From Streptomyces sp. NBC_00102 (GTDB taxonomy: Bacteria > Actinomycetota > Actinomycetes > Streptomycetales > Streptomycetaceae): a stretch of DNA of 64,000 nt. This document shows positions 1-64,000 of the stretch, in pieces. The first letter of the stretch is position 1. Each line of letters starts with the position of its first letter. A model generated the notes under the pieces. It saw only the letters and a list, made by a program, of their open reading frames with translations. It made no database searches and was not told the DNA's origin. The position numbers and the translations under genes were made by a program. Where the stretch lies: the NCBI RefSeq assembly GCF_026343115.1, contig NZ_JAPEMC010000004.1, positions 62,001 through 126,000 of the forward strand. Reading direction: 5' to 3'.

Positions 1-1005
1 GATGAAGAAGTACAGGAGGTAGAGCGCGGCCTGGTTCGGGGACGCGCTCAGCGACACCTGGGCGTAGACCGACGCGAAGAAGAACACCGGTACGAAGGCG
101 AGCATGGCGAAGAAGAGCACGGCCATGTCCACGCTGAACGCCCGGTCCCGGAAGACCTGGAGCTTGACGAGCGGATGCGCGGCGCGGAGTTCGAAGCGGC
201 AGAAGACGACCAGCACCACCAGCCCGGCCGCGATGCACACCCAGGTCGCGGGCGAGTCCCAGCCCCAGGTGGCCGACTGCTGGAGTCCGAGCACGGTCAG
301 CCCCATCCCTGCGGCCATCAGTACGGCGCCCGGCACGTCCAGCGGTTCACGGCGGGAGCGGTCCGGGACGTGGGCCAGCAGGGTCAGCACGATCGCGATC
401 ACCGCGACGGGCACGTTGACCCAGAAGATGGCCCGCCATGTCCACCCGGTCAGCCAGCCGCCCAGCAGCGGCCCGACCGCGGTGAGCGCGCCCGAGACAC
501 CGAAGAACAGCGCGAGCGCACGCCCACGGCGCTCCACCGGGAACACCGCGATCACGACCGCGAGCGCCGCCGGGAACATGAACGCCGCGCCGACGCCCTG
601 CACCGCGCGGAAGCCGATCAGCCAGGCCTGCGCGAAATCGCCGGAGGGCACCGCACCGCACAGGGCGGAGGCGATGACGAAGATCAGCGTTCCGCAGAGC
701 ATGACCTTGCGATGGCCGTAGAGGTCGGAGAGCCGGCCGCCGAGCGCGAAGAACGCCGCCAGTGTCAGCAGGTACGCGTTCACCACCCACTGCATCTGCG
801 AGGAGGTGAGGCCGAGTTCACGGACGATGTCGGGCGCGGCGATGGCCACGATGGTCTGGTCGATGAAGGTCATCGACACGGCGAACAGCATCGCCGCGAG
901 GGTCAGGGCCTGGTTCGGCGGTCGCGTGCCCGCGGTCGTCCCCTCGGGCCGCGGGCACCCTTCCGCGCCGCGCTCCGTGCCGTCCGTCGATTCCATGGGG
1001 TCCAT
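1..1005 (-). CDS. DHA2-family MFS drug/proton antiporter, C-terminus outside window
   Basis: Open frame on the minus strand from ATG at 1005 (or the in-frame ATG at 996) to the window edge, 335 codons with no stop, so the C-terminal part is missing. The translation has the marks of 14-helix efflux pumps: the first helix with a VSMTFIDQTIVAIAAPDI signature, WVVNAYLLTLAAF in helix 2, and GGRLSDLYGHRK as the loop 2-3 motif A. The family exports drugs or other small molecules across the inner membrane in exchange for protons; the substrate cannot be told. It starts 75 bp after the methyltransferase stop, so the two may be co-transcribed. Confidence 0.88.
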   Translation of the reverse strand, partial: MDPMESTDGTERGAEGCPRPEGTTAGTRPPNQALTLAAMLFAVSMTFIDQTIVAIAAPDIVRELGLTSSQMQWVVNAYLLTLAAFFALGGRLSDLYGHRKVMLCGTLIFVIASALCGAVPSGDFAQAWLIGFRAVQGVGAAFMFPAALAVVIAVFPVERRGRALALFFGVSGALTAVGPLLGGWLTGWTWRAIFWVNVPVAVIAIVLTLLAHVPDRSRREPLDVPGAVLMAAGMGLTVLGLQQSATWGWDSPATWVCIAAGLVVLVVFCRFELRAAHPLVKLQVFRDRAFSVDMAVLFFAMLAFVPVFFFASVYAQVSLSASPNQAALYLLYFFI

Positions 1006-1080
1006 GGTCGTCGCGGGTCCGCACGCCCGCACGCCGGGCGCGGTCGGACGGAGACCGGCGACCGGCGATCCGGCGGTGTG

Positions 1081-1713
1081 TCAGTCGCGGCGGCCGAGCA
1101 GGAAGAGGTGCGGCTCGGGCGTCGCCTCCGGATGGGCCGGGGTGAACAGCACACTGCGGTCGGACAGGACCGTGAAACCGGCCCCGGCCACCAGCGCGGT
1201 GAACGCGGGCCCGTCGAAGCTGGTTACCCGTACCGGGCGGCCCATGAAGACGGCGTCCACGCCCTCCACGTCCAGCGGAACCGTCGCCACCGCCAGCAGC
1301 CCGCCGGGCCGCAGGGCCACGGCGAGGCGGGCCAGCAACGCCCCCTGCTCGGCCCGCGTCATCTGGAGCAGCGAGAAGTAGACGCACACGGCGTCGAAGG
1401 ACGCCTCCGCCAGGGCGAGTCCGCGGACGTCGGCATGGACGAAGGACGCCCCGGGGACCTGGCGGGCCGCCAGCTCCACCATGACCGGCGAGACGTCGAC
1501 GCCGTGCACCTCGTGCCCCGCGGCCACCAGAACCTCGGCCGTCGGGCGGCCCGTCCCACTGCCCACGTCCAGCACCCGGCTGCGCGGCGCGAGACGTGCG
1601 GTGAGCTCCCGCAGGGACTCCCGGTGCGCCGGCGCGTCGGCGAAGGCCTGTTCGTACCGGGCGCCCAGCGCGTCGAACACCGTCGCCGCCGAGGTGCCGT
1701 TCACGTCGTCCAT
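1081..1713 (-). CDS. class I SAM-dependent methyltransferase
   Basis: A 210-residue protein starting at ATG 1713 behind GGAAGGA. Residues near 45-53 read VLDVGSGTG, the glycine-rich SAM-binding motif I. GHEVHGVDVS follows as motif II with the acidic residue that binds the ribose, then ASFDAVCVYFSLL and LRPGGLLAVATV as motifs IV and V. This is the compact Methyltransf_25/11 Rossmann fold; the acceptor is unknown. A longer frame upstream to 2100 is not used because it overlaps fprA and has no protein-like composition. Probably co-transcribed with the efflux pump downstream. Confidence 0.82.
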   Translation of the reverse strand: MDDVNGTSAATVFDALGARYEQAFADAPAHRESLRELTARLAPRSRVLDVGSGTGRPTAEVLVAAGHEVHGVDVSPVMVELAARQVPGASFVHADVRGLALAEASFDAVCVYFSLLQMTRAEQGALLARLAVALRPGGLLAVATVPLDVEGVDAVFMGRPVRVTSFDGPAFTALVAGAGFTVLSDRSVLFTPAHPEATPEPHLFLLGRRD

Positions 1714-1880
1714 GGGTGCGTTCCTTCCGCGGGCCGGCCGGTCACCCCGGATGCTGCCATCCGGCGCCCCCACCCACAACGGGCCCGGCCCCACGCTCCA
1801 GGAGCGAACGACCGCGTCCCCGGCCCCCGCGCAGGCGGGTACCGGGGACGCGTACGGCGTACGGCGTACGGCGTACGGGA

Positions 1881-3242
1881 TCAGGCTCCGGAGGCGTCCA
1901 GCATCGCCGAACGCTCCACCACCTTGATCCTCTCGCGGCCCTGCTCGGCACCGAGCGCCTTCTCGTGCGCGTCCAGCCGGTGCCAGCCCTCCCACGTGGT
2001 GTAGCGGACCCCGCGGCCCTCCAGGTGGGCCACGACCGCGTCGGGCTCGGGCTGCGCCGGGGCGGGCAGTCGGCCCTCGGCCCGGTCCTCCAGCAGGCAC
2101 TCGACCGTCTCGTTGGCGTCACCCTTGGTGTGGCCGATGAGACCGATCGGACCGCGCTTGATCCAGCCCGTGACGTACACCGAGGTCATGTGCTCCGAAC
2201 CGGCGATCACGCGCCCCGCCTCGTGCGGGACCGTGCCCGAGGCCGGGTCCCAGGGGAGCTTCGGCAGCTCGTCGGAGTAGTAGCCCACCGCGCGGTACAC
2301 GCTCCGCACGTCCCAGTCGGTGAAGTTGCCGGTGCCGCGCACGTTGCCCGTGCCGTCCAGCTCGGTGCGCTCGGTCCGCAGACCGACGACCGAACCGTCC
2401 TCGCCGAGCACCTCGACGGGAGACTCGAAGAAGTGCAGGAACAGCTTGTGCGGGCGGTCGCCGACATCGCGGATGGCCCAGTTCTCCAGGGTCTGGGCGA
2501 CCATGTTGGCCTGCTTGTTGCCCCGGCGGGTCTCGATCGAGCCCTCGTCGTAGTCGATGTCCTCGGGGTTGACGATGACCTCGATGTTCGGCGAGTGGTC
2601 CAGCTCGCGCAGCTCCATGGGGCTGAACTTCGCCTGGGCGGGACCGCGGCGCCCGAAGACGTGCACCTCCAGCGCCTTGTTGGCCTTGAGGCCCTCGTAG
2701 ACGTTGGCCGGGATCTCCGTCGGGAGCAGCTCGTCGGCGGTCTTGGCGAGTACGCGTGCCACGTCCAGGGCCACGTTGCCCACGCCGAGCACGGCGACCT
2801 TCTCGGCCGTCAGCGGCCAGGTGCGCGGTACCTCGGGGTGACCGTCGTACCAGGAGACGAAGTCGGCGGCGCCGTAGGAACCGTCCAGTTCTATCCCGGG
2901 GATGTCGAGGGCGCGGTCGGCCTCGGCGCCCGTCGAGAAGATCACCGCGTCGTAGAAGGAGCGGAGCTCGTCCAGACCGATGTCGTTCGGGTAATCGACA
3001 TTGCCGAAGAGCCGGATCTGCGGCTTGTCCAGGACCTGGTGCAGCGCGGTGACGATGCCCTTGATCCGGGGGTGGTCGGGGGCCACGCCGTAGCGGATCA
3101 GACCGAAGGGTGCGGGCATGCGCTCGAACAGGTCGATCGAGACACCCGGGTCCTTGGCGGCTTCGGATTTCAGCAGCGCGTCGGCCGCATAGATTCCGGC
3201 GGGACCGGCTCCGACAATGGCGACGCGGACGGGGCGTGTCAT
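1881..3242 (-). CDS. fprA: ferredoxin/flavodoxin-NADP+ reductase, adrenodoxin-reductase type
   Basis: A 453-residue flavoprotein from ATG 3242, with GAAGGA upstream. The N-terminus reads RVAIVGAGPAGIYAADALL, a GxGxxG FAD-binding fold. MPAPFGLIRYGVAPDHPRIK follows, diagnostic of the FprA/adrenodoxin reductase family, then VLGVGNVALDVARVL, the NADP-binding motif. The C-terminal GWIKRGPIGLIGHTKGDA completes the FAD site. It transfers electrons between NADPH and ferredoxin, typically feeding cytochromes P450 and Fe-S enzymes. Length matches mycobacterial FprA. An overlapping pair of inverted repeats lies 53-73 nt upstream of the start and may be an operator. Neighbours do not form an obvious pathway with it. 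Confidence 0.93.
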   Translation of the reverse strand: MTRPVRVAIVGAGPAGIYAADALLKSEAAKDPGVSIDLFERMPAPFGLIRYGVAPDHPRIKGIVTALHQVLDKPQIRLFGNVDYPNDIGLDELRSFYDAVIFSTGAEADRALDIPGIELDGSYGAADFVSWYDGHPEVPRTWPLTAEKVAVLGVGNVALDVARVLAKTADELLPTEIPANVYEGLKANKALEVHVFGRRGPAQAKFSPMELRELDHSPNIEVIVNPEDIDYDEGSIETRRGNKQANMVAQTLENWAIRDVGDRPHKLFLHFFESPVEVLGEDGSVVGLRTERTELDGTGNVRGTGNFTDWDVRSVYRAVGYYSDELPKLPWDPASGTVPHEAGRVIAGSEHMTSVYVTGWIKRGPIGLIGHTKGDANETVECLLEDRAEGRLPAPAQPEPDAVVAHLEGRGVRYTTWEGWHRLDAHEKALGAEQGRERIKVVERSAMLDASGA

Positions 3243-3294
3243 GGGGCTGTAGTTCCTTCGTTCCTCGGGGCGGGTGAACGCTGGCAGGGTGCCG

Positions 3295-3315
3295 TCAAGG
3301 TAAGGCTTGACTTAC
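3295..3315. promoter_or_regulatory. overlapping inverted repeats upstream of fprA
   Basis: TCAAG (3295-3299) pairs with CTTGA (3306-3310), and GTAAG (3300-3304) pairs with CTTAC (3311-3315). The block sits just upstream of fprA and keeps the GGTAAGGCT core of actinobacterial iron boxes, but by eye matches only about 12 of 19 positions of the DmdR/DtxR consensus. An iron-dependent or other dimeric repressor site is possible. Confidence 0.35.
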
Positions 3316-3424
3316 TACACCCCCCTACACGCTATGTCGTCGCGTTCCCGGCCCGGTGACCGGGGTCGCCGCGAGACTCGGCGGGGCCTCGAGCGGCCTG
3401 CTCCCGACGGCCGCCGAACGTGGA

Positions 3425-3438
3425 TGAAAATGCTTTCA
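3425..3438. promoter_or_regulatory. LacI/GalR-type operator candidate for the sugar kinase
   Basis: The sequence TGAAAATGCTTTCA has perfect 5-bp arms around a 4-bp centre and fits the TGAAAnnnnTTTCA shape of LacI-family operators. It lies 112 bp before the start of a PfkB-type sugar kinase, which is the kind of gene such repressors control. No LacI-type regulator gene is present in the window. Confidence 0.45.
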
Positions 3439-3549
3439 GTGCTTTTCCGCAAAGGATTGCGGGCAGGGAGGGCGACTGCTTGACTCGCTCCCGTCCCGCC
3501 CGCCCGGCGGGACCCGTCAGACACGAGCCGCGACCCCGGGAGAGCCTCC

Positions 3550-4512
3550 ATGAGCAAGGAGAACGACGTCCTGGTCCTGGGAGGGGCGGGCGTCGACACC
3601 ATCGTGTACGTCCCCGAGCTCCCGCTCCCGTACGCCGACAGTTACATGATCCGCCCCGGTATCACCGCGCGCGCCGGGCAGACCGGCGACTTCGTCACCC
3701 TCGGGCTCGCCTCCCTCGGACTGCGCACCCACCACATCGACCTGATCGGCGACGACCACGAAGGCGACCTGGTACGCGCCTTCCACCGCGACCGGTCCCT
3801 GCCCCTCACCGAGGTCCCCCAGCCACTGGGCACCAAGCGCGCGGTGAACCTCGTCGGGCCGGACGGGAGGCGGCTCTCCCTCTACGACGACAGCCGCGCG
3901 GCCGGGAGCGACCGGCTGCCGGAGGCCACCGTGCGGGCCCTGGCGGCGAAGAGCCGTCACGCGCACGTCTCGATCACCCACCCCTGCGCCTTCACCCTGC
4001 CGCTGCTGCGCGAGGCCGGTCTGACGCTCTCCACCGACCTGCACAACTGGGACGGCGTCAACCCGTACCACGAGCCCTTCGCCCTCGAAGCGGACCTGGT
4101 GTTCCTCTCCGCCACCGCCCTGGAGGACACCGCGGCGACCCTGCGGGGGATCGCCGAGCGCGGCAGGGCCCGCGTGATCGTCGCCACCGACGGAGCCGCC
4201 GGCGCCCATCTGCTCGTCGACGGCGAGCTGACCCACGTCCCGGCGATCGCACCGCCGGAACCGGTCGTCGACTCCAACGGAGCGGGTGACGCGTTCGCCG
4301 CCGGCTTCCTGCTCGGCTGGCTGGCGGGGGAGGAGCCCTCACGCTGCGCCCTCTTCGGGGCGGTCGCCGGGGCGTACGCCTGCACCGTGGAGGCGACGCG
4401 GGCGGACGCCATCGGCCGTGAGCTGCTGCTCGCCCGCGTGGCGGAGAGGGAGGCGGGCACCGGTGCGGTCACCTCCCCGGCGGCGGGCGAGACGGCGACG
4501 GCGAGGGCCTGA
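3550..4512 (+). CDS. PfkB/ribokinase-family carbohydrate kinase
   Basis: A 320-residue kinase starting at ATG 3550 behind GGGAGA. It has the family's N-terminal GGAGVDTIVYV start, a GQTGDFVTLGLASLG stretch matching PfkB signature 1, and near residues 241-249 the signature 2 DSNGAGDAFAAGF with its catalytic Asp and anion-hole glycines. The family phosphorylates sugars or nucleosides with ATP in the cytoplasm. The substrate cannot be assigned. The nearby LacI-type palindrome suggests induction by a sugar. It is followed 114 bp later by the CDGSH gene on the same strand. Confidence 0.88.
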   Translation: MSKENDVLVLGGAGVDTIVYVPELPLPYADSYMIRPGITARAGQTGDFVTLGLASLGLRTHHIDLIGDDHEGDLVRAFHRDRSLPLTEVPQPLGTKRAVNLVGPDGRRLSLYDDSRAAGSDRLPEATVRALAAKSRHAHVSITHPCAFTLPLLREAGLTLSTDLHNWDGVNPYHEPFALEADLVFLSATALEDTAATLRGIAERGRARVIVATDGAAGAHLLVDGELTHVPAIAPPEPVVDSNGAGDAFAAGFLLGWLAGEEPSRCALFGAVAGAYACTVEATRADAIGRELLLARVAEREAGTGAVTSPAAGETATARA

Positions 4513-4626
4513 GAACCGGCGCGGTTCGGGGTGCGTACGGTCGGAGCGGGGACCACCATCGAGTCAGGTGTCCGCCCCGGTCGTACGCCCGTACACCGGC
4601 CCGGCGGACCCCGGAAGGCGGTTCCC

Positions 4627-4836
4627 GTGCCGGAAGCACCCCGACCCCACTGCCGCGTCACGCTCACCGAGAACGGGCCGCTGCTGCTCGAAGGGCCCGT
4701 CGAGGTGACCCTGCCGGACGGCGGCACCGCGGTGTCGGACCGGTTCGTGGTCGCCCTGTGCGTGTGCCGCAAGAGCCGCATCCACCCCTGGTGCGACACC
4801 AGCCACCGGCGCCGGGTGAAGAACGACGAGAGCTGA
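4627..4836 (+). CDS. CDGSH-type iron-sulfur protein (mitoNEET-like)
   Basis: A 69-residue protein. I choose GTG 4627 because GGAAGG at 4613-4618 is correctly spaced; an in-frame start at 4531 would add a poorly structured leader. Residues in the C-terminal third read CVCRKSRIHPWCDTSH, which fits the CDGSH pattern C-x-C-x2-S-x3-P-x-C-D-x-[ST]-H exactly. The family binds a labile 2Fe-2S cluster through three Cys and one His and acts in redox or cluster transfer. It converges with the HemK-like methyltransferase, 23 bp away. In actinobacteria, small CDGSH genes often sit next to that methyltransferase and the iron-containing redox enzyme found here. Confidence 0.88.
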   Translation: MPEAPRPHCRVTLTENGPLLLEGPVEVTLPDGGTAVSDRFVVALCVCRKSRIHPWCDTSHRRRVKNDES

Positions 4837-4859
4837 GAACCGATCGGCGGCGGCCCGGA

Positions 4860-5546
4860 TCAGCCCCGCCCGGCGCGTGCCGCGCGTACGACCACCAGCT
4901 CCTCGCTCTCCGCGGTCCGCCCGAGGAGACCCCGGTCGCGCAGCCACGACCGCCGGGACCGCAGGACCGGGCCCAGCGGGACCCGCGCCTGCCCGCACAC
5001 CGAGGCGGACAGCCCCGCCCGCTCCAGGCGTTCCACGGTCATGTCCGGGTCGCAGAGCGCCGAGTGCACCATCAGCAGTACACCTCCGGGCCGCAACGTC
5101 TCCCGGGCGCCGTCGCAGACGCGGTCCAGGACGATCCGCCCGTCGGGCCCCGCGTCCCACGCCCTCGCGCGTCCGTGTCCGGGCACGTCGAGCGACGGAG
5201 AGGGCACGTACGGCGGATTGCACAGCAGCAGGTCGTAGGCGTGTCCCCGGACGGCCGCGGTCAGATCGCTGCGCCGCACGTCGATGCTGTGGCGGTGCAG
5301 AGTCGCGTTGAGACGGGCGGTCAGGACGGCCCGGCGGGCGAGGTCCACCGCCGTGACCGACCCGCCGAGCTGAGCGGCGCGGATCGCCACCGCCCCGCTG
5401 CCGGTACCGAGATCCAGCACCTTCGCACCCGGTGCCAGGCCCTCGCGTTCGAGTGCCCACAGCAGCAGGCGGGTGTCGTGCTGCGGCGCGTAGACACCGG
5501 GCAGGGTCAGGACGAACGGCGCGGGCAATGCCACATCGGTGGCCAT
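4860..5546 (-). CDS. HemK2/PrmC-like protein N5-glutamine methyltransferase family protein
   Basis: A 228-residue protein starting at ATG 5546 with GAGGGAGA upstream; an extension to 5633 lacks such a site. The translation contains VLDLGTGSGAVAIRAA, the SAM-binding motif I, and LLLCNPPYVPSPS. The NPPY tetrad is the hallmark of N-methyltransferases acting on planar amide or exocyclic nitrogens, including HemK/PrmC and the Mtq2 subfamily. At 228 residues it lacks the N-terminal helical domain of PrmC and so resembles Mtq2/HemK2. The target protein is unknown. It follows the iron-containing redox enzyme with a 106-bp gap on the same strand. Confidence 0.85.
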   Translation of the reverse strand: MATDVALPAPFVLTLPGVYAPQHDTRLLLWALEREGLAPGAKVLDLGTGSGAVAIRAAQLGGSVTAVDLARRAVLTARLNATLHRHSIDVRRSDLTAAVRGHAYDLLLCNPPYVPSPSLDVPGHGRARAWDAGPDGRIVLDRVCDGARETLRPGGVLLMVHSALCDPDMTVERLERAGLSASVCGQARVPLGPVLRSRRSWLRDRGLLGRTAESEELVVVRAARAGRG

Positions 5547-5652
5547 CGGATCTCCCTCGGACGGAGAGACGGGCGGTCCGTCCCAGGGTGGGGCGGAATC
5601 GCCCGGGCCACCACTCGGAGTCCCGCACGCCACTGCCCCGGGGGCGTCCCCG

Positions 5653-6642
5653 TCAGCGGGCGGGCCGGTCGCCCCAGCCGGCCAGCAGCCGTTTCCCGAG
5701 CCGCTCCTCCAGGAAATCGGTTGCGGTGATGCCGAACGCGACGTCGGCCTCCAGCTCCGGCTCCTCCGCCAGCAGCCCCGCGACGACCTCGCGCCGGACC
5801 ACCTGCTCGTGCACGGCGTCCGCCTCGACGTGCTCGGCGTAAAAGAACTCCGCCGCGGGCCCCGCCCCGGCGCGCCGCATCGCCTGAGCCAGGCGGCGGG
5901 AGGCGGGTGAGGAGGTGATCTCCACCGCGGCGAAATGTCCCACCAGCGCGCCCCGCAGACGCCGGTGCAGCCCGAACAGGGACATCAGGTTGACCAGGGC
6001 CAGCATCTCGGCGTGGCCCTCGTCCAGGTAGTGGCCGTAGGCGGTCTCCAGACCCATGTCCGCCATCAGGTCGGCGAAGAGGCGCGCGTGGACGCGCTCC
6101 GCGCGGCCGGCGCCGAACTCGTCGTACTCGATCGCCGCCATTCCCGCCTTGGCCCGCCCACGGAGCCTCGGCAGCACCCAGGCGTGTGGGTCGGCCTCCT
6201 TCAGGTGGTACAGCGACCGTTGGACTGCGTACTCGCGGACGTGCCGCAACTCCCCCTGTTCTTTGAGGAAGTCGGAGACACCCTGGCCGTGCACCGGCTC
6301 CACCAGGAGTCCGGCCAGAACAGCCTCCAGCGAGTCGGTGCGCGTGGCGTCGTGGCGCAGCGCGGCCAGGAAGACCTCCTCGGCGCCCCGGCGTACGGCC
6401 AGCAGCTCCGGATCCCATTCCAGGGCCGGATCCACCCCGGCGAACCCCCGGTAGTGCAGCTCGTAGCACGCGTACAGCGCCAGGTGGAGATCCTCGCCGT
6501 ACGGATCGGCGGCACGGGCGTCCTCGGGGTGCGGCAGGCCGCCCGCACCCCGCAGACGACCGAGCACCGCGGCCGACAGCGGCCCGCGGTCGCGGGGCAG
6601 CTCCGGCGAGCGGTGCGATCCTCCGCGGTACGTGTCCATCAT
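5653..6642 (-). CDS. iron-containing redox enzyme family protein (haem-oxygenase-like fold)
   Basis: A 329-residue protein whose ATG at 6642 overlaps the gvpK stop as ATGA. It shows helical blocks with spaced acidic and His ligands, for example LYACYELHYRG, EYDEFGAGRAERVHARLF and FFYAEHVEADAVHEQVV. These fit the haem-oxygenase-like diiron family that RefSeq calls iron-containing redox enzyme. Members oxidise diverse small molecules; the substrate here is unknown. Together with the HemK2-like methyltransferase and CDGSH genes it forms a recurrent actinobacterial trio. Being translationally coupled to the gas-vesicle operon is unusual and may make its expression follow that operon. Confidence 0.8.
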   Translation of the reverse strand: MMDTYRGGSHRSPELPRDRGPLSAAVLGRLRGAGGLPHPEDARAADPYGEDLHLALYACYELHYRGFAGVDPALEWDPELLAVRRGAEEVFLAALRHDATRTDSLEAVLAGLLVEPVHGQGVSDFLKEQGELRHVREYAVQRSLYHLKEADPHAWVLPRLRGRAKAGMAAIEYDEFGAGRAERVHARLFADLMADMGLETAYGHYLDEGHAEMLALVNLMSLFGLHRRLRGALVGHFAAVEITSSPASRRLAQAMRRAGAGPAAEFFYAEHVEADAVHEQVVRREVVAGLLAEEPELEADVAFGITATDFLEERLGKRLLAGWGDRPAR

Positions 6643-6920
6643 CGGTCCCGGGGCAGCAGGGACCCCAGGGGGCCCAGGTCCAGGTTGAGGTCCTCGGGGC
6701 GCACACCGTGCTGCTCGCAGAGTTCGGTCATCCGCTGGTCGAGCATCATCAGGGTGGCCCCGATCTCGTCGGCCTGTTCGTCCGTGAGGTCTCCCTGGTC
6801 GACCCGGCGGATCGCCTGCCGTTCCATCAACTGGCGCAGCAACTCGACCACGGTGAGCACGAGAGTGACCAGGTCGCGGCCCATCCGCTCACGGTCCAGG
6901 TCGATCCTGGCCCCGGTCAC
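6639..6920 (-). CDS. gvpK: gas vesicle protein GvpK
   Basis: A 93-residue protein starting at GTG 6920, which overlaps the gvpS stop as GTGA. The sequence has the typical GvpK core LVTLVLTVVELLRQLMERQA followed by VDQGDLTDEQADEIGATLM and the end LNLDLGPLGSLL. GvpK is a minor accessory protein required for vesicle formation. It is the last gvp gene of the operon, and its stop overlaps the start of the iron-containing redox enzyme. Confidence 0.95.
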   Translation of the reverse strand: MTGARIDLDRERMGRDLVTLVLTVVELLRQLMERQAIRRVDQGDLTDEQADEIGATLMMLDQRMTELCEQHGVRPEDLNLDLGPLGSLLPRDR

Positions 6921-7144
6921 AGCGGTCCTCCGTCGGCCCAGGGGGCGGGCACGCGTTCGCTGACCGAGGAGAGAAGCGCGTGCAGCGACAGCCGTACGAG
7001 GGGGACGTCCGCGATGGCGATGACGAGATCTCCGCTGATGACCACCCCGGTCGCGAGTACCCGGTCGAGCAGATCGACCAGCGGCACCCCGATCGGACCG
7101 CTCAACGGTTCGGCGGAGTCCCACGGCACCACCTCGCGGGTCAT
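6917..7144 (-). CDS. gvpS: gas vesicle protein GvpS (GvpA/J-family minor protein)
   Basis: A 75-residue protein from ATG 7144, overlapping the gvpL stop by ATGA. It contains the GvpA/GvpJ-fold core VDLLDRVLATGVVISGDLVI and IADVPLVRLSLHALLSSV, with the conserved helix-strand-strand-helix pattern, but no C-terminal tail. In Streptomyces operons this position between gvpL and gvpK is held by gvpS. It is probably a minor structural or nucleation component of the vesicle wall. Confidence 0.9.
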   Translation of the reverse strand: MTREVVPWDSAEPLSGPIGVPLVDLLDRVLATGVVISGDLVIAIADVPLVRLSLHALLSSVSERVPAPWADGGPL

Positions 7145-7980
7145 CCCTCCACCTCGCCCACGAAGGAGTACGGAACCCAGGGGCCAGACAGGACGACCTG
7201 CGCGTCTCCCGGCTCCCGCAGCGACTCCGCCAGCAGGTGCAACTCGGAGGACCGGGCTTCCGCCACGAGATAGGTGGCGTTGAGGACCTGTACGCCCTGG
7301 TCCTGGTCCTCGGGGGACGGTACGGAGTGCAGCCGCAGCCTGCGGGCCTCCGTCGCGACCCGGCGGAACGCCTCGTCCACCGCGTCGGCCCTGAGCCCGG
7401 CCTCGACATGACGGCGCTGCCGGCTCTCCTGGACGTGCCGGCGCCGGTTCAGATAGGCCAGCCCGGAGCCCGCTGCCGGACGGGCCCGTTCCGGCCCGGT
7501 GGCCGTCGGGACGGGCGCGGACTCGGTCTCCCGGGCCCGCGAGGGGGAGAGGAACACCTTGACACCCCACTCGGAGTGATGGGCGACCCGGTCGAGCGCA
7601 CGGTCGAAACGCGCCGTCTGCGACGTGAGCGCCGTCCTCGCATTCCCGTCGTCGTGGTAGAGCGTGGCCATGGGCAGTGGCACGGTGGGCGCGCCACCGG
7701 CGACGGCGGTGACCACGGCGTGGTGCGCCCGCGCGTACCGCTCCAGTTCCCGCTGGTCGGCGAGGCGTTCCTGCCATACCTCGTCGGTGAAATCGTCCGC
7801 CCGCACGGTCTGCGCCACGGCCGCCAGGCGTGGTCCGAGAGGCAGCACGCGCACGGGCTCCTCGCCGGTCAGGCCGGGCAGTTGCTCCAGGGAGACGGAG
7901 GCGGGGTCGAGGTCACGGCACACGGCGAAGACGTAGAGGGCGCTCCCGCTGGTGGAGCCGCTGCGAAGGGTACCGGTCAT
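7141..7980 (-). CDS. gvpL: gas vesicle protein GvpL (GvpL/GvpF family)
   Basis: A 279-residue protein from ATG 7980, overlapping the gvpJ stop as ATGA. It starts LYVFAVCRDLD and has the GvpF/L landmarks: a small N-terminal domain, then VTAVAGGAPTVPLPMATLYHDD (the family's usual P-x-R-F-G region, here diverged), EWGVKVFLSP, and a C-terminal LNATYLVAEARSSELHLLAESL with GPWVPYSFV near the end. GvpL binds GvpA and other minor Gvp proteins as an assembly chaperone. A longer in-frame extension through gvpJ/gvpZ is only the acidic repeat region read in a shadow frame. Confidence 0.93.
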   Translation of the reverse strand: MTGTLRSGSTSGSALYVFAVCRDLDPASVSLEQLPGLTGEEPVRVLPLGPRLAAVAQTVRADDFTDEVWQERLADQRELERYARAHHAVVTAVAGGAPTVPLPMATLYHDDGNARTALTSQTARFDRALDRVAHHSEWGVKVFLSPSRARETESAPVPTATGPERARPAAGSGLAYLNRRRHVQESRQRRHVEAGLRADAVDEAFRRVATEARRLRLHSVPSPEDQDQGVQVLNATYLVAEARSSELHLLAESLREPGDAQVVLSGPWVPYSFVGEVEG

Positions 7981-8333
7981 GTGCGTGCGCTCTCTCTGGG
8001 TCTCTTCCGCTCTTCGGCTTCCTCGGAGGACTCCAACGCCTTCACCCGTGCCCGTAGTTCGCGGTTCTCTTCCTGGAGGGCACTGCGGGACGCGCGTGAA
8101 CTCAGTGCGGGATCGGTCTCCCACCAGTCGATTCCGGCCTTCTTCGCCGTGTCCACCGAGGCGACGAAGAGCCGGAGCCGGATGGTGAGCAGTTCGATGT
8201 CCAGGAGATCGATCTTGATGTCTCCCGCGATGACGATTCCCTTGTCGAGAACGCGTTCCAGGATGTCGGCGAGGTTGGTCGTCTGCGGACCGGGAACGGA
8301 GTCGGCGGTCTGCCGGTACGCCATGTCCGTCAC
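7977..8333 (-). CDS. gvpJ: gas vesicle protein GvpJ
   Basis: A 118-residue protein. GTG 8333 forms a GTGA overlap with the gvpZ stop, so it is preferred over the in-frame ATG at 8324. The GvpA-like core reads LADILERVLDKGIVIAGDIK and DLLDIELLTIRLRLFVASVD, followed by a WWETDP element and a charged coiled-coil-like tail (LQEENRELRARVKALESSEE). GvpJ is a minor wall protein thought to help form the conical tips. Length is normal for Streptomyces. Confidence 0.94.
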   Translation of the reverse strand: MTDMAYRQTADSVPGPQTTNLADILERVLDKGIVIAGDIKIDLLDIELLTIRLRLFVASVDTAKKAGIDWWETDPALSSRASRSALQEENRELRARVKALESSEEAEERKRPRESART

Positions 8334-9463
8334 CGTCGTCCGCCCCCTCTCCGCTTCCGGGGACGAGGCGCTTCCTCTTCCTCTTCCTCTTCCTCCTCGT
8401 CGTCCACGTCGTCCTCGTCCCCCTCTTCCTCCTCCTCTTCGTCCTCGTACTCGCCGTCGTCCGCGCCCTCTTCGTCCTCGTCTTCGGCTTCCTCGTCTTC
8501 GTCCTCGTCCTCGTACTCGCCGTCGCCGTCTTCCTCCTCCTCGTCCTCGTACTCGCCGTCGCCGTCTTCCTCCTCCTCGTCGCCCTCGTACTCCTGACCT
8601 TCCTGCTCTTCCTGTTCTTCCTCCTCCGCCACGGCGTCCTCGTGCGAGACGACGACCTCACCATCGCGGATCTCACCGCGCCAGCCCTCGGGAGGTTCGG
8701 CGCTGAGGGTGACGTAACGCTGGAAGTGCTTGAAGTCCAGGCGGATGCGACGCCCCTGGACACGCCAGAGGTTGCCCGTCTTCTCGAAGAAGCCCGCCGG
8801 GTAGTACTCGACGACCAGGACGATCCTGGTCAGGGAGGGCGCCAACTCGTGGAAGCTGACCGCGCCGCGCGTGCTGCCTTTGGCTCCCTCGGACGTCCAC
8901 ACGATCCGTTCGTCGGGAATCTGCTCCTGCACGGTGGCCTTGAAGCCGCGGGACGAAGGACCGATCTTCACCTTCCAGTCGCTCTCCATCTCGTCGCCCA
9001 TCGAGACGCTCTGGACGCCCTTGGTGAAGCTGCTGAACTGGTCGTACTGCGTCCAGTGGTCGTACGCCTCGCGCAACGGCACGCCCACATCGAGGACTTC
9101 GACGATGTTCATCGACTTCCCGCCCGACTTGCTCTTCCCCCCGCCCTTTCCGCCGCCTCCGTCCCCACCCCCGCCGAAGGCTTCCTTCGCCTTGCCCACC
9201 ACGTTGTCCTTCACTCCCTTGGCCTTCTCGGACACGAAGGCCTTCAGGGGAGACTCCCCTTGCAGGACACGCGAGCCGATCGCGGGCAAGGACCCACCGT
9301 TCTGGGCGACGTCGGTGAGCTGGCTCGTGACGTCCGTGAGCTTCTCCCCGGCCTTTCCGGCCAGTCGCTCCACCTGGCCGGAGAGATAGCCCGAGAGCTC
9401 CTCGCGCAGCCGCTCGACACCTGACACCTGGTCCTCGGGACCGTCCTTCTCGCTGCTGGCCAT
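8330..9463 (-). CDS. gvpZ: GvpZ-like protein: SRPBCC domain with long acidic tail
   Basis: A 377-residue protein from ATG 9463, 6 bp after the gvpY stop. The first 115 residues are amphipathic ([21 protein letters not shown]) and end in a Gly/Lys-rich linker. Residues about 118-275 are a START/polyketide-cyclase fold: [20 protein letters not shown], then [16 protein letters not shown] and [18 protein letters not shown]. The last 100 residues are almost only Glu and Asp and close with [11 protein letters not shown]. Streptomyces gvp operons carry gvpZ at this place; its role in vesicles is undefined. The acidic tail includes a perfect 36-bp tandem repeat. Confidence 0.85.
8509..8580. repeat. 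perfect 36-bp tandem duplication inside gvpZ
   Basis: Two identical 36-bp units at 8509-8544 and 8545-8580 encode a repeated 12-residue acidic block ([12 protein letters not shown], read on the minus strand). The absence of any mismatch, including at third positions, indicates a recent in-frame duplication by slippage. Confidence 0.9.
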
Positions 9464-9469
9464 GGCTCG

Positions 9470-10429
9470 CTACCTCCGGCGATCGGCGCGCTTGGAAGCC
9501 GTCCGCTTGGACGACGACGTCTTCTTGGCCGCTGCGCTCTTCTTGGCCGGCGCCTTCTTCGCAGCGGTCTTCTTGGCCGGGGCCTTCTTCGCGGGCGGCT
9601 TGCCCGGGGCCTTTTTCGCGGGCGCCTTCTTGGCCGCGCTCTTCTTGGCGGGAGCGGCCTTCTTGGCAGGCGCCGACTTCTTCGCCGCCTTCTTGGCGGG
9701 AGCGGACTTCTTCGCCGGGGGAGCCTTCTTCGCCGCCTTCTTCGCGGGCGCCGACTGCTTGGGCTCCGCCTTCTTGGCGGGCGCCTTCTTCGCTGCCGCC
9801 TTCTTGGCGGCACCGCGCGAGGGGGGTGTTCCCGAGCGCTTACGGGCGCGGGGCTTCGGGGCAGGTTCCTCCTCGGGCTCGTCCTCGTCCTCGTCCTCGT
9901 CCTCGTCTTCCTCTTCCTCTTCCTCTTCCTCCTCGGGCTCCCCTTCGTCTTCGTCCTCTTCTTCGTCCTCGTCCTCGTCTTCGCCTTCGGGCTCCTCCTC
10001 CCAGGGCTCCTCGTCCTCCTGGGCCTCGTCCTCGTCTTCGTCCTCGTAGGCCTCGTCTTCGTACTCCTCGTCTTCGTCCTCGTCCCCGCCCTCGATCTCC
10101 TCGGCAGGGCGCCCTCGTTCGCCCAGGCGGGCCGTGCGATCGCCGATCGCCTCGGCCAGCGAGACCATCCCGCGGTTGGCGGCGGCCGAGACCGCCTGGC
10201 GACCCGCGTCGAGGACCTCGCCCCGCAACTGCTCCTGCAGTTCGGCGATCTGCGGCACGTCGTTCAGCCGGCGCATGCCCTCGGCCGCGAGTTGCTTCGG
10301 TTCGAGGCCGAACCGCCGTCCCGCCAGGTAGGTCGCGACCGTGATCGCGAGCCGGCCCTTCTTCGTCCGCCCGAGTACGTATCCACCCACCACCGCGGCA
10401 GCGAGCGTCACCTTGGCCGTGTCGTCCAT
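9470..10429 (-). CDS. gvpY: GvpY-like protein: acidic block followed by histone-H1-like basic tail
   Basis: A 319-residue protein from ATG 10429. Residues 1-110 form an ordinary domain ([19 protein letters not shown], then [20 protein letters not shown]). Residues about 115-205 are dominated by Glu/Asp. The last 110 residues are lysine/alanine/proline repeats of the AKKAPAKK type, as in histone H1-like proteins such as HupS and eukaryotic H1. The position between gvpG and gvpZ fits gvpY of Streptomyces. The strongly bipolar charge suggests binding to polyanions or to the acidic tail of GvpZ; this is inference. Confidence 0.85.
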
Positions 10430-10432
10430 GGT

Positions 10433-10690
10433 TCAGTCACCTTCGATCGTCCGGTTCGCCGCCACGCCTTCGGCGTGGAGCCGGTCGAGCAGCAGTTCCT
10501 CTTGACGTTCGAACTCCTCGATGTCGATGAGTCCGTCCTCGAAATCGCGGTTCAACGCGACCAGTTGGGCTCTGAGGACGGTCGGATCGTTCAACTCGCG
10601 CTCCGCGGCCCCGTGCACCTTGTCCGCCACCCACACCACCCCGCGAACGGGGGCGAGGGGGAGCAGGAGAATGCCGGTGATCAGCCCCAT
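10433..10690 (-). CDS. gvpG: gas vesicle protein GvpG
   Basis: An 85-residue protein from ATG 10690; its start lies inside the last 10 bp of gvpF. Sequence [18 protein letters not shown] followed by [20 protein letters not shown] is the GvpG pattern: a short hydrophobic N-terminus and a charged helical hairpin. GvpG is an essential accessory protein that binds GvpF/L during assembly. It ends 3 bp before gvpY. Confidence 0.95.
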
Positions 10691-11445
10691 GCCGCACCCG
10701 TCCGGGCCGGCGCGGGCGAGGGGCCACCCGCGGACACGAAGCTGTAGCAGGGCAGCGGGCCCGCGACCCTGAGGTCGACGTGGTCGGGGCGCGCATCGGC
10801 AAGGCTCCGCGCGGTCGTGCGGAATTCGGCCTCCCGTGCCCGGTCGACCAGGAACGACACGTTGAGTGCGCAGTCGCGCACCTCGGGTCCTCTCGCCACC
10901 GCGTGGGCCGCCGCGGCCAGCTCGGCCACGATCCGCTCCCCGGCCTCGGCCGCCCTGCGCGCGAGCGCCTTGGCCACGGCTTCACCCAGTCGCACCGACG
11001 CCTCGTACCCAGGAGTCCGCCGGGCGTCCTGACGGAGCCGGCGCACCTGTGGTTCCTCGGCGACCACGGAGGCGAGCGCGTCCTGCGCGGGGAACGCCTT
11101 CACGTTGATCTCCACGCGCCCGGCCAGCTGCTCCAGGGCCTCCAGGCATGCCTTCTCGGTCGCGGCCAGTTGCTGGAGCACCGTCTGCTCGCCCGTCGCC
11201 ACCATGCCGAAGCGCATGGGCAGTACGGAGTCGACCTCCGCGAGCCGGACCAGCAACTCCTGGTGCGCCATGAGATCCCGGCGTCGGGCGCGCAGCCGTG
11301 CGGGCGCCTCGCTGACCACGGCACGTACCGCTCCCCGGCCGATGGCCGTGAGGCGGGCCGGGGGAGTACCGACACCGCTCAGCCCGGTCGGGACGGCGGT
11401 GGTGTGGCGGACGATGCCGTAGACGTACACACCCTGCGTGGGCAT
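10681..11445 (-). CDS. gvpF: gas vesicle protein GvpF (GvpL/GvpF family)
   Basis: A 254-residue protein from ATG 11445, 3 bp after the gvpA stop. It opens [14 protein letters not shown] and carries the family signature [13 protein letters not shown] (P-M-R-F-G) and EINVKAFPA in the central beta domain, then [17 protein letters not shown] and a C-terminal GPLPCYSFV. GvpF keeps GvpA in a competent state and sits at the growing gas-facing surface. It is better conserved than the second paralogue, gvpL, in this operon. Confidence 0.95.
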
Positions 11446-11448
11446 GGC

Positions 11449-11919
11449 TCAGGCCTCCACGGGACGGCGGCGACGGGCGCCGCCGGATCGCTCGGGGGCG
11501 CGCCGCTTCTTGGGGCGTACGGGCTCGTCCGCCTCTTCGACCGCATCCTCCGGATCCGCGTCGTGGTCGTCGGCGCCCACGGCCTTGCGCACGGTGTCGC
11601 CGACCGTCGACGCGGCCTTCCGCACCTTGCGCTTGCCGATCGACTTGGCGGCGGTCCCGCCGAGCAGTTCGGGGATCGTCGTGCTGCCTGAATCCCGTTC
11701 CAGGTCCAGACGGTTGCACGCCTCCGCGAACCGCAGATACGTGTCCACACTCGCCACGACGATGCGGGCGTCGATCTTCAAGATCTCGATCCCGACCAGG
11801 GACACCCGGATGAAGACGTCGATCACCATGCCCCGGTCCAGGATGAGCTCCAGCACGTCGTACAGGGTGCCGGAACGTGGGGGGCAGGTGACTTCGTCGG
11901 AGTAGGAGGTCGTGGCCAT
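11449..11919 (-). CDS. gvpA: gas vesicle structural protein GvpA
   Basis: A 156-residue protein from ATG 11919 behind GGAAGGA, 29 bp after gvpO. The wall-forming core is clear: [40 protein letters not shown] and [16 protein letters not shown], that is helix, two beta strands, helix. GvpA polymerises into the ribbed shell of the vesicle. The core ends near residue 65; the remaining 90 residues are a low-complexity charged tail with basic and acidic stretches, longer than in classical about 70-residue GvpA proteins. That extension is known in Streptomyces homologues. Confidence 0.95.
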
Positions 11920-11948
11920 GCGGGTCCTTCCGGTTCTGGGGCGCCGCG

Positions 11949-12269
11949 TCACTCGTCGGCGGAACCCCGTCGGTAGCGGCGCACTCGGCGGTACTCCACG
12001 AGTTCGCCCTCCTGGTCGAGCCGTACCTCGTACGAGGCGAGAAGACTCGTCGTGTCGGGGATGCGGGGCACCTCCAGGACGTCGACGACCACGCACCAGC
12101 CCTCGTCGTCGGCCCGCCGGACCGCGGAGACACCCTCCAGTGGATGCGCGATCAAGCCCTCCAAACTCTGGCAGGCCGCTCGGGCCGCTCCCTGAGGGCC
12201 GCCGCCCGGGGAGCCCTTGTGCGCGGCGGGCGAGGTGTGCGCGGCCCGCTTACGACGTGTCTCTGCCAT
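11949..12269 (-). CDS. gvpO: gas vesicle protein GvpO
   Basis: A 106-residue protein from ATG 12269 with a weak GAGAA upstream. The first 35 residues are basic and flexible. The conserved domain reads [40 protein letters not shown] and [15 protein letters not shown], the GvpO pattern. It is the first gene of the operon gvpO-A-F-G-Y-Z-J-L-S-K. Haloarchaeal GvpO is needed for vesicle formation and transcript stability; the bacterial role is less clear. Longer upstream frames are not protein-like. Confidence 0.94.
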
Positions 12270-12424
12270 GGTTCTCAGTCTGGGCGCCCCCACGCGTGAT
12301 GCATCTTGGGCGGAGCCATCGGCGCATACCCGCTGGTCCGCCCCGGCCGCGGTGAGAATCCGGTCCACCGGGCCCGAGGGGGAAAAGGCGCGCATACTCG
12401 AATCACGACGGGACGGAGGACGTC

Positions 12425-12580
12425 ATGATCGTTCTCGGTGTGATCCTGCTGGTGATCGGCTTGATCACCGGGCTTTCCATCCTGTGGACGATCGGCATCG
12501 TGCTGCTGGTCGTCGGGGCGGTGTTGCTCCTGCTCGGCGCGACGGGGCGTGCGGTGGGCGGCAGACGGCATTACTGGTAG
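12425..12580 (+). CDS. small two-helix membrane protein, DUF6131-like
   Basis: A 51-residue protein from ATG 12425, preceded by GGAGGA. It is nearly all hydrophobic, with two membrane segments (VLGVILLVIGLITG and IGIVLLVVGAVLLLLG) and a C-terminal GRAVGGRRHYW that matches the actinobacterial DUF6131 family. Function is unknown. It is divergent from gvpO, with 155 bp between the starts, and is followed by a good hairpin terminator. Confidence 0.85.
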   Translation: MIVLGVILLVIGLITGLSILWTIGIVLLVVGAVLLLLGATGRAVGGRRHYW

Positions 12581-12692
12581 AAGCGGCAACGGTTGCGCGC
12601 GCGGCCGACGTTGCCGGAGCCCGGTCGGCCGTCCCGCGGACGACCGGTCTCATACCCCACCGCGCGCAGGGCTGTTGCCGCATGATCGGCGA

Positions 12693-12730
12693 GGTGGTAC
12701 CCGGCCCCGAGGGACCGGTACCACCCTTTT
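12693..12730 (+). terminator. hairpin terminator after the DUF6131-like gene
   Basis: GGTGGTACC..GG (12693-12704) pairs with CCGGTACCACC (12715-12725), leaving one bulged C, and is followed by CTTTT. This is one of the few U-tailed hairpins in the window. Confidence 0.75.
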
Positions 12731-12772
12731 CCGTGTCCGCGTCGGCATGCAGAGGTGCAAATTTCTCGCAAT

Positions 12773-12801
12773 GTGACAAAACGGTCAGGCGGTACTAGAT
12801 T
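12773..12801 (+). promoter_or_regulatory. candidate housekeeping promoter for the antiporter/arginine deiminase pair
   Basis: GTGACA (12773-12778) and TAGATT (12796-12801) are separated by 17 bp, with 5/6 and 4/6 matches to the vegetative consensus. The start codon is 83 bp downstream. The stretch is visibly AT-richer than its surroundings. Confidence 0.5.
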
Positions 12802-12884
12802 CCCGTCGCAATGAACGTGTGTCAGATCGACCGGAGCGCACCTTCCTCGCGCGGACCGGAAGAGGCACCTCGCGGAGGGGAACC

Positions 12885-14345
12885 ATGACCAACGCCGAGG
12901 CTGGTACCGGCACACCCGCCGAGGCGTCGTCGCCCGCGGCCAAACTGACTCTGATCACCCTGACGACCATGGTCGTCGGCTCCATGGTCGGCGCCGGCGT
13001 CTTCTCGCTGCCCCGGCGGTTCGCCGAGGAGACGGGGGTCGCCGGTGCCCTGATCTCGTGGGCAGTCGCAGGCATCGGCATGCTGATGCTCGCCTTCGTC
13101 TTCCAGAAACTCGCGGTCCGCAAACCCGACCTCGACGCAGGTGTGTACGCCTACGCCAAGGCCGGGTTCGGTGAGTACCTCGGCTTCTTCTCGGCCTTCG
13201 GCTACTGGGCCAGCGCCTGCGTCGGCAACGTGACCTACTGGGTCCTCATCATGTCCACCATCGGGGCCATCGCCCCGGCCCTCGGAGACGGAGACACGGC
13301 GCTCGCCATCGTGCTCTCGTCGGTGGGGCTGTGGGCGTTCTTCTTCCTCATCCGGCGCGGGGTGAAGGAAGCGGCGGCGATCAACCGCATCGTGACGGTG
13401 GCGAAGGTCGTCCCGATCCTCGTCTTCGTGATCCTCGCCCTCTTCTGCCTCGACACCTCCGTCTTCGCCGACAACTTCGGCGGCGCCGACTACGCGGGCT
13501 CGCTCTTCAACCAGGTGCGCGGCACCATGCTGGCCACCGTCTTCGTCTTTCTCGGAGTCGAGGGGGCCAGCGTCTACTCCCGCCATGCCAAGCGCCGCGA
13601 GGACGTGGGCCGGGCCACCGTCCTCGGGTTCCTCAGTGTCTTCGCGGTCTTCGCCTCCGTCACCATCGTCTCGTACGGCATCATGCCGATGGGCGAGATC
13701 GCCGAACTCCGACAACCGTCCATGGCCGGGGTACTGGAAGCGGCGGTCGGCACCTGGGGCAAGGTCTTCGTGAGCGTGGGGCTCATCATCTCGGTCCTCG
13801 GCGCCTACCTGGCGTGGACGCTGATGGCCGCAGAGGTGCTCTTCGTCGCCGCCAAGGACGACGACATGCCCCGCTTCCTGGGCCGCTCCACCGCCGCGGA
13901 CGTGCCCGTGCCGGCCCTGCTCATGACCACCGCGCTCAGTCAGATCGTCCTCGTCATCACCGCCTTCTCGGACGACGCTTTCAACTTCGCGCTCGACCTG
14001 ACCAGCGCGCTCACCCTGATCCCGTTCCTGCTGGCCGCCGCCTTCGCCGTGAAGATCGCGCTGCGGCCCGAACGCGAAGGCGCAGTCGGCGGCGCCACCA
14101 GGGGAGAGCTGATCGTCGCCGCCCTCGCGACCCTCTACACGGCCTTCCTGCTCTACGCCGCGGGGCTGAAGTTCGTCCTCGTCTCGTTCATCATCTACGC
14201 CCCGGCGACCTTCCTCTTCATCAAGGCCAGGCGGGAGCAGAACCGCGGGCTCTTCTCACCGGCCGAAGCGGTCATCTGCGCCGTCTCGATCGCGGGTGCC
14301 GTCATGGGCGTGATCGCCCTGGCTGCCGGCTGGATCGAACTCTGA
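12885..14345 (+). CDS. arcD: APC-family arginine:ornithine antiporter
   Basis: A 486-residue membrane protein. ATG 12885 is preceded by GGAGGGG; an in-frame start at 12819 is not. The N-terminus has the APC signature GSMVGAGVFSLPRRFAEETG (helix 1 unwound region), followed by about twelve hydrophobic segments including AFGYWASACVGNVTYWVLIM. It resembles the arginine/ornithine antiporters ArcD/YdgI, which exchange extracellular arginine for ornithine. The downstream arginine deiminase gene 48 bp away supports this substrate. The charged cytoplasmic loops and the C-terminal helix pair are complete. Confidence 0.87.
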   Translation: MTNAEAGTGTPAEASSPAAKLTLITLTTMVVGSMVGAGVFSLPRRFAEETGVAGALISWAVAGIGMLMLAFVFQKLAVRKPDLDAGVYAYAKAGFGEYLGFFSAFGYWASACVGNVTYWVLIMSTIGAIAPALGDGDTALAIVLSSVGLWAFFFLIRRGVKEAAAINRIVTVAKVVPILVFVILALFCLDTSVFADNFGGADYAGSLFNQVRGTMLATVFVFLGVEGASVYSRHAKRREDVGRATVLGFLSVFAVFASVTIVSYGIMPMGEIAELRQPSMAGVLEAAVGTWGKVFVSVGLIISVLGAYLAWTLMAAEVLFVAAKDDDMPRFLGRSTAADVPVPALLMTTALSQIVLVITAFSDDAFNFALDLTSALTLIPFLLAAAFAVKIALRPEREGAVGGATRGELIVAALATLYTAFLLYAAGLKFVLVSFIIYAPATFLFIKARREQNRGLFSPAEAVICAVSIAGAVMGVIALAAGWIEL

Positions 14346-14393
14346 CCCGTCCCACCCCGGCCGCCCCGCCGGTGAACCGCGAAAGGCTTCCCC

Positions 14394-15653
14394 ATGACTG
14401 ACACGAGCGCCCGGAGGCCCGCCCTCGGCGTCCACTCCGAGGTCGGCAAACTGCGCAAGGTCCTGGTCTGCGCACCGGGGATGGCGCACCGGCGGCTCAC
14501 CCCCACCAACGCGGACGACCTGCTCTTCGACGACGTGATGTGGGTGGAGAACGCCCAGCGCGACCACGCCGACTTCGTCAACAAGATGCGCCAGGCCGAC
14601 GTCGAGGTCGTCGAACTGCACGAGCTGCTCGCCGAGACCATGGCGATCCCGGCCGCCCGGGACTGGCTGCTGGACCGCAAGATCACCGCCAACGAGGTCG
14701 GCCTCGGGCTCATCGACAACACCCGAGGCTTCCTGGAGTCGCTGGAGCCCCGTCGGCTCGCCGAGTACCTGATCGGCGGGCTCGCCACCACGGACCTCCC
14801 CGACGAGTTCCGCTCCGGCTACCTGGCTCTGGCCCGCGAGTCGACGGCCGCCCGCGAATACCTCATGCCGCCGCTGCCGAACACCCTCTACACCCGGGAC
14901 ACCACCTGCTGGCTCTACGGAGGCGTCACCCTCAACCCCCTGTACTGGCCCGCCCGCCACGGCGAGACGCTCCTGATGGCCGCCATCTACGCCTTCCACC
15001 CCGACTACCGGGGCGCGAAGGTGTGGTGGGGCGACCCGGAGCAGGACTGGGGCCAGGCCACCTTCGAGGGCGGCGACATCATGCCGGTCGGCAACGGGGT
15101 CGTCCTCATGGGGATGAGCGAGCGGACCTCGCGCCAGGCCATCACGCAGGTCGCCGCCGCCCTCTTCCGCGAGGGCGCCGCCGAACGCGTCATCGTCGCG
15201 GGCATGCCCAAGCTGCGTTCCGCCATGCACCTGGACACCGTCTTCACCTTCGCCGACCGCGACATCGTGACGCTCTATCCGAGGATCATGGACGCGGTCC
15301 ACACCTTCTCCCTCCGCCCCAGCGACAAGGCCCCGGGCGTCGAGATCACGGACGAGGGCTCCACCCCCTTCGTCGACGTCGTGGCCGAAGGGCTCGGTCT
15401 GCCCGCACTGCGGGTGATCGAGACGGGGGGCGACGTGTACGCCTCCGAGCGCCAGCAGTGGGACAGCGGGAACAACGCGGTGGCGCTGGAGCCCGGCGTC
15501 GTCTTCACCTACGACCGCAACACGCAGACGAACACCCTGCTGCGCAAGGCGGGCGTGGAGGTCGTCACCATCGTCGGCGCGGAGCTGGGACGCGGACGCG
15601 GCGGCGGCCACTGCATGACCTGCCCGCTCGTCCGCGACCCCGTCTCCTTCTGA
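14394..15653 (+). CDS. arcA: arginine deiminase
   Basis: A 419-residue enzyme from ATG 14394. It opens [15 protein letters not shown] and contains [53 protein letters not shown] and near the C-terminus GGGHCMTCP with the catalytic Cys at about residue 407. It hydrolyses L-arginine to citrulline and ammonia, the first step of the arginine deiminase pathway. With the antiporter upstream it can take in arginine and raise cytoplasmic pH. The genes arcB and arcC needed for ATP formation are not in the window. Confidence 0.95.
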
Positions 15654-15678
15654 CCGTCCGCAACCCTCCGGCACGGCT

Positions 15679-15730
15679 CCCCGGCACGTCGTGACAGGTC
15701 GTCACGACGGCCCGTCACGACGTGCCGGGG
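15679..15730. terminator. 17-bp perfect inverted repeat between convergent genes, with alternative inner stem
   Basis: Positions 15679-15695 pair perfectly with 15714-15730 (17 bp, 18-nt loop). The inner nine bases of the left arm can instead pair with 15701-15709 (GTCACGACG). The unit GTCGTGAC/GTCACGAC occurs three times. It lies between convergent arcA and the esterase gene and is probably a bidirectional terminator. Confidence 0.8.
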
Positions 15731-15746
15731 AGTGATCGGAGGCGCG

Positions 15747-16727
15747 TCAGGCCGAGGCCGTCAGTTTCCCGGGCAGCCAGGCCAGCTGCGCCGCCTCCTG
15801 ATAGGGGCCGCCGCCCTCGTGGTCGTTGAAGTCGTACACCTCTATCGACTTGTCGGTGTGGGCGTACGCGTTGAACGCCGCGAACACCGTGGACGGCGGG
15901 CAGGTGAGGTCCTCCAACGCCGTCGAGAACAGCGCAGGGGCGGTTGCCCGCGCGGCGAAGTGCACCCCGTCGAAGTAGGCGAGCGTGGCCTTGAGCCGCT
16001 CGGTGCGGCCCCGGTGCGTCTTGAGGTAATTGCCCAGCTCGCGGTACGGGTTGCGGTCGGTCACCGTGAGGGCGCGCGGGAAGTCGCACAGGAACGGCAC
16101 GTCCGGAGCCACGGCCACCAGGTCCGGCACCAGACCGGCGACCGCGAGAGTGATGCCGCCGCCCTGGCTGATCCCGGCGACCGCCGTGCGCGACGCGTCG
16201 ACGAGCGGGTGGGACCTGGCGGCCTCGACCGCCCGGACCGCGTCGGTGTACAGCCGCCGGTAGTAGTAGTCGTGCGGGTCCTCGATGCCCCGGGTCATGA
16301 CTCCGGGGAACGCGGGGCCGCTGCCCACCGGGTCGGCGGTGTCGCCGCCTGCCCAGCCGCTGCCCTGGCCGCGGGTGTCCATGACGAAGTGGGCGAAACC
16401 GGCCGATGCCCAGAGCAGATGGGTGTGCGCGAGACCCCGCCCGCCGCCGTACCCGATGAACTGCACCACCACCGGGAGCGGTTCGGTGGTCCCCGCCGGG
16501 AGCACCAGCCAGCCCTTGACCGGATGTCCGCCGAAGCCGGCGAAGGTCGCGTCGTACACCTCCACCGTCTTCAGGCCCGTGTCGGCGCGGAGTTCGAAGC
16601 GGGCGTCGAGCGGGTGGCTGCGGGTCTCTTCGAGCGTCTTCGACCAGAACGCATCGAAGTCGGCGGGCTCCGCCGACGCGCTGCGGTAGGTGCGGAGTTC
16701 TTCGAGGGACAGGTCGAACAGGGGCAT
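15747..16727 (-). CDS. acetyl-xylan esterase / cephalosporin-C deacetylase family hydrolase
   Basis: A 326-residue alpha/beta hydrolase. The start MPLFDLSLEELRTYR and the following PADFDAFWSKTLEE match the AXE1 (carbohydrate esterase 7) family. It has the oxyanion-loop region VVQFIGYGGGRGLAH, the MDTRGQGSGW signature, the nucleophile elbow AGISQGGGITLA with Ser near residue 185, and C-terminal NDHEGGGPYQ with the catalytic His. CE7 enzymes remove acetyl groups from xylo-oligosaccharides or cephalosporin C. There is no signal peptide, so it is cytoplasmic. Confidence 0.9.
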   Translation of the reverse strand: MPLFDLSLEELRTYRSASAEPADFDAFWSKTLEETRSHPLDARFELRADTGLKTVEVYDATFAGFGGHPVKGWLVLPAGTTEPLPVVVQFIGYGGGRGLAHTHLLWASAGFAHFVMDTRGQGSGWAGGDTADPVGSGPAFPGVMTRGIEDPHDYYYRRLYTDAVRAVEAARSHPLVDASRTAVAGISQGGGITLAVAGLVPDLVAVAPDVPFLCDFPRALTVTDRNPYRELGNYLKTHRGRTERLKATLAYFDGVHFAARATAPALFSTALEDLTCPPSTVFAAFNAYAHTDKSIEVYDFNDHEGGGPYQEAAQLAWLPGKLTASA

Positions 16728-16839
16728 TTGCGGGGCCGCCTTCGTCGCACGGATCAGTGATCACACGGTACGTGCGCACCCCGGGTGGGCAGAACCCGAT
16801 TTCGCCCTCGGCCGACTCCGCCGGGGGCATTCGTCGTGG

Positions 16840-18189
16840 TCAGGGCCGCCCGACGCGTACCGTGATCGTCTTCGGCCGCTGGTACTCGTCCAGGGCGAGC
16901 ACGCTCAGATCGGTGCCGTGCCCCGAGGAACCCCGTCCGCCGTGCGGGAGTTCGGCCGTCTGTACCAGATGGCAGTTGACCCAGGCCTCGCCCGCGTCGA
17001 GCCGGGACGCCAGATCGATCCCCCGCTCCAGATCGCTCGTCCACACGCTGGACGCCAACGCCTGGGGCACGCTGTTGGCGAGGCTCAGCGCATCCTCGAC
17101 GGTGTCCGCCCGCTCGACGGTGAGCAGCGGGCCGAAGACCTCCTCGACGATCGCGGGGTCGGCCGGCGGCAGATCGGCGAGCACCCGTGCCGGGCGCCAG
17201 TGGCCGTTCTCCTCGCCCGGCGCAGCCCCGACCGTGCCGGTCACCTCGCGTCCCGCCTTCGAGGCCGAGACGATCCGGTCGTAACGGGCGGCCTGGTCCG
17301 CGTTGTTCAGCGGCCCGAAGTCCCGACCCGCGACCCGCTCGGACATCGCCGCGCCGAGCAGTGCGACCACGCTCTCGTAGTTCTCCGCCGGCGTGATCAC
17401 CCGCGCGGGCGCCGCGCAGCTCTGGCCGGCGTTGTACGTGGCCGCCCGCGCGAGTTCCGCGAAGGTCTGCGGAGGGGCGTCGGGGAGGACGATCGCCGGG
17501 GCGTTGCCGCCCAGTTCCAGGCTGACCCGGCGGATGCCCGCGCGGACAGCGACGTCCCGGCCCGCCTCCGGGCTGCCGGTGAACGCCACCATGTCGATTC
17601 CGGCCCCCACCAGCAGCCGCCCCGTCTCCCGGTCGCCCGGCAGTACTTGGAGCACCCCCTCGCCGAGTTCAGCGACCGCGTGGGCGGCGAGCAGCAGCAG
17701 GGAGTCCGGAGTGGTCTCGGCCGGTTTGACCACGACGGTGTTCCCGGCGGCCAGCGCGGGCGCACAGCGCCAGGCCGCCATCATCAGCGGGTAGTTCCAG
17801 GGCACCACCACACCGACCACACCGATCGGCTCCCACCGCACCCAGCTCTCGTGACCGGCGACCAGCGCGCCCGAGGCCGGTACGGTCCTGGTCCGCGCCG
17901 CCGTCGCGTAGAACCGGAAGAGGTCCGCCACCTGCGCGATCTCGCCCCGCGTCTCCGACTCCGGCTTGCCGGTCCCGGCGCGCTCGCACGCGGAGTACGC
18001 CGCCGCGTGCGCCTCGACCGACGCGGCCAGAGCGCCCAGGCGTTCGGCCCGCTCCCGGGGGGTGAGGGCGCTCCACCCGGGCAACGCGGCCCGGGCGGCC
18101 GACACCGCCCCGGCCACCTCCGGCTCCCGCGACACGGGCGCCGTGCCGCGCGCGAGGCCGGTCCGGGGATCGGTGAGGGTGCTCTTCAT
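16840..18189 (-). CDS. aldehyde dehydrogenase, aminobutyraldehyde type
   Basis: A 449-residue NAD(P)-dependent dehydrogenase from ATG 18189 with GGAGGT upstream. It has GVVVPWNYPLMMAAWR, VVVKPAETTPDS, FTGSPEAGR, the general base Glu225 in SLELGGNAP, and the nucleophile Cys258 in NAGQSCAAP. The end ELPHGGRGSSGHGTDLS resembles gamma-aminobutyraldehyde and betaine aldehyde dehydrogenases. It would oxidise an amino aldehyde to the acid. It lies 57 bp behind the asparagine-synthetase-like gene, as the last gene of the seven-gene array; whether it shares their transcript is inferred from spacing only. Confidence 0.9.
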   Translation of the reverse strand: MKSTLTDPRTGLARGTAPVSREPEVAGAVSAARAALPGWSALTPRERAERLGALAASVEAHAAAYSACERAGTGKPESETRGEIAQVADLFRFYATAARTRTVPASGALVAGHESWVRWEPIGVVGVVVPWNYPLMMAAWRCAPALAAGNTVVVKPAETTPDSLLLLAAHAVAELGEGVLQVLPGDRETGRLLVGAGIDMVAFTGSPEAGRDVAVRAGIRRVSLELGGNAPAIVLPDAPPQTFAELARAATYNAGQSCAAPARVITPAENYESVVALLGAAMSERVAGRDFGPLNNADQAARYDRIVSASKAGREVTGTVGAAPGEENGHWRPARVLADLPPADPAIVEEVFGPLLTVERADTVEDALSLANSVPQALASSVWTSDLERGIDLASRLDAGEAWVNCHLVQTAELPHGGRGSSGHGTDLSVLALDEYQRPKTITVRVGRP

Positions 18190-18246
18190 CGGTGGTACCT
18201 CCGGCGGTTCAGGGGGTCGTGCGGTGTCCGGAGCCCGGGCCGCCCG

Positions 18247-20022
18247 TCAGATGTCGTACGAACGGAGCCAGAGCTCCAGCGTGAGGACGAGCCAGAGCTT
18301 CCCGCCCTGGCGCGGCAGCAGGGTGCCCCCGCCCTTCAGCCAGGTACGGATGGTGTCGGTGCGGAACAGGCCCCGCTCCCGGGCCCCGCGCCCCAGCAGA
18401 AGGTCGTTGCCGAGGTCCCGCAGCGGCCCGGTCAGCCACTGCTGCACCGGCACTCTCATCCCGCTCTTGGGACGGTCCACGACGGTTCCGGGCAGCAGAT
18501 CGCGCACCGCTTCCTTGAGGATCCACTTCTCCACCGTGCCCCGGAGCTTGTACCCCGGGGGAGTGGCGAAGGCGTGGTCGACCACCCGGCGGTCGAAGAG
18601 CGGAGCGCGGCCCTCGATGCCCTGGGAGGAGGTCAGCCGCTCGACCTTGGTCAGGATGTGGTGGGCCCCCTTGGTCCGCAGGTTGCAGTGGAGCAGCTGG
18701 TTGAGGAGGCTCGCCATGCGGTACGGGCTGTCCGGGCCCGGCATCAGGTACGGCTCGACGAAGCGCTGCGGGCGGGGAGCGTCCGCCAGCGCGTCCAGCG
18801 CCTGCGGGGTCAGCAGCACCGGGAGGTCCGTCCAGCACTTGCGGTACGAGCGCAGATAGGCGGTGGCCCGGTCCTCGTCCCACGGCGCCCCGGGTTCCCG
18901 GTGCATCTCCTGGACCAGCATCGGGAGGTTCTTCGGTCCGCCGAAGACGGGGTCGCCGCCCTCGCCGTTGAGCACCACCGACGCCCCCTCGTCGGCCACC
19001 GCCTCCGCCAGCAGCAGATTGGGCACCGTCAGCGGGTCGCCCACCGGACTGTCGAGGAGCGAGGCCGCCTCCGCGAGCCGCGCGGCGACCGTCGTTCCGG
19101 ACACGTTCAGCACCCTGTGCCGGGTTCCGCAGTGCGCGGCGACGAGACCCGAATAGCCCAGTTCGTTCGGGAGTTCGTCGCCGAAGCTGATGGAGTAGGT
19201 GCGGACCGGACGGCTGTGCAGCTTCGACGCGAGCGCGGTGACCAGCGAACTGTCGATGCCCCCGGACAGCAGCACCGCCACCGGCTCCGCCGAGGGCAGC
19301 CGGCAGGCCACCGCGTCCTCCAACAGGGCCCGCAGCGCGAGGACATGGTCGTGCGGGTCGTCGGGGACGGTCCTGCCGAGCCGTTCCGCGGGCTCCCAGT
19401 GGACGGTTTCCGTCACCGAGCCGTCCGGCGACAGCCGCAGTATCCGGCCGGGCAGCACCTCCCGCACGCCCGTCAGCAGCGTCTCCTCGCCGGGCAGGTA
19501 GGCGAACGTCAGGAACGAGCGGACCGCCGCCAGGTCCAGGGACGTGTCCAGCGTCGGCCACCGGCGCAGCGCCCGCAGCGAGGAGGAGGCGGCCCACGCA
19601 CCGTCCGCCCGCGCGTAGAAGAGGGTGCGGGCGCCCACCTGGTCGCGTACGAGCACCAGGTCGGTACCGTCGAGCACCGCCAGCACGAACATGCCCTCGG
19701 CGAGCGCCACCCCCTTCGCGCCGAGCGACGCCCAGCAGCGCAGCAGCAGTTCGGCGTCCGGGCAGCGCACCGGTGCCGGAGTGCCGTTCTCCTCCAGCGC
19801 GTTCAGCAGCACCGGCCTGTTGTGGAGGGTGACCTCACCGGTCGCGGTGAGGCCGCACGCGGTGAACGGCCCCACCGCCGGGCCCGGTTCGCCCCGCAGC
19901 AGAGCCGCGTCCGCGCCGGGTACGGCGACCTCCCGCACCTCGCCACGGATCGCGCCCATCGCCCGGACATGGGCGCGGGCCCCGTCCGTCGTGGGTGCCA
20001 GACACACACAGAACCGCGCCAT
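18247..20022 (-). CDS. asparagine-synthetase-like amide ligase lacking the glutaminase cysteine
   Basis: A 591-residue protein from ATG 20022 behind GGAAGGGGAG. The N-terminal half keeps the class II amidotransferase fold (CPDAELLLRCWASLGAKG, GMFVLAVLDG, LVRDQVGARTLFYA) but begins MARFCVC instead of MCG, so the N-terminal nucleophile is absent. The C-terminal half has the PP-loop SGGIDSS at residues 253-259, GEGGDPVFGG and IEGRAPLFDRRVVDHA of the ATP-dependent synthetase domain. Beta-lactam and carbapenam synthetases have the same combination: ATP activation without glutamine-derived ammonia. It probably joins a carboxylate to another amine; the substrate is unknown. Confidence 0.85.
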   Translation of the reverse strand: MARFCVCLAPTTDGARAHVRAMGAIRGEVREVAVPGADAALLRGEPGPAVGPFTACGLTATGEVTLHNRPVLLNALEENGTPAPVRCPDAELLLRCWASLGAKGVALAEGMFVLAVLDGTDLVLVRDQVGARTLFYARADGAWAASSSLRALRRWPTLDTSLDLAAVRSFLTFAYLPGEETLLTGVREVLPGRILRLSPDGSVTETVHWEPAERLGRTVPDDPHDHVLALRALLEDAVACRLPSAEPVAVLLSGGIDSSLVTALASKLHSRPVRTYSISFGDELPNELGYSGLVAAHCGTRHRVLNVSGTTVAARLAEAASLLDSPVGDPLTVPNLLLAEAVADEGASVVLNGEGGDPVFGGPKNLPMLVQEMHREPGAPWDEDRATAYLRSYRKCWTDLPVLLTPQALDALADAPRPQRFVEPYLMPGPDSPYRMASLLNQLLHCNLRTKGAHHILTKVERLTSSQGIEGRAPLFDRRVVDHAFATPPGYKLRGTVEKWILKEAVRDLLPGTVVDRPKSGMRVPVQQWLTGPLRDLGNDLLLGRGARERGLFRTDTIRTWLKGGGTLLPRQGGKLWLVLTLELWLRSYDI

Positions 20023-20067
20023 CGACGGCTCCCCTTCCGCTCTGTTCCTCGCCGGCCCGTTCCTCGA

Positions 20068-20616
20068 TCAGCCGAAGTCGTCGTCGCTCCAGCCCCCGTC
20101 GTCCTCGTCGCCCCAGTCACCGTCCCACTCGTCGTCCCCGGAGCCGCCCGAGTCGCCGAAGTCGCTGGAACCGGCGCCTTCGCCGCCCGCGCCACCGTCC
20201 CTTCCGGACGCCTCTGCCTGGCGGCGCAGTTCCTCCTCCTCGTCGGGGGACAGGCTCAGCGGCGGCAACTGTGCTTCGGTGACGGCCAGGGCCGTCACCC
20301 CGACACCGGCGAGCAGCAGGCCCATCCGGCCGCCGAAGGACGTGCGGTTGACCGTGAGCGAGTCGCGCCCCCAGACGGTCCGCCCGTACCCGATGTCCCG
20401 GCCGTACGAGACGCCGCCGTTGGAGACGCGTTTGACGATGCGGTCGCCGAGGAGCTCGTCGGTGCCCGACGCCGATCTGTTGTCGTGCCAGCGCACCAGC
20501 CCCGGTACCGAGGGATCGCGCCGGCGCCATTCCTGCCGGCCGTCCTCGTAGGTGCGGTGCACACTGCCGTCCGCCAGCAGCTCGTCGCTGTAGCCGGTCT
20601 CTCTCGGCCTGATCAT
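20068..20616 (-). CDS. unknown protein with one hydrophobic segment and Gly/Asp-rich acidic tail
   Basis: A 182-residue protein from ATG 20616, 12 bp after the third Toprim-like gene. I do not recognise a family. The N-terminal 90 residues contain short beta-like motifs (DGSVHRTYEDGRQEWRRRDP and YGRDIGYGRTVWGRDSLT) that may be repeats. Around residues 95-115 is a weak hydrophobic segment (MGLLLAGVGVTALAVTE), and the last 45 residues are Gly, Asp, Ser and Trp (DDEWDGDWGDEDDGGW). Tight spacing ties it to the array, between the Toprim-like triplet and the amide ligase. Codon usage is normal for the window. Confidence 0.65.
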   Translation of the reverse strand: MIRPRETGYSDELLADGSVHRTYEDGRQEWRRRDPSVPGLVRWHDNRSASGTDELLGDRIVKRVSNGGVSYGRDIGYGRTVWGRDSLTVNRTSFGGRMGLLLAGVGVTALAVTEAQLPPLSLSPDEEEELRRQAEASGRDGGAGGEGAGSSDFGDSGGSGDDEWDGDWGDEDDGGWSDDDFG

Positions 20617-20628
20617 GGTCTGCGGTCC

Positions 20629-21570
20629 TCAGGGTCGTCCGGTCGAATCGGGCCAGGTCAAAAAACCCTTGGTGCGCAGGTCCCGCAGTCCGGCCCACAC
20701 GCCGGCGCGCGGTATCCGCGGTCCCCGGGTGAGACGCAGCACCCCGCGGACCAGCCGCTCGGGAGATACGGCGGCGACCTCGGCGAAACGGCCCCGGGCC
20801 AGCCACGCCGTCTCCTGCGGCCGGAGCGTTCCGGGGAGTCCGGCGAGTTCCGCCCCATGGACCGGTCCGCGCCCGGCCGGCAGCCGCATGGCCTGCGCAT
20901 GGCGCGGTACGAGCCCCAGGGAGGACACCCGCACGCCGGGAACCGGCCCGAGAGCCGCCCGGACCTGGCCGCGCAGGGCGATTCCCCGAGGGCTCGCGTC
21001 GTGGAGGACGTACACCGTCGCCCCACCCGCGCGCTCCAGGGCGCCGGTCAGCCCCGGGTCGAACGGCAGCGCCCCGGCCACCGCCAGGACCGGGCAGGCC
21101 GCTTCCAAATGGACGTGGTTGGCCAGCAGCATCCGGGCGATCCCACGGTCCTGGCAGACCAGGAGACGGGGCAGTCCGTAGGAGTAAAGGTCGGGTTCGC
21201 TCGCCCGCTCCGGGGCGCGCGACTCCTTCGGCGGAGGCGGAGGCGGCGGCAGCAGGCCCGGGACGGTGTCCCGCCCCCGGGCGTCCAGGGCACGGGTGAA
21301 CGACGGCAGCCGCAGATACGGCCGCGCGGTGCGCGGAACCCGGCTCAGCACGGTCAGCGAGGGATCGAGCACCCGGCAGGTCTCGAAATACAACTGCCGT
21401 TCGGTGAACCGGAGGCCGCCCTGTCCGGCTGCCCGCACGGCCGCGGCGTCGATCGCGGCGTGCAGGGCGGCGTCCAGCGCGCGGGCGAGCAGGCGGGCGC
21501 CGGGCACGCCGGGCCGGTCCCGGTCCTGGAGGGCGCGCGCCCCGGTGGCGGGAGGGCGTCGCGGTGTCAT
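20629..21570 (-). CDS. Toprim-like paralogue 3 (TopoVI-A/Spo11-like C-terminus, GFLTWP tail)
   Basis: A 313-residue protein from ATG 21570, overlapping the previous stop by ATGA, with AGGAG in place. It lacks the zinc ribbon and membrane helices of its two upstream paralogues. Shared blocks are GGLRFTERQLYFETCRVL (residues 51-68), LLVCQDRGIARML (136-148), VYVLHDASPRGIALR (186-200), VRVSSLGLVPR (213-223) and GFLTWPDSTGRP at the very end. The order E/D motif, DxD-like motif, LGL-P recalls the Toprim half of TopoVI-A/Spo11, but the second acidic position is Ser193 and a proline-rich linker (residues 105-114) interrupts. Possibly non-catalytic. Confidence 0.7.
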   Translation of the reverse strand: MTPRRPPATGARALQDRDRPGVPGARLLARALDAALHAAIDAAAVRAAGQGGLRFTERQLYFETCRVLDPSLTVLSRVPRTARPYLRLPSFTRALDARGRDTVPGLLPPPPPPPKESRAPERASEPDLYSYGLPRLLVCQDRGIARMLLANHVHLEAACPVLAVAGALPFDPGLTGALERAGGATVYVLHDASPRGIALRGQVRAALGPVPGVRVSSLGLVPRHAQAMRLPAGRGPVHGAELAGLPGTLRPQETAWLARGRFAEVAAVSPERLVRGVLRLTRGPRIPRAGVWAGLRDLRTKGFLTWPDSTGRP

Positions 21571-22757
21571 GAGGTGCTCCTGTCGTGCTTCCGGTCGCTG
21601 CGGGAACGGGTACCGGCTCCGGAGGGCAGTGGTTTCCCGACGGTGTCGGGCCAGGTGAGGAATCCCTGGGCGAGCGGGCTCCCGGGGAGGTACGGCGGCG
21701 GGGCGGGCGCCCTCACGGCGTGCTCGACGGCCTTGGTGACGGCCTCGGCGAGTACCGGGGGAGGCACCGCGGCGATCGGCCACCACCAGCCCTCGGCCAG
21801 CGCCTCGGCCTCCTGCTCGGGCACGCCTGCCACCGTGCGGAGCAGTTCCGCGTCCAGCCCCGTACCCGCGGAGAAGCGGCGGACGGCACGCCTGTTGCGG
21901 GAGACCGCCCCCGGCCGGAGCCCGGCGTCCACGACGGTCCGGCCGGGATGGGCCGCCCGGAGAACGGGTACGAGCAGGGTGCCCGCCGCGTCCGCGTCGT
22001 GCACCACCACGACCGGCAGACCGGTCCGGTGACCTGCCAGCAGCTCCAGAACCTCACGCACACGTCCGGGCCCGTCCGGGCCGCCGGTGCGCCCGGCCGC
22101 CTTGGTGGTCAGGAGGTTGTGCGGGCGGTCCGGCAGCCGGTTCTCCATGAGGAAGCGTGCGACGACCGGCTCCGTGCAGAGGACGACCACCTCCGGCGGC
22201 CCCGATCGCTCCTTGACCCCGCGCCGACGTGCGGCGGTGCCGGCCGCGCGGCGGTCGTCCACCACCCCCTCGGGCAGCCCGCCGTAGGTCGCCGTCCAGG
22301 CACCGTGCATCAGCGCACGGAACGTGCTTTCCGGCGGCTGCACCAGTGCGGACGCGGGCCGCTCCGGCCGGTGGCGCAGCGCCGCCGCGAGGACCAGCAC
22401 CACCGGGACGAGCCACAGGCAGACCGTCCCGAGCCCGCCCCGCGCCACTACGGCCCCCGCCACCAGCGCGGCGGAGAGCGGCAGCGCGACGGCCCAGCGC
22501 ACCCACGCCCGTATTCCGCGCCGGGGGGACGCCTCCGAGGACGGGTTGGACGACCGGCACGCGTACCAGAGCTGGGTCAGGGTGATCCTCAGCCGGCCGT
22601 CGCCGGTGGCCCGCTCGACGCGGCGTCGGATGCGCAGGTCGTGCATCCCCGCCCCGTCCGACCACGGATCGAGGGCGAAACGCCTTCCGCAGCGCACACA
22701 TGTGCCGCCGACGCGTTCCTTCCGGTTGATCCGCGTCTCGCAGCCCGGGCAGATCAC
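21567..22757 (-). CDS. Toprim-like paralogue 2: zinc ribbon, membrane helices, Toprim-like core, GFLTWP tail
   Basis: A 396-residue protein from GTG 22757 in a GTGA overlap with the upstream stop. A zinc ribbon (C3, C6, C20, C23) is followed by DLRIRRRVERATGDGRLRIT and TQLWYACRSS (41-70), two hydrophobic segments (about 86-128), YGGLPEGVVDD (158-168), VVVLCTEPVVARFL (190-203), VVVVHDADAAGTLL (249-262), DAGLRPG (277-283) and QGFLTWPDTVGKP (364-376). Glu196 and the pair Asp254/Asp256 fit the Glu and DxD metal-binding motifs of Toprim domains. No known family name comes to mind. Membrane anchoring of such a domain is unusual. Confidence 0.72.
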   Translation of the reverse strand: MICPGCETRINRKERVGGTCVRCGRRFALDPWSDGAGMHDLRIRRRVERATGDGRLRITLTQLWYACRSSNPSSEASPRRGIRAWVRWAVALPLSAALVAGAVVARGGLGTVCLWLVPVVLVLAAALRHRPERPASALVQPPESTFRALMHGAWTATYGGLPEGVVDDRRAAGTAARRRGVKERSGPPEVVVLCTEPVVARFLMENRLPDRPHNLLTTKAAGRTGGPDGPGRVREVLELLAGHRTGLPVVVVHDADAAGTLLVPVLRAAHPGRTVVDAGLRPGAVSRNRRAVRRFSAGTGLDAELLRTVAGVPEQEAEALAEGWWWPIAAVPPPVLAEAVTKAVEHAVRAPAPPPYLPGSPLAQGFLTWPDTVGKPLPSGAGTRSRSDRKHDRSTS

Positions 22758-23845
22758 TCTCCGCCCCCTTCCGCCGGGCCGGGGGAGGGCCAGGTCAGAA
22801 AGCCCAACTCGGCGGCCCCGGCGCGAGCGGTATCGGGGCGTCCGGTGGCCCTGGCCGCGCACCGCGTGACGGCGTCCAGCAGCCGGGCCGGAGGCAGCCC
22901 GACGAGCGGAAACCCCCAGCCGCGTCCCAGCCACTTCAGTTCCGCCTCGGTGAACGCGCCGAGAGCGGCGAGTTCCCGTCGCGCCGCGGCGTCGGGCCGG
23001 CGCCACCGGTCGCGTACCGGCACCGCATGGGCGAGGCCGCGGACCTTGCGGACGGGAAGTCCGGCGTCCACCACCCTGACCCGCGGAAGCGCCTCGCGGA
23101 CGCGCCGGGCGAGCAGGGCACCGTGCGCGTCGGCGTCGTGCAGCACGATCACCGGCCCCCGGGGCGCGAGGGCCGCGGCCTCGTCGAGGGTGCGGACGAG
23201 CGCGAGGCCGTAGTCGTCGGCCACCCCCTCGGCAGCGAGGAACGCGATGATCGACGGATCGGGACAGAGCAGGACACCCGGGGCCCCGGCGTCCCGGGGT
23301 GGCGCGGGGGCCACCGTCTTCCGCCGCGCGGGCCGGACGCTCTGCGGCTTCCACTCCCGTACGGGGTCGTCCACCATGCCCGTCGGCAGCTCGCCGTACA
23401 CCCTCAGCCACGGGGCGAGGACCCGGGAGCGGAAGGCGTCGCGGTCCACGGCCGGAACACCCCGGCCCACCCCGGTGCTGCGGGCGACGACCAAGGACAC
23501 CGACACCAGCGACAGAATCCCGCCGGCGACGACGGCCGGTACGAAGGGGATCACGACACCGGCCAGCAGGAGCCCGAAGCCCAGCACACCCGTCAGAGGG
23601 TTCCAGACCGCGCCGAGGCCGCTGGTCCGCAGCGAACGGCGGGACAGCGCGTACCAGAGCTGCCCGGGAGCGACCGCGAGCCGGCCGTCGGCCGACAGCG
23701 CGGCCATCGCGCGCCGCACCCGGAGGTCGCTCAGCTTGAGGGCGTTGGTCTTCGGGTCCAGCGCGTAGACGCGCCGGCAGTAGGCGCACCTGTTGCCGGG
23801 ACGTTCCTTGCGGAGCAGCTCGTGCTCGCAGTGCGGACAGATCAC
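22754..23845 (-). CDS. Toprim-like paralogue 1: zinc ribbon, membrane helices, Toprim-like core, GFLTWP tail
   Basis: A 363-residue protein from GTG 23845, in a GTGA overlap with the cupin stop. The zinc ribbon reads CPHC (3-6) and CAYC (20-23). Then come LKLSDLRVRRAMAALSADGR and GQLWYALSRR (61-70), membrane helices at about 84-122, YGELPTGMVDD (150-160), GVLLCPDPSIIAFL (190-203), VIVLHDADAHGALL (232-245), VRVVDAGLP (256-264) and LGFLTWP (347-353). The same blocks occur in the next two genes, so the three are paralogues. Asp196 takes the place of the usual Toprim Glu. The function is unknown; nucleic-acid binding is inferred from the fold resemblance only. Confidence 0.72.
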   Translation of the reverse strand: MICPHCEHELLRKERPGNRCAYCRRVYALDPKTNALKLSDLRVRRAMAALSADGRLAVAPGQLWYALSRRSLRTSGLGAVWNPLTGVLGFGLLLAGVVIPFVPAVVAGGILSLVSVSLVVARSTGVGRGVPAVDRDAFRSRVLAPWLRVYGELPTGMVDDPVREWKPQSVRPARRKTVAPAPPRDAGAPGVLLCPDPSIIAFLAAEGVADDYGLALVRTLDEAAALAPRGPVIVLHDADAHGALLARRVREALPRVRVVDAGLPVRKVRGLAHAVPVRDRWRRPDAAARRELAALGAFTEAELKWLGRGWGFPLVGLPPARLLDAVTRCAARATGRPDTARAGAAELGFLTWPSPGPAEGGGE

Positions 23846-24549
23846 GGGCGCGCCTCCAGGGCCGTCGCCACCCGGCGCAGCCGGTCCGCCAGACGCTCCC
23901 GGACCGTGGCCGGGGCGATGCCGTGCACCCGCTGGCGCTCCTCCACGGAGCGCAGGGCCGTCGCGAGGGCCCGGAAGTCGGTGGCGGCCGCCGTGGCGAG
24001 AGCGCCGCGCCCCTGGCGGGCAGCACCGCCGCGGGCGCGGCGCTCCGCCTCCGGGGCGGTGATCGCGTAGTCCTCGTGGTCGATGCCGTATCCCGTGTTC
24101 GCCGTCACGATGGTCAGCGGACGCTTCCCCCGGTTGGCGAAGGAGTGGGGCATCAACTCCGGAATGCGTATGAGCATCCCGGGCACGAGCGGTACCTCGG
24201 CGGTCCTCCCGCGCTCGACGTCCCAGAGCCCGCAAGAGGCGTGACCGAGGGACAGCACGTAGTGCTCGCCGCCGTGGGCGTGCGGGGTGAACGCGCTCCG
24301 GGGGCCGACCAGCCCGAGTTTCACCGTCGCGTTGGACGGCCGCTCCGGGGACGTCGCCGCGTCGCCCACCAGGTAGTGGGCGAACTGTCCGTCGTCGATG
24401 AAGGGAATCATCCCGCCGTCGGGGCCCAGCGGCCGGCAGCCGTCACGGTCGGCGACGACGACGGAACCGTCCGGGCGCACATGGTAAAGACGCACCCCGC
24501 GGGGCAGCAGCCCCCGCACCCGGTCCGGTATCTCCCCGCCCGTACCCAT
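23842..24549 (-). CDS. cupin-domain protein, first gene of the seven-gene array
   Basis: A 235-residue protein from ATG 24549 behind GGGGGAGG. The middle holds a single cupin barrel: SAFTPHAHGGEHYVLSLG gives the HxH...E metal motif 1, and IRIPELMPHSFANRGKRPL gives motif 2 with its His. The N-terminus (VRLYHVRPDGSVVVADRDG) and the helical C-terminus (SVEERQRVHGIAPATVRERL) are not recognised. It could be a metal-dependent enzyme or a ligand-binding sensor. Its stop overlaps the start of Toprim-like paralogue 1 by four bases, so the two are translationally coupled. Confidence 0.78.
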   Translation of the reverse strand: MGTGGEIPDRVRGLLPRGVRLYHVRPDGSVVVADRDGCRPLGPDGGMIPFIDDGQFAHYLVGDAATSPERPSNATVKLGLVGPRSAFTPHAHGGEHYVLSLGHASCGLWDVERGRTAEVPLVPGMLIRIPELMPHSFANRGKRPLTIVTANTGYGIDHEDYAITAPEAERRARGGAARQGRGALATAAATDFRALATALRSVEERQRVHGIAPATVRERLADRLRRVATALEARP

Positions 24550-24816
24550 CGCGCCTCCCCCTGCCCCGTGGCGCGCGGCGCGCGCGTCACGGGGGAATCG
24601 TAGGGCGGCAGGGGTCCCATGGGGGAGATACGGGAGCGTCTCTCCGGTGAAGTCCCGGTGAACGCGGAGGCGTACGGGACGGGCATGCGGCGTTGCCGGT
24701 GGCCGCCGGCCGCCCGAATGGCGGTGCCGCAGCCCGGCGCCTACCGTCGAACGGGTAACGCGTCCGGGCCCGTACACGGACCGTGGGCGCCGCCGTCGGC
24801 AGACATGGGTACTGAT

Positions 24817-26490
24817 ATGACGGACTCCCCGGCGAATGCCGCACGTCTGGCCGCGCCCGGCAACAAGGACGAAGGCCGCGGCAAAGGGATGGCGCTCCTC
24901 GTCATCACCTCGTGCCAGCTCATGGTGGTGCTCGACATCACCATCGTCAACATCGCCCTCCCGCACATCCAGACCTCGCTCGGATTCAGCACCGAGAACC
25001 TCTCGTGGGTGATCAACGCCTACACGCTGACGTTCGGCGGTCTGCTCCTGCTGGGCGGACGGCTGGGTGACATCCTCGGACGCCGCAGAGTCTTCATCTT
25101 CGGCGTCCTGCTCTTCGTGTTCGCCTCGCTGCTCGGCGGTCTGGCGCAGGAGTCCTGGCAACTGCTCGCCGCCCGTGCCCTCCAGGGCGTCGGCGGCGCC
25201 ATCGCGTCCCCCACGGCACTGTCACTGATCACCACGACCTTCCGCGAAGGACCCGAGCGGAACAGGGCGTTCGGCGTCTTCGCCGCAGTCTCCGCGGGCG
25301 GCAGCGCGATCGGGTTGCTCGCCGGCGGTCTGCTGGTGGAGTGGCTCGACTGGCGGTGGATCTTCTTCGTCAACGTGCCGATCGGCCTCCTGATCGCACT
25401 GGCCACCCCCCGCTACATACCGGAGTCCGTACGCCACCCGGGCCACTTCGACCTCCTCGGCGCTCTCACCTCCACACTCGGCATGGTGATGCTCGTCTAC
25501 GGATTCATCCGGGCGTCGGAGGACGGCTGGAGCGACTCGATCACCCTCGGGGCCTTCGCGGCGGCCGTGGTGCTGCTCGCGGCGTTCATCGCCAACGAGC
25601 AGCGGTCGAAACAGCCGATCACCCCGCTGTGGATGTTCCGCGACCGCAACCGCGCGGGCACCTACGGCATCATGCTGTCCCTGTCCGCCGCGATGTTCGG
25701 CATGTTCTTCTTCCTGACCCTGTTCGTGCAGAACGTCCTCGGCTTCAGCCCCCTGCGCGCCGGGCTCGCCTTTCTCCCGGTGAGCGCCATCATCGCGGTC
25801 GGAGCCGGAATCGCGTCCCAGCTGCTGCCCAAATGGGGGCCGAAACCGTTCATGGTGACGGGCGCCGTGCTGGCGGCGGGGGGACTCGGCTGGCTGACCC
25901 TGACCGACGCGAACAGCACCTATCTGGGCAGCCTGCTCGGCCCGGTGCTCGTCTTCGGCTTCGGCATGGGACTCCAGTTCGTGTCACTGACCCTGATGGC
26001 AGTCTCCGGTGTCCGCCCCAAGGAAGCGGGAGCGGCCTCCGGCATCCTGAACGCCACCCAGCAGGTCGGCGGTTCGCTCGGACTGTCCATCCTCGTCACG
26101 GTCTTCGGCACCGCGAGCCGCAACGAGGCGACCGACCAGATCCCGAAGTTCATGCAGGAGGCGACCCCCGCGCAGCAGCTGGAGTTCCGCCGGACCGGCG
26201 AACTCCCGCCGCCCTGGGGCAACGAGGTGCTGGCGTCCGGTGTCTCCGCCGCCTTCATCGTCGCGGCCGTGCTCGCCGTACTCGCCGCGCTGATCGCCCT
26301 CTTCGTCATCCAGGTCCGCGCCTCCGACCGCGAACGGCTCCAGGGCGGCGCGGCGCCCGCCGTGGACGAGGACGAGGGCGTTGCCCCGGTCGGTACGGGG
26401 GCCTCCGGCGCCCGGGGCGGGGACGGTACGGCCCAGCCGGACGGCATGCCGGACGACGGGCCGTCGCCACCGGGAAGACCGGCGGACTGA
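24817..26490 (+). CDS. DHA2-family MFS transporter (EmrB/QacA type)
   Basis: A 557-residue, 14-helix transporter. Start is uncertain: ATG 24817 or ATG 24805 four codons earlier, both with weak ribosome sites; a longer frame to 24619 has no membrane or leader character. It shows MVVLDITIVNIALPHIQ (helix 1 motif D1), WVINAYTLTFGGLLLLGGRL with GDILGRRR (motif A) and motif C-like GGSAIGLLAGGLLVEWLDWR. The C-terminus ends in an acidic, proline-rich tail. It likely exports an antibiotic or toxic compound. It is divergent from the cupin-headed array, 267 bp apart, so it could serve that array, though this is unproven. Confidence 0.9.
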   Translation: MTDSPANAARLAAPGNKDEGRGKGMALLVITSCQLMVVLDITIVNIALPHIQTSLGFSTENLSWVINAYTLTFGGLLLLGGRLGDILGRRRVFIFGVLLFVFASLLGGLAQESWQLLAARALQGVGGAIASPTALSLITTTFREGPERNRAFGVFAAVSAGGSAIGLLAGGLLVEWLDWRWIFFVNVPIGLLIALATPRYIPESVRHPGHFDLLGALTSTLGMVMLVYGFIRASEDGWSDSITLGAFAAAVVLLAAFIANEQRSKQPITPLWMFRDRNRAGTYGIMLSLSAAMFGMFFFLTLFVQNVLGFSPLRAGLAFLPVSAIIAVGAGIASQLLPKWGPKPFMVTGAVLAAGGLGWLTLTDANSTYLGSLLGPVLVFGFGMGLQFVSLTLMAVSGVRPKEAGAASGILNATQQVGGSLGLSILVTVFGTASRNEATDQIPKFMQEATPAQQLEFRRTGELPPPWGNEVLASGVSAAFIVAAVLAVLAALIALFVIQVRASDRERLQGGAAPAVDEDEGVAPVGTGASGARGGDGTAQPDGMPDDGPSPPGRPAD

Positions 26491-26548
26491 CCACGGCCGG
26501 ACGGCGCTCTCCGCCCACTCGCGGGTGGAGAGCGCCGTCCGGCCGTGG
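26491..26548. terminator. 22-bp perfect inverted repeat between convergent genes
   Basis: Positions 26491-26512 are the exact reverse complement of 26527-26548, with a 14-nt loop. The left arm begins directly after the transporter stop codon. It lies between convergent genes and probably terminates both transcripts. Confidence 0.88.
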
Positions 26549-26569
26549 CCGGAGCGTGCGTACAGGGGG

Positions 26570-27043
26570 TCAGTGAGCGGCGAGCGCGTCCGTCCCCATG
26601 TCCAGCCGCATGGCGTCGCGTACCGCCGCGAGCGCGTCCATGACGTCGACGAAGGCACGCTCGCAGCGCTCGTCGCCGGTCACCACCCCGTCGCCGGCCT
26701 CGTCCCGCAGCCTGCGCACGCTGCGGAAGTAGTCGAGAGCGGGCTCGACCACCGAGCGCGGGGCGAAAACCTCCAGCTGATAACGGAGTTCGTAGCACTT
26801 GGCGAAGCTCTGCCGGGCTCGGACCAGCCGATCGGCATCGGTCAGCGAGCGGTCCAGAATCAGGAGCTGCAGCTCCCCACGCACCTGGGAGAGTGTCCGG
26901 AGGTAGGCCCCGTACAGTTCGCGCCTGCTACGCCGCCACTCCCCGGCGGCCTCACGTCGGTCCTTGCGGGACTCGATCAGCAGCGTCGAGCCCATGGCGA
27001 TCACCGCACCGAGAAGCGTGGCCACCAGCGTCATCCATTCCAT
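26570..27043 (-). CDS. unknown membrane-anchored helical protein
   Basis: A 157-residue protein taken from ATG 27043 (MEWMTLVATLLG). ATG 27034 is also possible and no strong ribosome site decides it. One N-terminal membrane helix (LVATLLGAVIAMGSTLLIES) is followed by a charged helical region (KDRREAAGEWRRSRRELYGA) and long amphipathic helices. Proteins of this shape are common in Streptomyces and annotated as hypothetical. No catalytic motif is visible. It converges on the transporter gene through a shared terminator. Confidence 0.65.
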   Translation of the reverse strand: MEWMTLVATLLGAVIAMGSTLLIESRKDRREAAGEWRRSRRELYGAYLRTLSQVRGELQLLILDRSLTDADRLVRARQSFAKCYELRYQLEVFAPRSVVEPALDYFRSVRRLRDEAGDGVVTGDERCERAFVDVMDALAAVRDAMRLDMGTDALAAH

Positions 27044-27156
27044 GGTCGGACACGGTAGGGAGACGGGGTGGTCCACGCCAGGGGGGTGCGGGGACCCGGG
27101 TGGGTGGAGCAGGCAGCCGCTCGGCGTCCGGCCGGCCCCTACCGCCCCGTGCGAGC

Positions 27157-27255
27157 GCTCCGGCGGTGAAGGCGTGCGGCCCGGCGGTGGCGCGCCTTCA
27201 CCGCCGGAGCACGGCCCGGGGGTGGCGCGCCTTCACCGCCGGAGCACGGCCGGGG
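27157..27255. repeat. 35-bp tandem repeat with an inverted third copy
   Basis: Two nearly identical 35-bp units (27186-27220 and 27221-27255) each contain CGCCTTCACCGCCGGAGC, whose exact reverse complement lies at 27157-27174. The 5' arm can therefore fold with either of two 3' arms (27193-27210 or 27228-27245). It sits downstream of the small membrane-protein gene at 27340-27525 and upstream of the gene at 26570-27043. Confidence 0.8.
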
Positions 27256-27339
27256 GCGACGCGCAGGACGAAGGTCCTTGCGACGCGGCCGGAGCCGGCG
27301 CCGGAAACGGAGACGGACGGAGCGGGGAAGCGGCGGGAG

Positions 27340-27525
27340 TCAGCCGCCCCAGCCGAAGATCCGTGCGAGGAAGAAGGCGGCGAAGATGACCGCGCCCACC
27401 AGCACGACGGCCGCCCACACGGCCGGGTGCTCCCACATGCCTCCGTCCGCGCGCTCCTGGTGCGCCTCGCCGATGCAGCCTTCGGCCGGCGGGGTCTCTC
27501 CCGGGGGATTCAGTGCAGTAGTCAT
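27340..27525 (-). CDS. small single-helix membrane protein, DUF6480-like
   Basis: A 61-residue protein from ATG 27525 with GGAGAG upstream. The N-terminal stretch contains PPGETPPAEG, a motif typical of the actinobacterial DUF6480 family, followed by one membrane helix (VWAAVVLVGAVIFAAFFLA) and a short RIFGWGG end. Function is unknown. It is separated from the SDR gene upstream by about 100 bp on the same strand. Confidence 0.75.
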   Translation of the reverse strand: MTTALNPPGETPPAEGCIGEAHQERADGGMWEHPAVWAAVVLVGAVIFAAFFLARIFGWGG

Positions 27526-27622
27526 GCGTCAACCGTCTCTCCACCCGCGCTCCGGCGCATGCCGTGGCGCGGGCCCGTCGCCGGGGGACGGACGTCCCAG
27601 GCGCCCGAGGCCGCCCGGACGC

Positions 27623-28504
27623 TCACTCCTGCCCTCTCGCCCTTCGCGCGGCCTGCCCGCCCGCGCCCAGCAGTCCCGTGGCCTCGAAACGGGCCCGCTC
27701 CTCCAGGCGCGGAAGCTGCCGCCGGGACACCCAGGTGACCACCTGCGGCAGGAGGGGGCGCACGGGCTGCGCCAGCCGCAGCCACGGCGGCGCGTACACC
27801 GTGGGGGAGCGGCGTTCGACGCCGCGCACCAGCCAGCCGGCCACCTGCTCCACCGGGTGGACCCGGCGTGCGGGGGGAGGCATGTGACCGCGCAGTTCGC
27901 GCAGCACGTCGTACCGGTCGGCATCGCGGATCATGTCGGTGCCCGTCCAGCTGAGATAGGCGACGCCGACGCCCACCCCGCGGTGGGCGAGCTCGGCCCT
28001 CAGGGAGTGCGCGAACGACTCGACGCCCGCCTTGGACGCGCAGTAGGCGCTCATCATGGGTGCCGCGCCGAACGAGGCCGTGGAGGCGATCTGGAGGAAG
28101 TAGCCGTGCGTCGCGAGCAGCCCCGGCAGGAACGCGCGCGCGGTGACGGCACTGCCGACGAGGTTGACCTCGACGACCCGGCGCCAGCTCACGGGGTCCG
28201 ACGTGACGAAGGGGCCGCCCTCGGCCACCCCGGCGTTGGCCACGACGACCGAGGGCCGGCCCAGGCGGGCGGAGACCTCGGCCGCCACGCGTTCCATGGC
28301 CGTGTCGTCCGTGACGTCCACCTCGAAGCAGTGTGCGTCCGTCTCCAGAGTCCGGGCCACCTGCTCCAGCGCCACTGCCTCCCGTCCGAGGAGGGCGACA
28401 CGTGCTCCCCGGTGCGCCAGCTCCCGTGCGACCCCGGCGCCCACTCCGCGCGCCGCCCCGGTGACGACCGCGAGCCGCCCTGCCAGTGGTTTCCTGTCGC
28501 GCAT
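27623..28504 (-). CDS. short-chain dehydrogenase/reductase
   Basis: A 293-residue protein from ATG 28504 with GAGGAG upstream; an in-frame extension to 28840 is low-complexity intergenic DNA. It has the Rossmann motif VVTGAARGVGAGVA, VVANAGVAEGG (NNAG region), the catalytic Ser in IASTASFGAAP and YCASK with Tyr and Lys. The C-terminal 60 residues include amphipathic and hydrophobic elements (RRSPTVYAPPWLRLAQPVRP), as in SDRs that associate with membranes. Substrate unknown. Confidence 0.88.
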   Translation of the reverse strand: MRDRKPLAGRLAVVTGAARGVGAGVARELAHRGARVALLGREAVALEQVARTLETDAHCFEVDVTDDTAMERVAAEVSARLGRPSVVVANAGVAEGGPFVTSDPVSWRRVVEVNLVGSAVTARAFLPGLLATHGYFLQIASTASFGAAPMMSAYCASKAGVESFAHSLRAELAHRGVGVGVAYLSWTGTDMIRDADRYDVLRELRGHMPPPARRVHPVEQVAGWLVRGVERRSPTVYAPPWLRLAQPVRPLLPQVVTWVSRRQLPRLEERARFEATGLLGAGGQAARRARGQE

Positions 28505-28753
28505 CCTGCACTCCTCGGCCGTGCGGAGGTGACCGTGCGTCGACGGTCCGATGGCGGCCGGGCCGCCTGTTCCACCCAAGCACGCCGGCCCCGATAGGGC
28601 TCGCGCTGCGGGCCGACGGCCCCGCGGTCCGTGTGGTGCCCGGACGGAGCCGGAGGCCGCCGGGTGCGGGGACGGGCCCGGCAGGCGGGGGACGGGGGAC
28701 CGGCTTCGGGCCGGTGCCGGGCACCGGTCGCCGTGTCCGAGCGTCACGGCGCT

Positions 28754-28793
28754 CGGACCGGCGGTCCGGTCGTCCTGCGGACCGGTGGTCCGC
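28754..28793. repeat. two near-identical tandem hairpins
   Basis: CGGACC-GGC-GGTCCG (28754-28768) and GCGGACC-GGT-GGTCCGC (28777-28793) are adjacent small stem-loops with almost the same sequence. A further ACCGGC...GCCGGT stem lies just upstream near 28702. They may be terminators or REP-like elements. Confidence 0.6.
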
Positions 28794-28819
28794 CGACTCG
28801 TCGCCGGCCTGATGTCGAT

Positions 28820-28847
28820 TTGAACGCTCGTGACACTCACGTAAATT
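28820..28847 (+). promoter_or_regulatory. candidate promoter for the subtilase gene
   Basis: TTGAAC (28820-28825) and TAAATT (28842-28847) are spaced by 16 bp, good matches to vegetative -35 and -10 elements in a locally AT-rich stretch. A 5' leader of about 200 nt would result. Confidence 0.45.
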
Positions 28848-29058
28848 GATGATCAGTCTGTTGCCTTGCGGTCAAGGTCAGTTGAGGATCATGGGGACAA
28901 ATCCGAAAGCGCTTGCCACCGCGGTGGCCGGATAGCGGAGACTCGGTTTCGGTCTGATTAAGCAGCAGTTCAACGGGCCGGAGACGCTCTGGTGGGTGAG
29001 CTCGCCGTCCGTATAGGTTCCCGCTCGGCCGTACATCCTTACGAGTCGAGGAAACGCT

Positions 29059-32000
29059 TTGACCATCAAACCCACCGGCAGATATGTCCTGCCGGTCATC
29101 GGAGCTGTCCTGCTGGCCGCCGTGGCGATCCCATCGGCGACCGGCACCGCATCCGCCGTTTCCAGCACCGTCCCGGGCAGTGCGCCGAGCGCTCCTGCCG
29201 CCGGTCCCGGAAAGTCCTCCACCGTCACCCTGGTGACGGGCGACAAGGTCACCGTCACCACCAAGGGGAATCTCCCCGCCGCGATATCGGTGGTCGGACC
29301 GGACGGCGCGGAAGCCGCGGCGAGCATCACCACCGTCGGTGACGACACCTTCGTCTACCCGGCAGCCGCCCGCCCCTACCTGGCCTCCGGGCAGATCGAC
29401 CAACGTCTCTTCAACGTCACCCAGTTGATCGCGGACGGCTACGACGACGCGCACATGGACCACGTGCCGCTCATCGTCACGTACGACTCCGCCGCCGCGT
29501 CCCGCAGCGCTGCCGGCAACGGCGGCAACGGTCTGCTCAGGTCCGCTGCCGAACCCGCCGACGCGCATCTGCTCACCAGTGTCGACGGGGTCGCGCTGGC
29601 CGAGGATCACGACGACGTCGCCGACTTCTGGAAGTCGCTCACCGCCGCCCCCGCCGCCTCGTTCGCCCGGGATGCCGGTAAGCCGGCCGCGGACGGCTTC
29701 TCGGGCGGTGTCGCCAAGGTGTGGCTGGACGGCAAGGCCGAGGCACTGATGGCCGACTCCACCGAGCAGATCGGCGCCCCCGAGGTCTGGCAGGGCGGCA
29801 ACACCGGTGAAGGAGTGGACGTCGCCGTTCTGGACAGCGGATACGACGTCGAGCACCCCGACCTCCAGAACATCGCCTCCTCGGAAAGCTTCGTCCCGGA
29901 CGAGGACATCGACGACTTCCACGGGCACGGCACGCACGTCGCCTCCACCATCGCCGGCAGCGGTGCCGCCTCCGGGGGCAAGGAGAGGGGCGTCGCTCCC
30001 GGCGCGAGGCTGCACGTCGGCAAGGTGCTCGACATGACCGGAAGCGGCCAGGACTCCTGGATCCTCGCGGGCATGGAATGGGCCGCGCGGGACGCCAAGG
30101 CCAAGATCATTTCCATGAGCCTCGGAAGCGACGCCCCGAGCGACGGCACCGACCTGCTCAGCCTGGCGGTCGACGAACTCAGCGCCGAGACCGGTGCCCT
30201 GTTCACCATCGCCGCCGGGAACGCCGGTCCCGGAGCCCACACCATCGGCTCCCCGGGCACCGCGGATGCGGCCCTCACGGTCGGCGCGGTCGACTCGGCG
30301 GACGCCCTCGCGGACTTCTCCAGCCGCGGCCCGCGCTTCGCCGACGACGGCATCAAGCCCGAGATCACGGCACCCGGTGTCGACATCCTCGCCGCCCGCT
30401 CCCGGAACAGCTGGGACGGCGAGGGGTACTACACGACGAAGAGCGGCACCTCGATGGCCACCCCGCACGTCGCGGGCGTCGCCGCCCTGCTGGCGGCCGA
30501 GCACCCCGACTGGACGGGCGCGCAGCTCAAGGACGCACTGGTCAGCACCTCCAAGGCGCTGCCCGCGATCGGCGTCGACGACGGCGGCAACGGCCGGGTG
30601 GACGCGGTGGCCGCCACGAGGGCCACCCTCTTCGCCACCGCGGCGGTGGACGCCGGAATCCACTCCCTGGGCGGTGCGCCCGGTGAGACGGTGGACAAGA
30701 CCGTCGAGTGGACCAACACCGCCGACTCCGCGGTGGTCGTCGACCTCTCGACGGAGGCGTCCGGCGCTCCCGAGGGGCTCTTCACGCTCTCGGCCGACCG
30801 GCTCACCGTACCCGCCCACGGAAGCGCCTCGGCGACCCTGACGACGCACCTGGACGAGGCACCCGCCGCGCACCGCTTCACCAGCCGGGTCATCGGCACC
30901 CTGAACGGCACCGTGGCGACCCGCACCCTCGTCGGCGTCAGCACCCAGGAGAAGCCCTACCACCTCAAGATGAAGCTCCTCGACCAGCAGGGCAACCCGG
31001 TCGTGGGGAACACCCTGGTCGAGCTGCTCCGTCAGGGCGGCGGCGACTACGCGTACAGCTATGCCGGGACGGACAACGGTGTCATCGACACGGTCGTCGC
31101 TCCCGGTACGTACGCGGTCTGGTCGCTGGCGACCGTCAAGGGAACCCACGGCGCCTCGTCCGAGGGCCTCGGCCTGCTCGACGCCCCGTCCGTCGAGGTC
31201 CACCAGGACACCGAACTCGTCCTGGGCGGAGCCGCCCTCCACGAGGCCCGAGCCGTCACCCCCCGGCCCGCGACCCCGGACAACCAGGGGCGCGTCGACT
31301 ACATCCGCGTGTTCGACAGCGGAGAGGGTGCGATGTCCAACCTGACCGTCGGCACCCGCTACGACAGCGTCTGGCTCCAGCAGGCGCCGAAGGTCACAGA
31401 CGGAAACACCCTGGTCACCCTCCGCTGGCGCAAGAAACAGCCCGTCCTGAGCGTGACTTCGGGCAGCCAGAACCTGGACGACCTCTGGGTGGCGCCCGGT
31501 TCGGGCAGTCTGCCCCCGGGCGACAGCACCGTCGACGCGGTGTTCGCCGTTGACGGGCTCGCCGACGACTACGCCGCCCTCGGCGCCGGAAAGGCGCAGA
31601 ACAAGGCCGTGGTCGTCCGGCAGAGCGACGACGAGGACGACGCGGACGAGCAGATCACCGAGGCCGAGAACGCCGGAGTGAAGCTTCTCCTCATCGTCAA
31701 GAACGGCAACGGCCGGCTGTACGACGCGGTCAAGCGCACCAAGGTGGCCGTCGCCGGGATCACCGCGAGCAGCGGCAACGCACTCGTCGCCCGCATCGGC
31801 GCGAGCACCACCGGGACCGCGCGCCTGCGTATCGCCTCCCACCCCGACACGGACTACCTCTACGACCTCGTGAAGTCCTGGAAGGACCGGATTCCGGCCG
31901 ACGTCACCTACGCCCCGAAGGAGCGGGAACTCGCCAAGGTCGAGGTCGACTTCCGCAACGACCCCACGCACAGCGTCGACGAGTACCGCTTCGACATCCA

Positions 32001-32856
32001 GCCCTACGCCACCATGCGCAGCGGGGTGACCGCGCTGTCCACCGCGGGGGCGCACCGCACCGACTACGTCACCACCGACAGCTCGTTCCGCTGGTACGAG
32101 GAGACGTACGAGTACGCTCCCAAGCTCGGCCCGCAGTCCCTGCAGGGATCGGAGCTGATCGAGTACCCGGCCGGACGGACCACCGAGGTCACCTGGTTCG
32201 GCCCGTTCCAGCGGCCCCGGGTCAACACCAGCATCGACCTGCCCACCCGCACCGGCTCCGAGATCGCCGCCTACGTGCCCGGCTGGGGCGACTCCGGTGA
32301 GAACCACGCGGGAACCGCCGGCTACGGACCCAACACGCAGACCACGGAGCTCTATCGCAACGGAAAGCTCGACGCCACCACGGACGGCGGCTACCTCTAC
32401 GCCGACGTGCCCGACGCCAAGGCGTCGTACCGCCTGGTGACCACCACCGCCCGCACCGGCGACTACCCCCTCTCGACCAGCACCAGGACGGAGTGGACCT
32501 TCGAATCCAAGGCGGCGATGGACCCGGAGGAGGTGGGCCAGCTCCCGCTGATCCAGCTCGACTACGACCTCGACACCGCCGCCGACGGATCGGCGAAGAG
32601 GAACGCCCCCCTCCTCGTCACCCCGTCCCACCTGCCCGGCGGGCCGAAGGCGTCGCTTCGCACCACCGCCGTCGAGCTCTCCTACGACGACGGCGCGCAC
32701 TGGCACAAGACGTCCGTCCGGTCCACCTCGAAGGGTGCCTCGGTCCGGCTGGACGCCCCCCGCGGCACGGACTACGTCACGGTGCGGGTGCACGCCACCG
32801 ACAGCCGGGGCAACACCGTCACCCAGACCATCGTCCGGGCGGCGGGCATCGCCTGA
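29059..32856 (+). CDS. large secreted subtilisin-family serine protease
   Basis: A 1265-residue precursor. The start is TTG 29059, placed right after GAGGAA. Residues 1-33 are a Sec signal peptide (YVLPVIGAVLLAAVAIPSAT, then GTASA). After a prodomain, the S8 triad is clear: Asp in VAVLDSGYD (near 258), His in DFHGHGTHVAS (near 290) and Ser in KSGTSMATPHVAG (near 462), with oxyanion Asn in TIAAGNAGPGAH. The remaining 750 residues are extracellular beta-rich domains, including a PA-like stretch (LLIVKNGNGRLYDAVKRT) and an Asp-rich segment. Such large Streptomyces subtilases degrade proteins outside the cell. A hairpin terminator follows at 32933. Confidence 0.93.
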   Translation: MTIKPTGRYVLPVIGAVLLAAVAIPSATGTASAVSSTVPGSAPSAPAAGPGKSSTVTLVTGDKVTVTTKGNLPAAISVVGPDGAEAAASITTVGDDTFVYPAAARPYLASGQIDQRLFNVTQLIADGYDDAHMDHVPLIVTYDSAAASRSAAGNGGNGLLRSAAEPADAHLLTSVDGVALAEDHDDVADFWKSLTAAPAASFARDAGKPAADGFSGGVAKVWLDGKAEALMADSTEQIGAPEVWQGGNTGEGVDVAVLDSGYDVEHPDLQNIASSESFVPDEDIDDFHGHGTHVASTIAGSGAASGGKERGVAPGARLHVGKVLDMTGSGQDSWILAGMEWAARDAKAKIISMSLGSDAPSDGTDLLSLAVDELSAETGALFTIAAGNAGPGAHTIGSPGTADAALTVGAVDSADALADFSSRGPRFADDGIKPEITAPGVDILAARSRNSWDGEGYYTTKSGTSMATPHVAGVAALLAAEHPDWTGAQLKDALVSTSKALPAIGVDDGGNGRVDAVAATRATLFATAAVDAGIHSLGGAPGETVDKTVEWTNTADSAVVVDLSTEASGAPEGLFTLSADRLTVPAHGSASATLTTHLDEAPAAHRFTSRVIGTLNGTVATRTLVGVSTQEKPYHLKMKLLDQQGNPVVGNTLVELLRQGGGDYAYSYAGTDNGVIDTVVAPGTYAVWSLATVKGTHGASSEGLGLLDAPSVEVHQDTELVLGGAALHEARAVTPRPATPDNQGRVDYIRVFDSGEGAMSNLTVGTRYDSVWLQQAPKVTDGNTLVTLRWRKKQPVLSVTSGSQNLDDLWVAPGSGSLPPGDSTVDAVFAVDGLADDYAALGAGKAQNKAVVVRQSDDEDDADEQITEAENAGVKLLLIVKNGNGRLYDAVKRTKVAVAGITASSGNALVARIGASTTGTARLRIASHPDTDYLYDLVKSWKDRIPADVTYAPKERELAKVEVDFRNDPTHSVDEYRFDIQPYATMRSGVTALSTAGAHRTDYVTTDSSFRWYEETYEYAPKLGPQSLQGSELIEYPAGRTTEVTWFGPFQRPRVNTSIDLPTRTGSEIAAYVPGWGDSGENHAGTAGYGPNTQTTELYRNGKLDATTDGGYLYADVPDAKASYRLVTTTARTGDYPLSTSTRTEWTFESKAAMDPEEVGQLPLIQLDYDLDTAADGSAKRNAPLLVTPSHLPGGPKASLRTTAVELSYDDGAHWHKTSVRSTSKGASVRLDAPRGTDYVTVRVHATDSRGNTVTQTIVRAAGIA

Positions 32857-32932
32857 CAGCGACCTCGCCCGATCATGAACCGCCCGGCGGGGCGGTGGTC
32901 CTGACCGACAGGAGCCGGTGACACCCGGCCGA

Positions 32933-32960
32933 GGCCGGGCCGGAGCGATCCGGCCCGGCC
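32933..32960 (+). terminator. 12-bp perfect stem with GCGA tetraloop
   Basis: GGCCGGGCCGGA (32933-32944) pairs with TCCGGCCCGGCC (32949-32960) around GCGA, a stable GNRA-type loop. It lies 77 bp after the subtilase stop and lacks a U-tract, as is usual in Streptomyces. Confidence 0.82.
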
Positions 32961-33064
32961 CGTGCGCTGTCCGGCGAGGAACCCCGGGACACCGGACCGG
33001 CAGCCGCCCTCACCCTGGCAGGCAACCCCGGTGCGGGCGGCTACGGGCAGTCCTGCCTCCGCCG

Positions 33065-33238
33065 GTGGAGAGCCTGAAGGCTCCCCCCGTAGGCGCGCGG
33101 CCCGACGCGGACGGGAACGAGGTACTCGGCTTTGAACTGCTCCCGGGCACACTCCCCGAACTGTTCGCCGAGGCATGGCCACTGGCCGGCGGCGGAGCGG
33201 GGCCCTCGGCCCGACCGGCCCCGTCCGACCGCCCGTGA
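33065..33238 (+). pseudogene. short orphan frame, possible gene remnant
   Basis: Fifty-seven codons from GTG 33065 with mostly G/C third positions and a plausible globular sequence (PDADGNEVLGFELLPGTLPE), followed by low-complexity Gly/Ala/Pro. No ribosome site is visible. I do not recognise it; it may be the tail of a lost gene or chance. Confidence 0.25.
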
Positions 33239-33367
33239 CCGGGGTCGGTGGCGCGCGTACCGAAGCGCTCCGAACTTCCGTGCCGGGTTGAGTACGGCGA
33301 CTCAGGCCGCGCGGGGCCGGCTGCCGGACGATGGAAGCCGCCACGCCGACCGACCGCAGGAGAACCC

Positions 33368-34033
33368 GTGCTCAGCCGCATCGCCGCCGCCGTCGTACCC
33401 TCCCTCGGACACCTGACGACCACGTCCGACGAGGAGGCGGCCCCCGCCCCCGGATCGATCGTCGTCGCCAACCACACCTCGCTCGTCGACCCCGGGATCG
33501 TGCTGGCCGCACTGCTCCGCCACGGGGTCGAGCCGGTCGTCCTCGCCACCGCCGGCCTCTGGCGCATCCCGGTGCTCGGCCCACTGCTGGTCAGGGGCGG
33601 GCACGTGCCGGTCCACCGGGGGAGCGTCCGGGCGGCCGAGTCCCTGAACGAAGCGGCCACGGCCCTGAGGTCCGGCCGGATCGTCCTCATCTACGCGGAG
33701 GGACGGCTGCCCCTGCGGAAGGACCCGGCCGAGGCGGCGCCCGAGCGGTTCCGCAGCGGACTCGCCCGCCTGGCGCTGGCCGCCGGTGCGCCGGTCGTAC
33801 CGATCGGCCAGGCGGGCGCGCGCCGCGTGGTCTCCGGCGGGGCCGTGAAGCAGATCGCCGGGCTCCTGACCGCACCGGCCCGCAGACCGCGCCTGCACGT
33901 CCACTTCGGCAGCCCCGTCCGTCTGCCCGAGGACATTCCGGCCGCGACCGCCACGGCGCACCGGGCCGTCACGGCCGCCTGGCGCACGGCAGCCGCTCAC
34001 CTGGGGGAGACGGCCGCCTCGCCCACCGCGTGA
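33368..34033 (+). CDS. PlsC-type 1-acylglycerol-3-phosphate acyltransferase
   Basis: A 221-residue protein from GTG 33368, chosen because AGGAG lies seven bases upstream. It has acyltransferase block I NHTSLVD (H and D), block II around GHVPVHRGS, block III YAEGRLPLRK (the EGR variant of EGTR) and block IV VVPIGQAGA. The family transfers acyl groups from acyl-CoA or acyl-ACP to lysophosphatidate or related acceptors at the membrane. It is a stand-alone gene; the acceptor is not certain. Confidence 0.87.
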   Translation: MLSRIAAAVVPSLGHLTTTSDEEAAPAPGSIVVANHTSLVDPGIVLAALLRHGVEPVVLATAGLWRIPVLGPLLVRGGHVPVHRGSVRAAESLNEAATALRSGRIVLIYAEGRLPLRKDPAEAAPERFRSGLARLALAAGAPVVPIGQAGARRVVSGGAVKQIAGLLTAPARRPRLHVHFGSPVRLPEDIPAATATAHRAVTAAWRTAAAHLGETAASPTA

Positions 34034-34512
34034 CGGGCGGAGGAGACGTCGCAATCCACACCGAACCCGGAAGCCTCACTCGCTCAAGATCACTCCACCG
34101 TGAAACCTGTCACCAACCTCCGTGGACAGAACACCTGGCCAGGTCCCGTCGGGACCGACCACCGGAACTTGGCGTGACACGCGTGATCCTCCTGAGTCCC
34201 ATGAACCTTCCCGCCGCACGACCGGGATACGTCGGTTCGACCGGCCGTCGCCCGCCGCGTGACAGAGGATTTTCGAATCCGCGGACCCGGGCGGCGGAGA
34301 CGGACCGAAACCGCGGTCGGGCTCCACGGGTTCACGACGTCCGGTGCCGGTGTCGCTCCCCGGGGTGTGAAATTTCGCCCCTGCCGCTCACCCGCGGGGA
34401 GAGCGGCAGGGGCGTTCCCGCGTCCGGCCGACCAGGCCCCTGCCGGGTCGGCCGGACGGAACGAACACCACGGGACGTTTCCCGTGCTCGTGGTGGTCGG
34501 ACGGGGCGGTGG
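34034..34512. other. intergenic region between convergent acyltransferase and aldo/keto reductase genes
   Basis: About 480 bp with several palindromes: ACCTGGCCAGGT at 34133-34144, a GGTCCC/GGGACC stem at 34142-34156, a 14-bp terminator stem at 34376-34414, and CACGGGA/TCCCGTG at 34469-34486. No supported gene. Confidence 0.55.
34376..34414. terminator. 14-bp perfect stem-loop
   Basis: CGCCCCTGCCGCTC (34376-34389) pairs perfectly with 34401-34414 around an 11-nt loop. A second hairpin (34469-34486, 7-bp stem, 4-nt loop) lies closer to the aldo/keto reductase stop. Together they separate the convergent genes. Confidence 0.78.
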
Positions 34513-36502
<1,990 letters not shown>

Positions 36503-36830
36503 GAGGTCTTCCTTCTCGTGAGGATGGGGCGAACTCGTGAGGGTGGGGCGAAGAAAAGGCATCCGTCGTCCGGCTTCGGCGAAGCTCCAGCCCGCGGCGG
36601 CGGCCCGAGAGACACCGTCGAGGTGTTCGGGGGCGGTTCCGGTTCAGTCTGTGTCGCCGGTACCGGTCTCCCCCGCAGGCGCGACGCCGAGCCGGGCGGT
36701 GAGGGGGCGAACGTCGTCCACCTTGGTGGCCCGCACGCCGGACAGGCAGACCGGGTTCTGCCGGGGGGTGGCCAGAGGGGGTGTGCCAGGGCCCCTCTCG
36801 CTCACCGCTCACCTGGCAGGAGGAGCCGTC
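36503..36830. other. intergenic region upstream of the aldo/keto reductase pair
   Basis: Contains a 19-bp tandem duplication (36515-36533 and 36534-36552, one mismatch) immediately before the reductase ribosome site. The rest, up to the DNA ligase stop, has no recognisable gene or strong hairpin. Confidence 0.6.
36515..36552. repeat. 19-bp tandem duplication upstream of an aldo/keto reductase
   Basis: Two copies of CTCGTGAGG(A/G)TGGGGCGAA side by side with a single difference, located 13 bp upstream of the start codon at 36502. Confidence 0.9.
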
Positions 36831-37787
36831 TCAGCCGAGGTCGTCCGGTGTCAGGTCTGGGCGCAGCCGGTGCCAGGAGGGCTGGCGCAGCAGCCCGGCA
36901 CGGGTCCGGGTGGCGTAGGCCACCTCGCCGACCAGGCGGGGCAGTACCCATCGTGCGCCCGGGACCGCCGGGGGAGGGGTGAAGGGACAGTCGGCACTCG
37001 CAGCCGCGTGCAGGAGCCCGGCGAGCGCATGCCGTTCCCTGTCGCTCCATCCGGTGCCGACGTTCCCGATGTGGCGCAGTTCGCCGTCCTGCCGCTCGCC
37101 CAGCAGCAGGGCGCCCGGCAGATCGCTCAGCCGGCCGTGGCCGGGCAGCCAGCCGCCGACGACGACATCGGCGGTCCGGACGTGACGGATCTTGATCCAG
37201 GCACGTGAGCGGACCCCCGGTTCGTAACCCGAATCCAGCCTCTTGGCGATCAGCCCCTCGAGACCGGCGGCCCGGGTCGCCTCCAGGGCACGCTCACCGT
37301 GGCCCGCGATGAAGGCGGGGGTCGACCAGTGCGTTCCGGTCAGACCGAGCGATTCGAGGGCGGCGCGGCGCTCGGTGTACGGGAGTGGCATCAGCGGGTC
37401 GGCGCCGAGGAAAAGGACGTCGAAGAGGACCAGGTGCGCGGGGACGGTACGGGCCATCCTGGCCGCCTTCGCCGGGGTGCCCGCCAGGCCCATGCGGGAC
37501 TGCAGACGTTCGAAGTCGCTGCGCCCCGAGTCGTCGAACGCGACGATCTCGCCGTCCAGGACCGCGGCCGTGTTCCCCAGGGCCGCACCCAGCGGGGCGA
37601 GGTCCGGGTAGGCGGCGCTGATGTCCGCACCCGAACGCGAACGCAAGCGCACCGTACCGTCACCGGGCAGACAGACCACCGCGCGCTGCCCGTCGTACTT
37701 GACCTCGTAGGCCCACCGCTCGTCCACCGGGGCGGGCGGCAGCCTGCCGGGGGTGGCGAGCATCGGGGCGATCCGGGGGAGGTCCAT
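36831..37787 (-). CDS. ATP-dependent DNA ligase of bacterial NHEJ
   Basis: A 318-residue ligase starting at ATG 37787, 12 bp after the ku stop. Lys30 in EVKYDGQRA is the adenylated residue of motif I. Motif III is HLVLFDVLFLG, motif IV EGLIAKRLDSGYEPG and motif V AWIKIRH, followed by the OB domain (VVVGGWLPGHGRLSDLPGAL). It corresponds to the ligase domain of LigD as a stand-alone protein, without polymerase or nuclease domains. With Ku it joins double-strand breaks without a template. Confidence 0.92.
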   Translation of the reverse strand: MDLPRIAPMLATPGRLPPAPVDERWAYEVKYDGQRAVVCLPGDGTVRLRSRSGADISAAYPDLAPLGAALGNTAAVLDGEIVAFDDSGRSDFERLQSRMGLAGTPAKAARMARTVPAHLVLFDVLFLGADPLMPLPYTERRAALESLGLTGTHWSTPAFIAGHGERALEATRAAGLEGLIAKRLDSGYEPGVRSRAWIKIRHVRTADVVVGGWLPGHGRLSDLPGALLLGERQDGELRHIGNVGTGWSDRERHALAGLLHAAASADCPFTPPPAVPGARWVLPRLVGEVAYATRTRAGLLRQPSWHRLRPDLTPDDLG

Positions 37788-37799
37788 GGGCCCGGCGCC

Positions 37800-38768
37800 T
37801 CAGGACGCGCTGCGCTTCCTGGCCGGCGCCTTGCGTGCGGGGGCTTTCTTCGCGGTCTTCTCCGCAGCGGAGGACTTCCCGGCCGTGCTCTTCTTCGCCG
37901 TGCCCTTGCGCGCGGGAGCCGCCTTCTTGCGCGTGTCCCGGCCGCCGACGGGCATCTCGTGGACGGTGGCGTCGCCGCCGTGCTCGCCCCGCCCCTCCTG
38001 CGCTGCCTTGACCGAGGCGTTGAGGGCGGCCATCAGGTCCACCACCTTGCCGGGTTCCCCCTCGCCCTCCGCGGCGGGCGAGGCAGGCTCCCGGCCCTCC
38101 GCCTTCGCCGCGATCAGCTCCTCCAGTGCGGTCCGGTACTCGTCCCGGAACCCGTCGATACCTTCGAGGGCCATGGTCTCGGTGAGCTCCACGGCCCGGT
38201 CGATCTCACCCTCGTCCAGCTCGACGGCCTCGGGCGCGAGTTCCCGGGGACTGCGGATCTCGTCGGGCCACCGCATCGAATGCAGCACGATCGCCCCTTC
38301 CCGCACCCGCAGCAGCCCCAGCCGTTCGCGGTTGTGCCAGGCGAACTTGGCGACGGCTGCCTTGTCGGAGCGTTCCAGGGCTTTCCGCAGCAGGGTGTAC
38401 GGCTTGTTCGCCACCTCGCCGTCGGCCGCCAGGAAGTACGAATCGCCGATCCGTACCGGGTCGATGGTGCCGGCCTCGACGAACGCGACGATCTCGATCG
38501 CCTTGGCGGTCGGCAGCGGCATCCTGCCCAGTTCCTCGTCGGTCACCGGAACGGTCTGGTCCTTGGCTACCTCGTACCCCTTGGCGATCTCGTCCTGGGG
38601 CACCTCCTCGCCGTCCACCTCGCACACTTTGCGGGTGCGGACACGGCCCATGTCCTCCAGGTGTACCTGCCGGAAGTGGATGCCGTGGTCCTCGGTGGCG
38701 GACACCACTCTGATCGGGATGGTCACCAGCCCGAAGCTGATGGCACCGGTCCACAGGGGTCGCGGCAT
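37800..38768 (-). CDS. ku: Ku protein with lysine-rich C-terminal tail
   Basis: A 322-residue protein from ATG 38768 with GGAGG upstream. The N-terminus MPRPLWTGAISFGLVTIPIR is typical of bacterial Ku, followed by RKVCEVDGEEVPQDEIAKGY and VPVTDEELGRM of the core ring. The last 65 residues are Lys/Ala/Pro repeats (KKSTAGKSSAAEKTAKKAPA), a histone-H1-like tail. Ku homodimers thread onto DNA ends and recruit the ligase; basic tails in actinobacterial Ku proteins extend DNA binding. It forms a two-gene operon with the ligase. Confidence 0.95.
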   Translation of the reverse strand: MPRPLWTGAISFGLVTIPIRVVSATEDHGIHFRQVHLEDMGRVRTRKVCEVDGEEVPQDEIAKGYEVAKDQTVPVTDEELGRMPLPTAKAIEIVAFVEAGTIDPVRIGDSYFLAADGEVANKPYTLLRKALERSDKAAVAKFAWHNRERLGLLRVREGAIVLHSMRWPDEIRSPRELAPEAVELDEGEIDRAVELTETMALEGIDGFRDEYRTALEELIAAKAEGREPASPAAEGEGEPGKVVDLMAALNASVKAAQEGRGEHGGDATVHEMPVGGRDTRKKAAPARKGTAKKSTAGKSSAAEKTAKKAPARKAPARKRSAS

Positions 38769-38865
38769 CGACTGCCTCCAGGGGCCCCGCCACCCCGGTC
38801 GGGGGCGGACGGGACAGGTATCGGTCGGCGGAGGGACGGGCAGCTGCCCGCACCCCTCCGGGCCC

Positions 38866-38888
38866 GTCCGGCGGAGCTCCGCACGGAC
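38866..38888. terminator. hairpin between the histidine phosphatase and ku genes
   Basis: A 12-bp perfect palindrome GCGGAGCTCCGC (38871-38882) is extended by GTCCG and CGGAC on its flanks with one unpaired A. It lies 63 bp downstream of the phosphatase stop on the minus strand. Confidence 0.5.
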
Positions 38889-38950
38889 GCGCCCTCCGGT
38901 CCGATCCTCGCGCGCGGGATGCTCCCGCGCATCCGGGGGAGCGCGGTGTG

Positions 38951-40348
38951 TCAGCTCCGGCCGAAGCAGCCGCGCAGCTCGGCCAGGTCGTAGAAGTGGC
39001 TGCCCCGGGCGATCGGCTCGCAGGACGCCTTGAAGGCGGTCTCCTTCTCGTTGTAGAGCATCCGCACCAGGTAGCGCGTCCCGCCCGACGCGTTCTTCCC
39101 GTCTTTGCCGCTCTTCACGGCGTGCCGCGGCCCGGCGAACAGGTCCCACTGCACGTTCGCGGCCATCGGTGCGACCTGCGCACCCCGCCACTCGTTGTTC
39201 TTGTACGTGTACGGCTCGTCGAGGTCCGCGGGCTCCGTGCTGCCCGGCAGCCCCAGCAGCACCGCGAGCGGCATGATCTCCTCCGCGTGCGTGAAGCGGA
39301 GGACCGCCCCCTTCGCGCTGGTGCCGGCGGCCTTCGCCTCGACCTGGTCGAACAGATCGTCGAGCAGCACGTTCGCCATGTCGTACGTGATGGTGCGCCC
39401 GCTGATCGACGGGCCCTTCTCGTAGAACTCCTCGGCGTCGTCGAGGTACGAGAACCACCGCGCGTCGCGGGCGGGCACGAAGGCGTCGAGGTCGACGCCC
39501 GGAGCCTCCACCCCCAGGTCGGGCGCGGCGGCGTACAGCTCGTACAGCGAGCGCGCGAAGGCGACCCGGTCCTCGGCGGTCATGGCGGCGACGTACCGGG
39601 ACGTGAACAGGCGCGACACCACGTCCTTCGCGTTGCGCGCGGTGTCCGGAGCGCCGTCGATCCGCGCGAGCACCGCCGCCAGCTCGGGATCGTTCTCCAC
39701 GTACTCCTGGTAGGCGGCGTTCTGCGGCTGCTTGTGGAAGTACAGCAGGTCCTTGTCGGTGACGGGGGCCTGGACGAGGTTCGTCAGCTTCGGGTCCGCG
39801 GCGACGAGGCCGCCGGTGAAGGCGTTGGCGCTGGCCGTGGCACGGGTCACCCCGGAGGTCTTGACCTCGACGGGCTCCTGTCCGGCGACGATCGCGCGGA
39901 AGAGGGAGGGCAGCCGCTTCTCCATGCGCCGCGCGGTCTGCCGCTGCTCCTGGACACCTCGGCCGGACAGCTCCCCGTAACCCACGGAGGAGGCGGCCGC
40001 GAGGAGCGATTCGACCTGCGGGCCGAGCCGGGCGCCGAGACGGGTCAGCGCGCCTTCGCTCTCCGCGTCCCGCAGCACGGCGAGCACCGCGTCGCCGTCC
40101 TCGCTGTCGGACATGGCACGGGACCCGTGGCGGGAGACGCTCTCCGTGAAGACCGGGGTGAACGACGCGGGGACGGCCTCGTAGTCACGCGGGTCCTGCT
40201 GCGGGGCGTACGTCGTCTTCGTCGTCGCGAAGCTCTCACCGGAGCCCGGGGCCCGGCCCGGGGCGTGCGCGGAGGCTGAACCGCCGGCGGCGGTGACCGC
40301 GGCGGCGGCCAGGACCAGGGCGGCCATGGAGGAGATCGTGCGCTTCAC
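38951..40348 (-). CDS. secreted MINPP-type histidine phosphatase (phytase-like)
   Basis: A 465-residue protein from GTG 40348 with GAGGAA upstream. Residues 1-28 form a Sec signal peptide ending in SASA. The phosphohistidine motif is SRHGSRAM at 72-79, and the proton-donor triad reads FTHAEEIM (HAE rather than HD) near 352. HAE is characteristic of multiple inositol polyphosphate phosphatases, which release phosphate from phytate. The late Cys residues (near SCEPIA and RGCFGRS) may form a disulfide. An extracellular phosphate-scavenging role is inferred. Confidence 0.88.
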   Translation of the reverse strand: MKRTISSMAALVLAAAAVTAAGGSASAHAPGRAPGSGESFATTKTTYAPQQDPRDYEAVPASFTPVFTESVSRHGSRAMSDSEDGDAVLAVLRDAESEGALTRLGARLGPQVESLLAAASSVGYGELSGRGVQEQRQTARRMEKRLPSLFRAIVAGQEPVEVKTSGVTRATASANAFTGGLVAADPKLTNLVQAPVTDKDLLYFHKQPQNAAYQEYVENDPELAAVLARIDGAPDTARNAKDVVSRLFTSRYVAAMTAEDRVAFARSLYELYAAAPDLGVEAPGVDLDAFVPARDARWFSYLDDAEEFYEKGPSISGRTITYDMANVLLDDLFDQVEAKAAGTSAKGAVLRFTHAEEIMPLAVLLGLPGSTEPADLDEPYTYKNNEWRGAQVAPMAANVQWDLFAGPRHAVKSGKDGKNASGGTRYLVRMLYNEKETAFKASCEPIARGSHFYDLAELRGCFGRS

Positions 40349-40540
40349 AGGGGTTCCTCGGGTGCTTCGGGACTGCCGACCGGGCGGGTGCGACGCGACG
40401 CAGGTTCACAGCGCGAGCCGAACGGCCGCCCACCGCCGCCCGTGCCCGAGGTGATGTACGGGTGAACACACGGGTGGACGCGCGCGGATCCCGCCCGGTC
40501 CATGAGGACCTGACGGGATCCGGAGTGGTGTCCGCCGTAC

Positions 40541-40558
40541 GCGGCAGGCGCCTGCCGC
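40541..40558. terminator. 18-bp perfect palindrome after an alpha/beta hydrolase gene
   Basis: GCGGCAGGCGCCTGCCGC lies 30 bp downstream of the hydrolase stop on the minus strand and can fold as a short GC stem. It could equally be a protein-binding site. Confidence 0.5.
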
Positions 40559-40587
40559 ACGCGCGCGAAGGCATGGTCCGGTGCTGG

Positions 40588-41310
40588 TCAGCCGACGGAC
40601 AGCACGGCCTTCTCGATGAGGTCGGCGACGTCTCCGGGGTGGGAGAGCATCACCAGGTGCGAGGAGTCGACCTCCACGGTCGTCATGCCCGCGCGCCGGT
40701 AACCGTAACGCTCCACCTCAGGGTTGATGGTGTGGTCGGAAGAGGCCACCAGACCCCAGGACGGCTTCGTCTTCCACGCGGCGGCGGGAGCCTGCTCGGC
40801 GAACGCCCGCGCTGCCAGGGGTCGCTGGGAGACCGCGAGGATCTTCGCGAGACCGGGCTCGACGTCGTGCGCGAAGACGGCCGGGAAGCTCTCCGGCAGC
40901 ACCGAGACGTCGGTCCCCGGCTCGTCCGAACCTTCGACCGGGAACGGGGTGTACACCAGCGCGGAGGCGAGGTCGGAATCGGGGAAGCGGCCCTGCAGCT
41001 CACCCAGGCTCTCGCCCTCCTCCAGCGCGTACCCGGCCAGATAGACCAGGCCCTTCACGTTCTCCTCCTCGCCCGCGACGGTGATGACCGCGCCGCCGTA
41101 CGAGTGGCCGACCAGGACCACCGGACCGGCGATCCCCCGCACCACGGAGGCGATGTACGCGGAATCGCCGATCAGGCTCCGGTTGGGCACCGCGGGGGCG
41201 ACCACGTCGAGGCCGCGCTCCGTCAGTTCGGGTATGAGCCGGGCGAAACTGGAGGCATCGGCGAACGCGCCGTGCACCAGAACGACGGTCGGGCTGTCGG
41301 ACGTCGGCAT
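40588..41310 (-). CDS. alpha/beta hydrolase
   Basis: A 240-residue protein from ATG 41310 with AAGGAG upstream. It has VVLVHGAFADASSF (oxyanion strand), the nucleophile elbow VLVGHSYGGAVIT, and a late HLVMLSHPGDVADLI with the catalytic His. This compact salicylate-esterase or HNL-like subgroup acts on small esters. It follows the larger esterase gene by 43 bp, so both are likely expressed together. Confidence 0.88.
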   Translation of the reverse strand: MPTSDSPTVVLVHGAFADASSFARLIPELTERGLDVVAPAVPNRSLIGDSAYIASVVRGIAGPVVLVGHSYGGAVITVAGEEENVKGLVYLAGYALEEGESLGELQGRFPDSDLASALVYTPFPVEGSDEPGTDVSVLPESFPAVFAHDVEPGLAKILAVSQRPLAARAFAEQAPAAAWKTKPSWGLVASSDHTINPEVERYGYRRAGMTTVEVDSSHLVMLSHPGDVADLIEKAVLSVG

Positions 41311-41353
41311 GTGTCAGGACTCCTTGGGTCTTCGTGGTTCGTCGGTGCGGGGA

Positions 41354-42328
41354 TCAGGCGGTGTGCAGGGCGGTGCGCAGGGTGTCGACGGCCTGGCGGA
41401 TGGCGGCCTCGGCGGCGTGGGTTCCGCGCAGGGCGTCGAGCATCACGAAGTCGTGGATGATGCCCTGGTAGCGGGCGGCGGTGACGGCGACGCCGGCCTC
41501 GCGGAGCTTGTTGGCGTAGGCCTCGCCCTCGTCGCGCAGGACGTCGGCCTCACCGGTGATGACCAGGGCCGGGGGCAGGCCGGTGAGCTGTTCGGTGGTG
41601 GCCCGCAGCGGTGAGGCGGTGATCTCGGCGCGCTGGGCCTCGTCGGTCGTGTACTGGTCCCAGAACCACTGCATGCCGTCGCGGCGCAGGAAGTAGCCCT
41701 CGGCGAACTGGTGGTACGAGGGGGTGTCGAAGGCGGCGTCGGTGACCGGGTAGAAGAGGACCTGCTGGACCAGCGGGACGTCGCCGCGCTCCTTGGCCAT
41801 GAGGGTGAGGGCGGCGGTCATGTTGCCGCCGACCGAGTCGCCGGCCACCGCGATGCGGGTGGCGTCCAGGCCCTTGGCGGCGCCCTCGGCGACGATCCAG
41901 CGGGCGACCGCGTAGTTCTGCTCGATGGCGACGGGGTAGCGGGCCTCCGGGGAGAGGTCGTACTCGGGGAAGACGACCGCCGCGCCGGCGCCGACGGCGA
42001 GTTCGCGGACCAGGCGGTCGTGGGTGTGGGCGTTGCCGAAGACCCAGCCGGCACCGTGGATGTAGAGGATCACCGGCAGGTCGCCCTCGGCGCCGGCGGG
42101 CTTGACGACGCGTGCCCTGACCGAACCGGTGGGACCGCCCTGGACCGTGACCCACTCCTCGTCGACGTCGAGCTTCGCGGTCTCGCCGGACTGGACCTCG
42201 TCCACCGCCTTGCGGCCCTCGGCCGGCTCCAGGTCGAAGAGGTACGGCGGGTTCGCGGTCGCCTCGGCGAAGGCGGCGGCAGCGGGCTCCAGCACGGGGG
42301 CGGACGGCGCGGCGGGGAACTCGGACAT
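41354..42328 (-). CDS. alpha/beta hydrolase, hormone-sensitive-lipase family esterase
   Basis: A 324-residue esterase from ATG 42328. The HGG-type oxyanion motif is YIHGAGWVFG, the nucleophile elbow is AGDSVGGNM with Ser near 167, Asp lies in ITGEADVLRDEGE and His in GIIHDFVMLD. These are the marks of bacterial HSL (family IV) esterases acting on short acyl esters. It heads a two-gene unit with the smaller hydrolase. Codon choice is strongly biased to C and G. Confidence 0.92.
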   Translation of the reverse strand: MSEFPAAPSAPVLEPAAAAFAEATANPPYLFDLEPAEGRKAVDEVQSGETAKLDVDEEWVTVQGGPTGSVRARVVKPAGAEGDLPVILYIHGAGWVFGNAHTHDRLVRELAVGAGAAVVFPEYDLSPEARYPVAIEQNYAVARWIVAEGAAKGLDATRIAVAGDSVGGNMTAALTLMAKERGDVPLVQQVLFYPVTDAAFDTPSYHQFAEGYFLRRDGMQWFWDQYTTDEAQRAEITASPLRATTEQLTGLPPALVITGEADVLRDEGEAYANKLREAGVAVTAARYQGIIHDFVMLDALRGTHAAEAAIRQAVDTLRTALHTA

Positions 42329-42545
42329 GGTTCGTCTCCTGTCGTCCGGGCCCCGGCCGGGGCCGGTCGGCCCACGGGCGGGGGCCCGGTGTGGAAAAAG
42401 GGTGATGAGCAGGACACTAAGGCGCCGGAGCGAGGGGGACTTGCCCAGGAACGCCCGGACTCTGTCCTCTCCGTGCCGTGGACCGGTGGCTCCGTGCGCG
42501 GACCGGCGGAACTCACGGCCCCCCGGCCCGTCCGGTCGTTCCGGC

Positions 42546-43154
42546 TCATTCCGCGATCTCCACCGTCGAGGTGATCCGGACGACCGAGGGACCGCGCGGC
42601 GCCGAGCCGAACCCGAAGGTCACCGGCGGTTCGACCGGCGCGAGCCCGCCCAGACCCGCTCCCGCGAGGGAGGCGCTCGCCGCCGTGACACGGTGCTGGT
42701 CCCGCGCCCCGTACCACTCGCGCCGGCCCGGACCCGCGCTGCCGAGCGTACGGACGCCGGGCAGCAGGCGGGCCGGTACGTCGCACACGGCGGCCCAGAC
42801 GCGGCTGCGGGCGAGCGGCGCGGGTGCCGCGCACAGCAGCCATCCCAGTGCCGTCCGGGGGCCGGTGACGAGGTCCAGGGCGAGCGGCCCGGCCCGTACG
42901 TACCACCGGGCCCCGTCGCGGCGGACGTCCACCGGCACCACCTCGACGCCGTCGAAGGTGTAGGTGGCCGCGACGAAGCCGGCGATCTCACGGGTGGGAG
43001 CGAGCAGCAGGCGCTCACCGCCGGCGTGCTCGATCATGACGTCGCTGAACGCCCCGAACGGCGAGCGCGGCCAGTGCCCCAGCACCAGCCGCGTCCCCGA
43101 GGCCGTACCCACGGCCCCGATCCATCCGTCGAAGTACAAGCGGCGTCGAGTCAT
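42546..43154 (-). CDS. unknown conserved-type protein
   Basis: A 202-residue protein from ATG 43154. It opens RRRLYFDGWIGAVGTASGTR and contains repeated beta-type segments (FDGVEVVPVDVRRDGARWYV, ALDLVTGPRTALGWLLCAAP), suggesting a beta barrel or sandwich. I do not recognise the family. It ends 47 bp after the P450 stop on the same strand but is not part of known PTM clusters. Confidence 0.6.
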   Translation of the reverse strand: MTRRRLYFDGWIGAVGTASGTRLVLGHWPRSPFGAFSDVMIEHAGGERLLLAPTREIAGFVAATYTFDGVEVVPVDVRRDGARWYVRAGPLALDLVTGPRTALGWLLCAAPAPLARSRVWAAVCDVPARLLPGVRTLGSAGPGRREWYGARDQHRVTAASASLAGAGLGGLAPVEPPVTFGFGSAPRGPSVVRITSTVEIAE

Positions 43155-43200
43155 ACCCGCCAGTCTGTCCCCGGCGTCCGGGACTCGCCCGTAGCGCCGC

Positions 43201-44403
43201 CTACCAGGTCACCCCGAGCCGCAACGGACCGCGCGAGGTGGAACCCAGACGCCACTGGACGGACGAGGCCGGCTCCGTCAGCCGCAGCCCGGGGAAGCGG
43301 GCCGCCAGATGGTGCAGGGCCAGCTGGAGCTCCGTCCGGGCCAGCCAGGCGCCCAGGCAGTAGTGCGGACCCGCCCCGAACGACAGGGTGGGCGTCTCCA
43401 ACGGTGCGAACAGGTCCTCGGACCAGTGCGCCGAGTAGACCGCCGGGTCCCGGTTGGCCATGCCGCAGTCCGCCACCACCACCGCGCCGGCCGGGATGAA
43501 CACGCCCCCGACCTCGACATCCTCGTGGGCACGGCGGGTGGTGCCGCGGTCGTCGCCCAAGGGGATGCCGTGCAGCAGCCGGTCCGCGACCCGCCCCGCC
43601 TCCTCCACGCCCGCGCCGAGCCGCGGCCAGCTCTCCGGGCGCTCGCCGAGCAGGTAGAGCAGTGAGTTGCTCAGCATGGTCATGGTGCTGTCGTGGCCGC
43701 CGACCACCAGCCCGCACACCAGACTCACCAACTGCGTCTCGGGGATGCCGCCCTCCTCGTCGGCGGCGCGCACCAGACCGCTCACCAGGTCGTCCCCGGG
43801 ACCGCGGCGCCGCAGGTCCAGCAGTTCGGCACCGAACGCGGAGAACTCGGCCATGGCCGCGCCGACTTCCTCCGCGGGCCAGGAGCCGTCCGAAAGGGCG
43901 TACTCGCTCCAGTGGCGCATCCGCTCCCGTGCCGAGGCGTCGAGCCCCATCAGCCGGCTGATCACGGCCACCGGCAGGGGCAGCGCGAACTCGGCGACGA
44001 TGTCCACGGGGGCTTCCCGCCGGGCCAGTTCGTCCAGGAGCTGCCCCACGATCGTCGCGATCCACGGCTGCCAGCGGGCCACCGCCCTCGGGGTGAAGGC
44101 GCGGTGCATGGTGCGGCGCAGCCGCAGGTGCTCGGGTCCGTCCTGGTTGAACAGCAGGTCCGGGTCGTTCACGAGGACGGGCACGTCCGGCAGGGACGGC
44201 CCGTCCGGCGTGTAGAGACCGGCGCGTCCGAACCGGCTGTCGCCCAGCACCTGCCGGACGTCCGCGTACCGGCTCACCAGCCAGGCGGGCGAACCGTCGG
44301 AGAGCTCGACGCGCTCGGGCGGGCCCGGCACCCCGAACTCCATGCGGTGCAGCGGCGGCAGAGCCTGCTCGGGCCCTGCGTCATCGGTGACTGCGGTGGA
44401 CAC
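43201..44403 (-). CDS. ftdF: cytochrome P450 of the PTM cluster (FtdF-like)
   Basis: A 400-residue P450 from GTG 44403 with AGGAGG upstream. The haem loop is FGAGPHYCLGAWLAR with Cys near 348. The I-helix motif is VGGHDSTM (a variant of AGxDT) and ExxR is EEAGR. It is the last gene of the ftdA-F set. In PTM pathways this P450 oxidises the finished tetramate macrolactam, for example by hydroxylation or oxidation of the carbocycle. Electrons would come from a ferredoxin encoded elsewhere. Confidence 0.92.
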   Translation of the reverse strand: MSTAVTDDAGPEQALPPLHRMEFGVPGPPERVELSDGSPAWLVSRYADVRQVLGDSRFGRAGLYTPDGPSLPDVPVLVNDPDLLFNQDGPEHLRLRRTMHRAFTPRAVARWQPWIATIVGQLLDELARREAPVDIVAEFALPLPVAVISRLMGLDASARERMRHWSEYALSDGSWPAEEVGAAMAEFSAFGAELLDLRRRGPGDDLVSGLVRAADEEGGIPETQLVSLVCGLVVGGHDSTMTMLSNSLLYLLGERPESWPRLGAGVEEAGRVADRLLHGIPLGDDRGTTRRAHEDVEVGGVFIPAGAVVVADCGMANRDPAVYSAHWSEDLFAPLETPTLSFGAGPHYCLGAWLARTELQLALHHLAARFPGLRLTEPASSVQWRLGSTSRGPLRLGVTW

Positions 44404-44475
44404 ACGGCCTCCTGGTGGCAGCGGATCGGCGGACGGGGTGGACGTGGGGCGGTGGTAGGGCCGGGGCGGGGGCGC

Positions 44476-45531
44476 TCACAGCTCCACCAGCACCTTTCCC
44501 AGGTGGGACGAACGGTCGTGGTAGAGGCTCCGGTAGGCGGCCGGGATGGTGTCGAAGCCGTGGTGGAGGGTGTGGTCGCACACGATCTCACCCCGCCGGA
44601 CCCGGCCGCCCAGCTCCTGGTGGAGAGCCCGCCAGTTCTCGTCGGTGAACCACTCCAGGGAGAAGATCCCGCGCACGGTCGTCCGCGGGAACATGATGTA
44701 CGGCAGCAGTCTCGGACCCACCGTGTCCCGGCCCACTTGGGTCGCCCACTGCCAGCACACCGCCACCCGGCTGCCGACGTTGAGCAGCCGGAACACCGCG
44801 TCGGTCACCGCGCCGCCCAGGTTGTCGAAGTAGTGGTCGATGCCGTCCGGTGCCGCCCACTCCAGCGCGTCGCGCACACTCGCGGCACTGTCGCCCTGGC
44901 GGTACAGGACGACAGCGTCGAACCCCAGCCCGGTCAGGTAATCGGCCTTGCGCGGACTCGACGTCGTGCCGACCACGCGGGCGCCGGCCAGCCGCGCCAT
45001 CTGCCCGACCAGCGTGCCCACGGCCCCGGACGCCCCGCTGATCACCAGGGTGTCGCCCGGACCGGTGTTCAGGAAACGGGTCAGCGTGCCCCAGGCGGTC
45101 ATGCCGGGTCCGCCCATCGAGCTGAGTGCCGATGCGAGCGGGAGGGCCTCGTCGAACCAGCCGGGGTCGAGGCGCCGGTAGGCGGGGAACACCATCGGGA
45201 AGGTGCCCGTGTCCCAGAGCGACTCGGAGCCGTCGCTGACGAGATGGGAGCGCCAGCCGCCGAAGCCCTGCACCAGGTCCCCAGGCCGGTGCGCCGCGAG
45301 CGGCCCGGCGTCCAGCACCTCCATCACCGAGTCGGCGCCCATGTGGTGGCCGAGGGGAGTGTCCAGCGCGATGCCCTGGAGGTAGGGGTCGACCGACACG
45401 TACAGCGTCCGCAGCAGCATCTCGTCCGGCGCCAGATCCACGTCGATGTCCTCGACGACCTTCTCGTAGATCCGGTCCACGTCGGGAGTTCCCCCGACGT
45501 GCTCCCGCACGACCCACTTGTTGATCTTCAC
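44476..45531 (-). CDS. ftdE: zinc-free MDR reductase/cyclase of the PTM cluster (FtdE-like)
   Basis: A 351-residue protein from GTG 45531, overlapping the ftdD stop as GTGA, with AAGGAG upstream. It has the MDR domain order and the NADPH motif ISGASGAVGTLVGQMARLAG, with FPAYRRLDPGW in the catalytic domain, like 2-alkenal reductases and PtgR. In PTM biosynthesis the homologue (IkaC/FtdE) performs a reductive ring closure that forms the inner carbocycle. Confidence 0.92.
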   Translation of the reverse strand: MKINKWVVREHVGGTPDVDRIYEKVVEDIDVDLAPDEMLLRTLYVSVDPYLQGIALDTPLGHHMGADSVMEVLDAGPLAAHRPGDLVQGFGGWRSHLVSDGSESLWDTGTFPMVFPAYRRLDPGWFDEALPLASALSSMGGPGMTAWGTLTRFLNTGPGDTLVISGASGAVGTLVGQMARLAGARVVGTTSSPRKADYLTGLGFDAVVLYRQGDSAASVRDALEWAAPDGIDHYFDNLGGAVTDAVFRLLNVGSRVAVCWQWATQVGRDTVGPRLLPYIMFPRTTVRGIFSLEWFTDENWRALHQELGGRVRRGEIVCDHTLHHGFDTIPAAYRSLYHDRSSHLGKVLVEL

Positions 45532-47258
45532 TGATGCTCCTTGTCCACGCCGGTGGAAGTGAGGTGGGACGTGACGGAGGGAGCCTGGGGCCGCCTCGGC
45601 ACCGGGATGACGAGATGGGTGGGCGGAGGTGCGCCGGCGTCGACCGACGCGGTGAAAGCCCTGCCGTCGTCGCGGCAGACGAACTGCATGACGTGCCGGC
45701 CTGCGGCGGCGGCGCGGATCAGCCCGCCGGTCGTCGCCCAGACACCGGACTGGTAGAAGTTCTCCAGCCCCGGCAGCCCGGGGCCGTGCTTCTTGACGAG
45801 CTCCTCCAGCTTCTCGCCGCTCTCCACGAACGGCTGCCACCCCAGTACGGTCCCGTCGTGGTTGCCCGTGTACCTGACCTGGGTGAGCGGGCTCGACACG
45901 TCGCGTACGGCGATGGCGTCCCCGATGCCCGGGTAGCGCTCCTCCAGGAACCGCACGAGCGCCGTGCGCGCCCGGCGTTTCGCCGCGTAGTAGCCGCGCC
46001 CGTGGCGTACCGGGAGAGTGTGGAGCTCCTCGCCGCCGCGGGTCCGGGTGAGCTGCTCAGGGCCTTCGTCCAGGGCCCGCCAGGGGGCGATGTCGCAGAA
46101 GTACGTGGCGTACACGACCGAGGTCCCGCTCGGCGACAGCTCCGGGTAATGGCGGCTGCGGAACTGGACGTTGATGCTCGGATGGCGGATGCCGGTCAGC
46201 TCCGCCGCCTGCGCGTCGTCCAGCAGGTAGGTGGTGCAGGGATCGCCTTCGGGGAAAGGGCGCTTGAGCCCGAGGAAGAGGGTGAAGTACCCCGGGAAGA
46301 CCATCCCCGGCTCGTGCAGGGTCGCGGTGTAGAGCCGGCGGTACTCGTCGTCGAGGTACCGGCCCCCCAGCAGCTTCAGCATCGTGGTGGGGCCGTCGCA
46401 GGCCGACACCACGATGTCCGCGCGCATCTCCCGGCCGTCGCTGAGCCGCACCCCGACCGCGCGGTCCCGCTCGACGAGGATCTCCTCCACCTTGGTGTTG
46501 TACGAGATCCTCCCGCCGAGACCCAGATAGCGCCGCTCGATCGACCGCGCGAGCCCCAGCGACCCGCCCTCGGGCACCCCGGCCGACAGATTGGCGTGCG
46601 AGGCGAGCTGGAAGTGGGTCGGCAGCACGGGGAAGTTCGGATGTCTCTCGTACAGGACGAAATTGAACGCCTGCCGCAGCAGCGGGTCCTCGAACCGCGC
46701 CGAGTACTCCGACATCAGCACCGAGATCGACTTGCGCACCGCGTTGAAGTACGGCACGAACGACGCGAGCATCCGCCAGCGCTCGATGCGGCCCATCAGC
46801 CCGACCGGTTTGAGGAAGGGGTAGACGGCGAGCGCTTTGCGGAAGGCGCGCAACTGGCGGCAGAAGTCCCTGATCCGCTTGGCGTCCACGGGCGAGAGCT
46901 CGGTCAGATGCTCCTGCAGCCGGTCCGGGTCGGAGTAGAAGTACACCGCCCGGCCGTCCGGGGCGCGCACGATGTTGAACACGTCGAAGTGGCGGATCTC
47001 CTTGCCCTGGAGCGCCCCGAGCTCCAGCCAGATCTGGTGCATCTCGTTGCCGGGACCGCTGCCCAGCAGCCAGCTGACACAGGCGTCCAGCGTGAAGTCC
47101 CCGCGCTCCCAGGCGGTGCAGCAGCCCCCTGGAAGCTCGTGCATCTCCAGCACCTCGGTGCGGTAGCCGTTCATCTGCGCGTAGGCGCCGGTGGAGAGAC
47201 CACCGAGCCCCGCACCGATGATGATCATGGTTTCCCTGCCGCGCGACGAACGCGCCAT
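45528..47258 (-). CDS. ftdD: phytoene-desaturase-like FAD cyclase (FtdD-like)
   Basis: A 576-residue flavoprotein from ATG 47258 with GAGGGGAG upstream. It has MIIIGAGLGGLSTGAYAQMN (FAD GxGxxG), HELPGGCCTAWERGDF, the central VSACDGPTTMLKL and late YQSGVWATTGGLIRAAAAGR. The CrtI/carotenoid-isomerase-like fold is used in PTM pathways for reductive cyclisation of the polyene chain rather than for desaturation. It is 20 bp behind ftdC and about 33% similar to it by eye, so the two arose by duplication. Confidence 0.92.
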   Translation of the reverse strand: MARSSRGRETMIIIGAGLGGLSTGAYAQMNGYRTEVLEMHELPGGCCTAWERGDFTLDACVSWLLGSGPGNEMHQIWLELGALQGKEIRHFDVFNIVRAPDGRAVYFYSDPDRLQEHLTELSPVDAKRIRDFCRQLRAFRKALAVYPFLKPVGLMGRIERWRMLASFVPYFNAVRKSISVLMSEYSARFEDPLLRQAFNFVLYERHPNFPVLPTHFQLASHANLSAGVPEGGSLGLARSIERRYLGLGGRISYNTKVEEILVERDRAVGVRLSDGREMRADIVVSACDGPTTMLKLLGGRYLDDEYRRLYTATLHEPGMVFPGYFTLFLGLKRPFPEGDPCTTYLLDDAQAAELTGIRHPSINVQFRSRHYPELSPSGTSVVYATYFCDIAPWRALDEGPEQLTRTRGGEELHTLPVRHGRGYYAAKRRARTALVRFLEERYPGIGDAIAVRDVSSPLTQVRYTGNHDGTVLGWQPFVESGEKLEELVKKHGPGLPGLENFYQSGVWATTGGLIRAAAAGRHVMQFVCRDDGRAFTASVDAGAPPPTHLVIPVPRRPQAPSVTSHLTSTGVDKEHQ

Positions 47259-47278
47259 GGGCCTGCTCCCCTCGGTCG

Positions 47279-48961
47279 TCACGCGCCGGTGCCCTCCTTG
47301 GCGGTCCACCGGTCGAGCTGGGGCAGCCGCCCGAGCTTGCCGGTGTGCCAGGGGCCGGAGGGAGTGCTCTCCCACGCCCTGAACGGGATGCCCAGCTCCT
47401 CGCACAGGTACTGGACGGCGAACCGGCCGGTGGACGCGGCACGGATCAGGCCGCCCATGCCGACCCACTGACCCGCCATGGAGAAGCCGCTGAGACCCGG
47501 CAGCCGCATCCGGTCCTTGCCGACCAGATCGGACGCCACGTCGTCGGCGTCCGAGAACGCCTTCCAGGCCAGGATCGAGCCGTTGTGATTGCCGGTGTAG
47601 CGCCGGGTGGTGGCCGGCGAGGCCACGTCCACCAGCTCGATCCGCCCGGCCGCCTCCGGCCACCGCCGGGACAGGAAGCCCCGCACGAAATCGGCGACCT
47701 GCTGCTTCTGCGCCCGGTACGCCTTGCGGTCGCTGCGGCGCAGCGCCTGCCAGTGGGCGTAGTCGCTGAAGTAGGTGCAGTGGACCACCGACTTGCCGGG
47801 CGGGGCGAAACCGTCGGAGTAGCGCGACCGCAACTGCACCACCAGGCTGTTCTGCAGGGCCCCGGGCAGCCGGGCGGCGTCCTCGGCGTTGAGCAAGTAC
47901 GTGGTGCTGTGGGCGTCCTCCTGGGGGAGCGGGCCGCGGATGCCGACGAACGCCGAGACCACCGCGGGGAAGAGAGCGCCGGGCTTCTCCAGCAGGTCGT
48001 CGTAGAGACGGTCGATCCTCGGACTGGTCCAACGGCCCTCCAGCAGACCCTGGATCGTGGTGCGCCCGTCGCAGGCGGAGACGACGTGGTCGGCGTAGTA
48101 CCGCCTGCCGTTGCGGAGTTCGACCCCGATCGCCCGGCCGTTCTCCACCAGCACCTTCTCGGTCCGGGCGCGGTAGGTGACGGTCCCGCCGAGCCCGGTG
48201 TACCGCTCCTCCAGCGACCGGGCGAGCCCGAGCGAACCTCCCTGCGGGAAGCCCGCGTTGCCGTGATAGGCGCTGGCCATGTTGAAGAGGTACGGCAGCA
48301 GCGGGAAGCCCTCCGGATCCTGGAAGAAGATGTTCCTGAAAGCCTTGCGCAGCAGCGGATCCTCGAACCGGTCGGCGAACCGGTGCATCGGCGTGGCGGC
48401 CGTACGCCAGAAGAGGCGGAACGCCGGCAGCACCGTGCGCAGCGTCGCCGCCCTCTCCCGTACCGTCCGCAGGGCGGGCGCGGTCAGGAACGGATACAGC
48501 TCGATCTCCGTGAACCGCCGCAGATCGCGGCAGAACGAGCGGATCAGCCGGGCGTCCGCCGGGGAGACGCGGGTCAGGTGCTCCTCCAGCCGGGCCGGGT
48601 CGTTCCAGAAGGTCACCGACCGGCCGCTCTCGTCGACCACCCTGTTGAACAGCTCGAAGTTGGTGATCGACTTGCCGTCCAGCGCTCCCAGTTCGCGCCA
48701 CACCCGGTTCGCGTCGTTGCCGGCGGCGGTGCCGATCAGCCACTCGATGCAGTAGTCGAAGATGTAGCCGTCCCGGGACCAGGCGGTGCAGCAGCCCCCG
48801 GGCAGCACGTGCTTCTCGAAGATCCGGGTCCGCATCCCGCTCATCTGCGCGTAACAGCCCGTGGACAGGCCCGCCACGCCCGCGCCGACGACGATGACGC
48901 GGGGCTTGCTCCCCGGTGTGCGCTCCCGTCGGCCCCAGTCGGGGCCCGCCTCATCCCGCAT
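47279..48961 (-). CDS. ftdC: phytoene-desaturase-like FAD cyclase (FtdC-like)
   Basis: A 560-residue flavoprotein. ATG 48961 has GGGAGA about eight bases upstream and is preferred to ATG 48970. The FAD motif is VIVVGAGVAGLSTGCYAQMS, followed by HVLPGGCCTAWSRDGYI and C-terminal MAGQWVGMGGLIRAASTGRF. The start overlaps the end of the synthase gene by 11 bp, so the two are translationally coupled. In PTM clusters the paired oxidoreductases decide the ring pattern; two of them plus FtdE fit a 5-5-6 type product. Confidence 0.92.
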   Translation of the reverse strand: MRDEAGPDWGRRERTPGSKPRVIVVGAGVAGLSTGCYAQMSGMRTRIFEKHVLPGGCCTAWSRDGYIFDYCIEWLIGTAAGNDANRVWRELGALDGKSITNFELFNRVVDESGRSVTFWNDPARLEEHLTRVSPADARLIRSFCRDLRRFTEIELYPFLTAPALRTVRERAATLRTVLPAFRLFWRTAATPMHRFADRFEDPLLRKAFRNIFFQDPEGFPLLPYLFNMASAYHGNAGFPQGGSLGLARSLEERYTGLGGTVTYRARTEKVLVENGRAIGVELRNGRRYYADHVVSACDGRTTIQGLLEGRWTSPRIDRLYDDLLEKPGALFPAVVSAFVGIRGPLPQEDAHSTTYLLNAEDAARLPGALQNSLVVQLRSRYSDGFAPPGKSVVHCTYFSDYAHWQALRRSDRKAYRAQKQQVADFVRGFLSRRWPEAAGRIELVDVASPATTRRYTGNHNGSILAWKAFSDADDVASDLVGKDRMRLPGLSGFSMAGQWVGMGGLIRAASTGRFAVQYLCEELGIPFRAWESTPSGPWHTGKLGRLPQLDRWTAKEGTGA

Positions 48962-51900
48962 GGGAGGCATCTCCCGTCAGCAGGGACCGCACCAGCTCGG
49001 CGTTGCGGGGCAGGTGTTTGGGATCGAGCATGTCGGCGTGGGTCCCGGACCCCTTCAGCACCTGCGTCCCGGCGGTGGAACTGCCGTGCCAGGCACCCGG
49101 GGCACCGGCCGCGTAGAGGCCGGCCTTCTCCTCGTCGGTCACCACGCCCACCAGGGCGGCCACCGTCCCCGTGTTGGGCGTCCGGCCGCAGAACTCCAGG
49201 TACTCCGCAGCGTGTTCGAGCACGGTCCGGGTGACCACCTCCGACCCGGTGTGCAGGTGGATGTGGCGGCCCAGCTCCGCCTCGAAGGTCTTGATTCCCT
49301 CCTCGCCCGGCTCGTACGTCTCCATGATCCGGCGGGAGTCGAGCACCACCACCCGGCCCACCTCCCGGCCCCGCGACTCCAGCTCCTTGGCCACCTCGAA
49401 GGCGAGGTTGCCCCCGAGCGAGTAACCGAGCAGCAGGCAGGGGCCGTCCGGCTCGACCGACTCCACCAGGTCGGCGTAACGGGCCACCTTGTCCTCGCCC
49501 GGCACGTAGTTGAAGGCGATCGTCCTGTGCTGCGCCAACTGCTCCGCGAGACCCCGGTAGACCAGGCCGTGGCCGCCAGCCGGAGGGAAGCAGAAGACGG
49601 GCCGCCCCGGGCCGGGGTTGAAGGTCAGATAGGGCAGTTCCTCGGCGGAGGTGCTGTTGACGCGTTCCTCCACCGCGGCGGCCATGCCGTGCAGCGTGGT
49701 GACCTGGTAGAGCCGGCTCACCGGGACACTGACACCGAACTCCGTGCGCAGATGGTGGAGGAGCTCGATCAGCTTGATGGAACTCCCGCCCGACTCGAAG
49801 AAGTCGTCCCCGAGCCCCGCCCGCTCCGTACCGAGCAGAGCCTGCCAATGGCGGGCCATGCTCACCTCGTACAGGGTCACCGGAGCCTCGTGCGACTGCC
49901 CACGGTCCCCGCTCACCGGCACCGGAAGCGCCGTGACGTCGACCTTCCCGTGCGCGGTGAGCGGCAGCGCGGCGAGTTCGGTGATGTGCGAGGGCACCAT
50001 GTACGACGGCAGGGCGCCCGCGAGATGGCGGCGCAGGGCCCGCCGGTCCAGCACGGCTCCCGGCTCCGCGACGCAGTACGCGCAGAGCGTGGCGTCCCCG
50101 GCGGCGTCCGGGCGGACGGCCACCACCGTCCGGGCGAGACCCGGCCAGCCCGCCAGATGTGCCTCGATCTCGCCGATCTCGATCCGGTGGCCCCGCAGCT
50201 TGACCTGGTGGTCGCCGCGCCCCAGGAGATGCACCCGGCCCTCGGTGTCCCAGCGGGCCAGGTCCCCGGTGCGGTACAGCCGTTCCGGCCGAGCGCCGGG
50301 CCGCCGGCTCAGCCGCCGGGTGACGAAACGGGCGGCGGTCTGCTCGGGGTCGCCGGCGTACCCCAGGGCCACGCCCTCGCCCCCGATCCACAACTCGCCC
50401 GGAACACCGGGCGGCACCGGTTCACCCTGCGCGTCGAGCACATGGAGCGCGGTGTTCGGCAGCGGGCGCCCGATCGGCACCATCAGACCCGGCTCCAGAC
50501 CGTCGGCGGGCCCCTCGAAGAAGGCGCTGTCGATGGTGGCCTCGGTGAGACCGTAGGAGTTGATCACCCGGGTACCGGGCCCGCAGAGCTCCCGCAGCCG
50601 GGTGTACTCCGCGACCTTCCAGGCGTCCGAGCCGACCACCAGGAGTCGCAGGAAGTCCAGCCGCTCGCCCTCCCGCGCGCAGTGGTCCATCAGGCCCCGC
50701 ACGACGGCGGGCACGAACTCGGCGCAGTTCACGCGTTCGGCCCGCATGGTGCGGTGGAGCCGCGGCGTGTCGAAGATCAGGTCCCGGTCGGCCAGTACCA
50801 GGCTGCCTCCCGAGCACAGGGCGCGCACCAGGTCACCGGTGAACACGTCGAACGAGGGCTCCGCCATCTGGAGATGGACGTCCGAGCCGTCGAGCCGGTA
50901 CTCGCCGAGCCACGCCGCGTACGCCGAGGCGAGGCTGCGGTGGCTGACCCGGACCGCCTTGGGGCGGCCGGTGGAACCCGAAGTGTTGATCACGTAGGCC
51001 GGGGAGCCCGGGTCCGTCGCCACCTGCGGGGCCGGGCCGTCCGTCTCCGTCCCGCGCAGACCGTCCAGGGTCTCCACGCGGACGGGCAGATCCCGCGCCC
51101 ACCGGGCACGCGCCTCCCCGACGACGACCAGGGCAGCCCCCGTGGTGCCGAGCACGTGCGCGACGCGGTCCGCCGGCTGGTCCGGATGGACCGGGAGAAA
51201 GGCGCCCCCAGCCTTCAGCACGGCGAGCAGCGTGACGATCAGTTCCGGCGACTTGTCCAGGCAGACCCCGACCACCGACCCCGCGCCCACCCCCAGGTCA
51301 CGCAGCCGCCGCGCCCGCGCGTTCGCCCGCCGGTCCAGCTCGCCGTACGTCATCCGCGCGGTGTCCCCCGAGAGCGAGGGCACCGAGACGGCGACCGCGC
51401 CGGGCCGTGCGGCGGCGGCTTCCTCGATCAGCCGGTGGACCGGACGGTCCGGGTCCGCCGGCTGCCCGGTGCGGGCCGGCAGTGCGCAGGCCCCGCTCCA
51501 CCGGTCCACCAGCCGCTCACGCTCCGCGGCGTCCAGCATCTCCAGCCGGGGCGTCGGCACTCCGGCCTCGGCGCGCGTCATGCTCTCCAGCAGTTGGACG
51601 TAGTGGCCGGCCATCCGCCGGACGGTCGTGGGCAGGAAGAGATCGGAGTTGTACTTCAGCACGCAGTGGAAGCGCCCCTCCGCCTCGTCCTCGTACGCCG
51701 ACAGGGTCAGGTCGAACTGCCCCTCCTCCTCCGGGAGTTCGATGTACTCCAGCCGGTAGCCGTACTGCTCGGTGGCCACCTTGTGGGTGAGCAGGATGAA
51801 CATCGCCTGGAACACCGCGGAACGGCTCGGATCGTGCTGGAGCCCCAGTTCCTCGACCAGCAGCACGAACGGGTACTCCTGGTTGTCCAGGCCGTTCAGT

Positions 51901-54900
51901 ACGGTGGAGCGGACCTGCTCCAGCAGCTCCGCGACCGTGGGCGCGCCCGAGAGGTCCGCGTGCAGGGGGAGCGGGTTGACGAAGTAGCCGTAGACCGAGG
52001 AGAACTCCTGCTGGGTGCGGCCGGTCACCGGACTGCCCACGACGACGTGGTCCTGCCCCGAGTAGCGGTGCAGCAGGATGTAGTACGCGCTCAGCAGCAC
52101 CATGAACGGCGTCACCCCGTGCCGCTGGGCCAGGGCGTGCACCCGGGCGCTGAGGCCGTCGTCCAGGACGAAGAACTCGGAGGCGCCGTTGTGCGTCTGC
52201 ACGGCCGGGCGCGCCCCGTCCACCGGAAGGTCCAGCAGCGGGACCTCGGCCGGCAGGTGGGACCGCCAGTACTCAAGCATCCCGTCGGCCTCCCGGCTCG
52301 CCAGGAAGCGGTTCTGCTGGTTGAGGAAGTCGAGGTACCGCGCGCCCACCGGTGGCAGCGCGGGCTCCCGTCCCTGCTTCAGGGACTCGTGGACGGCGAG
52401 GAGTTCCTCGATGAAGGTGAAGGTCGAGATCGCGTCCGAGACGATGTGGTGGACCGCCTTCATGATGACCCAGCGGCCCGAATCCCGCTTGAACAGGCGG
52501 AACCGCACCAGCGGATCGCGTTCGAGGTCGTACGGCTTGCGGTACTCGCGGATGATCGTCCGCCGGATCTCCTCCCAATCCTGGCCCTGGACGTCGAAGA
52601 GGGCGAGGTCGGGCTCCGCCCCGGACGTCGTACGCTGCACCGGGAGCCCGTCCTCCAGGTGGAAGTTGGTGCGCAGCGCCGGATGCCGGGCGATCAGCCT
52701 CCGTACGGCCTCGAACATCAGGTCGGGTTCGATGTCGGCGCGCACCTCCACCGCGCCACCGATGTTGTACGCGTAGCCGTCGGGGTTGAGCTGCTTGAGG
52801 AACCAGAGCGCCTTCTGGTTCTGGGTCAGCGGGTGGCTGCTCTCGTCGGTGAACACCTCGACGGCAGCGGCCGGGTCCTCGCCTCCGGCGGCGTCGGCCG
52901 CCACGCGTTCCAGCAGCCCCTCGTACAACTGGTCGGCCAGCTGGCCGACGGGGGTACCGCTCAGCAGGGCGACCACGGGCAGGGCGATCCCCAGATCGGC
53001 CTGCACCCTGGCCCGGAGCTCCATCGCGAGGAGGGAGTCGAGCCCGAGTCCGCCCAGCCCGGCGGACGGGTCGATCTCCTCGCGCGCCGTACGCAGCACG
53101 GTGCCGGTGAGCGAGGTGAACCGCTCGACCACCAGGGAGCGGCGTTCCGCCTCCCCGGCGCGACGGAAGGTGTCGAGGAAGCCGTTGCCCTCCTCGGCCG
53201 CTTGGCCGACGGCGGACGCGGCGAGTTCGGAGACCAGCGGCGGAGGCGTGTCGTACCAGGCCAGGAACGTCGGCCAGTCGACGACCGTCGCCACCAGCAA
53301 CTGGGCCCGGTCCTGCCCGATGACCCGCTCCAGCACACTCATCCCGGCGTCCGGGGACAAGGAGCTCATGCCCCGGCTGTGCAGATAGTGGTCGACCAGC
53401 CCGAGTTCCTCGATCATGCCCGTCGCCCACGGACCCCAGTCCAGGCTCAGCGCGGGCAGCCCCTGGGCGCGCCGCCGGTGCGCCAGCGCGTCCAGGAAGG
53501 CGTTTCCGGCCGCGTAGTTGGTCTGGCCGGCGGTCGTCAGCAGGGAGGCGATCGAGGCGAAGAGCACGAAGTGGTCGAGCGGCTCGTCCCGCAGATGCCG
53601 GTCGAGCAGGTAAGCGCCCGTGATCTTCGGTTCCAGCACCGCGTCGAAGGTGGCCCGGTCCATGTCGGCGACGAGCGTGTCGCGCACCTGCCCGGCGAGG
53701 TGGAACACCCCGCGTACCGGGGCGCCGCCCCCGCGCCGGTACGCGCCGAGCCAGCCGGTGAGCGCGTCCTCGTCGGTCACGTCCACCGGTGCAAGAACCG
53801 GCTGCGCGCCGAGGGCCTCCAGTTCCCGCAGGAGTGCCACGGCCCTGCCCGGTGCGGTGGCCGGGTCGGTCGCCGCCCACTCCGGGCGCGGCGGTACCGG
53901 GGTGCGGCCCATCAGAATCAGCCGCCGGGCGCCGCGCTTCACCAGCGTCCGGCACAGGAGCCGGCCAAGCGCTCCGTACGCCCCGGTGACCAGGTAGCTC
54001 CCGTCCGCGCGCAGCCTCAGCGGCAGAGGGCCGGTCAGCCCCGTGGCGGGGAGGAGGCGACTGGTCGTGCGGCGGTCGCCCCGCAGACCGATCTCCTCCT
54101 CGTCGTCGGTCAGGAATTCGCGCAGCAGGGCCTCGGCGTCCGCGCGCAGGCCGGCCGCACCGGGCTCCCGCGCCGGGTCCAGGTCGACCAGCTTGCCGCG
54201 GTGTCCGGCCAACTCCTGGTGGCGCAGCACCCGGGTGACGCCCCAGGCCGGAGCCGCGAGCGGCTCGACCGACTCGCCCGGCGACACGGGCTGCGCGCCC
54301 CGGGTGACCACGTGGAGCCGGCCGCCGGTGCGCCGAGCCGCGAGCACCTTGGCGAGCGCGACGAGGGAGTACGCCCCGGTCCCCGTGACCCGTGCCAGGT
54401 CCTTGCGCTCGCAGGCGGGGAGTGCGGGCAGGTCGAGGTTCCACAGGTGGACGACCGTGCCGCGGAAGGGCGCGCCGTCCCGGTCCAGCCCGGCGAAGAG
54501 CCGCTCCAACTGCTCGGCGGACTCCGGCGCGACGGTGAACCCGCCGTCCCCGGGCAGCCGGCCCTGCGTGGTGCCGGCCCGCACCAGACGGCAGCGCTCG
54601 CCCCGCGCGGTCACCAGCGCGGCGAAGGCGTCCCCGAGGCCGCCGCCGTCCGCGAGGACCAGCCAGTCCTGTCCGCCCGCGCCCGACGGCGGCTCTGCCG
54701 CCGCGGAGCCGTTCCCGGGCACCGCGTCCCACGGGCGGTCGATCCACGTGGGCTCGGCGAGCCAGGAGTCGATGGTGCCCCGGGAGACCGCGGCCGACGC
54801 CTTCTCCACGTCGGCCGCGCGGAATCCGCGTAACCCGCCGAGCGCCGTGCCGTCCTGCGCGTACAACGCGAGGTCGCCGACGAGCTCGTCCCCGTCACCG

Positions 54901-57900
54901 CTCGACAACGTGCCGTGCACCCAGAGCGGCGCGTCGCCGGCGGGGGAGAGGCTCATCTCGTCGAGTGAGAGCGGCAACCGGATGCCGGTACCCCGCGAGG
55001 ACGCGTCCTCCGCCAGGATCTGAGGTGTCAGCAGGCTCTGGAAGCAGGCGTCCAGCAGCACCGGGTGGATGTGGTGGCGGGAGGCGTCGTCGCCGATTGC
55101 CGCCGGAGGCCGGACCAGGGCCAGCACCTCGTCCGCGCCGATCCAGACCTCCTCGATCGCCCGGAACGCGGGGCCGTAGTGGTAACCCAACGCGGCCAGT
55201 CCCGCGTAGCACTCCTCGGCTCCGAGCCGGTGCGCACACCGGGCCCGGACCGCGTCGGTGTCCAGCGCGGGTCCGGCCGAGCGCCGTTGCGCGGAGCGGA
55301 CCACCCCACTCGCGTGTACCGCGCGCTCCGCGTCCGTGCCGCCGGGCAGGGACGCGACGGTGAAGTCCCCGTCCTCCAGCGACACGGAGAGCTGTACGGT
55401 CCTGACCTCGTCCTCCGGGAGGAAGAGCGCCTTGCGCAGGTCGATGTCGGCGAGCACCACATGGGTGCCTCCGGTGAGGGCCCGCACGGCCTGGGCCGCC
55501 ATCTCCAGATAGCCGGCCGCGGGGAAGACCACGGTGTCCTGGATGCGGTGGTCGGCGAGGTACGGCAGGGTCTCGGTGTCGAGCTTCGACTGCCAGGTGG
55601 GTTCGGTGTGGCCGGTCCGACGGCCCAGCAGCGGGTGGTCGAGCAGGCCGAGCCTGACCCGGGCGACGGAGTCCGGCTCCGTCCAGTGGCGGTCGCGCCG
55701 CCACGGATACCGGGGCAGCGGGACCGTCTCGCCCACGGGGTGGAGCACGTCCCAGGCGATGGGGACGCCGAGGTTGTGCAGGGTGGCGAGGGACAGGGCG
55801 AAGCGCTCGTTCTCGTCCTCCGCGCGGCGTACCGAGGGCACGGAGACGGCCGTTCTGCCCCCGGCCTCCAGGCATTCGCGGATCGCGTGCCCGAGCACCG
55901 GGTGCGGGCCGACCTCCAGGAAGAGGCGGTAACCGTCGTCGGCGAGCCGGTCCACGGCCGCACGGAAGCGCACCCGGTCGCGGACGTTCCGCCACCAGTA
56001 CCCCGCGTCCAGTTCGGTGCCCTCGGCGACACCCTCCACACCCGTGAGGTAGAGGGGGACACGTGCCGGGCGGGGCGCGATGTCCGCGAGGGAAGCGATC
56101 AGTTCGTCCTTGATCCGGTCCATCGCGGCGCTGTGGTAGGGGACTTCGACCGCGAGAAACTTGACGAAGACTTCTTCCGCGCGGAGTGAGTCCGCCAACT
56201 CGGTGAGTGCCTCCTCGTCCCCAGCCACGGTGACCGACGCGGGGCTGTTGACGGCCGCCACCGAGATCCGCGACCCGAAGGGCCGCAGCCGGTCCTCCGC
56301 CTCGGCCTCGGCCAGCCCGATGGCGAGCATGGTGCCCGCCCCGGCCAGAGTGTGCTGGAGGCGGCTGCGGTGGACGGCGACGGCGATCGCGTCCTGGAGG
56401 GAGTAGACGCCCGCCTCGTAGAAGGCCGCGATCTCTCCGGTGCTGTGGCCCACGACCGCGTCCGGACGCACCCCGTACGAACGCCACAGCGCCGCCAGCC
56501 CGATCTGCACCGCGAAGTTGGCCGGCTGCGACAGCCAGGTCTCCGCCATCCGCGAGCGGTCTTCCTCGGCCGCCATCTCGTCGAGGAGGGACCAGCCCGC
56601 GATTCTCGCGATCTCCCGGTCGCACGCGGCGACCGTCTCCCGGAACACGGGCTCGCTCGCCAGCAGTCCGCGTCCCATGCCCCACCACTGCGGGCCCATG
56701 CCGGTGAACACCTGGACCAGGCGGCGGTCCTGGGGATCGAGCTGCTTCGACCGGACCACCCGGGGGTGTGCCTCGCCGCGGAGGTGCGCGGCCAGGGCCT
56801 CGTCCAGATCCTGGCGGGAGGAGTGGACGACGGAGAGCCGGGACTCGAGGTGCTGGCGCCGGTGGGCGAGGGTGTGGCCCAGGTCGGTGAGGGAGACCGC
56901 CCTGCCGCGCACGCCCGCGAGCTCGCCCCGGACGCCCTCCGCGATCTGCGCGAGCGCGTCGGGGTGGCGTGCGGTCAGCGGCAGGATGTTCCAGCCGCGC
57001 TCCGGCGCGCGCGACATCTGGTGCTCGGGGGAACGCTCCGGCGCCTCCTCCAGGACGAGGTGGGCGTTGGTGCCGCCGAAGCCGAAGGAGTTCACACCGG
57101 CCCGTGCCGGTCCTCCGTGCACGGGCCACGGGGTCACCCGGTCGGGGATCTCGTACGGCGAGGAGTCCCGCTCGATGGCGGGGTTGACGCGTTCGAGATT
57201 GATGTGCGGAGGGATGGTGCGGTGCTCGAGGGACAGCGCCGTCTTGATCAGTCCGGCGATCCCCGCGGCCGACTCGGTGTGCCCGATGTTCGCCTTCACC
57301 GAACCGACGTAGCAGGGCGCGCCCGGGGCGCGCCCGATGGCGAGGGCACGGGAGAGCGCGTTGGCCTCGATCGGGTCGCCGACGGGCGTGGAGGTGCCGT
57401 GCGCCTCCATGTACTGCAGGTCGCCCGGGGTGATGCCGGCCTCGGCGCAGACCTGCCGCACGAGGGACACCTGGGCGTCTCCGTTGGGGACGGTTATGCC
57501 ATTGGTCCTGCCGTCCTGGTTGACCCCGCTGCCCAGGATCACCGCATGGATCGGATCCCCGTCCCGAACCGCGTCCTCCAGGCGCTTCAACGCCACCAGG
57601 CCGACACCCTCGGCGCGGACGTATCCGTCCGCGGAGGCGTCGAAGGTGCGGGAGCGGCCCTCGGGCGACAGGAACCCGCCCTTCGTCTCGGCGATGGTGT
57701 ACTGCGGTGCCATGTGGAGCAGCACCCCGCCCGCGAGAGCCAGATCGCTCTCGCCGCGCTTCAGGCTCTGGCAGGCCAGGTGCACGGCGACCAGGGAGGA
57801 ACTGCACGCGGTGTCGATGGAGAGGCTGGGGCCCCGGAAATCGAAGGAGTGCGAGATCCGGTTGGAGACCATCGTCATCATGGTGCCGGTCGCGGTGTGG

Positions 57901-58355
57901 GCCGCGAGCGTCTCGAAGCTCAGGTCGGCGAACTGCAGGATCTTGTAGTCGAGCGTGAACGCACCGACGTACACGGCCGTGTTGCTGCCCGCCAGATCCG
58001 CCGGCCGCTGCCCGCCGTCCTCCAGGGCCTCCCAGGCCACCTCCAGGAGTTTGCGCTGCTGGGGGTCCATGTGGTCGGCCTCGCGACGGCTGATGCCGAA
58101 GAAGGCGGGTTCGAACTCGTCGAAGCCGTCGATGTATCCGCCGCGTCCGCCCACCAGCCGCCCGGGCTTGTCCCGGTGACCGCTGCGATGGGTGGTGACG
58201 TCGTAGCGGTCGGGCGGCGTGGGGGTGACGCAGTCCTTGCCGTCCAACAGGTTCTGCCAGAAAGCACGGTGGTCCGAAGCTCCGCCGGGCAAGCGGCATC
58301 CGATGCCGATGATCGCGATTTTGCCCGTCGAAACGTCGTTGGTCGCGTCAGCCAA
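48951..58355 (-). CDS. ftdB: iterative hybrid PKS-NRPS of polycyclic tetramate macrolactam synthesis
   Basis: A 3134-residue synthase. TTG 58355 lies nine bases after GAGGAG; GTG 58391 has no such site. Order and key residues (TTG numbering): KS with DTACSSSL (Cys about 184); AT with GHSTGE (about 638) and PYHS; DH with H936-x8-P and D1102 in DACFQ; KR with TGAYGALG and NYAAGNAF; ACP with GLDSL (about 1770); C with HHIVSDA; A with the ten-residue code DVGEVGSID(K), one change from the known ornithine code; T with GGSS; TE with GYSLGG. One PKS module builds two polyene chains and joins them to ornithine. A TTA codon occurs at 54831-54833. Confidence 0.96.
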   Translation of the reverse strand: MADATNDVSTGKIAIIGIGCRLPGGASDHRAFWQNLLDGKDCVTPTPPDRYDVTTHRSGHRDKPGRLVGGRGGYIDGFDEFEPAFFGISRREADHMDPQQRKLLEVAWEALEDGGQRPADLAGSNTAVYVGAFTLDYKILQFADLSFETLAAHTATGTMMTMVSNRISHSFDFRGPSLSIDTACSSSLVAVHLACQSLKRGESDLALAGGVLLHMAPQYTIAETKGGFLSPEGRSRTFDASADGYVRAEGVGLVALKRLEDAVRDGDPIHAVILGSGVNQDGRTNGITVPNGDAQVSLVRQVCAEAGITPGDLQYMEAHGTSTPVGDPIEANALSRALAIGRAPGAPCYVGSVKANIGHTESAAGIAGLIKTALSLEHRTIPPHINLERVNPAIERDSSPYEIPDRVTPWPVHGGPARAGVNSFGFGGTNAHLVLEEAPERSPEHQMSRAPERGWNILPLTARHPDALAQIAEGVRGELAGVRGRAVSLTDLGHTLAHRRQHLESRLSVVHSSRQDLDEALAAHLRGEAHPRVVRSKQLDPQDRRLVQVFTGMGPQWWGMGRGLLASEPVFRETVAACDREIARIAGWSLLDEMAAEEDRSRMAETWLSQPANFAVQIGLAALWRSYGVRPDAVVGHSTGEIAAFYEAGVYSLQDAIAVAVHRSRLQHTLAGAGTMLAIGLAEAEAEDRLRPFGSRISVAAVNSPASVTVAGDEEALTELADSLRAEEVFVKFLAVEVPYHSAAMDRIKDELIASLADIAPRPARVPLYLTGVEGVAEGTELDAGYWWRNVRDRVRFRAAVDRLADDGYRLFLEVGPHPVLGHAIRECLEAGGRTAVSVPSVRRAEDENERFALSLATLHNLGVPIAWDVLHPVGETVPLPRYPWRRDRHWTEPDSVARVRLGLLDHPLLGRRTGHTEPTWQSKLDTETLPYLADHRIQDTVVFPAAGYLEMAAQAVRALTGGTHVVLADIDLRKALFLPEDEVRTVQLSVSLEDGDFTVASLPGGTDAERAVHASGVVRSAQRRSAGPALDTDAVRARCAHRLGAEECYAGLAALGYHYGPAFRAIEEVWIGADEVLALVRPPAAIGDDASRHHIHPVLLDACFQSLLTPQILAEDASSRGTGIRLPLSLDEMSLSPAGDAPLWVHGTLSSGDGDELVGDLALYAQDGTALGGLRGFRAADVEKASAAVSRGTIDSWLAEPTWIDRPWDAVPGNGSAAAEPPSGAGGQDWLVLADGGGLGDAFAALVTARGERCRLVRAGTTQGRLPGDGGFTVAPESAEQLERLFAGLDRDGAPFRGTVVHLWNLDLPALPACERKDLARVTGTGAYSLVALAKVLAARRTGGRLHVVTRGAQPVSPGESVEPLAAPAWGVTRVLRHQELAGHRGKLVDLDPAREPGAAGLRADAEALLREFLTDDEEEIGLRGDRRTTSRLLPATGLTGPLPLRLRADGSYLVTGAYGALGRLLCRTLVKRGARRLILMGRTPVPPRPEWAATDPATAPGRAVALLRELEALGAQPVLAPVDVTDEDALTGWLGAYRRGGGAPVRGVFHLAGQVRDTLVADMDRATFDAVLEPKITGAYLLDRHLRDEPLDHFVLFASIASLLTTAGQTNYAAGNAFLDALAHRRRAQGLPALSLDWGPWATGMIEELGLVDHYLHSRGMSSLSPDAGMSVLERVIGQDRAQLLVATVVDWPTFLAWYDTPPPLVSELAASAVGQAAEEGNGFLDTFRRAGEAERRSLVVERFTSLTGTVLRTAREEIDPSAGLGGLGLDSLLAMELRARVQADLGIALPVVALLSGTPVGQLADQLYEGLLERVAADAAGGEDPAAAVEVFTDESSHPLTQNQKALWFLKQLNPDGYAYNIGGAVEVRADIEPDLMFEAVRRLIARHPALRTNFHLEDGLPVQRTTSGAEPDLALFDVQGQDWEEIRRTIIREYRKPYDLERDPLVRFRLFKRDSGRWVIMKAVHHIVSDAISTFTFIEELLAVHESLKQGREPALPPVGARYLDFLNQQNRFLASREADGMLEYWRSHLPAEVPLLDLPVDGARPAVQTHNGASEFFVLDDGLSARVHALAQRHGVTPFMVLLSAYYILLHRYSGQDHVVVGSPVTGRTQQEFSSVYGYFVNPLPLHADLSGAPTVAELLEQVRSTVLNGLDNQEYPFVLLVEELGLQHDPSRSAVFQAMFILLTHKVATEQYGYRLEYIELPEEEGQFDLTLSAYEDEAEGRFHCVLKYNSDLFLPTTVRRMAGHYVQLLESMTRAEAGVPTPRLEMLDAAERERLVDRWSGACALPARTGQPADPDRPVHRLIEEAAAARPGAVAVSVPSLSGDTARMTYGELDRRANARARRLRDLGVGAGSVVGVCLDKSPELIVTLLAVLKAGGAFLPVHPDQPADRVAHVLGTTGAALVVVGEARARWARDLPVRVETLDGLRGTETDGPAPQVATDPGSPAYVINTSGSTGRPKAVRVSHRSLASAYAAWLGEYRLDGSDVHLQMAEPSFDVFTGDLVRALCSGGSLVLADRDLIFDTPRLHRTMRAERVNCAEFVPAVVRGLMDHCAREGERLDFLRLLVVGSDAWKVAEYTRLRELCGPGTRVINSYGLTEATIDSAFFEGPADGLEPGLMVPIGRPLPNTALHVLDAQGEPVPPGVPGELWIGGEGVALGYAGDPEQTAARFVTRRLSRRPGARPERLYRTGDLARWDTEGRVHLLGRGDHQVKLRGHRIEIGEIEAHLAGWPGLARTVVAVRPDAAGDATLCAYCVAEPGAVLDRRALRRHLAGALPSYMVPSHITELAALPLTAHGKVDVTALPVPVSGDRGQSHEAPVTLYEVSMARHWQALLGTERAGLGDDFFESGGSSIKLIELLHHLRTEFGVSVPVSRLYQVTTLHGMAAAVEERVNSTSAEELPYLTFNPGPGRPVFCFPPAGGHGLVYRGLAEQLAQHRTIAFNYVPGEDKVARYADLVESVEPDGPCLLLGYSLGGNLAFEVAKELESRGREVGRVVVLDSRRIMETYEPGEEGIKTFEAELGRHIHLHTGSEVVTRTVLEHAAEYLEFCGRTPNTGTVAALVGVVTDEEKAGLYAAGAPGAWHGSSTAGTQVLKGSGTHADMLDPKHLPRNAELVRSLLTGDASHAG
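54831..54833 (-). promoter_or_regulatory. in-frame TTA leucine codon in the PTM synthase gene
   Basis: Read on the minus strand, codon 1175 (TTG numbering) is TTA within the protein sequence GGLRGFRAAD. In Streptomyces TTA is read by the developmentally controlled bldA tRNA, so synthase translation is probably delayed until late growth. Confidence 0.85.
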
Positions 58356-58432
58356 GTTCGCACACTCCTCATCAAGTGGTCGCGCAGCCACAGGCGGCGC
58401 CCAAGTCAGCGGTGCGGGGCCCGAGGGCCCTT

Positions 58433-59371
58433 TCAGGCGATGCCGTCCCCGGCCCGCTCCGAGCGGCGCCAGGGGCGGAAGAGACTGCCGAGGATCTCGC
58501 CGGTCCCGGGGAACGAGGCGGGATCGCTGAGACCGACCGCGGCCGGCTCACGGCCGGGCCGCCAGGTGAAGCTGCCGAAGAGGTGGTCCCAGCAGGACAG
58601 GTCGGAGCCGTAGTGACCCGCTTCGGACAGGTCCGTGCTGTGGTGCAGGCGGTGTTGTTCCGGGCTCGCCAGGACGTGGTTGAGCCGGCCGATGCGCACG
58701 TCGATGTTGGCGTGGACGAAGTAGCCCTGTGCGGCGACGAAGAGCCCGGTGGCGAGCACCGACTCCTGGGAGAACCCGGCCAGTGCCAGGGTGAGCTGCA
58801 CGAAGCCCTGGGCGAGGACGATGTCGAGGACGTGGTTGACGCCGTTGTTGGCGACATTGACCTTCTGCGGGACGTGGTGGACCCCGTGCAGTCGCCACAG
58901 GGCCGGGTTGGTGTGCCCCAGACGGTGGACCAGATAGCTGGCGAGCGAACCGCTCAGCAGCGCGGCCGGGATTTCGGCCCCCAGGGGGAGCACCGGATCG
59001 GCCGGTGAGATCCTTCCCACCGCCGTCGTGACGGAGAATTGAGCCAGCGCGCTCCCTGCCATGGTCAGCAGGAAATAGATGCCGTACCAACGCCATTCCG
59101 CTCCGTCGGGATGCCAGTCGCGCCGGTGTGGAATCAGCCTTTCGAGGACGGTGAGATACATCAGGGTGCCGACGAGGAAAAGCGGACTCACTCGTTCGGG
59201 ATTCCAGTCGAGCAGCAGAGCTGCCGTGGCCACCAGAAAGGTGGCCGTCAGCAGCACCGGATAGGCGAGCGAGCCGATGACGCGCCGCCCCGGTGGGAGA
59301 AGGGAAGGGCGGGACGGCGGGGTCGCCGCGGAACGGGCGGTGTCATCGATGGGGTGTTCGTTTCCGTGCAC
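58433..59371 (-). CDS. ftdA: ornithine hydroxylase of the fatty-acid-hydroxylase/sterol-desaturase family (FtdA-like)
   Basis: A 312-residue membrane protein. GTG 59371 is chosen because GGAGGA lies a few bases upstream; ATG 59419 has no ribosome site. Hydrophobic helices surround three His clusters: HRLGH (149-153), HGVHH (162-166) and HRLHH (240-244), which bind a diiron centre. In PTM clusters this gene precedes the synthase and hydroxylates C3 of the ornithine unit. It ends about 80 bp before ftdB on the same strand, and the promoter of the whole cluster should lie upstream of it. Confidence 0.93.
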   Translation of the reverse strand: MHGNEHPIDDTARSAATPPSRPSLLPPGRRVIGSLAYPVLLTATFLVATAALLLDWNPERVSPLFLVGTLMYLTVLERLIPHRRDWHPDGAEWRWYGIYFLLTMAGSALAQFSVTTAVGRISPADPVLPLGAEIPAALLSGSLASYLVHRLGHTNPALWRLHGVHHVPQKVNVANNGVNHVLDIVLAQGFVQLTLALAGFSQESVLATGLFVAAQGYFVHANIDVRIGRLNHVLASPEQHRLHHSTDLSEAGHYGSDLSCWDHLFGSFTWRPGREPAAVGLSDPASFPGTGEILGSLFRPWRRSERAGDGIA

Positions 59372-59705
59372 CTGAAGTCCTCCGTAGGAATACGGAACCA
59401 GCCTCGGATCCTGCGCCATTGCAGGTGAGGTGGGGCCGTCGAATGCATGCGGAAGTCTCAGGGGGCGTACGGGAAGGTGCGCTGTCCTCTGTGGTGGCGC
59501 CCGTGCGGAGTCGGCGACGTGGGCGGCGGGAAATGATTCCTGCGGAGCGGGTGACCGATACGTGGCCGCCTCATTTTCGCCCTGTGCGAGATCGGTTGAT
59601 TCATTTCCGCTGCCTGCGGATTCAATCCTCGACCGACGATGTTTTGAGCTTGTCCCCCGGAGTGCCGTAGTCGGCCTCGGGATTATTCAACAGGGGTTCG
59701 TGCCC

Positions 59706-59725
59706 GTACGGAATAGCGTCCGTAC
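59706..59725. promoter_or_regulatory. perfect inverted repeat, candidate operator of the PTM cluster
   Basis: GTACGGA (59706-59712) and TCCGTAC (59719-59725) flank a 6-bp centre, the size and symmetry of a TetR-type operator. It lies 335 bp upstream of ftdA and 325 bp upstream of the divergent transporter. No regulator gene is adjacent in the window. Confidence 0.5.
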
Positions 59726-59743
59726 TTCTGTCGCCGATGTGAG

Positions 59744-59754
59744 TGACTTAGTCA
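59744..59754. promoter_or_regulatory. 11-bp palindrome in the PTM upstream region
   Basis: TGACTTAGTCA is a perfect odd-length palindrome located 18 bp beyond the larger inverted repeat. It could be a second regulator half-site pair. Confidence 0.3.
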
Positions 59755-60049
59755 TGTTGGCGTTCTTTTGGGGTATTCGGAACATCATTCTTATGGAATG
59801 CGGTCGGTCGGGGAGCCGGGGAGGGAGCCGGGGGAGGCCCAAGCACCCGGCGGGCCGTTCCGGATGCGGGTCGCCGCAGCGGAGGCCGGCCCGCGCCTCG
59901 GGAGCCGCGTCACTCGTGCGAGCCGCCCCGGGAGGCCCTCGACCCCCGCGTGCACCAGACTCTGAGGCACCGATGATCTTCAGTCCCCCCGTCCAGGTGG
60001 CGGGCCGCCGAAGGTGAGACGCCGAGAGCCCTCGGAAAGGGGCGGACAC

Positions 60050-61609
60050 ATGGCCGGATCCAGGAAACGGCCGGGAGCGCCGCGGCCGGGGCGGGACACC
60101 CAGGCGGTGGACCGCATGATGCGCACGGTGGTACGGCGCCGCAAGAAGTCGTTCCGGGCCGAGGACATCACCGTCACCGATCCGCCGAAGGTGCGCCGGG
60201 CGGTCACGGCCGCCGCACTCGGCAACACCATGGAGTGGTTCGACTTCGGCGTCTACGCCTATCTGGCCGGAACGCTGGGCAAGGTGTTCTTCCCGTCCAG
60301 CTCACCCGGAGCCCAGGTGGTGTCGACCTTCGCCACCTTCGCCGCCGCTTTCCTGGTACGTCCTCTCGGCGGACTCGTCTTCGGCCCGCTCGGGGACCGG
60401 GTGGGACGACAGAAAGTCCTCGCGATCACCATGATCATGATGGCGGCCTCCACCTTCGCCGTCGGTTTCCTCCCCACCTATGCCGCGGTCGGTTTCGCGG
60501 CGCCCCTGCTGCTCCTGGTGTGCCGGCTCGTACAGGGCTTCTCCACGGGCGGGGAGTACGCCGGAGCGACCACGTACATCGCCGAATACGCCCCGGACAA
60601 ACGGCGCGGCTTCCTCGGCAGTTGGCTGGACTTCGGCACCTTCGTCGGCTACTCCCTCGGCTCCGGCCTGGTCACCGTGCTCACCGCGGTCCTGGGCACC
60701 GACGGGCTGACCGACTGGGGCTGGCGCATCCCCTTCTACGTCGCCGGGCCACTGGGCCTGATCGGTCTCTACATGCGCATGAAGCTGGAGGAGACACCCG
60801 TCTTCCAGCGGCAGGAGGAGGAACAGGCCGAGGCCCTGGCCGAGGGCGACCCGGTGGAGCAGGCCAGGCAGTCGGGCAAGGGCCGGTTCAAGGAGATCTT
60901 CACCGAGCACTGGGAGGCCGTGCTGATCTGCATGGGCCTGGTGCTCCTCTACAACGTCACCAACTACATGGTCACGTCCTATCTCCCGACCTACATGTCC
61001 GAGACCCTCGGCGAGGACGAGACCACCTCTCAGCTGCTCGTCCTCGGCACGATGCTGCTGGTCGTCCTGACCATCACCACGGTGGGCCGAAGCTCCGACC
61101 GGTGGGGCCGCAGGCCGGTCTTCATGGCCGGGAGCGTGGCGCTGGTGGCACTCTCCATCCCGGCGTTCCTGCTGATCCGGCAGGGCGGAATCCTGCTCCC
61201 CGCCTTCGGCTGCGTGATCCTCGGCCTGCTGCTCGTCTGCTTCGCCGGAACATCGGCTTCCACCCTTCCGGCGCTCTTTCCCACCCGCATCCGGTACGGC
61301 GCGCTCTCGATCGCGTTCAACATCTCCGTCTCGCTCTTCGGCGGAACCACCCCGCTGTTCGCCGCAGGGCTCGTGGAGGCCACCGGCAACGACATGGTGC
61401 CCGCCTACTACCTGATGGTGGCGGGCGTCATCGGGCTCGTGTCCACCCTCTTTCTTCATGAGACGGCCGGCAGGCCACTGCGCGGCTCCGGGCCCATGGT
61501 CGAGACGCGCCAGCAAGCACACCGGCTGGTCTCGGCCAGCCGCACCACCGCGGGCCGGCAGGCGCGCGACGTCTGGTTCCGGCTGCGCCACGGGCGGCGG
61601 CGGGGCTGA
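60050..61609 (+). CDS. MFS metabolite/proton symporter, ProP-like (MHS family)
   Basis: A 519-residue transporter from ATG 60050 with GGAAAGGGG upstream. Signature segments are GNTMEWFDFGVYAYLAG (helix 1), VRPLGGLVFGPLGDRVGRQK (loop 2-3 motif), GFSTGGEYAGATTYIAEYAP and DWGWRIPFYVAGPLG. This is the proline/betaine or organic-acid symporter group. The N-terminal 55 residues form a basic cytoplasmic extension, and the C-terminus is basic as well. It is divergent from the PTM genes; a link to PTM export is unlikely since the family imports solutes. Confidence 0.92.
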   Translation: MAGSRKRPGAPRPGRDTQAVDRMMRTVVRRRKKSFRAEDITVTDPPKVRRAVTAAALGNTMEWFDFGVYAYLAGTLGKVFFPSSSPGAQVVSTFATFAAAFLVRPLGGLVFGPLGDRVGRQKVLAITMIMMAASTFAVGFLPTYAAVGFAAPLLLLVCRLVQGFSTGGEYAGATTYIAEYAPDKRRGFLGSWLDFGTFVGYSLGSGLVTVLTAVLGTDGLTDWGWRIPFYVAGPLGLIGLYMRMKLEETPVFQRQEEEQAEALAEGDPVEQARQSGKGRFKEIFTEHWEAVLICMGLVLLYNVTNYMVTSYLPTYMSETLGEDETTSQLLVLGTMLLVVLTITTVGRSSDRWGRRPVFMAGSVALVALSIPAFLLIRQGGILLPAFGCVILGLLLVCFAGTSASTLPALFPTRIRYGALSIAFNISVSLFGGTTPLFAAGLVEATGNDMVPAYYLMVAGVIGLVSTLFLHETAGRPLRGSGPMVETRQQAHRLVSASRTTAGRQARDVWFRLRHGRRRG

Positions 61610-61646
61610 CCCGGACACGGGCCGGCGGGCGGCCGGCGCCGGCTTC

Positions 61647-62228
61647 TCAAGCGAGAAGGACGAGCCGGATATAGCGGTCCCAGTCCCACAGCGGCCCGGG
61701 ATCGGTGTGGTCCGTGCCCGGTACCTCGTAGTGGCCGACGATGTGCTCACGGTCCCTGGGTATGCCGTGCCGGTCACAGATGTCCGCGGTGAGCAGCGCC
61801 GACCGTTCGTACATCGACGCGGTGAAGTACTCCGGACGGTCCACCCAGCCTTCGTGCTCGATGCCGACGGAACGAACGTTGAAGTCCCAGTTGCCCGCGT
61901 GCCAGGCGATGTCCCGCTCCGGTACGCACTGGGCGGTGTAGCCGTCGCCGGACCGTACGACGTAATGGACCGACACCTTCTTCGCGGGGTCCCGGAAAAT
62001 GCCGAGCGTCTGGGTGAAGGTCTGCTGCGTGATGTGGACGACCACCCGGTCCACGCGCCGGGGCGAGGGGCCCGCGGGGACGGTGTAGTTGGCGGACGAG
62101 GCGGGGGCCCAGCGTGCCAGCGTGCTGTCCGTCCCCGCCGAAGGCGCGTCCACCCCGCGCACCGACGCGGGCAGGAGGAGACCCGCCGCCGTGCCGGCCG
62201 CCGCCTGGAGGATCCTTCTGCGGTGCAC
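61647..62228 (-). CDS. exported N-acetylmuramoyl-L-alanine amidase (Amidase_2)
   Basis: A 193-residue protein from GTG 62228 with GGAGAG upstream. The N-terminus RRRILQAAAGTAAGLLLPAS looks like a twin-arginine signal. Zinc ligands of the type 2 amidase fold are seen in VDRVVVHITQQ, DIAWHAGNWDFN (substrate pocket) and the late IVGHYEVPGTDHTDPGPLWD. It cleaves the amide between MurNAc and L-alanine in peptidoglycan, probably in wall remodelling. It converges with the ProP-like gene, with 37 bp between stops. Confidence 0.92.
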   Translation of the reverse strand: MHRRRILQAAAGTAAGLLLPASVRGVDAPSAGTDSTLARWAPASSANYTVPAGPSPRRVDRVVVHITQQTFTQTLGIFRDPAKKVSVHYVVRSGDGYTAQCVPERDIAWHAGNWDFNVRSVGIEHEGWVDRPEYFTASMYERSALLTADICDRHGIPRDREHIVGHYEVPGTDHTDPGPLWDWDRYIRLVLLA

Positions 62229-62345
62229 GGTGCTCTCCAGGGGACGCCTGCGCGAGGAGGTGGGAGAGGTCTCCGACGGCGGCCTCCGCCACGAACGACG
62301 ACGTGAACGGCCGTTCGGTTCCCCGCGTGGGAGGGGCCCGAGCCG

Positions 62346-63689
62346 TCAGTCCTCGGCCCCGGCTCCCGCCAGGGCGCCCGCGGGGTCGCCGCCGGCCGGA
62401 CCGGCCGGCACCCAACGGCCCCTGTCCTTGCGGTACGCCCACCACCGGCCGTCCCTCCCCAGGCGCAGCTGGACGCCGAGCTCCGTGGCGGTCCAGCGGT
62501 TACCGGTACGCCTGAGGGCCGGCGCCCCGTCCTCGCCCCACGCCCCGGCGAGTTCGTCCCCGGCCCGGACGAGGACCGAGGCATCGGGCTCCCACTCCTC
62601 CTCCAGCACCGCGAGCGCCGCGGCCTCGCCGAGACGCCAGGCGAGCACGGCGGCGTCCAGCCGCGCCCGCCGCCGGCCGGTCGCCGTCGAGAGCCGGACC
62701 AAGGCCCAGGGCGCGGACGCGCTCCCAGCGGCCAGCCGCACGGCGTCCTGCTCCGGCGTCAGCGGTACGGGAAGCGGCTGCCGCTCGTGACCCGGGACCA
62801 GCGCCTCCAGCAGCATCCGGTGGGCCCGTCCGGCGGCGTCTGCGGCCAGCACCTCCAGTGCCGCCGGATCCACCCCGGGGGCGGGGCCCGTACCGGTGTC
62901 GAGCGAGGGCGGGGTACCCGGCTCCGGTGGGACGCGCGGGGGAGCGGGCAGTGCCGGAAGACTCCCGGCCCCCGCGAACACCCCGGCGGCGGGAACACCC
63001 CGCCGCGCCGATGGGGCGGGAGCCTCCGCGCGCTGCGTACCGCGTATGCGGAGCTCCTCCAGGAGCCGGCGTTCGTCGCGGCCCCGCAGGAGCAGCAGGA
63101 CGAACGGGTCCTGGTCGAGCAGCCGCGCGAACTGGTAGCAGAGCGCCGCCGAGTGCGCGCAGTGGTCCCACGCCTCGCAGGAGCACTCCGGCTCCAGGTC
63201 ACCGATTCCCGGCAGCAGATCGACCCCGGCCGACGAGGCGTCCTCCACCAGGTGCGGGGGCATCTCCCGGTCGAGCAGCGCCGCGACGTGACCGGACCGC
63301 TCCACGGCCATGTCGAGGAACCGTTCCCACGCCCCGTCACCCAGACTCTGGACCAGCACGTCGCTGCGGTACGCGGCGTCCAGGTCGCGCACCACCGCGG
63401 TGATCCGGCCGGGGCGCACCGACACGGCGCCGACCCGCCCCTCCCTGGCGAGCCGGCGGCCCGCCTTGAGCTGGGCGTTGTCGAGCGCGGTGTCCTCCAG
63501 CGCCTTCAGCCACGCCTTGCCCCACCAGGACACCGCGAACGCCCTGCCCGGAGCGGGCGGCAGCGCGGCGAAGGTGCGCTCCGGCCTCCCGTGGAGCCGA
63601 GGCTCCACGGTGTCGTACGCGTCACCGTCACCGTCGCTGTCCCCGGCCCCGAGCTCGGCCTCGTACCCGTACTCGTCCGTACCGCTCAC
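62346..63689 (-). CDS. SWIM zinc-finger protein coupled to a Snf2-type ATPase
   Basis: A 447-residue protein from GTG 63689, overlapping the Snf2 stop as GTGA. After an Asp-rich start and the block [20 protein letters not shown] comes the SWIM zinc finger [18 protein letters not shown] (CxCx-nCxH). The C-terminal half is proline-rich with [20 protein letters not shown]. Pairs of a SWIM-domain protein and a Snf2-family ATPase are common in actinobacteria and thought to act in DNA repair or remodelling, but the function is not established. Confidence 0.87.
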
Positions 63690-64000
63690 CGTGAGCCTCC
63701 TCGCAGTGTGACCAGATCCGTGAGTTCCGCGTCCGTCAGCTCGGTGAGGGCCGTCTCGCCCGACCCCAGCACCGCGTCCGCCAGATCCTGCTTCCGGGCC
63801 AGCAGACCCGCGATACGGTCCTCCACCGTCCCTTCCGCGATGATCCGGTGCACCTGGACGGGCCGCGTCTGACCGATCCGGTGGGCGCGGTCGGTGGCCT
63901 GCGCCTCCACCGCCGGGTTCCACCAGCGGTCGAAGTGCACCACATGACCCGCCCGGGTGAGGTTGAGGCCCGTGCCCGCCGCTTTCAGGGACAGCAGGAA
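63686..64000 (-). CDS. Snf2-family DEAD/DEAH ATPase, C-terminal part
   Basis: The last 104 codons of a minus-strand gene that enters from the right edge. It shows the end of the helicase C domain: [12 protein letters not shown] (motif V), [20 protein letters not shown] with IGQTRPV (motif VI), and [15 protein letters not shown]. This is the RapA/Snf2 pattern. The stop overlaps the SWIM gene start, showing translational coupling. The N-terminal ATPase lobe is outside the window. Confidence 0.93.

Follow-up and report, generated by a model that had tools for sequence, protein, structure and literature searches.

Three tandem paralogues in a seven-gene cassette

We analysed a 64,000-nucleotide stretch of Streptomyces sp. 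NBC_00102 (positions 62,001 to 126,000 of contig NZ_JAPEMC010000004.1; hereafter the window), in which three neighbouring genes, named A, B and C here, occupy exactly the span 20629-23845 that a preliminary description had singled out as three tandem paralogues (Table 1). Their kinship is greater than expected by chance: an hhalign comparison of 30 C rows with 41 A and B rows gave a probability of 99.5 and an E-value of 2.5e-23 over 161 columns, and the ordered blocks named in that description are conserved in the alignments of all three proteins. Unlike its paralogues A and B, C has neither the ribbon nor the hydrophobic stretches. The trio lies within a larger cassette, which the earlier description had missed.

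Table 1. Genes of the cassette in the window and their main features
Feature	Position	Strand	Description
Cupin-like protein	23842..24549	-	235 aa; first gene of the cassette
A	22754..23845	-	GTG start, 363 aa; zinc ribbon, QLWY block, two hydrophobic stretches
A (continued)	22754..23845	-	Toprim-like domain (CPD, HDAD), then GFLTWP
B	21567..22757	-	GTG start, 396 aa; paralogue of A with the same layout (CTE, HDAD)
C	20629..21570	-	ATG start, 313 aa; FTERQLYF, Toprim-like domain (CQD, HDAS), GFLTWP near the C-terminus
D	20068..20616	-	182 aa with a conserved N-terminal domain and a single hydrophobic stretch; the tail, rich in Gly, Asp and Trp, ends in DDDFG
AsnB-like ATP-dependent amide ligase	18247..20022	-	591 aa; LLSGGIDSS synthetase motif, no Cys at residue 2
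Aldehyde dehydrogenase	16840..18189	-	Seventh gene; nearest to aminobutyraldehyde dehydrogenases

Alignment A1 holds 29 of the 44 C rows, A2 holds 39 of the 72 A and B rows, and A4 holds 20 of the 42 D rows, each together with the corresponding protein or proteins of the window. Alignment A3, prepared for structure modelling, holds 28 of the 44 C rows and the C of the window; some starts were re-chosen, and L038 was omitted beforehand because of a masked run. The JetD-like rows come from 15 of the 28 loci tried, namely those where the searched motif was found. Residue tallies on aligned columns omit ten A rows, one B row and two C rows that were short or contained masked letters.

The six-frame translation of the window (127,996 aa) contains GF[LM][TS]WP at three places, one each in A, B and C. 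With partial rows and those of the window counted, all 30 B rows carry the wider pattern G[FY][LM][TSD]WP, as do 39 of 40 distinct A rows and 38 of 41 C rows. Thus the motif that had been described as terminal is indeed present in all three proteins, but it lies near the end rather than at it, a median of 11 residues following it in A and 19 in B. In line with the zinc ribbon and membrane helices that had been proposed for A and B, all four ribbon cysteines (C3, C6, C20 and C23) reach 90% conservation or more in the A/B alignment, and the two best hydrophobic stretches average 2.39 and 2.04 in A, and 2.53 and 1.84 in B. From these features, A and B look membrane-bound.

Predicted fold of A and C

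Structures of A and C were predicted separately, and our fold comparison rests on these two models. In the VIA comparison, the chains closest to either model are of topoisomerase VI and of JetD type (Spo11 is also listed for C), with matches of 133-162 residues, some shorter for C, that cover the Toprim half alone. Accordingly, A and C are predicted to share a Toprim fold of the TopoVI-A type, and the structural part of the earlier suggestion that the trio recalls TopoVI-A/Spo11 stands; a model free of a Toprim fold, which had been named as grounds for abandoning the idea, was not what we obtained. The catalytic part fares less well, being partly contradicted by the residues considered below. 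A generic Rossmann-like resemblance would be a very improbable explanation of these matches, as the two separate models both put the same type of chain first, and the HD-x-x of the cassette proteins aligns with the DxD stretch of the JetD-like rows in the profile alignment.

Other searches gave little. Foldseek of C returned nothing under an E-value of 0.001 against either PDB, where TopoVI-A and JetD were absent among the 50 matches shown, or BFVD, where the best matches include phage DnaG-type primases, in keeping with a Toprim domain in C. Using hhalign, C alone scored 17.2 against the full JetD-like rows, hardly higher than the best reversed control (16.8), and the joined Toprim parts scored 12.5-14.3 against the AsnB, cupin and D alignments. 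PDB sequence profiles gave three and four rows (best E-values 0.18 and 0.084), none named Toprim. At E-values up to 10, none of A, B, C and D matched a Pfam, NCBIfam or PADLOC family above its cut-off; rows for FA_desaturase, DUF6703, DUF5389, Terminase_6, Tcp10_C, SCO2097 and RNA polymerase subunit P all fell below. None of A, B and C gave a Pfam row for the curated topoisomerase VI A/Spo11 models or, at E-values up to 10, for JetD_C; PF21180 has no match in the genome, and the PF09983 matches in it fall elsewhere.

Residues of the putative active site

In 38 of the 39 aligned C rows the motif reads HDAS, HDAG or HDTG, with Ser or Gly replacing the second Asp of DxD (the 39th is a wrong-frame row). 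The B rows have Ser or Gly there in 21 of 29 cases and Asp in the other 8, and 20 of the 30 A rows retain the Asp. A Gloeothece relative reads HNAN at this site. The Toprim acidic set (Glu plus DxD) is therefore incomplete in C, and also in the Gloeothece relative. In the alignment with the JetD profile, the position of the Toprim Glu faces Gln in C, Pro in A and Thr in B of the window, that is, Cys+1, an assignment drawn from the profile alignment. Since nearly all A rows (29 of 30), every B row (29 of 29) and most C rows (30 of 39) retain the acid of the LC-x-E/D block at Cys+2, a one-residue register shift is possible, and A and B of the window, which retain HDAD together with this acid, may still bind metal. 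The Tyr position of the QL block, outside the Toprim half to which the structural comparison applies, holds Tyr in every one of the 29 B rows and in 28 of the 30 A rows; of 36 readable C rows, 30 have Tyr and 6, including the C of the window, have Phe. By the motif itself, the N-terminal part may be a 5Y-CAP winged helix. Taken as a set, these residues would partly contradict catalysis by A, B and C.

It is unlikely, in our estimation, that A, B and C form an active membrane-tethered DNA cleaver of the Spo11/JetD kind, for instance in defence. The best structural neighbours are DNA-cleaving enzymes, FTERQLYF is like the 5Y-CAP motif, and A and B of the window retain the Cys-x-acid block, HDAD and the Tyr in QLWY; the Cys+2 acid together with HDAD raised our estimate for such a nuclease, and lowered those for our preferred reading and for the modification of D's tail (both below). 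However, C has no second Asp, its Tyr is replaced in some rows, and the Gloeothece relative has HNAN. Moreover, PADLOC matched none of A, B, C and D, no SMC-type genes were found among the conserved neighbours, the TopoVI-B family PF09239 has no match in the genome (0 of 1, with matches in 4 of 14 control genomes), and the partners in the cassette are metabolic enzymes.

Cassette partners and their distribution

A survey of neighbouring ORFs of at least 90 aa identified the cupin, D, the AsnB-like ligase and the aldehyde dehydrogenase as the conserved partners of the trio; outside the cassette, the most widely shared gene is found in at most 9 of 33 loci. The cupin, A, B and C genes overlap one another, the cupin gene overlapping A by 4 bases here and in all 25 pairs measured. 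In loci lacking B, five of six A-C gaps are odd (-154 to +28), which we attribute to start choices. Cupin motifs in the first protein were read by eye, its Cupin_2 match (E-value 0.00041, 20.4 bits) lying below the Pfam cut-off of 27.2. The last residues of D are DFG in 40 of the 42 rows, or in 36 of 38 when identical rows are counted once, and D was found in 12 of 199 genomes of the genus, the same 12 as C. The Asn_synthase match of the ligase (253 bits in Pfam) indicates an ATP-PPase synthetase domain, and SGGxDSS is present in all 29 AsnB-like rows over 500 aa. None of the 45 AsnB-like rows starts with Met-Cys and would thus carry the Cys2 nucleophile, a count that includes four pieces of one broken gene and uses start codons picked by resemblance to the protein of the window. 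The ligase falls below the cut-off in all 13 NCBIfam rows listed, and the dehydrogenase, which matches Aldedh with 370.5 bits, reaches 413.2 bits against a cut-off of 615 for NF010000.

Of the 35 loci, 33 have the AsnB-like gene, the two exceptions (L043 and L065) being cut by contig ends; the gene is also present in Gloeothece, whose locus has in addition a second AsnB-like protein and a diaminopimelate-decarboxylase-like protein; no D-like protein was seen among its translated neighbours. No aldehyde dehydrogenase turned up in the loci of Rhodococcus and Virgisporangium or in L046 and L064. The A/B profile matched 8 of 396 genomes, of which three were counted (G000, G247 and G528); four were dropped since the match covers only about 25 ribbon positions, and G427, with a match of about 70 positions, was left out. 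With E-values up to 1 admitted, the number of matching genomes was 13 of 396; again the same three were counted, and the others lie at 0.0066-0.13. Plasmid records matched C (two), D (one), P0010 (two) and P0013 (two). A search for A in phages and one for the Gloeothece AsnB-like protein in viral contigs gave no match.

Two further explanations bear on these partners. A, B and C with D might form a sensor of membrane stress or of the envelope, to which the ligase and dehydrogenase are just useful neighbours; the ribbon, the hydrophobic stretches and the short conserved C-terminal peptides would fit a signalling assembly, and no dehydrogenase was found in the Rhodococcus and other loci named above, but the constancy of the AsnB-like gene, in Gloeothece too, makes this quite unlikely. 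Alternatively, the cassette might make a small specialised metabolite or an envelope amide, with the cupin, ligase and dehydrogenase as its enzymes and the Toprim-like proteins either catalysing new chemistry through their conserved Cys, His and Asp or binding a nucleotide-like intermediate. The likeness of the dehydrogenase to aminobutyraldehyde dehydrogenases and the two additional Gloeothece proteins point this way, as do C139, H190 and D191, which show no variation in the C alignments, and the His, present in all 16 rows of alignment A5. Nevertheless, both Virgisporangium A rows have Ala in place of the Cys, Gloeothece has Asn for the Asp, and beyond the cassette no gene is common to more than those 9 loci, so that we regard this explanation as conceivable but somewhat doubtful.

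Relation to known systems

To our knowledge, Toprim domains of the TopoVI-A type are known only from DNA-cleaving enzymes. Like topoisomerase VI A/Spo11, whose Toprim domain the A and C models match best, C has a T-x-R-x-L-Y-(Y/F) block ahead of its Toprim domain, which we take to resemble the 5Y-CAP motif. However, the metal-site acids of the cassette proteins are incomplete, the C of the window has Phe for Tyr, A and B bear a ribbon and hydrophobic stretches, and the genome has no TopoVI-B match, the neighbours being metabolic. JetD of Wadjet and the C. glutamicum nuclease 8b7f (presumably MksG) are the next-best structural matches, with a weak in-register profile match, but A, B and C have no JetD_C match in Pfam, do not keep the EN...GDxD pattern of JetD-like proteins, and have no SMC-type partners among their conserved neighbours. 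The ligase resembles AsnB-type enzymes without the glutaminase Cys (TIGR03104 and TIGR03108; presumably also lasso peptide cyclases) in its synthetase domain, SGGxDSS and absence of Cys2, the last setting it apart from glutamine-dependent asparagine synthetase; it differs from them in falling below the listed NCBIfam cut-offs and in having Toprim-like proteins and D as constant partners. LysW-type amino-group carriers are acidic proteins with an invariant C-terminal tail (EDWGE), encoded beside a carboxylate-amine ligase and a dehydrogenase. D is similar in its acidity, its constant tail and its nearness to an amide ligase and a dehydrogenase, but it exceeds them in size, includes a hydrophobic stretch and has DFG as its last residues, and the ligase of the cassette is AsnB-like rather than ATP-grasp.

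Proposed function

The reading we tentatively prefer is that A, B and C are TopoVI-A/JetD-type Toprim proteins, A and B membrane-bound, with a partial metal site, that act within an amide-ligase system as a largely non-cleaving scaffold or as its ligand sensor. The cupin, A, B and C would come together in a single complex on the inner side of the membrane, and the GFLTWP ends of A, B and C might be docking peptides for one common partner. The AsnB-like enzyme would adenylate a carboxylate and join it to an amine, proposed here in place of glutamine-derived ammonia because the glutaminase nucleophile is missing, and the dehydrogenase could act on an amine-bearing aldehyde. The carboxylate may sit in the acidic C-terminal tail of D, which would then be a carrier or target; neighbourhood, co-occurrence and acidity are what suggest that the tail may be tied to the ligase. 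If the hydrophobic stretch of D spans the membrane with the basic domain inside, the tail would be outside, away from ATP. That the cassette is a new bacterial protein- or carrier-modification system, in which the AsnB-type ligase couples an amine to the tail of D and three membrane Spo11-like Toprim proteins, perhaps taken over from DNA cleavage for holding ligands or partners, organise the reaction, seems to us doubtful.

If our preferred reading is true, a fold of DNA cleavage would have been reused, with a conserved membrane-bound branch that has an incomplete active site and is linked to an amide ligase in two phyla. The seven-gene cassette would offer a defined setting for finding the other use of this Toprim branch, and D would be a candidate substrate with a strikingly constant C-terminus.

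Gene organization and distribution of the cassette

The three tandem paralogues A, B and C, each with a Toprim-like domain and a GFLTWP-type end (A and B also with a zinc ribbon and hydrophobic stretches), lie where the preliminary description had placed them (23845-20629, minus strand), and its list of their motifs was correct. At the cupin/A, A/B and B/C junctions in the window, the stop codon of one gene runs into the start codon of the next, with an overlap of four bases. Counting with start codons picked by us, and with certain genomes counted twice, the same overlap occurs in other loci at 25/25 cupin-A and 30/31 A-B pairs, while the B-C junction (n = 32) shows four bases in 23, one base in 2, a gap of one in 6 and an outlier in 1.

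Features of the cassette, its surroundings and related loci (L-numbers, loci beyond the window; G000, the same genome)
Feature	Location	Strand	Remark
Cupin-like gene	24549-23842	minus	cassette gene 1
A	23845-22754	minus	cassette gene 2
B	22757-21567	minus	cassette gene 3
C	21570-20629	minus	cassette gene 4
D	20616-20068	minus	cassette gene 5
AsnB-like gene	20022-18247	minus	cassette gene 6
Aldehyde dehydrogenase (ALDH)	18189-16840	minus	cassette gene 7
Amino-acid antiporter-like protein	12819-14345	plus	by reading
Arginine-deiminase-like protein	14394-15653	plus	by reading; behind the antiporter-like gene
Large subtilisin-like serine protease	29059-32856	plus	1265 aa, by reading
JetD_C match	G000:C9:13652-13864 (L070)		32.3 bits (cut-off 22)
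Second cupin-type protein	L064:2314-3093		by eye; beside cassette without first cupin
Second cupin-type protein	L045:6724-7521		as above
Second cupin-type protein	L046:6561-7277		as above
Split C	L040:7890-9079		in pieces, other sequence between; remaining cassette genes in order
Broken AsnB-like gene, D cut short	L045:4963-7181		several frames; Rhodococcus sp. JCM 9791
Annotated Protelomerase family protein	L114:16000-17361		near the Gloeothece relative; plasmid recorded as linear

C is present in 12 of the 199 genomes of the genus, its own included, and D (182 aa) was found in the same 12; in the phylum set of 396 genomes, A was counted in three (own included, one near a contig end) and D in two. 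The 31 contig-collection loci with C belong to Streptomyces (26), Actinacidiphila (1), Rhodococcus (2) and Virgisporangium (2). The exact order cupin-A-B-C-D-AsnB-ALDH holds in 21 of the 35 loci surveyed (the window, L019-L049, L064, L065 and L115). As to variants, L033 has an extra ALDH-like gene, L038 a masked run and no readable B, and L042 no B, its A being inverted and on the downstream side. B and ALDH are missing from L047 and L048, and B, ALDH and the first cupin from L044, L045, L046 and L064. Another cupin-type protein, recognized from its motif by eye, adjoins the cassette in these last four, the one in L064 having no Pfam match. Contig ends cut the cassette in L029, L041, L043 and L065, and no cupin match occurs within 3.3 kb before A in L065.

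Another phylum, the cyanobacteria, is represented by a Gloeothece verrucosa plasmid that encodes a ribbon, hydrophobic, Toprim-like protein related to C (tblastn E 5e-14, 32.7% identity across 47% of C) and B (E 4e-8, pair comparison), in which the GFLTWP-type motif is absent. An AsnB-like protein with 43% identity to that of the window adjoins it, and the locus further encodes another AsnB-like protein as well as one resembling diaminopimelate decarboxylase (below cut-off). This one locus suggests that the Toprim-like and AsnB-like proteins may form the core of the system.

Predicted fold

AlphaFold2 single-chain models were obtained for C (29 rows, mean pLDDT 84.7, pTM 0.78) and A (41 rows, 87.6, 0.84), and the Foldseek candidates were re-examined with VIA-align. 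For C, the top nine, spanning 141-162 residues, are six topoisomerase VI entries (11.8, 11.7, 10.3, 10.0, 9.5, 9.4), a C. glutamicum nuclease (10.8), JetD (9.8) and Spo11 (8.8). The next three are a small Toprim protein (8.7), a further Spo11 row (8.5) and a Rossmann protein of designed sequence (8.5). For A, the top six, spanning 133-162 residues, are four topoisomerase VI entries (10.2, 10.1, 9.3, 8.8), the nuclease (9.7) and JetD (8.9); the next match is unrelated (6.6). Foldseek alone gives weaker support. It ranked TopoVI-A first (E 0.011, probability 0.95) and JetD second and third for A, but returned no match under E 0.001 for C, nor any TopoVI-A or JetD row among the 50 matches listed. 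As far as predicted models go, the TopoVI-A/Spo11-like fold proposed earlier is supported for A and C. The matched region runs roughly from residue 112 to 284 in C and from 163 to 336 in A, leaving the QL(Y/W)(Y/F) part outside.

When C (30 rows) is compared with A/B (41 rows) by hhalign, 161 columns align at probability 99.5 and E 2.5e-23, namely those of the Toprim-like half and of the tail. G[FY][LM][TSD]WP occurs in 39/40 A, 30/30 B and 38/41 C distinct rows; judging from the pLDDT of the blocks holding it (59 in C, 73/52 in A), it may be a flexible docking peptide.

Active-site residues

An alignment that joins the Toprim parts and includes the Gloeothece row scored 25.3 against 15 JetD-like rows (hhalign probability 8%), a value reached by 0 of 200 column shuffles (maximum 24.0). 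In a related set, real scores (16.8 to 26.2) and reversed controls (10.1 to 16.8) meet at 16.8, and thus C alone against full-length JetD-like rows is no better than control. In the alignment, GDxD of JetD falls on HD-x-x and its Glu on the residue after the conserved Cys (Cys+1). The A and C models put Cys+1 two residues ahead of the next helix; as we read the JetD pattern, this speaks for Cys+1 in the role of the Glu. A register shift of one may nevertheless apply and would give the window's A (CPD/HDAD) and B (CTE/HDAD) three acids. Whichever register holds, the acid set of C (CQD/HDAS in the window) cannot be complete. Its 39 aligned rows read CQD (30), CES (4), CQS (2), CQN (2) or CQH (1), and HDAS (33), HDAG (3) or HDTG (2), with 1 wrong-frame row. 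HDAD and the acid at Cys+2 in the window's A and B are candidates for the Toprim acids of the preliminary description; in C, 38 of 39 rows lack the last Asp. Among 30 aligned A rows, Cys or Ala is followed by Pro in 26 and an acid stands one position further in 29, with Asp at HDxx position four in 20; all 29 B rows have an acid at Cys+2, with HDAS (17), HDAD (8) or HDAG (4). The Gloeothece relative has CQS/HNAN. Elsewhere in the same genome, the JetD_C protein (L070) retains ENADTF and GDLDADG, in contrast to A-C.

Position two of the QL block, which may correspond to the catalytic Tyr of Spo11, is Tyr in 28/30 A and 29/29 B rows; the 36 readable C rows have YY (30) or YF (6), the window's C being YF.

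Partner proteins and proposed mechanism

The AsnB-like protein, an ATP-dependent amide ligase, has a synthetase domain by family search, with every NCBIfam match under cut-off. Since 0/45 rows start with Met-Cys, glutamine-derived ammonia is an unlikely nitrogen source. The nearest family of the ALDH is the aminobutyraldehyde dehydrogenases, below the curated cut-off. D comprises a conserved N-terminal domain, a single hydrophobic stretch (mean hydropathy 1.62) and a tail rich in Gly (33%), Asp (26%) and Trp (7%; last 40 residues, 41 tails), ending in DFG in 40/42 rows (36/38 distinct). Because this tail is acidic, has a constant end and is encoded next to the ligase gene, it is our favoured candidate for the carboxylate donor; D's likely topology counts against this, unless the hydrophobic stretch stays out of the membrane. 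The most economical reading is that a membrane-associated, mostly non-cleaving Toprim assembly would serve an amide ligase.
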